Assembly (NCBI GenBank): GCA_002749535.1
Contig: MZZL01000403.1
Span: forward strand, 1,016,209 to 1,080,208
DNA: 64,000 bases
DNA from: Apophysomyces variabilis
Lineage: Eukaryota > Mucoromycota > Mucoromycetes > Mucorales > Mucoraceae
Direction: 5' to 3'
Of this stretch, positions 1 to 64,000 are shown piece after piece. A model generated the notes under the pieces. That model did no database searches. It was given only the letters and a program-made list of their open reading frames with translations, and was not told the DNA's origin. Both the position numbers and the translations under genes were made by a program. Each line of letters opens with the position of its first letter. Within the stretch, counting starts at the first letter, position 1.

Positions 1-1
1 T

Positions 2-3000
2 GACATGGTGGACCAACTACGTATTTTTGCTTCCGAAGTAAGTCGTGTATCGAAAGAAGTCGGCACCGAAGGGAAACTGGGAGGACAAGCTGTCGTACAG
101 GGTGTTGCCGGTACATGGAACGAGCTCACAAACAATGTCAACATCATGGCTGCCAATCTAACGAACCAAGTACGATCAATTGCCGAAGTCACTAAAGCAG
201 TAGCCAATGGAGACTTGTCAAAGAAGATTGAAGTTGAAAGTGGTGGAGAAATTCTTGAATTGAAAAATATAGTCAATAACATGGTGGACCAACTGCGTAT
301 CTTTGCTTCCGAGGTTACGCGTGTATCTAAGGAAGTCGGTACAGAAGGCAAACTGGGTGGTCAGGCTGTTGTTCAGGGCGTCGCCGGTACTTGGAATGAG
401 CTTACCGATAATGTCAACCAAATGGCTGCAAATTTGACAAACCAAGTGCGATCTATTGCCGAAGTCACCAAAGCTGTCGCCAATGGTGATCTGAGTAAAA
501 AGATCCATGTGGAAACTCGTGGTGAGATCCTGGATCTCAAAATTACTGTCAATAGTATGGTCGATCAATTACGTATCTTTGCATCCGAAGTAACGCGTGT
601 GGCTCGCGAGGTCGGCACGGAAGGAAAACTGGGAGGACAGGCCGTTGTAGATGGCGTTGCTGGTACCTGGAAAGATCTCACAGATAATGTGAATTTGATG
701 GCAGGCAATCTTACTACCCAAGTTCGTTCAATTGCTCTTGTGACAACGGCTGTGGCACGTGGCGATCTCTCGAGAAAGATTGTCGTGGAAGTTCAGGGCG
801 AGATTTTACAGCTAAAGTAAGCGGTAAAGTTTTCCACATTTGCATTCTAATCCGCTGTTATGCTACAGGAATACTGTTAATTCTATGGTGGACCAGCTTC
901 GTGTCTTTGCAGCCGAAGTAACTCGAGTCGCTAGAGAAGTCGGCACTGAAGGAAAACTGGGAGGACAGGCAACCATCATCGGAGTAGACGGAACTTGGAA
1001 AGATTTGACTGACAACGTCAATTTGATGGCTAGTAATCTAACCGATCAACTGCGAGCCATTGCCGCTGTCTGTAAAGCTGTTGCGCAAGGTGATCTATCC
1101 AAAAAGATTGAAGTAGAGGTGCACGGAGAAATTGCAGAATTGAAGAACACGATCAACACCATGGTGGACCAACTGAGTTCGTTTGCTTCAGAAGTGACAC
1201 GCGTTGCACGCGAGGTCGGTACTGAGGGTAGACTTGGCGTACAAGCTCAAGTTATGGATGTTGAAGGTGTCTGGCGCGAAATCACAAGCAATGTCAATAC
1301 CATGGCGTTGAATCTGACCACACAAGTCCGTGCGTTTGCTCAGATCTCTGCTGCTGCTACTGCAAATGATTTCTCGCGGTTGATTACAGTTGAAGCTTCT
1401 GGTGAAATGGATGCGCTAAAGACAAAGATCAATGCTATGGTTGGCTCACTTCGTGATGCAATTCATAAACATCGACTGGCAAGAGATGCAGCAGAATTTG
1501 CAAATCGTTCCAAGAGTGAGTTCTTGGCCAACATGAGTCACGAAATTCGTACGCCCATGAACGGCATTATCGGCATGACGTCATTGACATTGGAAACCGA
1601 GCTGACTCGTCAGCAACGAGAAAACTTGATGATCGTTTCAAGCTTGGCTAACAGCTTATTAACGATCATTGATGACATTCTGGATATCTCCAAAATCGAA
1701 GCTGGACGCATGACTATTGAATCAATTCCTTTCTCATTACGATCAGCTATCTTTAGCGTATTGAAGACTCTTGCTGTCAAAGCAAACCAGAAGAAACTAG
1801 ATCTGATTTATAACGTGGATAGTTCTATTCCGGACCAGTTGATTGGTGACCCTCTTCGTCTTCGCCAGGTGATCACTAATTTAATCGGAAATGCTGTCAA
1901 GTTTACTACCCGAGGTGAAGTTGTACTACAGACTCGTGTGCTTGAAATGGAAGGCAATTGTGTAAGACTTCAACTATGTGTTAGCGATACGGGCATTGGT
2001 ATTCAAGAGGATAAACTTCATGTTATCTTTGACACTTTCTGTCAAGCTGACGGAAGTACCACGTAAGGATTTTGTATTTTTATTAACCAAACGAGACATG
2101 ACTGACGGCTGAATCATAGACGTGAGTATGGCGGCACAGGTCTAGGATTGTCTATTTCGAAGCATCTAGTACAGCTCATGGGAGGCAATCTGTGGGTTGA
2201 ATCTATGTATGGTCGTGGCTCTCAATTTTATTTCACCATGAACCTTCAGAGATTCACTATGGAAAAGGAAGAAGTGATTGACAAAATGGTTCGATTCCAA
2301 GGCCGCCGGGTCTTATTCCTAGATAGTATGGGCGATCAGACCGGTGTGATGGAAAAAATCAGTACTTTGGGTCTTAAAGCATTCCGCGTAACTTCTGTGG
2401 AGGAAGCAACAGAGATCTCAAATGCAAATTCAAGTCGCAGCAAACATACTCCTTTCTTCGATACGGTGATTGTAGACAAAATGTCGCTAGCTGAAAAGAT
2501 CCGTGAGATAGTCCATCTGCGTTATACGCCTATCGTCCTGATTGCACCGGAGATTCACTTATTGAATATGAAGTTGTGCATTGACCTTGGAATTACGGGT
2601 TACATCAATTCACCCCTAAACCTAGCCGATCTTGCGGACGCCTTGCTCCCAGCACTAGAAAGTCATGCGGCTCTGCCAAGCGACGCCTCTAAGACAGTAC
2701 CCCTTGAAATTCTGTTGGCTGAAGATAACGTTGTCAATCAGAAGTTGGCTGTGCGTATTCTTGAAAAGTTCGGACATAATGTGAAAATTGTTCCGAACGG
2801 CAAATTAGCTGTGGAAGCCTTTGAGGCGCAAACGTTCGATTTGATCCTAATGGATGTCCAGATGCCTGTTATGGGCGGATTTGAAGCAACACAAAAGATT
2901 CGAGAAATCGAAGAAGCCTCAGGAACGGATTCCCACATTCCGATTATTGCCCTTACGGCACACGCTATGATAGGGGACCGTGAGAAGTGTCTGCAAGCCG

Positions 3001-3166
3001 GCATGGTAAGGGTTTTGGTAGACTGCACGTGAGAAAGTGACTAAATAGCCTCTAGGATGAATATGTGACCAAGCCTTTACGATTCCCCGAATTGATATCA
3101 GCCATCAAGAAGTTTGCGCCACAATCGGCCCATTTGACGGTAGTGGATAGAGCCACAAAGTCATAG
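2..3166 (+). CDS. Class III (Nik1/Os-1 type) hybrid histidine kinase, 5' partial
   Basis: A cytosolic hybrid sensor kinase of the fungal Nik1/Os-1 class, which in known fungi feeds the HOG osmostress phosphorelay and is the target of fludioxonil-type fungicides. The gene enters from the left edge in frame 2. Exons 2-816, 869-2062, 2120-3005 and 3056-3166 join in frame (introns 52, 57 and 50 nt). Six HAMP-unit starts (MVDQLR or MVGSLR) sit at 5, 281, 557, 885, 1161 and 1437, with an exact 276-nt period once the intron is removed. The H-box ([11 protein letters not shown]) is near 1533, the N-box ([15 protein letters not shown]) near 1850 and the G-box (DTGIGI) near 1987. The C-terminal receiver domain has its phospho-acceptor Asp at 2853-2855 (LMDVQMP). 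The upstream HAMP units and start codon lie outside the window. Class assignment is firm; the pathway role is inferred from the family. Confidence 0.95.
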
Positions 3167-4802
3167 GGCAATTTTCCCTTGTTCCCTATTACTATGTCTT
3201 GCTGTTTTTGGGCAGCTTGGTCTGGTACCAAGTGTTATTGTGATTTCCTTTTCTTTTCTGTTTTGTATCTTCGCATTTTTTTACCTCTCTATCTATCATC
3301 TATTTTTGTTTGCACGGAGCGTTCAGTCGAACGTGAATACAATATCCTTTTCTTCCCTTTAGTTTATTGATATCCAACCGTTGTTATGGCAATGATGCGG
3401 TGTTGGAATCGGTCATTCAAAGTGAGAAGTGGTGAAAAAAGAAGTCCAATAGTAAATAGCTTGCAAGGAGACCAGTTATTCTGCGGCTTCAATGTGAAAT
3501 GAAGTGGTCTAAGCAAAGGTTAATTTGCAATGTTATTGTAACGCAATAGATGTGGGTAGCAAGCCAAAACAAAGTTTAAACTTTCCAAACATGACGATAT
3601 AAGTGTTTGACAGGTTGCCTCATATGAAAATCTCCCCTGGTCTTTTTTACTATTGAAGGAAATAATAGTATAAGTGAAGGACGAACCCAGAATTAGGAAT
3701 GCGGCGTCCAATTTATTTGCATTGCATTAAAGAAGCTCACAGCATCGTGCAGAGAGCGGAAATGGATTTGTCATGAACGCCACAGAAGAAAAAGCAACAC
3801 GCACAGAACACACATCGGATTACTGTCTAAATAAGGAAAAGTCAAATATAGGTTACATAGACAATACTCATAAACAAAACGCACCGGCAAACATCAGGGT
3901 GATCTGGTAAACAAAAAATGAAAACAAAAATATCTCGCATCATCTTGTGCAAACAATAAGCAGTAGAACTCTTTTAACTTTTGTCTATGGTTCATATAGC
4001 CCCTTCACTATTGATAGGCTCATATGTACACATACGTAATGATAATGCAAAATAAGCGCGCGGAACGCGGGGAGGACACGGAGCGTACGGAGGATACGGA
4101 GGTGAGGAACACCAAAAGACAGTGTGGACAATGACGTTAAAGGGAAAAAATTTTTTTACTGTGGCGAAAGAAACTTTCTTTAATAAGTGTCTCGTTACCA
4201 AAAAGGAAAATAATAGACAGGTTGGCTCCGATCTTGTCACACTGCAACCCAGAAAGCGCACGCCAAGAGATCGAAATATAAACTAAACTTTCAGAGAGAA
4301 GAAGCTTTCATTTCTCTCTCGGTGATCTATAGCCGGTCTGATTATAATCATATGATTTTCTAATATGTATAGCCCTGCATTAAACTTGCTGCAATACATA
4401 CAAAGATATGCGGAAAGAAGAGAAGGGGGTGTATTTAAAGCCGGTCAGACATCCAAGACAGGAAATCCCCATTGAGCGGGTTGAACTTTCTTTGTGTGAC
4501 GCATACGCCACAACCCTTTGGGATCAAAAAGCAACTATACCAAATAAGGGAATTGGGTATTTATAAACAAAAAAGGCCACTAACCAGCTGATTAAAATGA
4601 TCGTGGATGTAATTACGAATAAGGACGTTGCGGGTCAATCGGATAGTCCCCTTCTGCGTCGCCAAACCCATTTTTGGGTTCAGCAGATAATGGCTCGGTC
4701 GTAGTAGAAAAAAAATTCTATAAAAGCTTAATTGAACACCTCTCGAAAGTCCAAAGCACCCTTACACACATCTCTTCATCTTTTTTTCTTCTTCCTCCCC
4801 TT
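3167..4802. other. Intergenic region, no supportable gene
   Basis: A T-rich 3' UTR-like stretch follows the kinase stop. After it come only short frames on both strands with no recognisable motif or convincing splice pattern. The last 100 bases hold a TATA box and a CT-rich leader belonging to the next gene. Confidence 0.6.
4719..4725 (+). promoter_or_regulatory. TATA box
   Basis: TATAAAA lies 78 nt before the ATG at 4803. Between them is a CT-rich leader typical of a fungal transcription start region. It supports choosing 4803 rather than the in-frame start at 4674, which would lie upstream of the TATA box. Confidence 0.55.
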
Positions 4803-5750
4803 ATGGGCGATTCTGATTTCTCAAACAAACATCAAGAATTACCTGTTACCACTAGTACAATTGCTACAACCAGTTCAACGCCTGCTACTATGTCTACATC
4901 TGTTTTTGATTATCGCAACCAACCTTATACCAACTCATGGGGTCCATATCCAAATCGATGGTGCTTTGTTACCACGGCTCCAGTACCATCGATGCCATTG
5001 ATCCCCCCTCCATTGCAAGGAAATATACCCCGTCCTATGGTTCTTCAACCATTCTATGGTCCTCGTTATCCTTATTATGCTGAAACCGAACAATATCCTT
5101 ATCCTTACCACCATCATCGACCACCAGTGATGCGACCTGCTGTCAACGAAATGGGTCAGTTTTCAATGACAGATCAATTTCCTCTTTCTATGCAAAGTCC
5201 TACCGAATACCCCTGGCCAATGGTGATGCCGATGCGACCTCCACCTCCTGCTACTGACTCAGTCATTTCCGCGGGAATCACGGTACACTCTTCTTCTGGG
5301 CAACAGCAAGAACAGAAACCTCCTGTGAATTCTGGATTTTCCTCACCTACGTCGCCTGGCAGCGTGACATCACGTAAGGGGGGTCAGCCTAAACGCCGAC
5401 GTTCCCTCGAGGGATTGGAGACAGAGTTGGCGTTTCTACGAGATGAAAGCGCTACAATTGGGATTATGTTGCATTCTCTCAGAAATGCATTTCAGGCCAA
5501 TGCACCGATGATGTGCAAGTCCAAGAAAGTCGTCACGTCTCACAAGGCAGACGTTGACCGCGAGATGCGAACGGCCTATGACGACCTGATGCTGCAAGTC
5601 AAACAATTGGAAAAGAAGGTTGAAAAATTGGAGAGCAAAATCAAGGATATTTGTGAGCAAGTCGCTGAAGGCAAAAAGGAACAGCAAGAAGAAGCAGAGG
5701 AAGAAGCCGCACGAGCCAAACGTCGTCGAGTGTCCACCTCTGATAACTGA
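4803..5750 (+). CDS. Hypothetical Pro/Tyr-rich protein with C-terminal coiled coil and basic nuclear-type motifs
   Basis: Single-exon gene of 315 residues that I do not recognise. The N-terminal half is low complexity, rich in Pro, Tyr, Ser and Thr. A basic patch (QPKRRRSLEG, about residue 198) opens a conserved-looking helical segment (LETELAFLRDESATIGIML). A heptad-rich coiled coil follows (KQLEKKVEKLESKIKDI), then a Glu-rich stretch and a second basic patch (AKRRRV) just before the stop. The two basic clusters could be nuclear localisation signals, so a DNA- or chromatin-associated role is possible but only a guess. The start is chosen because a TATA box and CT-rich leader lie directly upstream. 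Frames on the opposite strand over 5436-5928 are shadows of the acidic coiled coil. Confidence 0.75.
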   Translation: MGDSDFSNKHQELPVTTSTIATTSSTPATMSTSVFDYRNQPYTNSWGPYPNRWCFVTTAPVPSMPLIPPPLQGNIPRPMVLQPFYGPRYPYYAETEQYPYPYHHHRPPVMRPAVNEMGQFSMTDQFPLSMQSPTEYPWPMVMPMRPPPPATDSVISAGITVHSSSGQQQEQKPPVNSGFSSPTSPGSVTSRKGGQPKRRRSLEGLETELAFLRDESATIGIMLHSLRNAFQANAPMMCKSKKVVTSHKADVDREMRTAYDDLMLQVKQLEKKVEKLESKIKDICEQVAEGKKEQQEEAEEEAARAKRRRVSTSDN

Positions 5751-6759
5751 AAAACCATCCAGCAAACAAACCACCCACAAAAAAAAATTTCATTTTATTT
5801 TTCTTTTTCTCTTTTAACATGAACAATAAGACGGCATGAAGACAAACAAGGTAAGAAAGGGCAATGACAAAGAGAGAGTGGGGCAAGTGATTGACTCTGG
5901 ACCTGTTTTCTATAGATTGAGAAATCAAAAGGCTTTTTCCTATATATTATGGTTTCATTTACACCTTCCTCTCTTTTCTCTTTTCTCTCATTTCTCTATC
6001 TTTTTGGTGCGCGCGCTATCTCTCGGTGTCCCTGTCTCTCTCTTTCTTTTATGCTATGAGGTTCGCAACAAGGACAATGGAACAAGGATGAATATGCTTC
6101 TTCTTCTTTTTTCTTTTCATGCTTTGACGGCATATCGCTATGGTTTCCTCCAATCACACAGAATCTACATCTTTTTCATCCCCTTTCTTTTAGCTGTATT
6201 TCTAGTACTCCCGTCATCCCTGTATTATACATTATTTCTTTCTATGCATTTATCTTTTATTTCCGTTTCATATCTCAAAATGATCCCGGTAGATCAACCA
6301 AAAACTCCATGTTTCTATCTCTTCTTTCTTCATCTTTTATTTTCTTTTCGTATATAGTTTTCATTTTTTTTATTTTCTATGACGGAAATATCGAAATCAA
6401 AAATATATAATTTTTTTTCCGTGTTTGAACAAAAAATCACCATTATTTTTGAATAGTCCAAAGATTTGCTCTTAAAAGTCGATGATGTAGAGTAAGGGTA
6501 TTTTGCACGTGAATATTTTCTTGGGCGGGCCGGACCACGGGTGAACAAGGTCCCATGCAGCTTTCGAATTATAATAGTGTATATACAAGGCATCGAGGAG
6601 AACCGGAACAGACCGCGAAAACAAAGGAAAAAAAAACTGCGCGCCAAAAAGTAACTCCTCCTTTTTGACCTTCTCCACAGAAAGAAAACAAACCCCCCCA
6701 CTCTCTCCCCGAATATCTTTGGGCATAACCCCTCTCTTTTTTTTCTGTTTCCTTCAATA
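5751..6759. other. Intergenic region: CT-rich transcribed-like sequence
   Basis: Long pyrimidine-rich runs on the + strand, consistent with the 3' UTR of the upstream gene and the leader of SDH1. Small open frames here are hydrophobic translations of CT-rich sequence without motifs. I see no gene. Confidence 0.5.
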
Positions 6760-9214
6760 ATGTTGAAGTTCCTGCAATCTGCGTCGCCCGCGGCTGTAAA
6801 TATTGATTGACGTGTTTCTTTGACCCGCTCCCTGGACTAACTTTTGTTTACTTCTTTTCTCTTATTCACACTGCTCTACTTGTGTTTCGTGTCGTTTCTC
6901 TTTCCCATTACCAGTCGCGCGCCGTGTCTCGTACGTGTATATCTTTTCGGTCTATACCTTTGTCCACGTTTGAATGCAATGGTTTTAACGTTGACTTGGT
7001 TTTTCATTTAGGTTCAACTGCACGTTTGGCTGTCCGTGGTCTTCACCACTCAAAGCCTGCCATGCAAGTCATGGCAACCAACCCTCTTCGCGCAAAGGAA
7101 GCTACGGTAAAACAGCTCCAATTTATTTTGCTTGGTTGGCTAAGCGCGGCTTTTCTATTTAATTCATCTATCCAGGGTCCCATTGCTAGCAAATACCCCA
7201 TCATTGACCACGAATACGACGCGGTCGTTGTTGGTGCTGGTGGTGCTGGTCTTCGTGCTGCTTTCGGTCTTGCTGAAGCCGGTTTCAACACGGCCTGTAT
7301 CACAAAACTTTTCCCTACTCGTTCTCACACTGTCGCTGCCCAGGTAAAGGAAAAAAGAAAAGGCAGAAATCGGGGAGAAAAACGCAATTGAATGGATTGA
7401 TTAATCTATGTATGTTTTTATTATGTAGGGTGGTATCAATGCTGCTCTTGGTAACATGACTGAAGATGACTGGAGATGGCATATGTACGATACCGTTAAG
7501 GGTTCTGACTGGCTTGGTGACCAAGACGCTATTCATTACATGTGTCGTGAAGCCCCTCACACCGTTGTTGAACTTGAAAACTATGGTGTACCTTTCTCCA
7601 GAACTGCTGAAGGAAAGATCTACCAGCGTGCTTTCGGTGGTCAGAGCTTGAAGTATGGCAAGGGTAAGTTCTCCTTTTTCTTTTTTCGTCTTTCCAGGAA
7701 CTTGACATTATCCGAAACGAGATGGGTCATTCACTTTGGTTTGATCTAATAGGTGGTCAGGCCTATCGTTGTGCTGCTGTTGCTGATCGTACTGGTCACG
7801 CTATCCTGCATACGCTTTATGGTCAGTCTCTCCGCCATAACACCAACTACTTCATTGAGTACTTTGCTCTTGACTTGATCATGGAGGATGGCGAGTGCAA
7901 AGGTGTTATTGCCCTGAACATGGAAGACGGTACCATTCACCGTTTCAGATCGCATAAGACCGTGTTGGCCACCGGTGGCTATGGTCGTGCCTACTTCTCT
8001 TGTACCTCTGCCCACACCTGTACTGGTGACGGTAATGCCATGGTTGCCCGTGCCGGTCTTCCTTTGCAGGATCTCGAGTTCGTCCAGTTCCATCCTACTG
8101 GTATCTATGGTGCCGGTTGTCTGATCACCGAAGGTTCCCGCGGTGAGGGTGGTATCTTGATTAACTCGGAAGGTGAACGTTTCATGGAACGTTATGCTCC
8201 TACTGCTAAGGATTTGGCTTCTCGTGATGTCGTTTCTCGTGCAATGACTCTTGAAATCAAGGCTGGCCGTGGTGTTGGTGAAGAGAAGGATCACATCTTT
8301 TTGCAGCTCCACCACTTGCCTCCTGAGGTTCTCCACGAGCGTCTCCCCGGTATCTCTGAGACCGCCGCTATTTTCGCTGGTGTGGATGTCACCAAAGAGC
8401 CCATTCCTGTCCTTCCTACCGTCCACTACAACATGGGTGGTATTCCTACTCGCTACACCGGTGAAGTTTTGGATATCGATGAGAATGGCAACGACAAGGT
8501 TGTTCCTGGTTTGTACGCCGCTGGTGAAGCTGCCTGTGTCTCTGTTCACGGTGCCAACCGTCTGGGTGCTAACTCCCTTCTGGACATTGTCGTCTTTGGT
8601 CGTGCTGTGGCTCACCACATTGCCGAGACCTTGGAGCCCGGTACTCCCTTGAAGCCTTTTGCTGCTAACGCTGGTGAAAAGACCATTGCCAACCTGGACA
8701 AGCTTAGAAACGCAGATGGTATCAAGAAGACTGCTGAAATTCGTTTGAACATGCAAAAGGTCATGCAGGCTGATGCTGCTGTGTTCAGAACGCAAGAGAC
8801 CTTGGATCAAGGCAAGCAGTTGTCCTGTTATTGAGTTTCCATATGTTTACGCTGTATATGTTCGTTAATTTAGGTTGCGAAAAGATTGACAAGGTCTGGC
8901 AATCCTTCAAGGATGTCAAGGTTTCCGACCGTGGCATGATCTGGAACACCGATTTGGTTGAAACTCTCGAGTTGCAGAACTTGTTGACTTGTGCATCGCA
9001 GACCATGCACGCTGCTGCTGTTCGTACCGAATCCCGTGGTGCTCACGCCCGTGATGATTATAAGGAACGTGATGACGAGAAGTGGATGAAGCACACTCTT
9101 TCATGGCAGGATCAGCAAACTGGTGAAGTCAAATTGCAGTACCGTGGTGTGACAGACACTACTTTGGACGAAGCCGAGTGCAAGCCTGTGCCTCCATTTG
9201 CCCGTGTGTACTAA
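6760..9214 (+). CDS. SDH1: Succinate dehydrogenase flavoprotein subunit, mitochondrial
   Basis: Catalytic FAD subunit of complex II in the mitochondrial matrix; oxidises succinate to fumarate. Seven exons: 6760-6795, 6915-6930, 7012-7106, 7176-7343, 7429-7663, 7753-8811 and 8874-9214, giving 649 residues. The second exon is only 16 nt, and including it is the only way I found to join the [12 protein letters not shown] start to the [12 protein letters not shown] presequence in frame. Seen motifs: dinucleotide fold ([13 protein letters not shown]), the SHT segment with the flavin-linking His just before intron 4, the substrate-site [15 protein letters not shown] and [10 protein letters not shown]. 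The last intron (8812-8873) starts GCAAGC, a GC-AG intron. Intron 3 (7107-7175) is 69 nt, stop-free and in frame. The first exon encodes a mitochondrial targeting peptide. A long antisense open frame (7746-8810) is a codon-bias shadow. Confidence 0.97.
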
Positions 9215-12200
9215 AGAATGTATTGTTATGTTAACAGTGCATACCTAGCACAAAAATCGAAAAACAATAAATGAATAACCAATGCCTTTTTTTTTTCGTA
9301 AGCGTGAGCCCTTTCCCAGGACATGAGGAAGCTTCTGATCCTGCACATCAGCCATAGGACTGAGGTGATTCAGTACGATACTTTTGATTCCTGCTTGTTT
9401 AGTACCACAACTGCATCAAGCTTGATTGCTCTAGATGTCTTTGGGGTTCTTCATTACGACGCAACTTTTGATGCTTAAACGCTCGTGATCGTGCAGCAAC
9501 AGGTTTAAACTCAGTAACGGATTGAAAAAGGGACGGAAGCCGAATGCAATGCATAATGCTATTCAATATGGCTAAACCAATAAAAAATGATCTATCTAAA
9601 AATACGAACAGAAAAAAGAAAATGATCGCCTTTTTCACATGCAACAGCAAATGTTAAAACACATCTTATCTAATAGACAACAGACTGCATATCTCCTTCG
9701 GTACGCGCCAAAAGAGGTGTCTTAGCACTAGGCATGCAGAATGATAGAAGTGAAAGTTGTCATCGTGAAACTCTGCGGTACGCTAGCAGTAATGAATGCA
9801 GAGAGAAATGTCGTAGAAAATTCGCTATCGGACTGCTGCCATCCGTTGATGTGAATACGAAAGCTCTCCGTATTAAGGCGCCATTAAGCTATTGCACTTG
9901 AAGATACGAGCATTGTCACTGTCAGTTTACTCTTTTGTTTGGGACACAGAAATAAATGGCCCTTCTTAATATATGATAAGAAGAATGTGATGTCTGCTTA
10001 TTATATTGAACATATTTTCTCACCTTCACACTATTTAGAAAAGGCAACATAGATTTATTTCTTTACAATGTATTAAGAAAAGCATTTATTGGGTTTTGAG
10101 TTCAGCAGGATTCATGTGGTAGATAACTGAAGATACAATCACATGAACTAGAGTCTGTGCATTTAAAGCTCGGAGACTCTATAAATTTGAGTGTCAAAGG
10201 GCTTTTTAATACGAATACTTTCTATTGCTTGGTTAGATATAGCGGAGATATGAAGAGGCACACTGTGTTATTCCCCTATTTGGATCGAAAGTGGTTTCCC
10301 CTTTTTCTGGATCCGTTCATGTCACACACAAACCATCGTGATACGACTGCCAAACATTCAGGCTCAGTTTCGGAATCGAAGCAACCCGAGCCGTAATGCA
10401 TTTTTCTGGCTGGTTTTTCTATGGCCAATAGAAAGCGAGCTACCTATTATTATCTTCACATGGCCTGTTATCGTTAGTAATATGTACTGCACTAGCTCGC
10501 ACCTTCTTAACTTAATCCTGTCAAAATAAGGACGTTACCAGAATGGTTATCTGGAGCTACTCCGGAACCTCCGATGACAACCTGTCAACTAAGCCAAAGT
10601 TCCTAGATGTAACTGCAATCTCACTTGGCCACATCCACGCACTATTATACCAAAAATAAGCATTATACAGTATCTCCCAAAAACAATTTCGCAAACTACG
10701 AAAATCGAAGTCGCAGGCCTTTGGAATTGAAATTTATATATGCATCTGGCATTCACTTGGCGGGGAGATGGATAGGGCGTTGTCAGTTTTATGACAGGTA
10801 TGTAAAAGTGGTCAATTCGAACTCTTATAGCACGACAATTAATGTAATTTGTGAGCGTCAAGCCCAGTTTCCAAAATGCGCCAAGTGAATTTGCTAGATG
10901 CGACTTTAATTTTGGAAATCAAGTACAACTAACACGGTAAACCAAAGTCAATCTTTTTTATACAACATCCTATATAGCCATATTCAAAAAATAACTCAAA
11001 TAAGTACTATGGAAAGTTTTAAGCTATCTTGCTCTTAGGCATCATTGCCTCATCATACTTTAGACAGAAATTGACGGCTCTTTTTCGGCGGAACAAACGA
11101 AGTTATCCTGCTTAAACTGGCCTTACTTAGATTACCGCAAACATTTTCTACCAAGCGTTACGCAATGCATCAAGCCCAAAGTATTCCAAAAGTCCAAAAG
11201 AACATCACTGGGTACAAGGTACGTGGAGGCTAAGATCAGATGTTTTTCAAACTTGTCAATATAGCGCCTTATTATGGCAGACTAATTGTTATGGTACAAT
11301 ACAAATCTTGCACATATTTTATATTGATGAATCAACTGATGGATGATGTCGAGCTTGAAATGGTATGATGAAGTAAATAGGACTTTCATTCTTACATTGC
11401 ACAAATGCACGCGGAAATGTGATGGTGACACACACCATTGCTGAGTGAATAAAGACGATTGCTTCCTTTGATATGGCAAGCGTTGTTGTAGCTTACTGAC
11501 GCTGTGTATACAGCACTTATAGACGAGGGCCAACTGCTAACCCTGACATATTCATAAGAGAATAACTATTGCCATTAGTACCATGGTACTTTTGTATCTC
11601 ATGCTGGTCACGGATATGTCACCAAGAGAATACGTACAGTACAGTAATACAGTACAGCGTCCAAGAATATACAGTCTCCGTTAGATTCTTTATCAATGTC
11701 GGGCAGTACGACCGATATGTCAGAATCTCTGTGATACAGGCTCCGTTCCCGCAGACCTTCCATTTTGGAGACTTGTACCGTCTCTATTATCTTGGATCGC
11801 GGTCTTTGCCATTCAGAGGATGAGTACAAACTTAGACGGCCCGAAAAAAAGCCGTTCCTGTACTATCTGGGCTGATAACGGTACTGACCAAGACCGCGGC
11901 ATGGAGTTAAGTAAACTGTTATCCATTAAAAATTTGTGGAAGAAAGAGTAATTATCTGTGCAAAAAGTATTCGTAAAAGAGATTAGAGGAATAACCATTG
12001 AACAATTAGTGGAGAGAAGATTTAGTGAGGTAGGTTCTGCGTTGCCGAAGGAATCAAACAATAGCAGTGATAGAGCATGACCCAGATGGTCCTGAGCTGG
12101 AAACAACTCAAGTAACTCTTGAATACCTGTCGCTCTTGTTATTATCATTGAGGAACTTAAAATGGAAAAAGATCAGGACAACATTATATCTGTTACCCAA

Positions 12201-15142
12201 CAGATTGAAGGTCTCCCACGTGGCTTGCGAGTTCGCTATTCATTAATTTGGGGTTTACGGTATTTTATATGCGGATTCTCTTTTGTTTCAGAGTCACGTT
12301 ATATGCAAATGAGTATGAAACATGCACGTGGATTGACAATGCTTAATGCTTTGGAAAGTGTTCCCTTCTTCCGCTTTTGACTCAAAGACAATACTTTATC
12401 TCATACTAAATGTACCCGCACCGCAAAGTTATTGTTTCAACTCTATATGTCGGCTTTAAATCCTAATAAGTTAACAATATATGTAAAGAAAATGTCCTTT
12501 TTTCCTTATGCTGGCTGTATGTCTTTGCATCAACATGCGAACCTTGTTTTGATTCCATACTATTTCTGTGTTATTGCATTGTAAGACACCTACCATTTCC
12601 TATCATAACTGTGATAACAGCGTTCATTGATTGCGAGAACTGGAACGGAATGGAAAAAGCCTTTTCTTTCTGTTTTTTTTGATTCCTTGTTATATTCTTA
12701 TCTAAGATGCCCAGTCCGTATCTTGGTACAGGTGAATATTTGGCATTGTTATGTATTTTTTAGCTTACATGACTTCTGCCGCGGACTACCATGAATCCAT
12801 ATTTTACGCTCAGTAAGTAAACCTCTTGCATTACGTTGAATTAATTTAGTCTGTTTTATGCGGATTTTCTCCTACTCTTCCCGCTCTCACCGATACAGAT
12901 GTCGGGCTGGTATTATCAATGAATAGAATGGCTCTTCGAATTAAGTAAAAGCATATTGAACTATTGCTCCATTCAGTAGCTGTGAATGAATTTTTAACTT
13001 GTTCGAACATCTTTCACGCATGGCAGGAGTAAGTTCTTGTACGTGAAATATCTGGCTAGTCACAGTGATTCATGAACTTTGACCCTTCATAAGCGCAGAA
13101 TTTTATCGAATATTGACGCGTACAAGGAATGCTGTTTTGCATACGTAGATTGGTGCAAGTCTCGAGAACGTTCAGTGACCGGACGAATCTACTTGGGTTG
13201 GAATGCTGGGAGATATGTTTGAACGGTTTCTAACCAGAGAATAGATATGGAGAGGAAAAGAAAGATCTTTTGAAGCTGTTTGGTTTTGTAATTGATGAAA
13301 CAATAGAGTTGCTCGCAACGGAAGCATGCTGTAGACTGTACGTGAAAGACATTGCGCTTTCCTTCTCGTGGCGATGGGATGCTGTAATCCATCTTCCTCA
13401 TTCAGTACACACAATACTGTGAAGGTTTCTTCCGCAGCGAGCATAAATTTTCTTGCAGCTTAACATAATTAAAGACAACGTTCAAACTACTATTTATTCA
13501 GTGACCATAATTCAACATTCGTCATTTGCTGTTTGTCAAAGCCAACCTATGATTTTCCGATTAATTTATATCATGCGAATAATAAGAACAAGCAAAGATC
13601 ACATCTAATTTCTGCAACTGTCTCAACTGGTTAAATATTATCAAGGTCAAACCAATCATATCCTAAGCAAACCAAGCATCTGAACTTTTTTCGAGACAAT
13701 AGGTCTAGAAAACTCGTCGACTACAGTAAGGTGTATACAACGAACGGCGTTAGGGAAACTATATCACGATTACCTCTTCCGACTTAGAAATGTAGCTCAA
13801 AACGGGAATCTCAGTACTAGAACATATATTCAGTGCGACAGACCTTCTTTACTGAAAAGATTTACTTAATACAGAATGAAGCACATCACGTCTGACGGAA
13901 GTAATGCATAGACTGAACTAGGTACTCGATGAATGCCACTTCATTCTTGTTCAAATGTGAGATCTTAGAATACTTGTAATAAGTAACATTCAGCAAATAT
14001 AGTTGCAATGAAATGAGAAACGAAGTTCATGCGAACGAATTTGTTAAACAACATTCATTAGTTTCCTGTCACTTGTTGCTTTGTGGTCATACGAGACGAA
14101 CATATCGGCGCTTGTAGTTTTAAGTTTCAGCGCGTGCACGGACGGCAAAAGGGGCATCATGCAAAGCTAAGGTCCATACAACAACACCTATGCCGGTTCT
14201 TTTCCGTTATACATAGTAACATAGCTTTTCCTACCATTGCCTACTTTCTGTTGCTACTCTTAAATGCGCTCTGAAATTTTAAAAAGCAGTGACGCGATCA
14301 AACAAAAGACGGTTGTCGGCATTGGAAGCGGAAATTGAACTGGAAGCCCACTGCCAACCGCATTAAGACGGCTACTTGGCTATGAAGGTTCATAAGGAAG
14401 TGCAATCCATATCGCGTGAGGCTTTCTGCGTCCAGATTTACTGTTTGTTGTTTGGTACGGGGCTGCAGGGGTCTTGATGACTTGTGTTCAAGAGCTTTCG
14501 GTCAGACGGCTGTCCGACTAAACACGCATTAGTGAAGATGAGGACTGCTGTTAATCTAAGGATTGAACCTTGGTGTATAAAGAAGTCATACAAAAGGTAT
14601 TCTCTGTATCGTACACTTTTGCAAAGATAATGCTAACTATTATAACGTGCTTTCGCAGGACACAATGTGAAAACAATATGAACGAATTTGTTGTCCCTTA
14701 AAGAGGTAATCTTGTTGGTTTATGGGTCAAAATAGTTTACACAAAGCAAAATCCTTGTCCCGACACATCAACAATAACTTCTCCATAATAGAGTACAAGG
14801 TAAAGTAACAATTGTTAGTAAGTGTACAGACCCGGTATGCCATAAATTTCCCAAGCATGTGAAAAGACTACATTTCCAAACATGTGAAATAGCAGTTGAC
14901 AATCGCATTAATCAATCCATATATTTGCTATACGAAGCGTGAATATAACAATATCAATTTTTACGATTAGTTTAAACTGCCTTACTTAGGTCTACTGTGA
15001 AGTAGACGGCTGTCCGTTGCTGCGGTCCCTTTGGCCAGAACTAAGTCAAATCACTGACGTCATTCGAGTCCCAAGATGGCGCGTTAGCCCGATTTTTTGC
15101 CAGTTTTGCCTGCAGAAGGAGGCGTTCATTTGTTGACTCATC
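9215..15142. other. About 5.9-kb gene-poor stretch
   Basis: No reading frame longer than about 111 codons and no frame with recognisable motifs on either strand. No terminal repeats, transposase motifs or tRNA-like structure were evident. The longest frames (11813-12148 on the - strand; 10589-10861 and 12162-12380) have no splice partners that I could join. The sequence looks like long-neutral, non-coding DNA, possibly fully decayed mobile-element sequence; that origin is conjecture. A 13-mer, agacggctgtccg, occurs at about 14503 and again at about 15003. Confidence 0.5.
9266..9271 (+). terminator. Poly(A) signal AATAAA after SDH1
   Basis: AATAAA lies 52 nt after the SDH1 stop, with a T-run about 20 nt further on. 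This is standard spacing for a eukaryotic 3' end. Confidence 0.5.
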
Positions 15143-15721
15143 ATGCTCATCAAAGTCAAGGTAGAGAGAGAGAGAGAGACATTATGCATATGTGGATGGT
15201 GTATTGCAGAGCGCATTGAGCAATACTATGACAACAACGAAAAGATAGAAAGCATTGCCTGCGCTTAATGAAAGGACGAGGTGTCGCAATCAACGAAAAT
15301 GGATGCTAACCGCCTTTTTCTTTTTGTTTATCTGGTTTGCTACAGACACTGACCGGCAAGGAGGTAAACGTATAGCACGCCAGCCATCCAGTCCATTACT
15401 GATTTGTGCTTGCATAAAGATTGAAATCGATATTGAACCTCACGACAAGATTTCCCGTATCAAGGAACGTGTCGAAGAAAAGGAGGGTATCCCGCCACCC
15501 CAGCAGCGATTGATTTATGGTGGCAAGCAAATGTAGGTGGTCATCCTTCAATAGCAACGAAGGAAAAGAGGAGAGATTATTATTTCCTTTTTGCTCTTTT
15601 TAATACAAATACACCACTCTTTTATAGGGCTGATGAGATGATGGCAAGTCAATATGCTATCGAAGGTGGATCTGTTTTGCATTTGGTGTTGGCCCTTCGT
15701 GGCGGTTATTCTCAGTGTTAA
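15143..15721 (+). CDS. RUB1: NEDD8 / Rub1 ubiquitin-like modifier
   Basis: Small ubiquitin-like protein conjugated to cullins to activate cullin-RING ligases. Exons 15143-15160, 15346-15363, 15420-15532 and 15628-15721 give 80 residues. The first two exons are 18 nt each and encode MLIKVK and TLTGKE, the conserved first beta hairpin. The body has the NEDD8-type [12 protein letters not shown] and [11 protein letters not shown]. The chain ends LALRGG followed by YSQC, a four-residue tail that family knowledge says must be removed by a NEDD8 protease before conjugation. Intron 1 contains a GA microsatellite just after its donor. A run of AATAAA-like motifs follows the stop. The stop is only 94 nt from the stop of the convergent multicopper oxidase gene. 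Confidence 0.96.
15164..15179 (+). repeat. GA dinucleotide run in RUB1 intron 1
   Basis: Simple (GA)8-type run beginning three bases into the first intron of the NEDD8 gene. It sits next to the splice donor, so length variation might affect splicing. Ordinary microsatellite otherwise. Confidence 0.7.
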
Positions 15722-15739
15722 AACGGATGGATAAAAAAA

Positions 15740-15745
15740 AATAAA
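15740..15745 (+). terminator. Poly(A) signal AATAAA after RUB1
   Basis: AATAAA 18 nt after the NEDD8 stop in an A-rich stretch, within the 94-nt gap shared with the convergent oxidase gene. Confidence 0.4.
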
Positions 15746-15815
15746 GATAATAAAACAAAAACAGGAGAAGAGTAGTTGCCGCTACTGCTACTGTTCAATC
15801 TTCCTTATTCCTTCT

Positions 15816-17538
15816 TCATAATAGATGCGTCCTGATGTACTGCGGTGCCTCTTCCAACACGACCATCATACCCATCAACATATGAGGGGTATTATGGCAA
15901 TGTACCGCCCATATTCCAGGATTATCCTAAGTAAGAAAAAAAAGATCAATATGGTAAAGGGTAGTAGCTAGAACGGTAATGGGCACATACAGCTATGATT
16001 CGTATCTTTGACCATCCACAACCAACGAAGGTTCCATTCTGCCCTGTCGATGCTGGATCTGGGTAAGGATACACCATGGTGAGGTCCTTCTCAATGGGTG
16101 TTTTGACATTACGAATGTCTCTGTCGCGCTCATGGTCATATTCACCCGGACCGTTTGCGATTTCCCAGTGAGAATGACCGTGCGTATGCCAGGGATGACT
16201 GCGGCAAGGTTTATCTTTTGTAGTTGACTGGAATACAATATCGACGATTTCATAATGTTCTAAAGGATAGGTTCCGAGGTAAGGATCATACCCACCATGA
16301 GTTTCTTGGAAAACGCGCCTGTCGGGTGCTTGTCGTTGGCCACGGGCAATAGTGGTCAGGATTGGCTCCTTTGGCTCCATAAATGCCATATTATTGACGA
16401 ACCATCTCACCGTACCATCTTCCATACGCTGTTCGGTTGTACGAAGTTTTATTGTCCGTGAGGAGCGCATGTAAACAACTGGGTTGACACCATAAAAAGG
16501 CTGTAACTCAGGCCATACCCAGAAACGGCCTTCGTTTGTTGGAAAGAGAGACCCTTCCAAAGGAGGGCTGCGCAACACAATATCGCCCTGCTTGGTCTTT
16601 CCATTATAACTCATGACAGCGAGACCATTTGTCTGAGGTTTAATTCCGCCAGCTAAACGACGAATAGTCTGGATAGTATAGTCCTTCACCTCTTGATCAG
16701 CATGTAAGAGTACAGAGAAACGCTGACCGGGAGCGACTTCGAGAAATGGAACTACATAAGGTTTCACTGGCTCACCATCGACTTCAATAATTGTCAGATT
16801 ATGTTGCTGAACAGCAAAACCATAGGTTCTAAAGGTAGTAGCCCCGATGACCCTGATCCGGTTAGTCCTACCAGCAACAACATTTATCACTGTGTAGCCA
16901 TCACAGTGCGTCGCAATCTTTTCGCGACGATAGATTGTTCGGCCATTAAGTAGAAGGCTTTCTGCTTCGGGAATATCATCAAACTCTGGTCCAAGAAGAT
17001 ACTGCTCCAATGAGCGCCGAGACCAATGCCACCATTCGCTCAACATAACAGTTTGTTCGGGGTAATCGTTAACGTTGGTGTTATTCTCCGACGCCTGCTC
17101 GTGCACAATAAAGGCGCCAAAAGCTGTCAATTCCGCCATGCCGACATGGGCATGATAGAAGAACGTGCCCGCTTGATTAACGACTTGAAAATCGTACAAA
17201 AACACCTCTCCTGGTAAGATTGGGTGCTGAGTCAGATAAGGTACGCCATCGGATTCGACGGAACCATACTGCCGGATACCGTGGAAATGAATAGTGATAT
17301 TGTTTTCGGTATTATTCGGTAAGAGATTGCGTACAAGAACACGCACGCGGTCCCCTTGATGTGCTTCCAATGGTGGACCTGGTAATTGGCCATTGATTAA
17401 AACAGCCTGCGTATAGAAATGGGAACAGTCGGGATTTATTCTCTCTGTCGTGATATTTAATTCGAATGTACGCGTTTCACCTAGTAAAGCATGTACGACA
17501 CTCAAGGTGAGACAAAGCGTTAAGACATACAGCAGCAT
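15816..17538 (-). CDS. Secreted multicopper oxidase (laccase / ascorbate-oxidase-like)
   Basis: Extracellular blue copper oxidase of 552 residues; such enzymes oxidise phenols, ascorbate or ferrous iron with reduction of O2 to water. Two exons, 15991-17538 and 15816-15926, with a 64-nt intron. Four copper signatures are visible: HFHG and FYHAH in the first cupredoxin domain, HPWHTHGH in the third, and HCH-x3-H-x4-M (HCHNTPHMLMGM) in the short last exon. The type 1 axial ligand is therefore Met. The start at 17538 begins a clean signal peptide (MLLYVLTLCLTLSVVHA). The frame extends up to 17619, but that start lies upstream of a TATA box and was rejected. No C-terminal membrane anchor is present, so a Fet3-type anchored ferroxidase is less likely; substrate cannot be told. 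Confidence 0.93.
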
Positions 17539-17589
17539 ATGGAAGAAAGGTTTTTTGGGAAAAAAGGGTAGTAAATATGAGTAAACAGG

Positions 17590-17597
17590 GTATATAA
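17590..17597 (-). promoter_or_regulatory. TATA box of the multicopper oxidase
   Basis: TTATATAC on the minus strand about 52 nt before the ATG at 17538. The spacing predicts transcription starting near 17560, which rules out the longer in-frame start at 17619. Confidence 0.55.
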
Positions 17598-17980
17598 CCA
17601 CATCAAAAATAATAAACACACTGACAAGCTAAGTTCAATTGTAAAACGGACACAGCTTTATTGAGGAAGGAGACGATAATAAGGATAATAACACTAACAT
17701 GGTTTATTCGTCCCAATATGTTTAAAGATATCTCCTACGATATTCACATGTAGCAAAATTAAATCTTTCCTGGCCCCCGAAAAAAGACAGATAGAATTTG
17801 ATCTTTGAGTAACTGAACGTATCGCGATGGACGGTAAATTTATTTCCCTTTTGGGGACTGAAGGGAAAAAAGAGAGGGAAGATTTTTCATTTAATAGATG
17901 GGGAAAGTAAAGAAACAGGTTTCGTTTCTTTTCCCTCTCTCCGACTTTTTCACACATTCTTCTTTTCTTTTCCGTTTTGC

Positions 17981-19504
17981 ATGGACACTTCTACCAAAAT
18001 AGATACATCAAGCGCTAAGATTCGCAAGAAACCCGGACGAAAACCCAATCCGGCTTCACCTGCTCAACGTAAAGCGCAAAACAGGGAAGCCCAACGTGCA
18101 TTCCGAGAACGTAAAGAGCGTCATTTACGAGAACTAGAAAGATCCATTCATCAACTACAGGAACAGCGTGATCAGCTGCAAATACAAAATGAACGCCTTC
18201 AGACGTCCAACGAACTCTTGAGATCCGAGAATTGGTACCTGAAGGGCGTTGTCTTGTCCCTCCAACTTGTCTGCTTTCAGTATAATCTTGTTATCCCTCC
18301 GCATACGCCTTTTATCCATGACAAAGCCCTGGCAGTCATGGCTCAAACCATTGGCCCCAATCCTTCGCGCGCCTATATCCATGCTAACATGAGAAACAAA
18401 CTTGCCCACGATTGTACTATCCCTGTCAACTCCGCCGTTCAGGCGACTTCTCCGTCGTCAGAGCCATATTCCCATGACAACTCAGTCGCTATGGAAAAAC
18501 AAGAAATACAGCAGGAAAAGAAGCAAGAAAAGATAGAAAAAAAAGAAGAAGAACAAGAGAGTGATGACGATAAAGAAATGATCACGCCGGTGATGCTAAG
18601 ACCATGCCAACCTACGAGACCACAGCCATCTGTAGCAGCAGTAACTGCAGCAGTTAATACGGCAGCCCAATCTTCCTCCGTTTTATCATCCAATCTAGCT
18701 CTTGCTCAAACTCTCAGTTTTCGGACTAGACAACAATTTAACATACCCTATAATAACCAACCTACTTTGCTTCAGGTAAAGTAAAACCAAAAAAAAAAGG
18801 GCGAAAGAAAAAGAGGGAAAGGAAAGAGTAGTGAAAAACCACTTGCTCTTTGTTGCTATTCTCTTCTTTTATACTCTTTGTTTCGTTCTGTACTGGTATG
18901 CCTCTTTTTCTATGATTTGCATTACCAACTCTTCTTCTCGTTTCTCTTTCTACATTTATCTTATCAACCCCACATTTTCCTAAAACGAAAAAGTTGATGA
19001 TTCCGCACGATCCCCGCATCGACTTGATTCCGACCCCACATATGCGCGATCGGATGATTCTTTTCCGAGACCAGTTCGATCTGGATGAGTGTCTTCAATA
19101 CCTCCGTGGCCATGCTATCTATCTTGGAGGCGATCCAACGCTGGCTTCCAACTGGATCATCCCGGCAGAATTTTTTGATAAGTTTTGGTTCCTCACAAGT
19201 GACTACGGGGCACGAAGAAGAAACGCAGCAAACCACCATCGTGTGAACAAAGAACTGGGAAGCAAACCATGCACTTTCTCCGACCTTTCGATGCACTTTG
19301 GTTCTGAACTTCTTAAATTTGGTATTTCTACAGATAATGCTTCCTTGTCGTCATGCGATACAGGTGATGCGTCTTCATTATCGAGCGATAATTTGGACTA
19401 TGGTATGTAAGCAGCGTTGGGCTTTCATTCTTACATCTACTTATTAACCAATCAAAATTTCGCTTTTAGACGCATTTCTAGCGGATCTCGTGTACATGGA
19501 CTAG
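17981..19504 (+). CDS. AP-1/Yap-type bZIP transcription factor with DUF3425-like C-terminal domain
   Basis: Nuclear DNA-binding factor. The basic region (NREAQRAFRERKERH, residues about 31-45) matches the Pap1/Yap N-x-x-A-Q-x-x-F-R signature and runs into a leucine zipper. A Lys/Glu coiled stretch and a Ser/Ala-rich linker follow. The second exon has the IDLIPTPHMRDRM segment with downstream GDPTLASNWIIP, typical of the DUF3425 domain that often follows fungal bZIPs. I join exons 17981-18775, 18994-19402 and 19470-19504 for 412 residues. The first intron is long for this window (218 nt) and its acceptor (cgaaaaag) is weak, so the first junction is the least certain. The last intron (GTATGT...TTTTAG) replaces the apparent stop at 19408 and adds a short acidic-aromatic end (DAFLADLVYMD). 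Stress regulation is usual for this class, but nothing here shows it. Confidence 0.82.
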
Positions 19505-19727
19505 GGTCGTACCATCTCTCCTTCATTTCCTTTTTTTGTCTTTCTCATTGACGGTTGCGTTGTTTGGCCCGTCGTTTCATATTATCTAGCATTGCTTACT
19601 CTTTTTAGCTACATTACTATATTCTAACTGGTTCCGTGTTCTTTCTTTTCTTTTATTGATGTTTTGTGTCATTTTAAAGTAAATACAAGTAGTTCTTTCT
19701 TTATATCTGTTCCCTTGTTGGGGTCTA

Positions 19728-22052
19728 CTAGGTCAACATTTGCACCAATCGTTGCTCCTCTTCAATTTCGTGCTGGCTGATACTTGGAATCTTTCTATGG
19801 GCTAAAGCCGTTTCATACACTCGATTGTAATCATGCAGAGGACCTTGGTAGTTACCACGATCCCATCCCATACCGAGCGCACTTTGTATCATTCTCAAAC
19901 AGAACTCTTCTCTTAAAGCCTTACTCAATGTAATCTGTTTATAATCGGCGGCTGCATCTTGAATAGCCTCTCCCAATGTTTTGGCATCAAACAGGTAGGC
20001 ATTGTAAATCTCTTTGCTCGTTACTGTAGGTGCATGTGTCTGTTTATCCCGCATGATGTGGATCTGTCGCACAGATTGTGTCCGCGGCCGGTCAATCAGG
20101 AACTCTTTTAAACCACCCACACCCGTAGAAATCACGGGAGAGCCGAACACAAGGCCTTCCACAGCCACCAAGCCAAAACTCTCCGTCAAGCTTGGGACAA
20201 AAATGAAATCTGCAGCAGCCCGATAAAATACTAACCATCGGCGTTGATCGGCCGGTGTAGACAACACAATCACATGGTCCGGATACCGTTGCTGAAGTGC
20301 TTCTACCCATGCCAAAGGATAGTTGTTGGGTTGCCCCATGATGACGAATTTCATATTATGCTTTACAAAATGCTGAGCAGCTTCATTGAACATCTCGAGG
20401 CCTTTGTTGTACTGGAACCGGCCAACATACAACACCACTGGTCGCTTCAAATCCTCCTCCGTCAGTAACTTTCGCCGGACAAGGTATCGCTTGGCCCGAT
20501 CTTTCGCTGTTGATACATAATCATCTGGTTTGTCTGATAAGGCCCACACCGTCCGATCATGATTAGCCACTTCGCTTTGCTGCCCCTTGACCCGATCAAG
20601 AGCGTATTGAGAATAGCCCATTTTCTTCGCGCTAAGACGTTTGCTAACAAATGGACTCAGCTTGCTAAAATCGACTCCGTTGCTCACACCGAAAAATCGA
20701 CCGGCTTCTGCTTTACGTAAAAGGCTCTCCATAACAAACTCTTTCAAGTAAAAATCCAGTCGTCCTTCTACCATGTCCACAGTCATCGAATGGCTCACGA
20801 ACGTTGCTACGTCTGCTAAATCAATTCCTAGTCGGGACATGAACATGCGTTGACCATGAATATATTGTTGGGTCGATTGCAGCATCTCATCGGTAAAAAA
20901 ACGTCGCACATTATTAACTGTATAGCTGTATTGTAGTTCGTCTAGATAATCATGCATAGTGTATACAATGGCAGGTGGTCTGGGTCCCAATTGACGAGTC
21001 TTTTGATGTTGGCGGATGTAAGGGATAAGTTGAGCATTGGTGGCTCCATGTAAATGAATTATGTCAACATGAGGAGACAAACGGACAGGAGCAAAAAGCG
21101 ATTCTTCGTCAGTTGCGGATGCCTGATGGCTTAAGAAGGCAGCAGCTGCTTTGACGAAATACTGGTCTCGCCATTCGTGGGGTAGCCCTTTGACGGCCGA
21201 ATAGATTTGGACATGGTTTCGCGCTCTGAAGGCAAGGGTGAACGGTTTTCGGTTACCTGGACCGATAAGATAGATCGGGACCTGCTCCGTTCTTGGCACA
21301 ATGGGCGCTGTCAGATTGGTCTCGGCAGTTACGTTGGTCGGAGGATCGAAAACGTACATCATCTTGGATATCCGGAATTCGACCGGAATCATTTTTCCTT
21401 CCTTATCTCGGATATGAACCACCAGGTCCAGTACCTTTTCGATATTATATTTGTTTCTCAGATACGAATAATAGGGCATCACAACCGCCACATCCAGTTG
21501 GCCCGACCGCTGTTGTGCTGCGGCCAATGCTGTAACAACCGTTCCCATGCCACCCATAGTAGCGGGGCCAAATTCTTTCGTAACGTGGTAGACTGTGGTA
21601 CCGTTCATCAATGCAGCTGCTTTGCTGATATCGAAATGACGATAAGGAATGGATGGGTATTGGCGTAAAGCTATATATACCATTCAAAAGTTAAATACGA
21701 CGTATATATAAAGAAACAAAGTCCGTTTGGATTCCTATTCTTTTCTTTCCGCCTTTTCTCTTGTATTACCTATTCTGACGGGTGCTATTTGCTCTGAAAG
21801 CACAACAAAGCCGGTCAAAAGTAGCATAACTTCCACCACACCGAGCAGGACAATAAAGCACGACAAGTAACGCCACCATCGCCATCGTTGTTCATATTTC
21901 GAAAAAAAGCCACCTCGAGCATAAGGTAACGTCAATCGGGTTTCTGAGAAGATGGATCGTGGTGATGTCAAGAGATGCGATCGGCGATGGGTCGTCACAA
22001 AGTGCGTCGGCACGCCCTGATACTTGGTCTCGACAGGAGGAGATAAGGCCAT
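19728..22052 (-). CDS. Membrane-anchored GT5-type (glycogen/starch synthase-like) glycosyltransferase
   Basis: Two exons, 21770-22052 and 19728-21670 (99-nt intron), give 741 residues. Exon 1 encodes a short basic N-terminus and one hydrophobic membrane segment (about residues 58-83, containing FIVLLGVVEVMLLLTGFVVL), giving type II topology. Exon 2 is a GT-B fold: KEFGPATMGGMGTVV resembles the nucleotide-sugar-binding KxGGLGDV motif of glycogen and starch synthases. GVSNGVDFSKLSPF matches the family's GIxNGID segment, and LYVGRFQYNKGLE and VPSLTESFGLVAVEGL form the C-terminal nucleotide-binding half. The junction completes an Ala codon. The enzyme probably transfers glucose from a nucleotide sugar to a glucan, with the catalytic domain lumenal or extracytoplasmic. 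Soluble glycogen synthases lack this anchor. The family is clear; substrate and location are inferred. Confidence 0.85.
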
Positions 22053-22738
22053 GAGTTAATGAAAGGAGAGGGGAGCAATGCACATGAAATAGCAGTTGCA
22101 AAAAATAAAGAGAGAAGAAAGAGGAGGGGAAGGAAGAAGAAGGAAGAAAGGGTTGGTGCGGTGCAGGAAACTTATCGTCAAACTGTACGCTTTGTCCTCA
22201 GTTAAAACACCATTGAACACAGCGTCCTTCTCCGTTTTAGGTTGTTTTTCTTTTTGGCTGGCTGATTCGAAGCGGAACATTAAAAAAGTAACTAAATACC
22301 CTCCGCAAAAACCCAAGCAGCGGTCTCAGTCTCATCCGTGCTTCCATATTGGATAGACTAAGACCGCCGAATTGATCTAGAGCCCTGCGTAATCAAAAAA
22401 CCTAGAGCATCTATGTAACGGATGATCTTATCACCAAAACCCACGAGGGATGCTGAGAGAGGCAAAAAAAAAAGGTTTTAATTACGAACAAGTTTTTTCA
22501 ATGAAGAAGCGGGCCAATGAGATGGATTTGACTAGAAACAAGAATGTTTAAGACCATCAGTGCTATCAAAGTAAATGATCAATTGATAAGAGAGAAATAA
22601 TCATTTAGCCATATTGGTGAATAAAACGTGCTGATCTGCATCCGTAACCGTATGGATATAGTATACGGATGGTTATCCATTGCATCACCGAATCAAGTAC
22701 ATACTATCACTATGTTTTATGGCAGACAATGTGCAACC

Positions 22739-22770
<32 letters not shown>

Positions 22771-23000
22771 CAGCTCATCAGTTTAAGCAATTGACATTTA
22801 ATACACGTTATTCTGCCTGCAGATGGAGCGCATGATAAAGCTTCTATTTATGCGTTATGAGTGAATACTTCTATTTGTCCTCACTCGATTGCTTGAACGA
22901 GCGGAGGTTGAAGCAACAACAGGCTGTTGTGTTGCGTCCCTGTGACCCCCCTTTTCTTTGGCCTTGTTCTTTTTCTGTCTTTGAGTTCATATTTGTGCCT
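22053..23000. other. Divergent intergenic region between GT5 gene and PSF2
   Basis: Holds both promoters of the divergent pair. Purine-rich tract 22090-22160, a TTA microsatellite at 22739-22766 and a small imperfect inverted repeat near 22648-22675 (ccgtat...atacgg). Short frames here are shadows. Confidence 0.5.
22739..22766 (+). repeat. TTA trinucleotide microsatellite
   Basis: About nine uninterrupted TTA units in the non-coding region upstream of PSF2. Confidence 0.85.
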
Positions 23001-23801
23001 ATGGCCTTGCCACAGACACATCAAGCGGCATTCACGCCTTCAGAGATCGAATATCTTGCTGAAAGAGAATTTATAACAATCATACCGACGCATAAATTAC
23101 CTAGACTTCAGTTCATTCAGGTATAACAAGGAGAAAAGTCAACATACGCGATAGCTTTACGAACTGAAACATGCCAATTTCTTCTCACAGCAAACGGTCG
23201 GTCCATTTCAACCTCCATTGCGAACCGAAGTGCCGCTATGGATTGCACTTATTATGAAACAAAACCGAAAATGCACCATTGTTTGTCCAGAATGGCTCAC
23301 TGTAGGTAGGTTTCCATAAAAAGAGCGAACCCATACAAGAAATGCCGGAAGCATAACTTGCCTCGTAGAGGTCTTGAAGAAAAGATTGGAAGAAGAAGAA
23401 GCCAAAGAAGAATTTAGCGCTCTACCTTTCCATTACATGGAGACTGCACAAATGTTGCTGGAAACGTAAGAGAAAAAAAAGCATTTTCTTTTAGTTGTTC
23501 ATTGTATTTTTTACGACTATCAACCCAAACAGGGCACCAGATGATGTACCTAATGCCGAACAAGTTCGAACCTTACTAAAAGATTTACGAGAAGCAAGAC
23601 AAGCCAAAGCAAGAATTGGATTGGACGAATTGGATGATAAATGGTTGGGTGTAAGTCTGGAAACGGTCATCAAGCCAAAGTATTTACGGTATATCGATAC
23701 AGATGAAAAACCTATCGTTTATGGAAATCAACGAAATTCGACCTTTCTATACGCGTGCTTTCAATGAAATGAGGAAACTCGCCGAACTGAAAAAGTCCTG
23801 A
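23001..23801 (+). CDS. PSF2: GINS complex subunit Psf2
   Basis: Nuclear subunit of the four-protein GINS complex, which with Cdc45 and Mcm2-7 forms the replicative helicase. Exons 23001-23120, 23191-23305, 23369-23465, 23533-23650 and 23703-23801 give 182 residues, the normal Psf2 length. Family segments seen: FTPSEIEYLAE at the N-terminus, TVGPFQPPLRTEVPLWIAL, CTIVCPEWLTVE, the EQVRTLLKDLREARQAKAR helix and the C-terminal MKNLSFMEINEIRPF. The last intron (23651-23702) is needed to reach MKNLSFMEI; reading through it gives a false end. The stop is 107 nt from the stop of the convergent YPP1 gene, so the transcripts may overlap. Confidence 0.95.
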
Positions 23802-23908
23802 TACCAACAAGACCATCCCATTGTTTTTTATTCTGCATTTTTTCGATTTGTAAATACTGCTGTAGCTTGTCCTTTTTTAGAGAGAAACACAAAAAAAAGT
23901 AAATTCAT

Positions 23909-26900
23909 TCACACATAGCGAGGTAATATGGAAAATGGCTGAATAGGGCGCGTATTCTCCAAATCTAATGCATAGGATAAACAATCCTTGGTTCGCTCTA
24001 ATCGACCTGTTTTTCGATAAATATCGCCGAGATGGAACCTTCAAGAAGAAAGAGAAACGAATTAGTAAAGCAGTGAATACTATCTAGTTTATCTTACCAA
24101 GCTTCCGCACAATCCCAACCATTGCCTTTTGTAACATGATCTAATAAACCCTCCGCAATCTCAAGTTCGCTGTTCTCTTTATGTATTTTCGCTAACCACA
24201 CGCGACATTCCACATCGTTAGGTTCTGCTACTAGACCCTTTTGAAAAGCTGCAATCGCTTGCTCCGTATTTTTCTCCGTGAGCCGAAGCCGACCGAGCAT
24301 ACACCATACCCTTGCGCTCGTTGTCCATTCTACATTCTCGGCCTCTTCAATTGCCTTTAGAGCCTCATCTAGCTTGCCGAGCTTCAAGAAGGATGCCGCC
24401 GATAACAGCCATAAATCAGACATAATGCGCTGGAATCTTTGGCGTCTCAGACGAACACGTGCTGTAGATCGGGTCGATGTACTCGTGGTTGGCTGAAAGA
24501 CGGAACGTGTGCTGGTTAAAGATGGTGTTGCACTTTGGAAAGATGCCATAGACGCCCCAACATAGCTAGCAACCCGCAAATCTGAAGAATAGACGCATTG
24601 CAAGTTCAGGAGCAGAAGTGCATAATCAATCATCTTGCTCAAAGACTTACCTGGATTGGTTACACTTGGCAGATCCCCTTCACTCAATGCTGTAGTTTCT
24701 ACAGGTTCCTTTTTTGCCCTACGAGAGCTACTTCTTGAGCTGAACAGATGTAATCCATGATGTTGTTTTGGGACTGCCTCGGTTTTTTCGGGGCTTAAGG
24801 TTGAAGACCCTGGTCGCTCATTCATAGTTCCATTCCCATTGACAGATACCAATGAACGTGCCGCTTTGTCTGCCAGTATACTTGAACTTGGCGTATTATG
24901 CACATTATCATGCGACCGCGAAGCTGATATGGGAGTCTGATCCGCTCGTTCATTACCCATAGCACTACTACTTGCACTGCGTCCTCGCCGCCTTTGTTCG
25001 GCCAACTGATGCTCGCTTAGATTTCCTAAAGATCCAGAAACGATCAGACCGTTTTTAGCCGCTTCATGGGTGGATTCTATTGTGTTCGTTGCGCTTATGC
25101 TAGAATCTGGAACGGCAAGTCTCCCGTAAGAAGCAAACAGCGCTTCTTGCGATTGAAGCGCGGCTTCAGGGCCATGGATAGCATCCAATAACATGGCCTG
25201 CGTTATTTGAAGCAGTATTTGCTGCTCGGATTCTTCTTCGCTAATAAAATGCTTATACTTGCCATAGTTTGATTGCTGATCTGCCAATTCACCAATTTCT
25301 TGCAAGCCCATTTCGCATGTTTTCAACGCTTGGCGGATATCATTCTGCGCAGGACAAGAGCATATGAGAGTTAATAGATGCCAAGACGGTAAGTGCGACG
25401 GATTCGCTTGCAATGCTCTGGTAATAGATTGCAACGCTTGCCCAACATCGCGCATATCAGCCTGCTGTAGTGCGAGCTGATAATACGTTTCCCACGCATT
25501 AGGTTCCATTGCGATAGAGCGAGTCAAAAATGTCAGAGCACGTTCGTGATATTTTGGACGCACAACTGGATCACAAGCTGTTTGTAGTATATCAGTTGAG
25601 CCATTATTCCAAAATCATCAAGCTTACTTTGAGAAGCCAGCAGACTGTAAGCAGCCCCTACAGCTCGATACACATTCGCAGTAAGCTCAGCCCGCCTCTT
25701 TTCGTGGATATCGCTCCTGGATAATCCCTTAAGCATTTCTCGGGCCATCTCCGCTATTTCAACGGCACGAACACCCGACGGAAGCTCGCTGCTATACATT
25801 TTGATAGCTTGCAGCAGCACTTTCAATATTTCTTCTACCGGCTCTTTTTCGCTGCTGCGCTTTGATGCCATTGACGAATCTTCTTCTTCGTCCGATCCTT
25901 CGTCTTCGCCATGGTTTTCTGCTGCGGCTGGTAGCGCCAGGCTATTTCCATCCACATCTGTTGCTAATGCCTCACCGTCGCTTCGTTTTTCTTCCCATTC
26001 TTGTGATGTCAGACCCACCAGGTACAGATACGAATGAAGTGCATGTTTAGCCTCATCGTATTCACCCAATTGGAAAAGTCCAAGGAATAGATATCGAGTA
26101 ATCCGTGGAGAATTAAATGTTCTCTGAGCTGCCCGATCCAGTTTCTTTTTTTCAGACAACTCTTGAGGTTATTGCGCGTTTGACGGAAGCGTATTTACCT
26201 CGATAAATCCCCGATATTCCTGGCCCACATAGCCTATCAATTCAAAATCAGATGCGAGCTGATCCACAAAATCCAGGACCAAATCATTGCTTTGTCCAGC
26301 TCGAGGAAACGGTGCAAGTGCATAAAGCATCTTTTCGTAGATGGTATGAAGTTGCGTAATCTCCGTTACAAACATTTGCCACTCAGCAGATGATTCCATG
26401 TACCTTTCACATTGAATACTTAGCATCAGTCTCGTCACACTATCCAATTTCCTATACTATACCCGTTGGTCTCAACACCGGCGGCGTCGGAAGTTAGGGT
26501 ATATTCGCCGCGACGATACGTGTTTGACAGATATTTCAATGAATAACGAGTAACAACCATACGTTTGTGAATACGCCATGAAATTGCTTGCGAGCTAGTC
26601 AATTTTTGATAGGTACGAAGAATGTCCAGCGTATTGGCCACACTCAATGTAGAACTTTTGACGATAGATCAGCCTGACATAAATAAAGATCTAATACCAC
26701 TTACTCTTCGCGCATTGATAAAAGTGCTCCTCTATAAAGAGCTTCTTCAGCCCAATCCACTAAAACACGATCATGATAATTAGTTGCCCTGCTGAGCAGA
26801 TCAACAACCCCTCTATGACTACGCAACGCCATATCAATATTCCCGGTCATTTCAAGAGATATAGCTGCAAATACAAGACGTTAGATCGAGATATTTGTTG

Positions 26901-27569
26901 AATTGAAGTGATTCCCCGACCTTTAATGGCTCGCGCCTGTAAAAATAGTATGGATCCGTATCCCGTACTGACATCGTCAGTGTTGAAGGAAAGTTGTTCC
27001 ACAATATCCAATGTCTTTTGAAAATCTCCACACTCAAAATAGGATCTTGCCAATACAATCTTGGCGAACTGTTATTGTTGCATGTAGATACCAGAAGAAA
27101 TGAAAGAGGAATTGTGTATCAATTGGGAGTTTCTTACTTTTTGCAACAAGGGGGGAATAGAGGAAAAGAAAAAATAGAACGAACCTCCTTATGACAGCCA
27201 ATCTTTTCAGAAGTATCAGGTATCTGTACAACGGATTTAAGCATAAGCTGTACATGCTTAAGGGTGTCCATGCTGAGACGTTTCGTCATGCTGAGGTTGT
27301 CAGGCGAATCTTGTCTGAATATGGTGGTGTTTTGTACTTCATTGGCGAATTGAGACAACGTAGCTTCTGCCACGGATGTCTGCTCCAAAACTTTGACAGG
27401 CATGAGATAATCAAGGAAGACAGCGTGTCCATTTTTACTTGTATTCACCTGTGCCGTCCGGGTTATATTTCTTGTATCGTCTCGCTAATTCAGGGATGGC
27501 CTGCCAATCCCCTTTGCAGCGAGCAATATCCAGCTCTTTAGCAATTTGGATCGCTTTAGGCGATGTCAT
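23909..27569 (-). CDS. YPP1 / TTC7-type TPR scaffold of the PI4-kinase complex
   Basis: Tetratricopeptide protein of 1057 residues resembling yeast Ypp1 and animal TTC7, which bring the Stt4/PI4KA phosphatidylinositol 4-kinase to the plasma membrane together with Efr3. Nine exons: 27449-27569, 27185-27390, 26921-27068, 26705-26864, 26463-26654, 26199-26403, 25628-26159, 24098-25577 and 23909-24038. The N-terminal IPELARRYKKYNPDGTVLEQT and FAKIVLARSYFECGDFQKTL are family-like. TPR units run through the middle (YLFLGLFQLGEYDEAKHAL) and the C-terminus (ARVWCMLGRLRLTEKNTEQAI). Between them is a Ser-rich low-complexity insert. The end (HLGDIYRKTGRLERTKDCLSYAL) also fits. The intron at 26160-26198 is only 39 nt. 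The donor at 27184 is GTTCGT, unusual, so that junction is a little less sure. It shares a 211-bp divergent promoter with the EngB-type GTPase. Confidence 0.9.
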
Positions 27570-27780
27570 TATAGATGGAACGATGACTGATCCGAAGGTA
27601 AAAGAGCTATCTTAAAAAAGAAAAGGAAGAAAAAGGAAGTGCGTTGTGCATACAGTCTCCCGAAATTGGCAAGCAACCAAATGTAGCGGACTTTACTTCG
27701 AGCCGTTGGGCGTCAGATCCTATCTTTTCCCTTCCCCTTCCCATGTGAGTGTCCATTGGTGGCTTTGCCTCTATAACATC

Positions 27781-28842
27781 ATGTTCAGCATAATCGCAAG
27801 ACGATCACTCCATGCAACGGCTACATGCTGTAAACGCTCACGAATAGCGATATCCAACCAATCGCAAGACACGTCGCATCTGGTTACGACGGACAACAAA
27901 ACCTACCAACTGATTGCCTTTCCCCAACAAGCACCTGTACCAAAAACAGACCTTGCATTGGCTGACAAAATATTTATGCAGCCTGTTCGTTTTGTCAAAA
28001 GCATATCAGCAGTTTCGCAAGCCCCTACCTCTAGTCAACCTGAAGTAAGCCATATCACTATATCTGATGGCAGACGAAAATAATGATTCCTATTGACCTT
28101 ATTTAGGTCGCGTTCGTTGGTCGCAGTAACGTGGGGGTAAAGTATCCGAATAAAGGAGACAAAAGTACAGACATCTTCTCAACTCTTGTTGTTAGAAATC
28201 AACCGCAATCAATCAATTGACCAGCAATAGTAAACTGGCAAAGACTTCGAGCAAACCGGTAAGAAGTCGTCAAGAAATTTTCGATCTTCAATCCTTATAT
28301 ATTCGTATGGTTACCTCAGGGCCACACACGTTTACTGAATTTTTTTGATGTTGGAGGAAAAGTGACACTTGTGGATATGCCTGGTTATGGCTATCGTTCT
28401 CGGGAAGAATGGGGAGATCTGGTTCTTGAATACTTGTCTAATCGGTCACAGTATGATAACTTGAACAAAGTATGCATATAGAAACTAACTGATAGCTTCA
28501 TGCAGATTACGACGTTTATTTATCCTCGTTGATCCCGCTGCAGGATTAAAAGAAACAGACCGGCAATTAATGAGCTATTTAGATGAGCATGGTCTTTCAT
28601 ACCAAATCATTCTTACAAAACGGGATAAGCTAACAGAAGCAGCATTCCAAAAATCAAAGGCCAACATTGAAAAATCTCTTGTCGAGTCAGCTATGTGCTG
28701 TTACCCACATATTCTGACAATTGGTAAACGTCGTAGGAGCAAAAACAACGAAACACAGGTAGCCAGTGATGTAGCCCACGTACGATGGTCTATCCTCAAC
28801 GCTGCAGGGCTTTTGCCTTCTAAAACAGTCAAGTCGTCATGA
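27781..28842 (+). CDS. EngB/YihA-type GTP-binding protein, probably mitochondrial
   Basis: GTPase related to bacterial EngB, which helps assemble the large ribosomal subunit; the eukaryotic form acts in mitochondria. Exons 27781-28044, 28107-28136, 28196-28258, 28320-28450 and 28506-28842 give 274 residues. G motifs are split across exons: G1 GRSNVG|KST, G2 region SSKPGHTRLLNFF, G3 VDMPGYGY and G4 TKRDK. The start at 27781 (MFSIIARRSLHATATCCKR) is a basic, amphipathic mitochondrial-type presequence and was preferred over the in-frame start at 27646. The junction before RRLFILVDPAAG uses the donor inside the SQ codon pair; the alternative donor 20 nt later gives a stop. The stop is only 66 nt from that of convergent BUB3. 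Confidence 0.93.
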
Positions 28843-28908
28843 ATGCTGCATGCAAACCGCTTTTATTTATATATTGCCATCATTTCTTCCTTTTTTTTTT
28901 TTTTACAA

Positions 28909-30140
28909 TTATGAACCGTTTGCCGCGACACGAGGCTTACAATCATTCTCGCCCAGTGTTCGGATAAAGATGGTATCTGGGGCATGATCCCTTTCACCTT
29001 CATCATAAGTATAACTGCTGGCCACAGCCAACATTTTTCCATCGTGACTGAACGCAAGACTCGAGATCTCGTCAGGGTACCGAGGAAATTGCTTGATACG
29101 TTTTCTATGGACGCCGTCCCAGACGCTTACCACACCATCCGACCCACCTGATGCAAACGTACCGTGACTAAATTTCGCCATTTAAAAGTTTAGTATGCAG
29201 TGGAAAATATTATTACTATAGAAATTCCTTACATTGGATGGAACGCAAGTGCGTTGACGGGATAGACTACTTCTGTGTCATTGATAGTTTGTCGATGTGA
29301 TTTAAATGCGTATTTTTTAGCTTGAGCTTCTGGTGACATATCGAAGAATTCTAAGGCAACTCTTCCCTCAACAGAGCAGCAAGCGTAGCCTTCGCCATTG
29401 GGCATGCATTTAATGGATCGCATCATATATCGCAACGTTGTCTCTCGTTCCTGCCATGGTTCCTTCATGTTTCGTATGTCGTACACATGGATTTGTCGAT
29501 TGGCCATTGCGACCACAAGAAGATGGTTATGCAAATCCATACTAAATACTTTCCGCGGGAGAGCGTGTGTACTTTGGAGAGCTGTTGAACTACGTGGATC
29601 CCATACTCGGACCGTTTGATCCCATGAACCGGAGTACAAATTATCTAGTCGGTTTTGTCATCTCGTACAAATGCGTTCAGCTAAATAAGTTCTTCAAACT
29701 TACTTGTTTCTGATCCCCAGCAAACACTTCTGACTCCCTCGGTGTGTTCTCCAAGCACCGTTTCTGTCTGTGCAGTGAGATCCAGCCTATACGATGAATG
29801 AGTTTGTTGGGCGCTTTGTGGATGCTATCAGGGAAACTTGCATTCTGACGTGTTTATCTACGCTGCCGCTGTAGGCATGCTGAGAATCGCCAAAGCATGC
29901 ATCCAATACTGCTCCTCTATGGTCAAATTTCGCTTGCACTTGATTTAGTTCTACATCGTAGAGACGTACTGTCTTGGTTTTATATTGTCAAAACGGGAAC
30001 TTCCATACCGTCTCGGAACTTACTGTATCCCAAGAGGAAGCAAGTAAGAATCTGGAGTCCGTCGGACTGAATGACACGCTGGACACACCGTCCCGTGGTG
30101 GGTCTGCGATCTCGTACTGAGACGCTGTTTGATCTTGCAT
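28909..30140 (-). CDS. BUB3: Spindle checkpoint WD40 protein Bub3
   Basis: Seven-bladed WD40 protein of 333 residues that recruits Bub1 and Mad3/BubR1 to phosphorylated MELT motifs on kinetochores. Exons 30024-30140, 29842-29972, 29704-29786, 29233-29644 and 28909-29167. Conserved blocks: [65 protein letters not shown]-like region (here KYAFKSHR), [22 protein letters not shown] and SLAFSHDGKMLAVASSY. The second intron (29787-29841) begins GCAAGT and is a GC-AG intron; no GT donor nearby keeps the frame. The last junction rebuilds [11 protein letters not shown]. Start chosen as the first Met in frame before the conserved PPRDGVSSV block. Confidence 0.94.
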
Positions 30141-31063
30141 GTCGCGAAAATAAAGTAGTGAGAACCGTCCGGAAAAGTATCACACAAGCGGTCAAAAAAT
30201 AGCAACGTCATCGGAATAAAAGGATCGCAGCGGGACCGTCTATTCGACACAGTAATCCGCACCAGGTACGCCATGATTTTCATAGTTTAACGCTTTCGAT
30301 TTAGTCATCTTCGCACTACTTCCACGACTTGTGTGAACATTTACAAACATGCACTCTTTTTAATCGTACCGATAAGGTATAGCAATATAACAGATCGCAA
30401 TACAACTCAATATTTATTTAAGCAATTGCACTGCTATCAGTGTCAAGCACGAAGTGCTCCTGTTGTTTAGACTTTTTGTCAACAAAACAGAAAACTTTAG
30501 TATCCAGAGCAAGTAACCGAGGAATTAACCTGTCTAACAAGCTTTTTTGCTTTGGTAATTCTCTTCTTCCTCAATACGGGATGGACGGGAGTATATTACG
30601 TTACAGATAAACGGCCGGGTTACTGAATCCTTCTGAGCGATGTTGTCGCACTTAGCATTATCTCTTCTAAGGTTTGTTTAAAAGACATGTGTACAAAGAA
30701 TGTGGTTCTGCGATGTACATAGCACACTGTTTATGGTTCACAATCAGGTCACATTATGCATAATATTGAAAGCCACACTGTCATGCTGGTTTGGTTTGCT
30801 AGAGGGATGACGAAGTAAATGAATATACAAAGAAACAGCAAGTGATTGACTATGTTTATCATTTTCTTGAAAGCTATATATCTTTGGAATATAATGTCAA
30901 GTAAGAAACAGAGTTGAAGGAAAAGATAAGATAAGCAAAGATTGGAAATTACATTGGCGCTACGTATGAGATTGCAGAAGTTTACGGTCTAAACACACTG
31001 ACGTATGGAAGAGCGATTTGTTGTCAATGGATTCCGAAGAGACCGATTTGGTTAAAAGGGGAT
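30141..31063. other. Intergenic region between BUB3 and the RBR ligase gene
   Basis: Promoter of BUB3 and 3' flank of the RBR gene. The frames present are short and unremarkable; nothing else seen. Confidence 0.5.
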
Positions 31064-32978
31064 TCAAGTGAAGTTTGGAAGCAGTCTTGATTGTATGACC
31101 GAGATGTTTGGCACACCCAATTCAGTCTGTGCCAAAAAAAATTCCCGTTAGTTATCGTATTGACAGATGAAAGCTTGCAACTTGTACCTTTAATTCGGAC
31201 AAGTTGGGCGATGTTTCCGCCCCATCCGAATCTGTCTGAGAGCAACGATAATAGCCGCACTTCTGTACATATGATTAGTCATCTGACAATATTGACGATC
31301 ATTATTTTCTTCCTTACATCTGACCAAGGGGATCGACATGCCCAACAAAAACAAAATCCACATAAAGAACAATCCACCTTATTACATCCCTCGTCACGGT
31401 TTATCATGATAAAACAGTTGGGACAACGTCGACTAATCTTCATTGTGAGAATAATGACCTCGTCTTTGCGATCTGCGCATTTGCATTCTTTACCTGTTTT
31501 TCAGTTTCCATTTGACAGTATCTACAATGTCTGCTGGCTGAGAACTGATATTTACGATACGTTGCATATTCTCTTCGCAACTCAGACCAGGATGTGTGTC
31601 GTACCCACACTGAAGGCAAAATGTCAGATGACACGTGGGACTATGTTCGGTAAGCTTAGTCCGCAAACCAAATCGACCCAAAGAATCACTTTCTTCCTCC
31701 TTACCAGTCAACAGAAGGAAAAAAGGAAATGTGCGCAAACTGGAGTCGTTTCCAAGTTTCTGGTTTCATGTCCAGTTGAAGAATTTGATGTGAAATCTCA
31801 AATACGCTTTGAAGCGATACGGCGCCAGCATGTGTTTCGACAAAGCTAATCAACGCTTTCATTGTTCGTTGGTATGTGTCCACTAATGTCGAATTCCTCC
31901 ACTGCTGACGACTAAATATCTTAATCATACGTTGGATTGTGGTGTGGGTTGGATCGTTACTGTGATATTCTCCCAGGGGACATGACAAGATAAGCTTCGA
32001 CATCATGTCGTGAACACGTTTGCCGCGACTATCGGAGCATGTGAGGAACGGAACGTGCCCTTTCCTAAATTGACACTGCTTTGCTTTTCACATACCTATA
32101 CAATAAACCCTCTGTCTTGTATTCGCAAGGCGCAACTTCTGTCTCGCAGCGCGGACAGCACCGCGTGAAGCTCCGGTAAGGACGGTTGAACCGGTTATAC
32201 TGTTCTACCACGCTACTCGGCACAAACTTGCTCCACTCACTCTGGGGTATGTGGTTTTGGCATACAGGGCATTTGACCTTGGTCACACTGAGACCCCACG
32301 ATGAAACAACTACTTCTGTGACATATCTGGACAAAACAAGCACAAAAGAAAGAATAAAGAAAAAGAGAAGATTAGGAGGTGATAATGAACACGCCTATTT
32401 GGTTCATGGGAAGTATACAAGACAAATACGGATATGGAAGGAGCTAGGAGGAAAGGTTTCTTTTTTCGTCTTCCTTACCTACGAAAACAATCGAGGCAAT
32501 ACTGATCACGACAATACTCCAAACATAGATCCAGTCTGGCATCGAAGCATATCGAACAGCGTTCGAGCCAGTAATCCATATCTTCTCTAGGTCTTCGAGA
32601 CGAAGCGTTGTCAGTGTCACGTTCCATAAGTAATGAGTGAGGAGAAAGAGAAGAAGGCGAGAGAGAGGACGTGTGATGCCGGCGATGACCTGGTGAAGGT
32701 TGGGACGGGGCCATGTGATTAATAAATATGCCGAGCAGACTGGATACAAATGTAGTGAATAAGACAACCGGAAACAGTAGCAAACAAGTAATGGCTGTAC
32801 ATGCATTACGAACGAAGATAGATGATAATGATTGAATGAAAATCAATGAACAAAGAATGATGGGATAAAGATAGTCTGTGAAGAGAACAAAGGCGAATCC
32901 AATCATCGTCAAAGTCTCCACTGGAGGAGGAATGGGTGCTTTTGGGTTACTGTATAAACCGTGGTTGCTATGCCGCAT
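31064..32978 (-). CDS. Membrane-bound RBR (RING-IBR-RING2) E3 ubiquitin ligase
   Basis: A ubiquitin ligase of about 496 residues. Exons 32479-32978, 32096-32326, 31705-32064, 31494-31640, 31318-31432, 31188-31262 and 31064-31126. The N-terminus has two or three hydrophobic segments (residues about 25-95), then a Ser/Pro linker. RING1 runs from CSICFDARLDLC through CRDQYCLDCF to KCPVC; the usual metal-binding His position reads Asp (CRDQYC), so zinc geometry may differ. The IBR follows (CPTCHLTFCLQCGYDTHPGLSC), then RING2 (RRCPNCFIMINRDEGCNKV, CSLCGFCFCWAC), with the putative catalytic Cys inside GCNKVDC, and KCGYYRC. RBR enzymes pass ubiquitin through a RING2 thioester. The intron at 32065-32095 is only 31 nt (37 if an alternative donor 6 nt upstream is used). 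The last exon (31064-31126) is the least certain. Confidence 0.82.
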
Positions 32979-34554
32979 ATTGATGTAATTCAGACTCACG
33001 GCATCAATGAATACGTGTATTGTCTTTTTTTTCCCTTTTATAATCGCACTCTATCCTGATGATGGATGCGGATGTCGTTTCGTCGTCTGTTATAAATGCA
33101 GGAAAACTTCTTTGGTGGGAATGATTGATCGATGGGGAACCAACGCAAAGCTGTAGAATGGACGGCTTATGAGAAGAGGAGTAAAAAAGAAGAAAAAAAA
33201 AGCAAGCATATCAATATGGGAATGTTGCTTTGCTGCATCCAAGTGACTGCTGCGATAACCTTTTGATCTAGTATTCTTTACCTCTCACACAGAACATACA
33301 CTATTGTTAGACTTAGTTACTCAAGGGATATCGCCAAACGAAAATCGACTGCACAACAACGGATCCTCCAAGTATGTCACCGATGTTTATGTAACACATG
33401 GCGGAGTTGTGCGTCTTCGCATGACACACATTACCCGAGGATAAACACCGATTTGTGAAAGGCTTCCAATGAATGTGGAATAATATAACCGATGCAAAAA
33501 TGCAGCAAGATCTATTTGGCATAAGGGCATTGACTTTGGTCATCTTTAGCTGGTGCAAATCAAAGAACTTTAAAAGACGGGGGGATTTGATCATGTTTAG
33601 AAAGTTTGCCAGTGATGTGTTTTCGCAGGGGCTGCGAACCAATCGTATAGTTGCCATATTGATGCAATCAAGCCCCTCGCATTGAGTCCGCCGAGCAAAA
33701 TCCTTGCTAAAGAAGGAATTGGGCTTTACTCTTTCTTTCTTCAAATGGGATTATTACCTAATTATTCCAACCGTTAAACATGTATCTTAACGTCATTTCG
33801 GAATTGATCCCGTGGGTCCAAACCATCCATGGACATAAGTCAAGGCGAAAGAAAAGAGGGTCAACTTTTTTAGCTCCGCCGCGGCACAGTTAGATAAGCA
33901 GGTTCAGAATCTAACAACCTGAATCTAATGCAAACAACAACAAGCACATGCCAAAGCAAGTTCGTATTGAGTCTATGCACTAGTGACATAGAATCACATT
34001 CCTAGTTGCGCCATGAGAAAGCGTAGTATCAATTTATCTTTCCATGCTATGTAATGGCGGGATCCAGTACTTTGCTACGGCAATAGATGCATCTCATTAG
34101 TCTGCATGAAAAAGTTTTGATCAACTTATGGTCCCATGAAAAGTATTAGACGTTGAGATCATAATCAATTCGTGTGAAGGGATTAATTTAACAACCCTGA
34201 AACGTAAGACGGGTATGGAATTAGTACAAGGGCTGACTAATCTGGACAATCTGCACATTACTGTCGTCTACTGCTATTATTTCCCACACTGAATCAACCG
34301 CAAGTGTTAGGTCCGAACCTCGTCGCGCCACTCATTGTCTTTAACAAGCTGTACATACACTCTCGTTTGTGTGCTTGTGTGCTAAAACTTGAATGTATGA
34401 CGGCTACAAAGATACTGACGTCTAAAAAGTCGATTTTCAAGTTACACTATGTACAACCTGACTTTACGGAGCAATTTTAGAAAACAAGTATAAGGTTATC
34501 GCTTTGCTTATAAACATCCGCTGTAGTGGTCCCTACATAAGAAAAGAAAGCTAT
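32979..34554. other. Intergenic region, no supportable gene
   Basis: Upstream region of the RBR gene and 3' flank of the next minus-strand gene. A 143-codon frame at 33313-33744 (- strand) has no motif, no splice context and atypical composition; I do not call it. Confidence 0.5.
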
Positions 34555-35579
34555 CTATATGTAAGCAAGAGGCTGAAATCGATAGCGCACCCGAGCAAGG
34601 CATTCCACCCATGCCATGGTATTACGGCCTTGCAATGCTTGACCATGATTTGTAGCTGTAGCGAATCCTGTTATGAACAAAGGGCCCAGTTGAACGGACG
34701 ATCCGATGTTATTCCATAACGTACGTTTTCCATTGAAATCAAAAGTTTTGAGGAGCATTGACATTTGCACCAAGCATACAATGACATCCATTCCGGGCAA
34801 AGACAAGCAAGCCAGGAAGATATAAACAGAGTAATCAAGGAATCGCAAACTCAAATGTTCAAAAATATCCTCATGTTAGCCACGGTGATCTCTCCAAGCA
34901 ACACTGCCTACAGAAACGTAGACCCTGCCGTGCACACCGAGCAGCAGAAGAACGAGACCAAACACAAGAGCTATGAATTGTAAAGCTCATGTAGCCAATT
35001 TAAATAAGGCACTTGTGACATAGTGAGAAGTAGCATTTACAAAATATGATAATTGGTTGCTCAGTGAAAGCAATTGCATATAAATATCAAATACTAGGAC
35101 GGAATGCAAGTGTTCAGCTCTGCGACTGCGCATGTCAAGCGGAATAGCAAATAACCCAGGTGATGGAGTGCGATCATGCATGCTAAACAACAAACAAAAG
35201 AAGGTTTGACTATATTTTTATTCAGCCAAAAATTACAATACTTCGCTGTGGCTGTGATCTTCCTAAAAAGAATCAAGGATAGGATAAAGGATCCAATGTA
35301 TCTGATAAAATACGCGTCATAGCCGGCCGTAAGACAGAATGCAACGCAAATGAAGGATATGATTAGAGTTTGTACTAAGGAAAAGTCAATGGCGATTGAA
35401 AGGGAAGCTGAATTACACCGTTTGCTCACCGGTCCTGAACGGGTAAGGCGCGATGTTTGTAACGAAGATTGAAGACTGCTCATCTTTATCTGCAAGAGAT
35501 GTAGAAAAGAAAGAGCAAGCTTACCGTGTAGTGACATCTGTTGCTTTGATTGTCTGTTTAGATCACATTCGGTCACCAT
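34555..35579 (-). CDS. Unrecognised multi-pass membrane protein (predicted, seven small exons)
   Basis: Predicted from splice logic, not homology. Exons 35525-35579, 35430-35489, 35242-35374, 35013-35182, 34912-34970, 34725-34869 and 34555-34667 use sensible donors (GTAAGC, GTGAGC, GTATTG, GTGCCT, GTAGGC, GTACGT), keep phase throughout and give 244 residues. Hydrophobic stretches: TLIISFICVAFCLTAGYDAY, IGSFILSLILF, TLVFGLVLLLLGV and VYIFLACLSLPGMDVIVCLV, so about four to six membrane passes. The middle exons offer alternative splices (for instance readthrough of the third exon), so details may be wrong. I know no family with this pattern; a small receptor-like or transporter-like protein is possible but unsupported. 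Confidence 0.5.
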
Positions 35580-36160
35580 GAGCTGTTTGGATGACGCAAT
35601 AAGGACCCATATTTACATTTCCTCTGGTACCTATCACTATGATTACGACACGACTCACAATTATCGGTCAATTAGGTTTATTTTCACTGGATAAAACACT
35701 CAGAGTATCCACGGTGAATGTACAAAAAAAAAAGATCCATTTCTTTGTCAGGATTAATTTATTCATTTCTTGAAACCAGATCAACGCCAGCATTGCGCTT
35801 GTTAAAGTATTGCTCGTCCGTGGCAGGCACTCTGGATAACTTGTCATCATGCGTAGATATAGACCGTTGAATATATAAATATCCCTTTTCCTTTTTTCTC
35901 ACGAGATTAAACATCGTAGACTACAATTGGTGCTTTCTAAAAAGAGTAATAAAAATTGAACCCTAGACAGGGAGTGATTTGATCCGTCTTTTTTAGTGTA
36001 GGAGTTTACCAAAGAGCAAAAATGTATTTAGAACATTTGTTATGGATTTGTACAAAATGGACAAGCGTATTTTAGGCTAAGGTATCACTGACAAAGAATA
36101 AAGAATTGAGGATTCTATGTGCAGTAAGATAAGAGACATAGAAGAAATAATTAGAGGATT
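35580..36160. other. Intergenic region
   Basis: AT-rich sequence between the membrane protein gene and the alanine aminotransferase 3' end. Nothing recognised. Confidence 0.5.
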
Positions 36161-37915
36161 CTAATCGCTGTATTCAGCTAAGAATTGGTCATGGAACTTG
36201 TGGAGATCGGAGCAGAAGGCATCAAACAAATGTTCCTGGGGTAAAAACGTGGATCTAAAGTGCCAAGTGCCATCCACTTGACCAAAACCGGAACCTGAAA
36301 AAAGTGGAAACGGAAGCGTGAGAAAAAAACGCCATTTTCAACCAATAAGCAAAGAATATTTCTGTTACCTGGGATCACACAGACACCAGTGGCCTCTAAC
36401 ATCTTTTCACAGTAGAATGCATCGGGTGCCAAACCAACCGATTTCGCTTTCTCAATGGCCTTGGAGGGTAATCGAATACGAGGGAAAAGGTACATCGAAC
36501 CTTGAGCAGGTTGACATGTGACATCCTTCATAGAGTTGAAGGCATCTTCTAGACGCTTGGATCGACGTCGGAGTGAATCATAAATGGCGGTAATTTCAGA
36601 TCGATAGGATTCATAGGAAGCGTCTCCGGGACGAGGAGGATCACACATCAGATCCACAAGAATTTGACCATGCAAATTGGGACAGAGGGAGACGGACGCC
36701 ATCTTATAGATTTGTTGCAACACCTCGGGGTCCATGTTACAACATTCAAAGTAACCTCCACGACGACCACACTCACCCACCATGCCCTTCGAAATGGAAT
36801 GGAAGGATACCAGCTCGACTTCCGATCGTAATGCTTCGTTGGGATGTTCCCTCAATGCCTTTTTGAAACTCACGAAAGGTCGTTTTTCTGGCTCATAAAT
36901 ATTGGTCTGATAGACTTCATCGGCCAACAACAACACACGTTCTTCATGGCAGAAAGTCAAGATCTCTTGCATATTTTGCGCCGAGAGACATTGACCGGTT
37001 GGGTTGCCTGGGTTGATGATCACCAAGGCACGCACATCCACACCGTTTGCTCTGGCCTCGGCAATCAATGTCTTCAGTTTGCTGACATCCAGACTCCAAC
37101 CCGATTCCTCCTCAAGATAGTAAGGCACGGGTGTGGCGCCCACCAAAGACAAAGTAGCACTGTAGAGAGGATACTGCGGGATAGGGATCATGATACCAGA
37201 TTTCTCATTCTGTGTCAGGAGGGTCAACAAGGTCTGCACTCCCGGAGAGGCACCCTGAGTTAGATAGATAGTGTTAGCGTCTGCTGAATGACCATCTCGT
37301 TCTTCTAAGAATCGTGCCACGGTCTGACGGATGGCTGGCACACCCTGGGAGTGAGAGTAAGCTCCGATACTGGGACCAATCGACTTGAGGAGTTTACGAG
37401 CACGAGCTAAAGCGTCAGCAGGGTAAAGCTGCGACACAATTGCCTCATTTTTTGGGTCCAACAAATCTGTGTTCTCGCACAGCGAGGCAACCTTTTTTTT
37501 TTTTCAACATCGATAAATACAAATGATGTTATTCATCCGTCTTGTTCTGTTTTGGTTCTTCCTTCCTTTTTCGTCTTTTAGCTTACCTGACGGAAAAAGG
37601 TAACAGGCTTTTGATGAAGTTGTTGCGGGTTACCGATATTGCAGTTCACAACGGCGTCAAATGGGAGCGAGGAAGGGTTGGATGCCAACTGATCACGAAG
37701 TTCGTCGGCAAGGATGGCAAGGCGTCCACGCACAGCATATTCCACCTTGCGGATATTAGGGTTGATGTTATCAATGGTGAGCACTCTCTTGGCTAAAAAA
37801 AAAGTCATGGAATAAGGTTAATCTCCACGAGAAAAAGGAATAACTCTTTATGAAACAGCCTCTTTCATTGTATTCATATTCTACCTGAAGTTTTCTTGGT
37901 TTCTTCAACAGTCAT
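36161..37915 (-). CDS. ALT1: Alanine aminotransferase
   Basis: PLP-dependent enzyme of 497 residues that interconverts alanine + 2-oxoglutarate and pyruvate + glutamate. Exons 37885-37915, 37587-37792, 36369-37491 and 36161-36294. Family blocks: VEYAVRGRLAILADEL and CNIGNPQQL at the N-terminus, IGAYSHSQGVPAIR, INPGNPTGQCLS, LLADEVYQTNIY, the PLP lysine in FHSISKGMVGECGRRGGYFE, and SGFGQVDGTWHFRSTFLP rebuilt across the last intron. The acceptor of the second intron follows an A-run rather than a pyrimidine tract, which is unusual. The start gives MTVEETKKTS with no mitochondrial presequence, suggesting a cytosolic form. Family certain; the gene symbol follows yeast usage. Confidence 0.95.
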
Positions 37916-40523
37916 ATTGGAAATGGGTTTATTGTGTTGGAGCAGGGGAAAAGACAGGGCCCTTTTTTTGGATGGAAAGACTTTTATAGTGTGGAGATGA
38001 TGTAGTACGTACATAAGACAGTCCGTTGTTACACGAACCTGGCTTCCCCGACTTTGGATGAATGAGGGGTAAGTGACGGGATCGGACCCGTTTCATTGTC
38101 GTGATTTCAATCCGTTGTGGGGCGGAAAAATAATCGCCTTGTTTAAACCACGTATGACGCTATTTTAAGCTCCCGACATATCCGGGGTGATGGGGGAGAA
38201 AAGGAACCCTCCCACCACGAAACCATAGACGATGCTGGAGAGAGGTCCTAGGTGACTACTCTGTTGGACAAACCGGTTAAGGCAATACCATGAATGGTAT
38301 TTTCAACACGGATCCAGTCAGTACCACGGATAAACAATAATCAAAGATTGGTAATTACGAAAGCACCTTTCTCCAAGGATATATATTGCTATAGCAAAAG
38401 TACCAAACAACCGCGGGTTTGTGATCGCGCTGATAGACATTTTGGTACAACAGCTTTTAATTGCAGACGTGTTCGGATATTGTTTTTTTTGTGCTAAAGA
38501 AAGATGTCTGGACCTACGATTTGCTATAGTGAACATCCTGCAAAACTGCACGTGCTGTCCAATACGAAACCTTGTTTTCGTTTTATCGATTTTTCTGTGA
38601 AACAAAGATAATTTCTCTGATAGTGCATAAACATCTGAGTATGATAGTCACTGTATGTATTCCTAGTACATAATGAACATAGCGCGAGCTAATTCAACAA
38701 AGTCTTTGTTCATTTCCAATGCCGGTGGCTGAAATTCAACCGTTTGTTTCACACACTGTCAGTTCGCATACCACTTTTCTTTTCCAAATTTCACAGTAAT
38801 CTGGATGGATAATGAAACAACATCACTATAGGGAACACTTTATCAAGGACAGCGTGTACGTTTCTTGCGTGGCAAAAGAACTTGTGCTAAAGACCACGGC
38901 CGGAAACCGAGACATACTACAAATACAAAACCTCATCTCAACAAGCACAGATGGTTGGCTAACGTGCTATGAATAGGTATCTGTCATGGATTCCGCACTA
39001 TGGCACCAATACTCAAGCATCTGTTTGTTATCCAACTCTTGAATTAGCGTAATTTGAATCCAGGTGCAACTTTGTACCAGCTGCACGAAGGTTAATCCAA
39101 GGAAAATGCTACAATCACCCTCATATATATTATCTCCATCATTAGTCTCAAGTAAAATACTAGCAATCAAGGTCGTCACAATTCATCGATCAAGTACTAC
39201 ACGGAACTGCAGGTATAGTATAGGAGATTTTTTGCAAAAATCTCTTTTTGAGGGAAAAGTTTGTCTCAGTCATTGTAATCAGCTTGCGACATGATTGATA
39301 TCTGTCCTTGTCCGTTACGTTGTGAGACTCAGACAAATATTAAGCAATGGCCGCAGGTCATTTGTCTAGAACTTCTGGCTAACTATTTACTGCTTCTATG
39401 CAATGACATATATGAAACTAAGGGTCAAAATAGAACCTGCTTATACTTGATAAAGGTCATGTTCATGATTGCTCTTGTGCCGAGGCTGACATATATTATG
39501 TATTGGATCACAGTGCATGCTGTAAAGAATGGCATTGGTTTCAAACAATGTCATTTAATACCTTTCACAATATCGAGCTTTATTTATTCCTGTTATTTTG
39601 CTTTTGTCTACCCATCATTTGTGTTAAATGATCATTCTCTATCCAAAAAAGTTATCAATGATTTGTCAACAATACCTATATGAAATCCTGTGATTTGCTG
39701 TGCAGCGCCACAATGTATACTGTCACTGAGGTATCTCCCCTTTACGATCGGTCCCGAGAGCAACATGTTATTTAGGTTAGCTCCAAATGATTCAAGCATT
39801 GCTCTGATCTAACCATACACGAGAAGATAGTAATCGTAGATTGGATACTACCATAACGATCTAAAAAAATCTCCTGGTCGATCAGATACATGGAAAAGCC
39901 ATACGTGCTGCTGGTAGTAAGACTAAGTAAATGAGTATAGCGAGGACCTATGTAAGAGAAGCTTTTGAAAAGCAGAATTCATGTAAAAATAAAATAAATA
40001 AAGATCCCGCTCATGGCAAGGAGAATTTTAGTAGATCTTCAGTATGTTTTGGAAATAATGCATCTCCTGAATTATCATTTATCAAGCATTATTGCATGAG
40101 GTGAGAACCCTGCTTTTTTTGTGTTGAATCATTGCTCGGTCGTATTATTACAACAGATGAATCCAATAGCAATGCTGAGTGCTCTATGCAACTATGACAG
40201 ATTTCGATACATAAGGGATGCATTGGTTTCGTTCAGCAACGATCTACATCAGGAGAAATGCTTTTCTAACCAGCCATCAAGGCGACGAATTGCTACTTTA
40301 TTTGACTTGATCAAAAAAAAATAATAGGCAGTATAGCACGACAGTATCACAACATATGCCTTGACGTGATTGTCGCTAGCTATCTCCTTCCGAACGTTTA
40401 TCGACCCGACCTAAAGGAGGATTCATAGAATGAATTATATTCACATGTAGAGAAAAACGAAAAGAAAAAGAAAGGTAGTAATAAGGAAAGGTTAATAACG
40501 GGTAAGTGAAAAACAAAAAAAGC
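37916..40523. other. About 2.6-kb intergenic region with hydrophobic frame fragments
   Basis: Mostly AT-rich non-coding sequence. A 130-codon + strand frame at 39291-39683 and a 70-codon - strand frame at 38967-39179 both contain hydrophobic segments, but I could not join either into a consistent gene. They may be chance frames or pieces of a decayed or unrecognised membrane protein gene. Confidence 0.4.
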
Positions 40524-41909
40524 TCAAGCTTCTTGTCCTTCGTTCTCTTCTTCAACGGTAAATTCACTGTTTGGGAAATCCACAACAACTGCAGGTGGCT
40601 GACCGACTTCTAGCAGCTTATCCCTAAGGTCCATACATGCATTTTCCCAGCGCATCTTCTCTTCCCATAGTTCTCGTAATTTCTTGTACGCCAAACCACT
40701 GAGCACCTCATAATGATCCCACGTTTCTTCCAGTGCTGCCTGTAGTCTTTGCCGTTGTACCCGTTCTTCTGCTAACTGAGCTTCAAGTTCCTCCATGGTG
40801 GTCGCTTGTGGAGGTGAAGGTTCGCTTTCAGACGTGACCGTTACTCCCTCTTCTTCTACCTTTGTAATCGAAGGGGCTACGACCATTTCCATAGTTTGCA
40901 CCTGGACATGGCGTACCTTCTTTTTCTCACTTGGTTCTTGGTTCGGACTGAGAAGAGCGCGCTCGTGTTCCTTTGCCAAAGCATTTGCCATTGTATCACT
41001 CGGTTTATCCGCTTTGACCAATCGGAAACGCTCCAAACGTTGCAGTAACCCTGCCTCGATCGTGTCCACATGCTCTCCCAAGTGGGCGACGACGTCGTTT
41101 TCATCCAATGTCTTATCCACAACCTCTTCTTCTTCTCCATCCGGCCGCTTACGATGCTGTACATCTCCCATCTCCTGATGGGATTCCCATTCTCGGCCTC
41201 CACCTGCTCGACCTATGGTACTACTGCGCGCCGATGCTGCTTCGATATCCTGACGCATCAGCATTAATGGACGACCGCGTAAAGAAGATGGATTGTTGCT
41301 GACGTGGCTCTTGACAGACATCGAATATCGCAGTGATCCGCTGTAGAGACTCGATTCGCGTTTCTTAGATCGATTTGAGGGTAACACTGGACCCTGTTGA
41401 TCGCTGTTACTGATCACACTTCTCCTTAACGCCGAATTCTTTCCTGTCGAGGCATAGCTTAGACGGTGTTGTCCATAAGAGGCTGCTGGTGAAGAGTCAT
41501 GGTACGGATTGGCAACTATTTCGATATAGTTTCTTCTATGGATGGTGTTTGGTGCATCTGCTCCGGGTTTCTGCAAGTAGGTCCTCGTGCTTGGCGTGGG
41601 ACAAGAAGTGGAGCTTGATGGTTGCGATCGGGTAGAAGCAGATGTTGGTGGTGGTGGTTTGTTCTTGAGTAAGCGAGAAAACAGAGTAGAAGGTCGCTTT
41701 GTTGTTGTCTTCTGGAACTCTTCTGGACTTGTATTATTGAGGAATTCCACCAGAGCTTGAGTTCCAGTCTTCCTGCGTCGTGGCTTTGATGTCAAATCCG
41801 AAGAGGATGTAAAACTCCATTCATCTAATTCATCCTCATCTTCTTCATAGAGATTGATTATCCTTGGATCTTTTGGTTCAAAGGCATTTTTGTTAGGCAT
41901 CTGAGGCAT
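40524..41909 (-). CDS. Hypothetical Ser/Pro-rich protein with C-terminal coiled coil
   Basis: Single-exon frame of 461 residues, not recognised. The N-terminus is acidic (NLYEEDEDELDEW), followed by a basic patch (KPRRRKTG), then a long Ser/Thr/Pro-rich low-complexity region with many potential phosphorylation sites. A coiled coil near the end (about residues 360-440) includes EELEAQLAEERVQRQRLQ and AYKKLRELWEEKMRWENA, then an acidic tail. Start chosen as first Met; a pyrimidine-rich leader (minus strand) precedes it. The composition suggests a regulated cytoskeletal or signalling adaptor, but that is a guess. Frames on the + strand over 40795-41302 are shadows. Confidence 0.75.
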   Translation of the reverse strand: MPQMPNKNAFEPKDPRIINLYEEDEDELDEWSFTSSSDLTSKPRRRKTGTQALVEFLNNTSPEEFQKTTTKRPSTLFSRLLKNKPPPPTSASTRSQPSSSTSCPTPSTRTYLQKPGADAPNTIHRRNYIEIVANPYHDSSPAASYGQHRLSYASTGKNSALRRSVISNSDQQGPVLPSNRSKKRESSLYSGSLRYSMSVKSHVSNNPSSLRGRPLMLMRQDIEAASARSSTIGRAGGGREWESHQEMGDVQHRKRPDGEEEEVVDKTLDENDVVAHLGEHVDTIEAGLLQRLERFRLVKADKPSDTMANALAKEHERALLSPNQEPSEKKKVRHVQVQTMEMVVAPSITKVEEEGVTVTSESEPSPPQATTMEELEAQLAEERVQRQRLQAALEETWDHYEVLSGLAYKKLRELWEEKMRWENACMDLRDKLLEVGQPPAVVVDFPNSEFTVEEENEGQEA

Positions 41910-43806
41910 AACGAGAAAGGATCGATCTATGTTCTGTTCTTTTTTCCTTCGGATAGAACGATTGGACTACAAAAGGAAAAGGAAAGCGAAAAGAAAATAA
42001 AATAAAAGAAAGAGAGGAAGGGGCGGATGATAAAAAAAAGAAAAGGTAAATTTTAGAGTATAGAGGGGTCGAGAGAGAAAAAAAATACACAAAAAGCAAG
42101 AGGAAGAGACAGAGAAAGGAGAGACATCTGTGCTCATCGAGTTGCAAAAATCAGGGGCATGTCTTTATATGGAAAGTCGTGCTCTTCACCACGCAAAATG
42201 TTGCTATTACGATGAATTATCCAGAACCTAGTAACAGGGTAAAGCTATGGTTACTGTATCTATCACCAACAACGCAGGCTTGACTTTTCTTGATTCACCG
42301 TGGAACCAGTCCGTTTGTCAAAGGATATCTAAGTTATCGAAGTACTTTCGTTCACTCATTGAAAATCTCTTAATGACCCTGCAGCACTTTAAATTGCCCG
42401 AGCTGTCAATCGTACTACATTTCATAGTCAGCCTGCATTCAATTATCCCTTGCTTTGGTGGGGAGAAGGGTTTAGGGGACTTTCATCTGCCAGCTAAGAG
42501 CACTGTTTTGAAATAGAGAAACAGTACATTGCACTACAACCTTGGGAACGAGGTTTCGTTGCTTACCTCATGAAAAGTAACAGCTATGCTGGTTTGCTTA
42601 GCAACACAAGTGTGACACTCCTTCCTGCTTCCGACAATCACTGTTAAACAAAAAATAAACATGCGTCTTACCGGGAGCACTAGGCACAGAAACAATAACA
42701 GTGGAAATAGGCTTGATGGAAAAGGTGTGGATAGAGTATTTATCGGCATGTTGCTGCTCACTTTGCTTCTTTTACTTGACTACACAACGTCAGATGTTGC
42801 CCTACGTTTGGTATGACAATTTTCATGGTGAGGTTATCAATTCACATTAATGGTTCGGTAAAGGAGATTTGTTGCCGAATAGATCAACAACTCATTTCGA
42901 CTTCAGTAATTTGGACTAACGGGAAAATAGTTGGCTCAAAGCAATCCTAACTGGCGACGATGTTTAATAAGCATAAGCAAAAAAAAGGAAAAAAAAAGCA
43001 AAACCATACAATCCATTGAAAGGCTTACACTGTGGATGCCCTCCATGTCGCCAATTATTATCTATCAGTCTAGCTAAAAGATTGATCAGAAGAGCCTGCT
43101 GTCTCCCTTTAGAAAATAAAGAACAGAACAGATACACAACTGCTTCTGAACTGCCATGTGTACTATCTATCCCACGACGTAATTAGTACATGGGGTATAC
43201 TTACTGTGCATGTCATGTTAATGATTTCCTTTATTCAAAGTACAACCCGAAAATGCCTTTTCGGATATTTGTCAATATCTGTTTCTTGGCAAGCAAAATT
43301 AAACGTTGTCTTATATTGTTGCCGCACTGAGGCATTAGCTTTTTTTTTACCGAGTTTTTGTCGATTTTTAGCATTGACAGCCTGTATTGGGAAACTTCCA
43401 ACTAAGCGGAAACCATCATTGGCACATACTACAACGGTAGACTACATTTACTTGTATACATGACATTTTCCTAATTGCTGAGTTGGCTGCGGCAAAATAA
43501 GACGGGTCATGAGATGTATACCTGTGCTGAAGGAAGCGTCAAAGGAAAATTGGCCTATATACGCCGTTCCCATACATCCTCTTTTCAGGGCATCACGAAG
43601 CTGTATCTGCGGCTGGCATGATCCCATGTTCGCATATCAAGACTCAGAGAACAATCTGTACATATATGAATGGTATTTAGGAGTTTGGTGTCGATGGATT
43701 TGACTGAGCATCCCATACTCATGATTAGGCGAAGAAAACAAATACAAGATACACGTGATTGTTCCAACAGAATTGCAAGTTTTTCTTGTTACCGCCGTTC
43801 TTCCCT
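41910..43806. other. Intergenic region, no supportable gene
   Basis: Divergent promoter region of the coiled-coil gene and DcpS, plus about 1.5 kb of AT-rich sequence with only short frames. Nothing recognised. Confidence 0.5.
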
Positions 43807-44694
43807 ATGTCCGTTCAAGAAGTACTTGAGCAATTCCGTTTTGAACGTGTCTTATCCCATGACACTCGCACAAAGTTAATACACGTACTGGGACGAGTTC
43901 AAGACGAGGCTGCCATTTTGACATTCGAAAAAGCACAGTTTGAAGACAAGGAGATCCCCGAGATGCCGAAGCTGATTAACAATCTCACGAATGTGGTGAA
44001 CAACAATATCTATGGTTGGGGTTCGGCCAATCTTATGTCGCGCCTTCCTGATACCCGTGTTAAGGTGATTTATCCTGCTACGGAGGTTCATATCAGCAAA
44101 TATGATGCGCAGGAACGTTATCTCATTGCAGAGACACCAGCCATTTACAATGAGTATACTTATCCTTACATACAAAGTATCCCACCAGAGCGCACACAGT
44201 GGGTCCAAAATATTCTGGATGGAACATCAGAGGCAGACCGTGTTCTATTACGTGATGAAGATCCTCAAAATGGCTTTGTGATTTTACCGGATATGAAATG
44301 GGATGGCAGTGTAGAAGCGCTCTATTGGGTCGCTATTACAATGAGAAACGACGTTTCTTCTATTCGATCGCTTGGGAAGGAGCATCTGGATTTATTGAAA
44401 CGAATTCGTACAAAGGCATACGAACTTGCCAAAGAGAAGTTTGGCTTGCAAAAACATCAACTCAGATTATTCGTTCACTACCCACCATCTTATTACCATT
44501 TTCACGTTCATATCACTGCCGTATCGTTTATCGATGCGCCGGGAGTCACTGCTGGCCAAGCACATCTATTAGATACGATCATTGACAACATTGAACTCTA
44601 CGGTGACTATTACCAGCGCGCGACAATACCGACACTGGTGGGAAAGAAATTCGCTTTATATCAGGCTATCAAACCATTATATGTCCAGGAATAA
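43807..44694 (+). CDS. Scavenger mRNA decapping enzyme DcpS (HIT family)
   Basis: Hydrolyses the m7GpppN cap left after 3'-5' mRNA decay, releasing m7GMP. Single exon of 295 residues. The N-terminal domain (FRFERVLSHDTRTKLIHVLG, FEKAQFEDKEIPEM) is the dimer-swapped cap-binding part. The C-terminal HIT domain has WVAITMRNDVSSIRSLGKEHL and the triad HFHVHI, where the middle His is the nucleophile by family knowledge. Start at 43807 (MSVQEVLEQF) matches the family; the in-frame extension back to 43759 lacks similarity. Counterparts are yeast Dcs1/Dcs2. An AATAAA lies 54 nt after the stop. Confidence 0.95.
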   Translation: MSVQEVLEQFRFERVLSHDTRTKLIHVLGRVQDEAAILTFEKAQFEDKEIPEMPKLINNLTNVVNNNIYGWGSANLMSRLPDTRVKVIYPATEVHISKYDAQERYLIAETPAIYNEYTYPYIQSIPPERTQWVQNILDGTSEADRVLLRDEDPQNGFVILPDMKWDGSVEALYWVAITMRNDVSSIRSLGKEHLDLLKRIRTKAYELAKEKFGLQKHQLRLFVHYPPSYYHFHVHITAVSFIDAPGVTAGQAHLLDTIIDNIELYGDYYQRATIPTLVGKKFALYQAIKPLYVQE

Positions 44695-45107
44695 CTCGTG
44701 ACGGTACACTATCTGAAACTATGTTAACGAGCATTTTTTCCATCGTCTAATAAACAAGCGTGAAAATGGTTTGTTTACATTTGAGGATATTCATGTTTCA
44801 GCATTAGCTTCGTTTATTATCATCAAAGTCGCGCTATTCTTTTATTGAAACAGGCTCAGGTGCCACTGCATTAAATTAGCTCACTAAGGTACTGACCGGT
44901 TGTATACTTCTCCATTCAAAAAAAACGTATATCAGTGTTTTATGCTCAGAACGTGTTTTTCCTGTAGAAAAGTATAAATCCTAAAGCCGTTTTGTTTCCT
45001 GCGAGCAATCGGGGACTTAATGCATTTAATGTGGCTTTGCAGTGGCACACTAAGCGCCGCTTTAAAAAGTCTTGGAAAGGAGAAAACCCGCGCCGCGACT
45101 TCGTCTA
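44695..45107. other. Intergenic region between DcpS and guanylate kinase
   Basis: DcpS 3' flank and guanylate kinase promoter; a TATAAAT motif at about 44973-44979 is 129 nt before the chosen start. Confidence 0.45.
44749..44754 (+). terminator. Poly(A) signal AATAAA after DcpS
   Basis: AATAAA with typical spacing after the DcpS stop codon. Confidence 0.45.
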
Positions 45108-45828
45108 ATGGCCTTTCTTTTCCGACGCTCCAGCATGCAAGTGGCCTCCAAAATCTTCGTCATCTCTGGACCTTCAGGTTCTGGTAAATCGACCTTGCTT
45201 AAACGCTTGTTTGCCGAGTTTCCAGACACGTTTGGCTTCAGTGTTTCTCGTAAGCCATTCCATAAGAGAAGTTTCAATAAGTTTTGGTTAACGGCAAATG
45301 TCCACAGACACTACGCGCTCTCCCCGCCCTGGAGAGATCGATGGCAAAGATTACCATTTCGTGACAAAGGAAAAAATGACAGAAGAGGTTGCTGCAGGCA
45401 AATTCATTGAGAGCGCCACCTTTTCCGGAAATATGTATGGTAAGCCTGTGATTTGTACGAGTGGCGGTTTGATTCAATACTGACAATTTATTTTCTCGTG
45501 GCCAGGTACATCGATCAAGGCAGTTGAGGATGTAGTTGCTTCCGGAAAAGTCTGCATGTTAGATATTGATATGCAAGGCGTTCAGTCCGTCAAGAAGACA
45601 GATCTCAAACCACGCTATGTCTTTATCCAGCCACCTAGCTTCGAGGTGCTCGAACAACGTCTGCGTAGCCGAGGCACCGAAACCGAAGAAGCAGTGAAAG
45701 CGAGATTGGAAGCCTCGAAAAACGAAATGGAATATGCTCAGTTGCCTGGATCTTACGACCGTGTTATTGTGAACGATGATCTGGAGAAAGCATACGAAGC
45801 CTTGAGGGATGCAATTTTTGTAAAATAA
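45108..45828 (+). CDS. GUK1: Guanylate kinase
   Basis: Phosphorylates GMP to GDP with ATP in the cytosol. Exons 45108-45249, 45308-45439 and 45506-45828 give 198 residues. Seen: P-loop [14 protein letters not shown]-binding [11 protein letters not shown] rebuilt over intron 1, [15 protein letters not shown] over intron 2, CMLDIDMQG (Walker B-like), and the lid [17 protein letters not shown]. Two possible starts: 45108 ([10 protein letters not shown], weakly basic and possibly a short targeting leader) or 45135 (MQVASKIF, the usual cytosolic length). Confidence 0.95.
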
Positions 45829-46649
45829 AAAGTTAGGGACAAGGAAGCATTAACATAAGTAGAAATATATTTTCAATACATCTCATTCAGCATTCGAACC
45901 TATACAAACTAATTTAAGTTTTTTAGCTGTTTCTTCAATAAATGGATAAAGGAGCCGCTTGCGTATTCTGCGATCTGGCGTTGGCATGACCTATGTTTAT
46001 ATTCCATAACAAAGATTAAGTTGAAGCAGAGATATGAGGAGAAAGGCTATGTATGGTACAGAGGATCGGTCTGTTTCCATAGCCAGTGTCATACGATGTC
46101 TGTTGCATTGGTAGGCCATGTTGATGATCGTTTTTAACCTATTGGTGATGATATGTTACACAAAGTGTCTGCAAGTGGTGCTCTTAATTAGCATGAATAA
46201 CCCCAGCATGCAAAAAATGCAAACGTTTACTTTTTTTATTATGTTAGGCATTTCTTCTAGTTTAACCCTACAAGCAGAAAGAAGGTGTTGCAACTGGTTG
46301 TTCTTATGCTAATTGCCTTACAATAAAATTCTCACAATACTTGATAAAGAGAATGAAACCTCTCTCTCTCGATTGAGTGGTACCTGATTATTCGCTCAGT
46401 GTCTGTCCTTGCAATTTTCCCTTAAAACTTCTATCTCCTTGCTTGACCCATTTGCTCTTGGTCTCTGTTACGATGGTGTGAACGCCGTTTGCCCACATCG
46501 GAAAGAGTTTATGTACATGCAACTGTCATCTGTTTCAGCGGATAAATGGAAATGGAAATGGAATGTCGAATCAAGTGACTTAATGAAAGAAACAGAGTAA
46601 AAAAAAACTTGTAATTATCTGCTCTAAGTTTTTCACTTGCCTGTTGTTT
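45829..46649. other. Intergenic region
   Basis: AT-rich; short frames only, no motifs. Marks the switch from housekeeping genes to the ISG12-like accessory region. Confidence 0.45.
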
Positions 46650-46679
46650 ATGCTTCATCTAAAATCTGCCATTTACGCT

Positions 46680-46877
46680 ATGAGTGGATCCGTTGGAACG
46701 GCCGTCCTCTTTACTATGAGCGTCCTGGTGTTGATATCCACGTCACTTGCTACCGAGGCTGATATTGATCGGCGCGATGAATATTACAATAACGATGCAT
46801 ACGACTGGTACGATGATTATAATGATCATCAAGTATGCAAGTATGACTATGACTCCGATGATTGCGATTTCGATTAA
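46680..46877 (+). CDS. Small secreted Asp/Tyr-rich protein (65 aa)
   Basis: Not recognised. From 46680 the frame gives a signal peptide (MSGSVGTAVLFTMSVLVLIS, about 24 residues with a small-residue cleavage region STSLA) and then about 40 mature residues rich in Asp and Tyr (EYYNNDAYDWYDDYNDHQ) with two Cys (VCKYDY and DDCDFD). An in-frame Met at 46650 would add ten residues (MLHLKSAIYA). The mature part is very acidic and could bind metal ions or coat a wall surface; that is inference. It begins the ISG12-like cluster. Being short and single-exon, it could still be a chance frame, but a signal peptide plus a strongly biased tail argues for a real gene. Confidence 0.5.
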   Translation: MSGSVGTAVLFTMSVLVLISTSLATEADIDRRDEYYNNDAYDWYDDYNDHQVCKYDYDSDDCDFD

Positions 46878-47342
46878 GCAGTAACTACGAGAGACAAAGA
46901 CAAAAGGAAGGCATGCATTCAGAAACTTGTATTAGCATGAAGAGAAAAGGAAATAAAACCGACAATGTTCTGGCTTGACAGCATCGGTAAATCTCACTCT
47001 TGGTTTGCGATGAGACATACATGCATTTTGCAATGTATAAAGTAGCGTAAGGGTGTGCCTAATCCACTATATGCCAATGGTCAAATGTTTTCTATAGCTG
47101 AACTTCTCATCCTTTCTATATCAAAAATCTAGACATCATTGCGTGATCTGCAGTTAGCAACATTGAACTTAATAAACAGCTCGCAATCGCATATAGGCTA
47201 AAAGTATAAATACGATCTTTGCAACACACTCTTGACTTAACGATCTGATCGTTACCAAAAGTGCTCATCGCTTTCATCGGTTGATATTCATCGGTTTATC
47301 GCTGTTTCAAAACTGCTTTAAAAAACGTATCTTCAAGTGGGC
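46878..47342. other. Intergenic region with TATA box for ISG12-like copy A
   Basis: Non-coding; contains TATAAATA at 47205-47212 upstream of the broken copy A. Confidence 0.45.
47205..47212 (+). promoter_or_regulatory. TATA box of ISG12-like copy A
   Basis: TATAAATA 131 nt before the first plausible ATG (47343). An intact core promoter before a broken reading frame suggests recent inactivation or a transcribed pseudogene. Confidence 0.4.
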
Positions 47343-48044
47343 ATGGAAATGCAGACCATGTCTTCCTGGAATCTCCTTTCGACCAAGCTAAGCGATAGTA
47401 TTTCTTTGGTCAAAGAATCTAGCATGAAGGTAGACAACATATCTGTGAACGGACCTTTCGGAAACTGAGATCGTGGCAAACACAGCTACCATCTTCTTTT
47501 CCTGATACGGAAACTATCCTAGTTAAACTCGGAAGCAGTGCAAAAAGTGCATGGGAAAATTTACATTGACAAGCGTGCTGTAGCTCTGTTAGATAAAGTT
47601 AAGCAAGATCCCAAAAGCGGTGCCTATGTTGTGGGTGGAGCCGCGTTGGGCATGGTAGCTCTGCCCTGTGCCGCTGTTGCTGGTCTAAGCGCCATAGGAT
47701 TCACATAGGGAGGCGTGGCCGCAGGCTCTTTGGCGGCTGGATGGATGTCAACCTTTGGTGGTGTCGTTCCTGCAGGAAGTCTTTTCGCATCACTTCAATC
47801 TGCTGGTGCTCTAGGAACTGTCTCAGGAGTGGCTCAGGTAGCAGCTTATGCCGGAGGGGTTACAGGAGGCGTCGCGGGTGTTATAGCAAGATGGGATTTT
47901 GCTGACAAAAGGCAAAGCCTGCATAATGATGATAACAGAGAAAACCACGAGATTAAGGACTGTAATATTGACAGTGAAGCTGGAGAGGAAGAAGAAGACG
48001 AGGAAAACTGGGACGCTGAGAAAAAGTTAAAGGCAGAACGCTAA
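47343..48044 (+). pseudogene. ISG12/IFI6-like protein, copy A (broken)
   Basis: A member of the hydrophobic Gly/Ala-rich family that includes interferon-inducible 6-16/ISG12 proteins. The core is clear: GAYVVGGAALGM..., AAGWMSTFGGVVPAGSLFASLQSAGALG, then an acidic tail (EAGEEEEDEENWDAEKK) as in copy B. It is interrupted by a TAG at 47706-47708 between GLSAIGFT and GGVAAGS. Upstream, the AKSAWENL helix and the core lie in different frames, with a shift near 47560. A cryptic intron (donor GTAGCT at about 47654, acceptor just after the TAG) would remove the stop in frame, but it would also delete a hydrophobic segment kept in copy B. I therefore prefer a pseudogene. The likely original start is near 47343, with a TATA box upstream. 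Confidence 0.65.
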
Positions 48045-48667
48045 CGCTGCAATAGAAGCGAAGTACAGAACTAGTAAAAACCTGATAAATTCAATTAGTG
48101 CGTCGATCATCATAGTTTTGTGCTGCAGTTCGCTTACCGGACCAAGGAAATCTTTCGTCTTCATTTTAGGAACTTAACCATCTATAGAAATCATGCTGCC
48201 TTTGGCGCTATTTCAAAGCTTTTGTCTCAGCAGTCTTTCTCACATGAATTGGGCTTTAGACAACAATATATCCCTCCAAGATTGATAGCGCTTAGCTGTC
48301 GTAGCAGCAGTACCTGACCCCCTACATTCACAAACAATCCGAAGTTGAATTAGTCAGTCTAGCTAAAAAGGCGGGCTTTTTAAAGAAATAACTATATACG
48401 TATTGACGGCCAACTTCTCTACTTAGTGCAGCATAGTTCCGTTCTACAAGAGGAAATTTGGGCTCCGAAACCCAGTCATGTTACGTAAAAACGGCAGAAG
48501 GGAGGTTCATGCATCGCACGTTCTTTTTTACCATGCCTTCTTTCGAGACCTTTGGCGCAAAAATTGACAATAAGATCAACATAATAAAGCAATACAGCGC
48601 AATGGTAAAATTCATATGTGGCTAAACTTGTTGGGCTAACTCTTATCACATCAAAAAGTTGCCATTC
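48045..48667. other. Intergenic region between ISG12-like copies A and B
   Basis: No gene seen. Contains the putative promoter of copy B; no strong TATA box. Confidence 0.4.
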
Positions 48668-49267
48668 ATGTTTCCACGAGCAGCAGCTTACAAAGCTAAC
48701 ATCGAAGACTCTGTCAAAAATGTCTGGGAGAAGTCCAAGCTGGATAATCACGCCAAAGGTGCATGGAAAAAGATAAAAGAAAATCCTGGCACAGTTGTCT
48801 GCGTGGCTGGTGGAACTGTCGCAGGCGCTATGCTCCTTCCTACCGCGACCGTTGCTGGTCTAGGTGCCCTTGGCTTTGCCAAGACAGGTATTGTTGCCCA
48901 CTCGATAGCAGCAGCGTGGATGGCGTCATTTCATGGTGCTGTGCCCGCGGGAAGTCTGTTCGCATTTTTGCAATCGGCAGGCACTCTTGGGACTGCATCT
49001 GGATTGGCACATGCTGCCGCTTATACAGGCGGTGCGGCAGGAGCAGCGACAGGGTTTGGTGTTATGAGAAAGCAGAAGAAGGAAAAGTCTCTTGACCATA
49101 AGAAAGATGATGACGCCGAGAACGAAGAGGAAGAGGAAACTGACGAGCAGCACGAAGAGGAAGATGAGGAAGCTAGGTTTCGCCATGAACTTCAGAAGAA
49201 TATGCGTGAATATGTCGACAGCTGCCATAAGCGTTCTCTTGAAGCTTGTGTCACCCCATCTGTGTAG
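48668..49267 (+). CDS. ISG12/IFI6-like hydrophobic protein with acidic tail, copy B
   Basis: Intact single-exon frame of 199 residues. N-terminal charged helix (about residues 1-40: IEDSVKNVWEKSKLDNHAKG). Then a Gly/Ala-rich hydrophobic core of about 85 residues with the family signature (AAWMASFHGAVPAGSLFAFLQSAGTLGTASG), probably two or three membrane-inserting helices. Then about 60 residues that are extremely acidic (ENEEEEETDEQHEEEDEE), ending in a short basic-aromatic part with a Cys (SCHKRSLEACV). No signal peptide. In animals ISG12-type proteins sit in mitochondrial or ER membranes and affect apoptosis or viral replication; fungal members have no established role that I can cite. It shares core plus acidic tail with broken copy A just upstream, indicating tandem duplication. 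Confidence 0.75.
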   Translation: MFPRAAAYKANIEDSVKNVWEKSKLDNHAKGAWKKIKENPGTVVCVAGGTVAGAMLLPTATVAGLGALGFAKTGIVAHSIAAAWMASFHGAVPAGSLFAFLQSAGTLGTASGLAHAAAYTGGAAGAATGFGVMRKQKKEKSLDHKKDDDAENEEEEETDEQHEEEDEEARFRHELQKNMREYVDSCHKRSLEACVTPSV

Positions 49268-50066
49268 CAAAATGCACCAGTTATCTGAAGCTTATCAGCA
49301 GCAATGGGATGGTGACCTCGGGATACGGCAGCGACACTTTGGACTTATTCTCATTAACCTCAACCCTAAGATATGAAAGACAAACATTGGAAGCAACATG
49401 CTATCTTTGTCTCTTAATTTCGAATGACTTATCCCCAACTATTCCTTGTCCTTCAGTATGAGCTAAGAAGGATGAAAGCTCAACAAATTCCCTCTCTGTT
49501 CTTGCGTTACATATCGTCTACTAGGATGATCTGTAGTTTAAGAGAACCAGATCGTTATATATTTTGCCTTGGTTGCTTCTGTGGTTGTCTCTTCTTATCG
49601 GCCTCAAAATTGGTTCGAGACATTGCAACGTCAAAACCTGGGCCTGTTGTCTCCCCTTCCGATGCTTTACGTACGGTCTCGATAATGCGTGGTGTCATTG
49701 GACAATGAATTTGTCCAACGGTTTCTCCTACCCGTTTATCGTTATAAGCAGATTCGTTGAACCTGTTTAAGCATTGTCTTTTGCGTCTTTTGCGTTCTTT
49801 CGTACCTATGCTTAGATTGTTGCGTGAGCTCCATCCGATTGACTGATCATCACCTGATCGTGGAATATGTATTTGTATCTGAGCTGTTGGGCAGCCCAAC
49901 GAAGTGGAAGCGCACCATAAGGTCCTTTTTCTGAGTTGGACACTCCATCACTGAAAAGGAATCTCACGGCTTTAAGAGAACTTATTTAATCCATGTATCT
50001 TTTCCCTAATTCTCCTCTCTTTCTTTAACATTAGCAGTTACTGTAATGTTATCATTCAGAGTTTCT
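49268..50066. other. Intergenic region with an unexplained minus-strand frame
   Basis: A 114-codon frame at 49555-49899 (- strand) is Lys/Arg-rich in its middle (TKERKRRKRQ) and ends shortly after RQPQKQPRQ. It contains a possible in-frame 48-nt intron and looks partly protein-like, but I cannot identify it or find a convincing start. It may be a fragment of a decayed gene. Confidence 0.35.
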
Positions 50067-52105
50067 TTACTTAGGAGTACTTCTATTACAGATGTAATCT
50101 GAAGTATAACTTGTTCGATATAAAGCCCACATGAAAGATATAATGGTTCCGGGCCACAGTGAGACAATCTGCGCGACATGAAAAGTAAGAAGGTATAAAC
50201 TATTGATAACCGTAACCCTTACCTGTCCGGTCGCATCCATGTACCATGACTTGCATCCCGATGACCACACCGTTGATTGATGCGCTTTTCTCAAACCTTC
50301 TACAAACTTCTCCTGAGCCTCTTTCTTAGGCTCAAATGAAGTAATTTGATGCTTTCTCATGTATTTAACAGTTTTAATAGCAAAGTGGACTTGACTATGA
50401 GTTAATATGGAGAGATTACTAAGAGACGTATTCACATTGTCAGCGTTATTCTTACCTTTCAATCACACTCACTGCCGAGTGATGTCCAAAAGCCGATGCA
50501 GGACCAAGAAGAAGGAAAAAGTTAGGGAATCCATGAATGTTAATCGATTTATATGTCTCTGGGTATCCGTTCTTCCAAAGGTCGTTAAGCGATTGGTTGT
50601 TTCTTCCATAGACTATATAAAAGATGTTTTAGTAGAAGTGATGTATACTATATAATGATGAATATTCTACTTTGCAAGTTGCCAAGGAATCCTTGAACGC
50701 TGAAGCCTGTAGCAAGGCACAATATATCGAATTCCGTTTCATTTCCGTTTTCGCAAACAATAGTACGACCCCGAATTTCTCGAATGGCACTCCGCTCCAC
50801 TGTCACATTGGATCGGCAGAGGCTTTCTAGATACTCGTCTGACAAAGTGAGCCGCTTACAGCCTGGCAGATATTCACTGCACGGTATATTCAAGTAGATT
50901 AATTAGATAACTCAACATCTCATTACATTGCAACTCACGGGATCAGTTTGTGCGCAAGCTCACCACGGCCTTGAGCCTCGAAACGGCCAATCATGTGTTG
51001 AATAAAAAGCGAGTGCAGGTAACGAGCAATGAATGATCTCGGGTATCCAAACAAAACATAATATGTTTCGGTCTAATGTATAACTAGTGCTTTGTTAAGT
51101 GAAGAAGCAAAGTATTACGACTTGCCTTGATGAACAAGAAAGCTCGATAAAGAGAAAGTATCCATGGAAACAACCTGAATAAGGTCTTTAACCTCTCAGA
51201 ATATTTGTATTGTTTGCGAGCCATACACCATGAAGGCGTTCGTTGATAGCTAGTCAAAGAAGAAGCTGTTTGAACCAACTCGGGAATGGTTTGAACAGCA
51301 CTACGGAAATCGAGAAAAAAACCGGTTTGATTTGCTTCGTTTATATGCCAAAGTATAAATGGTCTGCTTTACCTTGGCCCATTGCCGATGACAGCCACGC
51401 GTTTATTGCTGAAATCAACAAGCGGATCCCAGCGAGCCGTATGAATAATTTTTCCCTCAAAGGTTTTAAACTGTTCGGGTGTCTTAGGCACGCGCAACGG
51501 ACCAAGTCCGGCAAACCTGGATTTAGCGAAAATTCGTTAAGTGGAGCAGTAAGGTGCAACTTTCATTGTCTTACACGTAGTCATACAAGGATGATTGGAT
51601 TTTGTCATCCCGTTGTCCTCGCCAACGCAGCTCCCATTTTTGCTTAGATTCTATCCACGCAATTTGAACTACTTCTGAATTGAATCGAGTATGGTCATAT
51701 ATCCCGTATTTTCTGGAAATATCCTGCAGATAGCGGAGAATCTCGGCTTGCGAACTGTAGCGCTCGGACCATTCTATTTGACTTTCATTTACTATTGCCT
51801 CTCGTTCTCTCCGTCTTGGACTTGCACATCACTCTTTACATACCTGGATTAACATCAAAACTATAGGAGTATAGATGGGAAGGGACATCACACGCGCAAC
51901 CAGGGTAACGGTTGTGTAACCAGGTACCGCCAACGTCTTCAGTAACCTCAAATACCTGAGCTGCGATGCCAAGTTTTATTTTTATCTGTACAGCTGCGCA
52001 TATACCGCTAAAACTAGACAAGAGGAATAAAAATGCTGTGACAGCAAGATCGATAGACATATACCCTGCACCGATCACAGCAATCGTAACGTCACAATGA
52101 GTCAT
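50067..52105 (-). CDS. Flavin-containing monooxygenase (FMO / Baeyer-Villiger type)
   Basis: FAD- and NADPH-dependent oxygenase of 497 residues. Ten exons: 52065-52105, 51844-52007, 51575-51773, 51373-51516, 51126-51300, 50939-51072, 50671-50876, 50456-50612, 50223-50394 and 50067-50168; all phases agree. The FAD motif VIGAGGGICAA is rebuilt across intron 1; then VTEDVGGTWLHNRYPGCACDVPSHLYSYSF, the family GGTWxxNRYPGxxxD stretch. The NADPH motif is VAVIGNGPSAVQ. ATGF appears near the end of the second Rossmann half (LCLATGFSVQGFLG). The intron at 51073-51125 starts GCAAGT, a GC-AG intron. The exact substrate (ketone, amine or sulfur compound) cannot be told. It lies between intact ISG12-like copy B and a Tc1/mariner element whose left end is 118 bp upstream of its start. 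Confidence 0.92.
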
Positions 52106-52222
52106 ATTGAGAAAATATAAGCTACAAGCTTTACAAAGAAAAGAAAAGAAGAGATAAACAGAAGGAAAATAATTGCGTTTCGGTTGGTGTGAACTTTAAC
52201 GTTTTGTCACATTATACGCGTA

Positions 52223-52256
52223 CAACTTTTGTCAGAAACTTTTGGCACACCATCCC
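52223..52256 (+). repeat. Left terminal inverted repeat
   Basis: Matches the reverse complement of 53756-53788 with a few mismatches; preceded by TA. Confidence 0.88.
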
Positions 52257-52389
52257 AAAAACTTGCGCACAGAAAAAATATAAGAAATTAGCACACTCCG
52301 CCAAGACAATTTGGCACACCGCCCTGCACGAAATTTCGCTCTAGTAAAAGCGAAAATTGGCACATTGGCATTAGCGCAATGTGAGCCAT

Positions 52390-53690
52390 TTATAGTGGTG
52401 TTTTATTTAAGCAATCGTCAAACTTTGAGACTGAATAACGGTAAAAACCTTTAAGATCCTCAAAATGTATGTTATTTCCAGCTTCCAAGACTCTCGAACT
52501 GAGCGTTTCTTTTTCTAAAAACTTTTCTCGTTTTAGTTTGCTTTTGCAAACTGACCAGAATTGCTCAATAGGATTGAGCTCTGGGGAATAAGGTGGTAGA
52601 TAAATGCATCCATATCCACGTCTGACGATTTCTCTTTCGATATCTGCTGCAGTGTGAATGGGTGTATTATCCATGATTATATAATTGCCTTTGAATTGCC
52701 CATGTTGATCAAGGATATCCAACGTACTTCTTACAAAGTTGATGTAGTGTCCTGTAACTGTACCACCCGTACTCTTCACCTTGCTGTTGCCTACCGTTTT
52801 TCTTTTCTTGGAGGGAGCGTAAGTTCGTCTTACCCTCACATTAATAACGCCATATACAGAAACAGCTCCTAAAATTGTCGTAGTTTTCGCTCTCGTTTCA
52901 GGTACTATAACCTCAGCACGACTGCCTTTCTTTGACCAAGCCATAGTCCTTTTGAGATTGATATGAAAAGCTGACTCGTCAATAAAGACAAAGTTACTAA
53001 AGTAATCCATGTCTGTCTGCATCCATCTAACAACCCAGTCATATCTTGCATCAATAACTTCGACTCAATTTCTGTTCTTCGAATGAAAATGAGCTTTCTT
53101 AAAAGAAAGACTACACTTTTCGGTCATAAACTCGTACAAGCTCGTCTTAGAGATGCGCAAGTCCATGAACTGTTCAGTTAGATTTTCCATTGCTTGCTCC
53201 AATTATTGCTGAGGGATTCTCGTCAATAAACTTTATCAGATGCTCTTTGTGCGTGTCATTCAAAAGAGCTGGCCGGCCTGTTTGCTTCGTATATTGCGTA
53301 GGCTCAATTTCATCATCAGGGTTTTCTTGATCTTTCTAAACCCATCCATAGGCAGTTACGTGCTATGCCCATCTGTTTCGCAGCTTTACCAGCCGTTAGG
53401 CCCTTCTCATAGATGAGAAAGAAAAAGTGCCCCTTTTGATCAGCGGTGTAGCGCTTGTAAGGCTGCCTTTTCTTTCCATCATTTAGCGTCTCTTCGGTAG
53501 ATTACTACTCTTTGACCGTGTTTTTCGCGTTCAACAATCGCTCGGGTGATTTAAGGTCCAAGTACTGATTGTAATCCGTGATACAATCAAGAGGAAATGC
53601 TGCTTCATCGACATCCATTTCCAGCGGTTCGTGGCCAGCTTCATCCACGGCTTTTCCTTGTCCGTCTTCGAAGTAAAACTGGTATTACAT
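52390..53690 (-). pseudogene. Tc1/mariner transposase, N-terminal half decayed
   Basis: The catalytic half is open from 53022 to 52390 (210 codons). It has the DDE signature: FIDESAFH (first Asp), IIMDNTPIH (second Asp) and PYSPELNPIEQFW (Glu), the DD34E/DD-E arrangement of the Tc1/mariner and IS630-like group. Upstream, a helix-turn-helix-like part (KRQPYKRYTADQKGHF, GLTAGKAAKQMGIA, TGRPALLNDTHKEHL) is still readable but scattered over different frames. An in-frame TGA at 53065-53067 (after HFHSKNRN) separates the halves. The element is therefore not autonomous, though its ends could still be mobilised in trans by a related transposase. Confidence 0.85.
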
Positions 53691-53755
53691 TTTTATTGAA
53701 CAAAATATAACAGTATCGTAAAGTGTGCTGAATGATATTCAAGGGCGAAGTTTAT

Positions 53756-53788
53756 GGGAGGGTGTGCCAAAAGTTTCTGAAAAAAGTG
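53756..53788 (-). repeat. Right terminal inverted repeat
   Basis: Inverted counterpart of 52223-52256; followed by TA. Confidence 0.88.
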
Positions 53789-53790
53789 TA

Positions 53791-54763
53791 GTTAAGCGGT
53801 GTCTGGACGACAATCGTTGACTTTCCGTATAACTCACAGCTTCAGAAAAACATAGCAGTTTTTATTGAAACCATATAGTATCTTAAATAGCTTCTACGCT
53901 TGATTCTGAAAATATTACATAACGACAAGAACAAACAGTCGAATATATTATGAACTGCGTTTAAATCATTAGTTCTGCCTAATTCAAGCAAAGCTAAAAC
54001 ATATGGCATTTATAATTCATGAATCTATGAACGAAATAAACAACAGGCTTAGTTGATCCATCACTGTGTAAACTTCAAGACTTAGTTAACGGGCGTACTT
54101 TGTTTACAGTTTGCGCTTATTGTCTAAGGGTCCCAAGCTGCAGAAAGTTAAGTCTCGTATGAATATTACAAAACGTCTCGTAAGCCATACGCACGTAATA
54201 CTCATTTCATTTCCTTCCACTGCCTGAAAGAACTTCATGCAGGTGTATTCAGGGAAAAAGTTCGAGTCTCCAGTCCTACTGTGTCACATAGGTGTAACGG
54301 CAGGCGTAAAATAAAATCGCGTCCAGTAATTCTAAAATATTCACTGGTTTAGTTTCTTTGAGGCAGACGACGGAATGGGACATTATCTGAACGATGTAGG
54401 GGGCACCCTATCCTTGAACAACCGTTCATAAATCTTCAATGCCTAAAGGTCAAGTGAGCACATCGACCTCATCATTCACAGAAACCTTAGAGGCTTCTTC
54501 CGAGCCACGCTTCGCATTATTGAGTTTCTTTCAACATAGATCAATGTTTCCTGAAGGAGCAGAGATAAGCATGCACTCGTTCTGTTCGAGGAAAATGCAT
54601 CACCGTATCCTGTTGGCAGGAAGTAGTTTTTTTTTAGTTATCCATATCTCCACTAATAAAAGGGATTAGTAAGCTCGATGATGTCCTTTTCTCTTCCTCA
54701 TACATTCCCATTCAATTTATCTTAGACGGTGTATATTGATCCCAAAATCATCGCTTAACTTCT
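53791..54763. other. Intergenic region between transposon and ISG12-like copy C
   Basis: AT-rich; one 76-codon + strand frame at 54439-54669 with no motif. Nothing supportable. Confidence 0.45.
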
Positions 54764-55116
54764 AGCCGGAGGCAGCTTGGGCATCCTGATAACTGCCGCC
54801 CGCCGTCTTGACTGCGCTGCAAACACTTGGTTTCACTGGCACGCTCCGTGGTCACTGCATGGATGTCCACATACGCTGCCACCGTTCTTGCCGATGGAAT
54901 CTTTGTCATTCTTCAGTCAGCAGGTGCTTTTATGAGTGTCGCAGGAACTGCCCAGGTTGGAACTGCCGTTGGAATCCTGTCAGCGGTACTGGCCAAGGAA
55001 CGACTGTAAATGGTTACAAACGCCGCTATGTATACGAAGGAAAAGCAGGTCCTCACTGTCACTACGATGATGACCACATCTGGTTCCTTAATTATCATCA
55101 GGATGATCTATACTAG
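54764..55116 (+). pseudogene. ISG12/IFI6-like protein, copy C (multiply frameshifted remnant)
   Basis: Family core is recognisable in pieces: AGGSLGILITAA, then in another frame AVLTALQTLGFTG, then in a third ARSVVTAWMSTYAATVLADGIF and VILQSAGAFMSVAGTAQVG. At least two frameshifts separate these, and no N-terminal part or start was found. After the core, a further frame reads a short Tyr/Asp/His-rich tail (EGKAGPHCHYDDDH, NYHQDDLY) reminiscent of the Asp/Tyr-rich small secreted protein at 46680-46877. This is an older, dead copy. Confidence 0.6.
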
Positions 55117-55339
55117 AAGCTACTTTGAGTCAATTTCTGACTTTATGTATCATTCTTATCATTGTTTTTCAGAACGTTGTTTGGGGGGTCAAATCTCAAT
55201 TAAAGTTTAGTTCAACAAACCAAAGATGTTACAAGTATCATAAAGCCGAGGGTGACTCGTGAATAGCTTAGCTCTTTTTGATTGCGCCTATTGTTTTGCT
55301 CTGCTCTTTTTCTTTTTCTTGTTACTGGCTGTTATTGCT
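55117..55339. other. Short gap before ISG12-like copy D
   Basis: Likely promoter of copy D; T-rich immediately before the start codon. No other feature. Confidence 0.4.
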
Positions 55340-55980
55340 ATGACCTCTCGCTCTATCACTTATCTCATACGGCTCCTTATTGTTTTGGTTGCCTTGAGCT
55401 GCGTCGTTCGAGCCGTACCGCTCGATTCTGAAGACGTGAATCAGGTACTAATAACAGCTCTCCTGAAGATGTTAAAGAATAGACGTAGACTACGTTTCCT
55501 TCTTTCGATGATACACCTTCCCTCAGTGACATCTGGGAAAATGCAAAAAGCCTTGTGAACGTCACTGACATTCTTAGCAAGATTGAGCCATATGAACCGC
55601 AGATTATATCCAGCGCAGTTGGGTTCACTGCTGGAGCTGTCGGGGTGACAGCGGTTTTGCTTGTCATCCCGTTGGCGTTAGGCGTAGCTTTAGCTGCTGT
55701 TGGGTTTACAGCTGTAGGGGTTCGTGCTGCGTCCTTTGCTGCTTGCTGCCAAAGTTTGTGTTATGGTGGCTACATTGCTGTAGGAAGCATCTTTGCCATC
55801 CTACAGTCCTTGGGTACCAAATCCGTACCTCTTTGTTGGAATCCCGTTACTATCATGCTTGGTTCGGTCGTCGGTGGCATTGCAGGTGGCTATTACGGTT
55901 TCCACAACACATGGATTGCTGATATGGTCCTCGACTGGCTCGATGGAGGAAACTCAAGCCTTGGTCCCATTTTTTCATAA
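55340..55980 (+). CDS. ISG12/IFI6-like protein with signal peptide, copy D
   Basis: Two exons, 55340-55444 and 55489-55980, with a 44-nt intron containing a TACTAA branch-like motif; 198 residues. Starts with a signal peptide (SITYLIRLLIVLVALSCVVRA), then an acidic linker and a helix (DIWENAKSLVNVTDILSKIE) parallel to the charged N-terminal helix of copy B. The hydrophobic core follows (AVGFTAGAVGVTAVLLVIPL, GVRAASFAACCQSLCYGGYI, VGSIFAILQSLGT), closest to the canonical family pattern (AAxxQSxxYGGxVxxGSxFAxLQSxG). The tail is short, aromatic and acidic (FHNTWIADMVLDWLDGG) instead of Glu-rich. The signal peptide implies entry into the secretory pathway, unlike copy B. Reading through the intron gives a truncated protein, so the splice is required. 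Confidence 0.78.
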
Positions 55981-56402
55981 TTTTTCATGGATTCGTAAAG
56001 CCGTCTATTATTTCTAACAGATGATTATTTTCTTTGTGATACAATCTTTGGATGATAAAGAAGTTTGCCAGCAGTACAGAATGCCTTGACGTTTGAAACC
56101 TTCAGTTTTTTTTTTCAATTGACTTTCTATTGGTTTTATTGTCGCTTCATCATTGAATAAGAGAGCGTTCCGAAAACTGTCAAACACGAACCGTCAGTCA
56201 ACAAGCCACCGTCAAACGTCGTTCAATACAAGGACACTGCCTTTGGGTTTGAATGATCTGGTATTTAGTATGGCAGTAAGCGACCAATCGTAGTGTACAG
56301 CGGAATTTGAAAATGGCGAGTCTTTCACCTATCTTGAGTGGGTGATGAGAGCCGTATTTTTCTTTCCTTTTCTTACTTAGGTATTCGCTGCGCAAGGAAA
56401 AC
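55981..56402. other. Intergenic region before SUB1
   Basis: Downstream flank of copy D and promoter of SUB1; no gene seen. Confidence 0.45.
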
Positions 56403-57079
56403 ATGCCACGAACATCCAAATATGTGGAGGACTCTGATAATGAAGATGAATATAAGGTTGGACAGGACCAGATACTGTTACAAAATAACTCCCGCGAGGT
56501 CCTCATACGAAAACAACTTCATTAGCCTGGAAAGGAAATAACAACCAAAGAAGAAGAAGAAGACTTTGAGGAGATAGAAGACTCTCCTGTAGATATTTAC
56601 GCGTATATATCCTGTTTGGATTTCTCATGTAATTGCATGTTAGAAAGAAAAAAAGGCAAAGGTTGCAGACAAAAAGCGTAAGAGAGAAGAAGAACCAGCA
56701 GCTAGCACGTCGAGCGGCTCCGACAAAGAATTCGTATTTCAAGTGAGCAGAGTCGTGTCTACTCCCTATCTGCATACTTATATTGACGCGCTATTTGCTA
56801 AATTTAGCTGTCGAACAAACGACGAGTAACGGTGAAGGCATTCAAGAATGGTGGGCCGATGGTGGACATTCGAGAAACTTACAATGACAAAAACACGGGA
56901 GAACTTAGATACGGAAAAGGTAGGAAAGCTGCTGGTTAAAGTCAGGAAGCATAAAAAAAAAGGCAGATAAGTTTTGCGTCATGACTCACTTTTACTCAGG
57001 TATTTGTCTACCCTTGGCTCAATGGAAAAAATTGAAAGAATACATGACGGAAATTGATGCCGCCATCGATCAATTATGA
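56403..57079 (+). CDS. SUB1: Transcriptional coactivator Sub1 / PC4 (p15)
   Basis: Single-stranded-DNA-binding nuclear coactivator of RNA polymerase II. Exons 56403-56456, 56526-56588, 56644-56742, 56808-56919 and 57000-57079 give 135 residues. The N-terminus is acidic and Lys/Glu-rich (VEDSDNEDEY, KRKREEEE). The PC4 DNA-binding domain occupies the second half (LSNKRRVTVKAFKNG, VDIRETYNDKNTGEL, GICLPLAQWKKLKEYM). Exon 2 is an all-acidic 21-residue segment. AATAAA follows the stop by 48 nt. Confidence 0.94.
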
Positions 57080-57127
57080 GTCAGCCAGTCTCATTTATAC
57101 ATATTTGATCATAGCTAACATTCACAT

Positions 57128-57133
57128 AATAAA
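57128..57133 (+). terminator. Poly(A) signal AATAAA after SUB1
   Basis: AATAAA 48 nt after the SUB1 stop. Confidence 0.45.
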
Positions 57134-57343
57134 ATGAAAACACGAAAAACAGAGATAAACCAATGGCAATTGTAATGACTATGATCAAGAAACAAACGAT
57201 GAGAAATCAATAAACACGATCAAATCCATATTGTCGTTGCGAATATGGGCGGAGTCGGATTAGTTCAAGATTGAATAAAAAAAAAATACAATGATCGGAT
57301 GGCGAAGAGGAGCTTCTCTTTGTTTTCTTTCGACCCCCCCACC

Positions 57344-58613
57344 ATGCCATTCGACCTGACCAAAGTTATCCGTCCAAACATTCTTGCATTGACGCCTTAT
57401 CGTTGTGCCCGTGACGATTACAGCGAAGGTATCTTGTTAGATGCCAATGAAAACGCCTTTGGACCGTCACTAGCCATCGCCCCACCCGCTGGCGATCTTC
57501 ACCGATATCCTGACCCTTATCAAATCCGTATCAAAGAGCGCTTAATCAAACTTCGTGAACTACAGTCTGTGCACCAGCTCTTTCTGGGTGTAGGTTCGGA
57601 TGAAGTGATCGACCTGGTCATTCGTGTGGCCTGTGTGCCAGGAAAGGACAAGATCCTCATTACCCCACCTACCTACGGCATGTACTCAGTCTGTGCTCAG
57701 ATCAATGACGTTGCAGTGGTCAAATCCAACTTGAACGTAGAGAATGGCGCATTCCAGCTGCGAACAGACGACGTAAGATTATATTAGGTTTCTAATCTCA
57801 TTGTGTTCGCTGACCTACTCATAAACTGAAAAAAACCAAAGATCTTTGCCACCTTAAAAGCCAACCCAGAAGTCAAAGTCGTTTTCCTTTGCTCACCAGG
57901 AAATCCAACTGGCACATGCCTGTCCCACGAAAGTATTCGGGCTGTATTAGAGTCTGACTACACCGGATTGGTCGTGGTGGATGAAGCCTATGTGGATTTC
58001 GTAGATCACGAAGAAGGATCTGTCGCTAAGTGGGTTGAGAAGTACCCTAATTTGATTGTGATGCAAACATTGAGTAAGAGTTTCGGTCTGGCAGGTATTA
58101 GGTAAGCGATATGGGATTTTATCCCGGATTTATCTGATTATTGATATGGCATCGGATGCAAATAGGCTGGGTATCGCAATTAGTCACCCTGATATCATCC
58201 AGATCCTCAACAATACCAAGGCACCTTATAATATCGGCACGCCCAGTGCCCAAATTGCCGAAAACAGTCTGTCTGAGGAGGGTGTGGCAGTCATGCGAGA
58301 TTACCGCGCTCGATTGATCCAACAACGAAGCGAGTTGATGCAAAAATTGCAAAATTTCCCGGTTCAAGGCATTGGTCGTATCCTGGGTGCCAATGACGCC
58401 AACTTTATCCTGGTTGAAATTCTTGATAAGGAGAACAAGCCTTGTAACGAGCGATCCCAGCGGGTATACAAGGAATTGGCGGAATCATTAGGTGTAGTTG
58501 TTCGTTTCAGAGGAAAAGAATATGGTTGCGACGGATGTGTTAGAATCACAGTGGGTACGGAAGAAGAGAACAAAGTGCTACTAGCCAAACTTGAAGAGGC
58601 CCTGACAAAATAA
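57344..58613 (+). CDS. HIS5: Histidinol-phosphate aminotransferase
   Basis: PLP enzyme of histidine biosynthesis, converting imidazole acetol-phosphate and glutamate to histidinol-phosphate. Exons 57344-57772, 57842-58101 and 58166-58613 give 378 residues. Family blocks: RPNILALTPY, LLDANENAFGP, HRYPDPYQ, FLGVGSDEVIDL, CSPGNPTGTCL, VVVDEAYVDF and the PLP lysine in TLSKSFGLAGIRLG, rebuilt across intron 2. The start at 57344 has a good context (accATGc) and gives the normal N-terminus; an in-frame ATG at 57299 would add 15 residues without similarity. Confidence 0.96.
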
Positions 58614-59243
58614 TAAATCGAGGCTCCCGTTGATTTGACTACGATCTTCAGCCCTAGGACAAAAATAGAAATTTTTATTGGCATCATCTACATTGTCTTT
58701 TGTATTAAGCCGATCATATCCATGAAATGCATCGTCTAGACATACATACAGATATATAGACTTACAAAATAAAGGACATTCCATATTCATTAAACTAATT
58801 TTATCACGCAATGGAATCAATAGTATGTACCTCAATAACGAATTTGGCATGTTTGCTCGGCTTCGGATTATTAATTCAACCGAAGCCGAACGCCGAATCC
58901 CTAGAACGAATCCTTGACAGGAAACAGGATCCGTTTTTACAGTATCACCTACCATTTATTCCCTGTAAAAGTCGATTCATTGTTTTGTTACCCTTCTTGG
59001 GAAGATCGGCTGGAGACTTGTCCGATGAGCGCGAATATTCCCTTAATGCCATTATAGGTTCATTCATTTCTCTCAACTGCCGAATTCCACTTTTTCCTCT
59101 CGCAAAGATATGCAGACACTTCTATCCGGATTGAGGTTACGCAGTTCTCAAACCCCACAGCAGTTTTCATTTCATGAGAAATATAAAATGACCACGATTT
59201 GAGAATGTGTTTTTTTGTCTTTAGTCTCTTTTAACACCCAACC
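58614..59243. other. Intergenic region before the P450 gene
   Basis: AT-rich; a 108-codon + strand frame at 58811-59134 has no motif. Nothing supportable. Confidence 0.45.
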
Positions 59244-61107
59244 ATGTTAACTTTGCAAGACATTTCCAAGGAAAACTCACTAACGTTAACCGCAGGTATC
59301 CTTGGCAGTATCACTACCGCTACGATAGTTGCGTTGGCCTTCAAGTATCCCAACAGAACCGTTTTTGATAACCGTCGAAACGGAATGCCACGCATAAGTG
59401 GTTGGCCGTTAGTCGGGGCACTAACCCAAGTCCTTTATAACGGTCATGCTATACATGACTTTTATTATCAGCATTTCACTAAAGCAGGTACTTTGACAAT
59501 GTAAGCGGACTTTCTCCCTAGGACTTTTATGCAGAAGTATAGTAAACGCTGCCTATGTAGTGGGCTGTCCGCAATAGGCCTCCCGCCTACTATCATTACC
59601 ATTGACCCACGCAATGTCGAGCATATTCTAAAACGTACGCCGTGCTTGATCCAAGTCGATTTAGTCTAACTAAAACTATTGCAATCCTCAGATAACTTTG
59701 AAAACTATGTCAAGGGGCCTCAATTTAACGACGCAACTGAAGACTTGCTTGGTCATGGTATATTTAATGCCAATGGTGAACAATGGAGATACCAACGAAA
59801 AACAGCCAGTCATATCTTCAACGTAAAGAATTTTCGCGACCATTTTACAGAGTAAGCGACGGTAACTCTTAAAGCAGACAAAGAGAAACCTTTCCGAACC
59901 TTATCTGTACATAGAGTGTTCGTTCAAGAAATCCGGGAAATGCAGAAGTTCGTATTTGATGTAGCCATGGAGAAAAGCGAAGTGATCGATTTCTATGACA
60001 CTATGTTCAAATTCACGCTTGACTCCTTTATCCTGTATATTACGTCGTTTCAGGAATATAAGATAAGCGCTTCATGCTAACAATTCTTTTTCTTTGGGCT
60101 GTAGGCTATGTTTTGGCATCCAACTGAACTCGTTGAAAACCAAGGAGAAAATTCCGTTTGCCGAAGCATTTGATGCATGCCAGAGCAACTCGTTTCATCG
60201 TTTCATCAACCCATTATGGCGTATTACCGAGACTGCCGATCAGATTCTACGGCCTTGGAAGCCCAACATTAAGCAACATCTCAGGGAAGTAAACGCCTTC
60301 GCGGATGAGGTTATCGAGAATCGCAGAAGAGAAATCGCTGAAGGCAAGAATGATCATCAAGACCTTCTCTCTCGGTTTATGAACAGCAAGAACGAACATG
60401 GAGAACCACTTGACAATAAAGAACTTCGTGATATTGTCCTGAATTTTATCATCGCCGGCCGCGACACCACTGCCCAAGCTTTATCCTGGATCTTTTACAA
60501 TCTGATGCTTCATCCTCGTATAGAAGCGAAATTGTTGGAAGAAATTGGAGACAACATCTGCGAAGACATGGACGCACCCACATCTATGAAATCATCAAAG
60601 GGATGAAATATGCTCATGCGGTGTAAGTGAGCCTTTCTTTTTTGTTGATACCACTTTGCTAACTCAGCTTATATTTCCTCACATAGATTTTATGAGGGTC
60701 TGCGACTCCATCCATCGGTACCAGATAACCAAAAGTATGCGTTGCATGACGATATTCTACCTGATGGGACTCCTGTTCACAAGGGAGATTATATTGAATG
60801 GAGCACTTGGGCTATGGCTCGATCCGAAAAGATCTGGGGTGCCGACGCAAAAGAGTTTCGGCCCGAGCGATGGATTATGTCTGAAGGAGATATCCGTCGT
60901 GAATCCCAAGGCAAGTTTAATGCCTTTAATGGTGGTCCTAGAGTTTGCCTTGGTCAAAATTTAGCGACACTAGAAGGTTTGGTTGCCATGACGTTCTTGC
61001 TGAAGCGTTACAAATTCTCCCTTGTTCCGAACCAAGAAATTACATACCAGGTGTCGCTTAGTTTGCCGATGAAGAATGGCATGAAAGTTACTGTACAGCA
61101 TCGCTAG
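59244..61107 (+). pseudogene. Cytochrome P450 with a one-base frameshift
   Basis: Heme-thiolate monooxygenase with an N-terminal membrane anchor (SLTLTAGILGSITTATIVAL). Exons 59244-59500, 59561-59634, 59692-59851, 59915-60034, 60105-60622 and 60687-61107. Seen: PTIITIDPRNVEHIL, WRYQRKTASHIFNVKNF (helix C), AGRDTTAQ (helix I), YEGLRLHPSVP (ExxR) and FNGGPRVCLGQ (heme Cys). All junctions keep phase except that exon 5 is one base short: the frame of GDNICEDMDAPT must shift to reach the expected YEIIKGMKYAHAV. The shift lies near 60573-60585, with no splice donor that could repair it. Either the gene is freshly inactivated or this is a sequencing error; everything else looks intact (about 530 residues). 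Resembles the fatty-acid or alkane hydroxylase-like P450s of fungi, but I cannot assign a CYP family. Confidence 0.85.
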
Positions 61108-62639
61108 ACTACCGGATTTCGTCACTTTTATGTCATTCGAACGCTTATGTATATTTCTGTATCTCATACTGTTTATTGAACAATTTTTCACGCTACTCTA
61201 AATAAATTTTGCGTCCATGCAAGGATCAAGTTCACGCCAAAAGGGATAGAAATATGCGTCATTAGTAAGTGGATTATGCGGGAAATATGTTTTGCTTACA
61301 TCAACTTGGTCCTCCAGTGGACACAAAATTCATTCGAGCAGCGTAAAAAATACGTTCATGGTTAGTAAACGGAAGGATAGCTTGACATCATTTTTACTTA
61401 CCCCCGAAGGGTATTCCCATGGGGACGGGGACCTACGCCGCACCTTGGCCAGGTGGGTCGTGGTGGAAAAAAAATTATGATGGCGTAGAATTGGCCATGT
61501 TAGATGTAGCACTGCAGAGGACTTGAGGCGATACAGCGTATGGCGGGCCTTATAGTGAGGCACAACAAATAATAGACTTAGTTCCGTAAGTATACACATT
61601 AAAAGGTACTCACTTCTACAAAAGTAGGAAGCACTGAAAAGCCACTGACGGTTCGGAACAGAGGTCGTGCAGGCTAAATAGATCAGCAACAAATACAAGT
61701 ACGTTGATATATGGTATATTAGCGTTTTTTTTTACCGAAAGAAGATAAAAAAACTTAAAACCGAGGAAACATTAAGACTATATCGATAGAAAGCCAAAGA
61801 GTACGAAGAGGATAGATCAGAGAGAGGAGAGAAAAGAAAATTTGGGATGCGATGTTTGAAAGAGAGGATAACTGAAAAAAAAATAGAGGCTTTCCTTTAA
61901 ATACTGTTTTCGTTGGATCTAGCTATATCATAATAGGAAACAACTAACGGGATTAGACTATAGTTTTTGACAAAGACTTTCATGCATCTGACAATGAGCT
62001 AAAAACTAGAAGCAAGCCAGAATATCAGAAGAGAGTAAACTAAGAAGACAGTTACTGAACTAACAACAATCTGAACTCTGCTTTTTTAGATAGGACCTTA
62101 TCAGAAGACATGGATCTCTTCAAGATTAGAGCAAGAATTTGTCGTCAAACATTTCGAATCTAAAATAAGAGATAAAGTCCCCTTGTTTGTTTATCAATAA
62201 TAAGTCTAGCATATAATAAGGAAAACAAAGAACAGAAATGCATTAAAAAAGTGTACCCCATATAACCTTCATACTTGTCTAAAAGCTTTATACAAGAGAT
62301 TGATGGAAAGGGGATCTAATAGATTATAAAAAATCATCTGAAATAAAGTTGAGATTTTGGACGAGATTATTTTCTTAATGTTAAGCATAACTCTTACACT
62401 AATGATATGGACAAGGAATGGATTCTGTCAAGAGATCAAAATATTACTTTTCTTTGTCATATGCATAGAAGATCAATGGTTAGCAAAGGTATAATATATG
62501 CGTATTACCAATATAACCAGTGCTCATGGAATATCATGATAACATGTGTTCCACCAAAAATAACATTGTTTTCATCAACAGTGAGTTTCGTTATCTTGGA
62601 ATACCGACTACTACATCTCTTTTCTAAATCAGAGCTCTG
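61108..62639. other. Gene-poor AT-rich region
   Basis: Flank of the P450 gene, then strongly purine-biased AT-rich sequence (about 61730-62400). No gene supported. Confidence 0.45.
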
Positions 62640-63246
62640 TTTCGGGTATATTAGGGGGTTCACTTGGCACTGCATTGGTTATGTCATTGGAGAGAGAGCT
62701 AGAGTCATTGTTGTCCGTTATTGCAAATACAGGAATGTGGTTGACGTCAAAAGAAGAAAGTAGAAGAAGAAGAGGAGAAAAGAGCTGGGTCATCAAAATG
62801 GATTCACATGGAAACGCTTAAGTGGTACTGGGGAAAAGGGCAGGCTTTCTGTGTGTGTCAAACCATGTTGTGTACAAACTTCTGCCTGGCAAGAAACTTT
62901 GTCTATCAGGCAATCACATTGGATTGGATCGACACAGAATGAACGGTTATTATCTAGTCATGGATAATGCACCCATCCATACACCAGTCAAGGTTGAGCA
63001 GTTGGTCGAAGAAAGAGGATACAAATGTTTCTATCTTTCTTCCTACTTTCCCTTTCTCAAACCAATAGAAGAGATTTGAGCCAAAGTGAAGGCTGGGGTA
63101 AGAAGGGAGCCCGTATAAGTTGACGATAACCTTCAAGAGCGTATTGTTCAAGCATCGCGAAAAGTAAAGCGCTCAGACTGTCAAAGATGGATCAGACAGT
63201 CTGAAAGCTTTTTCGTTAGATGCAAAAATAGAGAACCACTTCTTTA
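62640..63246 (+). pseudogene. Second Tc1/IS630-type transposase remnant
   Basis: Decayed DDE transposase in pieces. A possible upstream piece reads GYVIGERARVIVV near 62683. The clear part has YYLVMDNAPIHTPVKVEQLVE (second catalytic Asp), CFYLSSYFPFLKPIEEI (the usual PYSPxLNPIE block, altered) and a C-terminal CQRWIRQSESFFVRC. In-frame stops at 63077-63079 (TGA where Trp is expected after PIEEI) and again about 12 codons later break it. It differs from the element at 52223-53788, and no terminal repeats were found. Confidence 0.7.
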
Positions 63247-64000
63247 AATGAACTCGTTTTGCTGTGGTTTGAAATAAACTATCTCAGTAAATAGTGAACA
63301 TGGACATGACTGTATGCAAAGAAGGGTAGTCTGACCCGCAAATATTTTCATCCAATCATGCAAAAGAATTTTTTGGATTCCGCAAAAACTTGTATCCGAG
63401 TCTGCAAATAAAAAATGGAAACGCGCAGGGCAAATAGGAAAAACACAGTAAATACACTGCGGGAAATTTTTGGCGACTTTCTGGTGACTTTTGGTTAAAT
63501 ACTGGTTATTTCGCGAAAATCACTAGAATGTCTTGTTGTTCCTGGTTAAAGTTCTGGTTACTGCTTTGGTGACCGAATTTTTTGGTAGATTTCTGGTTTC
63601 TTTTCGGTAACAGATCTAGTGACCAGACTTTCCGGTGAATATTTGGTCAACCTACACGAAAATTCACCAGATCTTTTGGTTCTTTCCTGATTATTATCTA
63701 TGCGTAATAACATAGTATTCCTTTATTATATAAGATTGGTAGTCCTCAAATCTATGCGATGCATGGTCATACTAGGGTATATGTAGAAAACATTTTTTGG
63801 TATGGCTCATGAAAGGAACGAGACCAACAGCGCTTTCAAGGAAATAGTCTCTTATGTCATAATCCTTCCTTCTTCTTGATATACCAAATAAAAACTCATT
63901 CACCGTAACGATGTCTATGTGTAAGCGTAGGTAACATAGTATATTCTGGCGTTAACGGTGCTGTGATGGGAAAAGAATTATACTTCGCCAAAGAATGTTT
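63247..64000. other. Right-edge non-coding region with TGGT-rich repeats
   Basis: Non-coding. Contains the irregular repeat tract annotated separately; nothing else recognised up to the window edge. Confidence 0.45.
63478..63690 (+). repeat. Degenerate short repeats of ctggt(g/t)a type
   Basis: About 14 loose copies of a (c/t)tggt(t/g)a(c/a) unit, spaced irregularly 10-20 nt apart on the + strand, with two reverse-complement copies (gaccag, caccag) near 63620 and 63670. Too irregular for a microsatellite; purpose unknown. Confidence 0.5.

Follow-up and report, generated by a model that had tools for sequence, protein, structure and literature searches.

What might a cluster of ISG12/IFI6-like genes be doing in a fungus? 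Proteins of this family have been studied mainly as animal interferon effectors, and fungi are not known to have interferon. The cluster lies in Apophysomyces variabilis (assembly GCA_002749535.1, contig MZZL01000403.1, positions 1,016,209-1,080,208 of the forward strand; this stretch of 64,000 nt, analyzed as a whole, is referred to here as the window), where four Ifi-6-16-like sequences, A, B, C, and D, occupy 47343-55980 on one strand (Table 1). The initial annotation had described four same-strand copies within ~9 kb, two intact and two broken, and this description held up against Pfam profiles, open reading frames (ORFs), and splice models, with B and D as the intact copies and A and C as the broken ones. 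Gene birth and death, likewise proposed there, is evident both from the two broken copies and from two further members, E and F, that a genome search located outside the window, bringing the family to six copies, of which B, D, E, and F are intact. The six fall into two types, an A/B type, with which C groups, and a D/E/F type, and the reading we favor, at a probability of roughly 0.45, is that these represent two subfamilies of membrane proteins with a role in stress at organelle or secretory membranes.

Table 1. Features of the cluster and its surroundings (positions counted within the window)
Feature	Position	Strand	Description and basis
65-aa Asp/Tyr-rich ORF	46680-46877	+	Signal-like start; ORF list and genome search
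Copy A, broken relative of B	47343-48044	+	Frame change between homologous stretches; TAG at 47706-47708
Gene B, predicted exon 1	48533-48604	+	24 codons, not signal-like; splice model; exon match to A. ossiformis P0001
Gene B, predicted intron	48605-48658	+	Splice model
Gene B, predicted exon 2	48659-49267	+	Ifi-6-16 domain and acidic tail; PF06140 at 45.4 bits
FMO-like flavoprotein gene pieces (putative)	50648-52105	-	Between B and the transposon; strand opposite to the family
Tc1/mariner-type transposon	52225-53787	-	40-nt inverted ends; DDE_3 transposase
Copy C, decayed A/B-type fragment	54827-55009	+	14.0 bits, below cut-off; identity to A piece; tree position
Candidate promoter box AATTAAAGTTTAGTTCAACAA	55198-55218	+	Upstream of D; 21/21 in F, first 14 in E
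Gene D, predicted exon 1	55340-55444	+	35 codons, signal-peptide-like; splice model
Gene D, predicted exon 2	55489-55980	+	One 34-residue repeat, NVT sequon, Ifi-6-16 domain; paralogues E and F

Judged by sequence, the placement of B, D, E, and F in the Ifi-6-16/ISG12 family, as genuine fungal representatives, is secure. Against a cut-off of 29.1 bits for Pfam PF06140 (Ifi-6-16), B scored 45.4, D 44.5 (on 55540-55977), E 36.9, and F 36.0; the pieces of A before and after its stop codon were searched apart, and the piece after the stop scored 34.8, while the piece before it (47538-47705) had no match to this profile and C reached only 14.0. The ISG12/IFI6 family call of the initial annotation is borne out by Pfam, PDB sequence matches, and motif columns, and among the four cluster copies, the profile search carried it for B, D, and the A piece and not for C. 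Searched singly against PDB sequences, all four intact proteins had human IFI27L1 (2loq) as their best match (E = 2.7e-5 for D, 2.4e-4 for E, 0.0016 for B, and 0.05 for F, the last not significant alone), and a 7-row profile matched it at E = 3.4e-11. An alignment of 17 rows including animal proteins contained seven invariant motif columns, and the core domain and motif are common to the fungal copies and to IFI6, IFI27, IFI27L1 (2loq), and IFI27L2 (PF06140). From the 14 proteins found, this alignment leaves out P0012, and the tree leaves out P0004 and P0012. AlphaFold models of exon 2 of D and B were helical and of low confidence (mean pLDDT of 62.3 and 61.0), and Foldseek returned nothing from the PDB at E < 7 with these weak models. 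Domain windows above our hydropathy threshold numbered only one in B, two in E, and three each in D and F, so that any membrane topology is tentative. A glycine zipper is not claimed, as support for it was uneven across B, D, E, and F: relative to shuffled sequences, GxxxG was enriched only in F (p = 0.022, with 0.34 for B, 0.62 for D, and 1.0 for E, where the stretch was misplaced), and for small-xxx-small, enrichment was confined to B (0.03) and F (0.0065), again with the E stretch misplaced. No prokaryote relatives emerged from one genome-contig scan with the animal protein P0005, a search that reaches close relatives only.

The differences in targeting noted in the initial annotation extend to two subfamilies with distinct first exons. 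Splice models of B, D, E, and F, based on GT-AG sites, reading frame, and paralogues, predict a phase-0 intron in all four genes; that the introns of B and D are both phase 0, with LP close after, is at most suggestive of their common ancestry. The intron corrects the start of B from 48668, as originally placed, to 48533. Top 12-residue hydropathy in B exon 1 is 0.33, the whole-genome search returned B as a match without stops, and the A. ossiformis protein P0001 is 96% identical to B and has the same first exon, with 21 of 24 residues alike by eye. Neither A nor B has a signal-like start, and both carry acidic C-terminal tails (22 D/E and 9 K/R among the final 60 residues of B, 19 and 9 among those of A, where the tail is still open), which sets them apart from IFI6, IFI27, IFI27L1, and IFI27L2. 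A is broken twice, its B-homologous stretches lying in different frames in addition to an in-frame TAG. C has about 60 homologous residues left, is 44% identical to the A piece across 59 codons, and clusters with A and B in the tree at 86/82, on a long branch.

D, E, and F group together in the tree at 99/97 and have an architecture of their own. D is modeled as an intact two-exon gene with an intron of 44 nt, and the hydropathy of its first exon is 2.39 over 19 residues and 3.33 over 12. Exon 1 of each of the three genes is exactly 35 codons long, ends in NQ, and is signal-like; a 34-residue repeat then begins at residue 36, in one copy in D, six in E, and two in F, and an NVT sequon is common to all three. 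The repeat was confined to these genes in the genome search and, by eye, was not seen in the 14 proteins found. A signal-like N-terminus followed by a predicted membrane domain is a layout that D, E, and F have in common with IFI6 and, by eye, with P0006, P0010, P0011, and P0013, but they differ from such IFI6-like members in giving the signal-like stretch an exon of its own, 35 codons long, and in having the repeat stalk. In fungi, a table row in PMC10051545 lists KKA29592.1 of Thielaviopsis punctulata as predicted to be secreted, with Ferritin_2 and Ifi-6-16 domains; it resembles D, E, and F in secretome status and PF06140, while its partner domain, Ferritin_2, differs. This row was the only mention of the family in fungi within the literature covered, a scope outside which most subscription papers fall.

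The D/E/F genes also have a candidate promoter element in common. A 14-mer, AATTAAAGTTTAGT, begins 109-142 bases upstream of the ATG in each, and three of its seven exact genomic copies are at these positions (-109 to -142), compared with one copy of the reversed control. Its 21-mer extension has two exact genomic copies, both at -142, and four places when up to three mismatches are allowed (reversed control, one). We take the other four 14-mers to be chance occurrences, given the control count of one and the absence, by eye, of any family member or repeat among the surrounding ORFs of at least 45 aa. With the box removed, the observed likeness of the upstream DNA was reached by 1 of 100 shuffles for D/F, 0 of 100 for E/F, and 21 of 100 for D/E; since D/F and E/F remain above nearly all shuffles, common ancestry by itself may explain some of the resemblance. 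An apparent D/C match was dropped because the same DNA stretch had been counted twice.

Under the two-subfamily reading, the Gly/Ala-rich helices of these small proteins would be expected to insert into membranes. The B type would be synthesized in the cytosol and reach an internal membrane, that of mitochondria or the ER, leaving the acidic tail on the outside, whereas the D/E/F type would enter the ER by means of its signal peptide, exposing to the lumen a stalk, probably N-glycosylated, in which the 34-residue repeat occurs between one and six times, ahead of the membrane domain. D, E, and F are probably controlled together through their common promoter box, the one clue to regulation. Splicing, membrane insertion, targeting, glycosylation, and co-regulation are all features that we infer, and the stress role is a guess from animal relatives, by which the most likely action would be to tune membrane integrity under stress at organelle or secretory membranes. 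For comparison, such an action is reported for IFI6, which PMC8228428 and PMC4526556 place both at the ER, together with BiP, and at mitochondria.

The family has been under purifying selection in the past: NG86 dN/dS was 0.31-0.34 for D/E, D/F, E/F, and the A piece against B, and YN00 gave 0.31-0.45 for D/E, D/F, and E/F. Such selection would suit ordinary membrane housekeeping proteins with no part in conflict, with clustering and decay following from tandem duplication and drift, and it is also true that duplication and pseudogenes arise without conflict and that E and F, half of the intact copies, are found away from the cluster. We nevertheless regard this explanation as doubtful, as the changes in copy number, the repeat expansion, and the two kinds of first exon make the family look more fluid than is typical of housekeeping genes, and a protein-level search of annotated A. 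ossiformis proteins matched B only and not D, although short genes are easily missed by annotation.

By eye, no ER-retention signal is seen at the C-termini of D, E, and F, and so secretion would fit these proteins too. They might then be membrane-active outside the cell, directed at bacteria or at competing fungi, and the repeat stalk might serve as a spacer or wall anchor, a reading to which the signal-like exon, the variable repeat number (1/6/2), the failure to find the box upstream of A or B, and the signal-like starts seen by eye in P0006, P0010, P0011, and P0013 all lend something. We consider it unlikely, as ER-resident members such as IFI6, which carries a signal peptide, use such signals too, the hydrophobic domain points to proteins that stay in the membranes of the cell that makes them, and among the relatives encountered, none was described as antimicrobial.

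A bolder proposal, and in our judgment a long shot, is that D, E, and F make up an ISG12 branch that is exported and regulated in concert, has a repeat stalk of adjustable length, and serves fungal defense or symbiont control, and that the animal interferon effectors are an offshoot of a far older membrane-defense family. Mycetohabitans endobacteria, described in two Apophysomyces isolates (PMC13367373), are one conceivable target of such a defense.

The neighborhood of the cluster bears on the initial suggestion of an immune, conflict, or cell-death locus, taken here with A-D and an acidic peptide acting together. The 65-aa peptide ORF is present and signal-like, as had been noted, but its tie to the family is one of position, its sole genome match is itself, and the FMO-like gene and the transposon, which stands between B and C plus D, intervene. 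The FMO identity is our own reading of the ORFs; the piece at 51839-52105 matched PF13450 at 24.9 bits (cut-off, 21.9), and that at 50651-50893 had no Pfam match. A link between the out-of-frame tail of C and the peptide was inspected by eye and found unsupported. Pfam scans of selected ORFs in the locus and its neighbors gave no conflict domains, Rfam returned nothing at gathering level for 46000-57000, and among five proteins submitted to PADLOC, whose library covers prokaryote defense, there was a single weak match (Cas8b, E = 0.0047) in the hydrophobic part of D. Although gene birth and death, the animal biology of the family (as covered in PMC4526556 and PMC8228428), and the Mx-like proteins, also interferon-linked, that PMC11789081 reports for fungi including Mucoromycota would favor such a locus, intact members occur elsewhere too, A and C are broken, and the conflict reading, whose sole basis is the family's animal biology plus duplication, is unsupported here and seems very improbable to us.

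Taken at the level of sequence, the ISG12 family of this fungus is small, duplicating, and decaying, with one branch that carries a predicted export signal ahead of a stalk made of repeats. A fungus with both a cytosolic type and an exported, repeat-stalked type under a separate promoter box would allow the ancestral role of these proteins to be tested without interferon.

We place A to F, the four same-strand copies A–D of the window together with two intact members elsewhere in the genome, in the Ifi-6-16/ISG12 family with a probability of about 0.97, judging from their sequences. The Pfam Ifi-6-16 model, with a cut-off of 29.1 bits, matched B (45.4 bits), D (44.5 bits), and the piece of A downstream of its TAG (34.8 bits). 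Of the four copies proposed by the initial annotation, these are borne out by the HMM, but C fell under the cut-off at 14.0 bits, and the upstream piece of A had no match to this model. The claim that two copies are broken holds: A has stretches homologous to B in two frames and a TAG inside the domain, and C is a remnant of ~60 residues, while B and D are intact. Both intact copies are two-exon gene models, that of D with a 44-nt intron; the start of B, previously put at 48668, lies 135 bases earlier, at 48533, and the same first exon is present in an Apophysomyces ossiformis protein.

Searching the whole 38.7-Mb assembly (126 contigs, the window being 64 kb of contig C89) with the Pfam model identified at least five places, namely A, B, D, and the outside members E (C89:239982, 0.8 Mb from the window) and F (C81). 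The D protein retrieved the same five, and the B protein gave a weak match at C (E-value 0.039) and missed E; exons were detected one by one, and all such counts are lower bounds. Paralogue E (L004:701-1755) is unlinked and carries six 34-residue repeats; its reading frame stops at TAA, and the match to D extends slightly beyond. Among solved structures, human IFI27L1 (2loq) was the top match for each query alone (D, 2.7e-5; E, 2.4e-4; B, 0.0016; F, 0.05) and for the seven-row family profile (3.4e-11). B is most similar to EC973_008547 of A. ossiformis (96% identity over the whole query), which makes the source an Apophysomyces or a near relative. B retrieved three proteins, the seven-row alignment 13 among the 8000 best candidates scored, including one Apophysomyces protein and four animals (Exaiptasia, Bradysia, Nucella, and Plakobranchus), and the exon-2 part of D none; because the search depends on shared five-residue words and only those 8000 were scored, its hits are not a census of fungal family members. 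No annotated A. ossiformis match to D was found in a database holding at least one protein of that species; annotation readily overlooks short genes.

The members very probably fall into two types, one with a signal-like exon and repeats, the other non-signal with an acidic tail. D, E, and F share a signal-peptide-like first exon of 35 codons followed by a phase-0 intron, and their exon 2 starts with a 34-residue repeat, approximately IVLPSLDDIPSFDDTWEKVKG plus a variable part often containing NVTDIL, present once in D, twice in F (the second incomplete), and six times in E (the fourth cut short). A genome search with the repeat region of E returned no match beyond E, F, and D, and an NVT sequon precedes the domain in all three. 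Neither B nor the first ORF of A is signal-like (best 12-residue hydropathy 0.33 and 0.73, versus 3.33 for D), and each closes with an acidic tail. In a tree of 18 domain sequences, D/E/F grouped at 99/97, and A/B/C with the A. ossiformis protein closest to B at 86/82, under the tool's support mark and with C on a long branch; nine of 15 inner branches are open, and the tree does not place the two groups among the other sequences.

A candidate promoter box, AATTAAAGTTTAGT, starts 142 bases before the ATG in D and F and 109 in E, found by inspection rather than predicted beforehand and in only three genes. The identical run is 21 bases in D/F and 14 in E. Match scores were 21 (D/F), 15 (E/F), and 14 (D/E), against at most 13 when the upstream DNA of D and F was shuffled base by base 200 times, so the D/E match alone is marginal. 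The 14-mer occurs exactly seven times in the genome, three of them at D/E/F (reversed control, one), and the 21-mer only before D and F. Over 250 upstream bases, identity is 51-57% versus shuffle means of 44-46%. With the box removed, D/E likeness is at background (reached by 21 of 100 shuffles), but likeness still exceeds background for D/F (1 of 100) and E/F (0 of 100); the box is thus the best-conserved stretch in upstream DNA with some further likeness.

Substitution patterns indicate that selection maintained these proteins in the past. NG86 dN/dS was 0.31-0.34 for D/E (dN 0.374, dS 1.105), D/F (0.466, 1.491), E/F (0.405, 1.311), and A downstream piece/B (0.494, 1.589); YN00 gave 0.45, 0.39, and 0.31 for D/E, D/F, and E/F. 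C/A piece gave 0.494 and 1.547, and dS was saturated for A upstream piece/B (0.544, 3.032) and C/B (0.574, 3.296). Since dN/dS averages are pairwise, A may have become a pseudogene only lately; alternatively, errors in the assembly may account for its breaks.

Features around the family copies in the window
Feature	Position	Strand	Description
65-aa ORF	46680-46877		signal-like hydrophobic start; tail 54% Asp/Tyr
FMO-like flavoprotein gene	50648-52105	minus	apparent start ~120 bases from transposon end
Tc1/mariner-type transposon	52225-53787		40-nt inverted ends; DDE_3 transposase; TA near both borders

The cluster is flanked by a guanylate kinase exon upstream and an aminotransferase exon downstream, and the transposon separates the FMO-like gene from C. 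Among the best 40 of 62 candidates scored, it has at least five long copies elsewhere (91-95% identity), a two-piece copy on C93, and many older relatives. The 65-aa ORF, taken initially for a companion secreted acidic peptide, is indeed signal-like and Asp/Tyr-rich, but no tie to the Ifi-6-16 family was found. It may be a real gene: in 40 simulated 64-kb third-order Markov sequences, with criteria fixed after the peptide was seen, signal-like hydrophilic ORFs averaged 0.325 per 64 kb and none was as Asp/Tyr-rich. A genome search with it returned only itself. By eye, a dibasic RR site precedes its acidic part.

Two papers link animal family members to mitochondrial apoptosis control and ER membranes (PMC4526556, PMC8228428). 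A conflict role for the fungal proteins appears improbable. Fungal versions of Mx, another interferon-linked family, are described in one report (PMC11789081), giving an old antiviral-type family in fungi a precedent. Because the animal family is tied to mitochondria and the ER, we lean, tentatively and at somewhat less than even odds, toward a membrane-stress role, in which the fungal proteins would act on internal membranes under stress.
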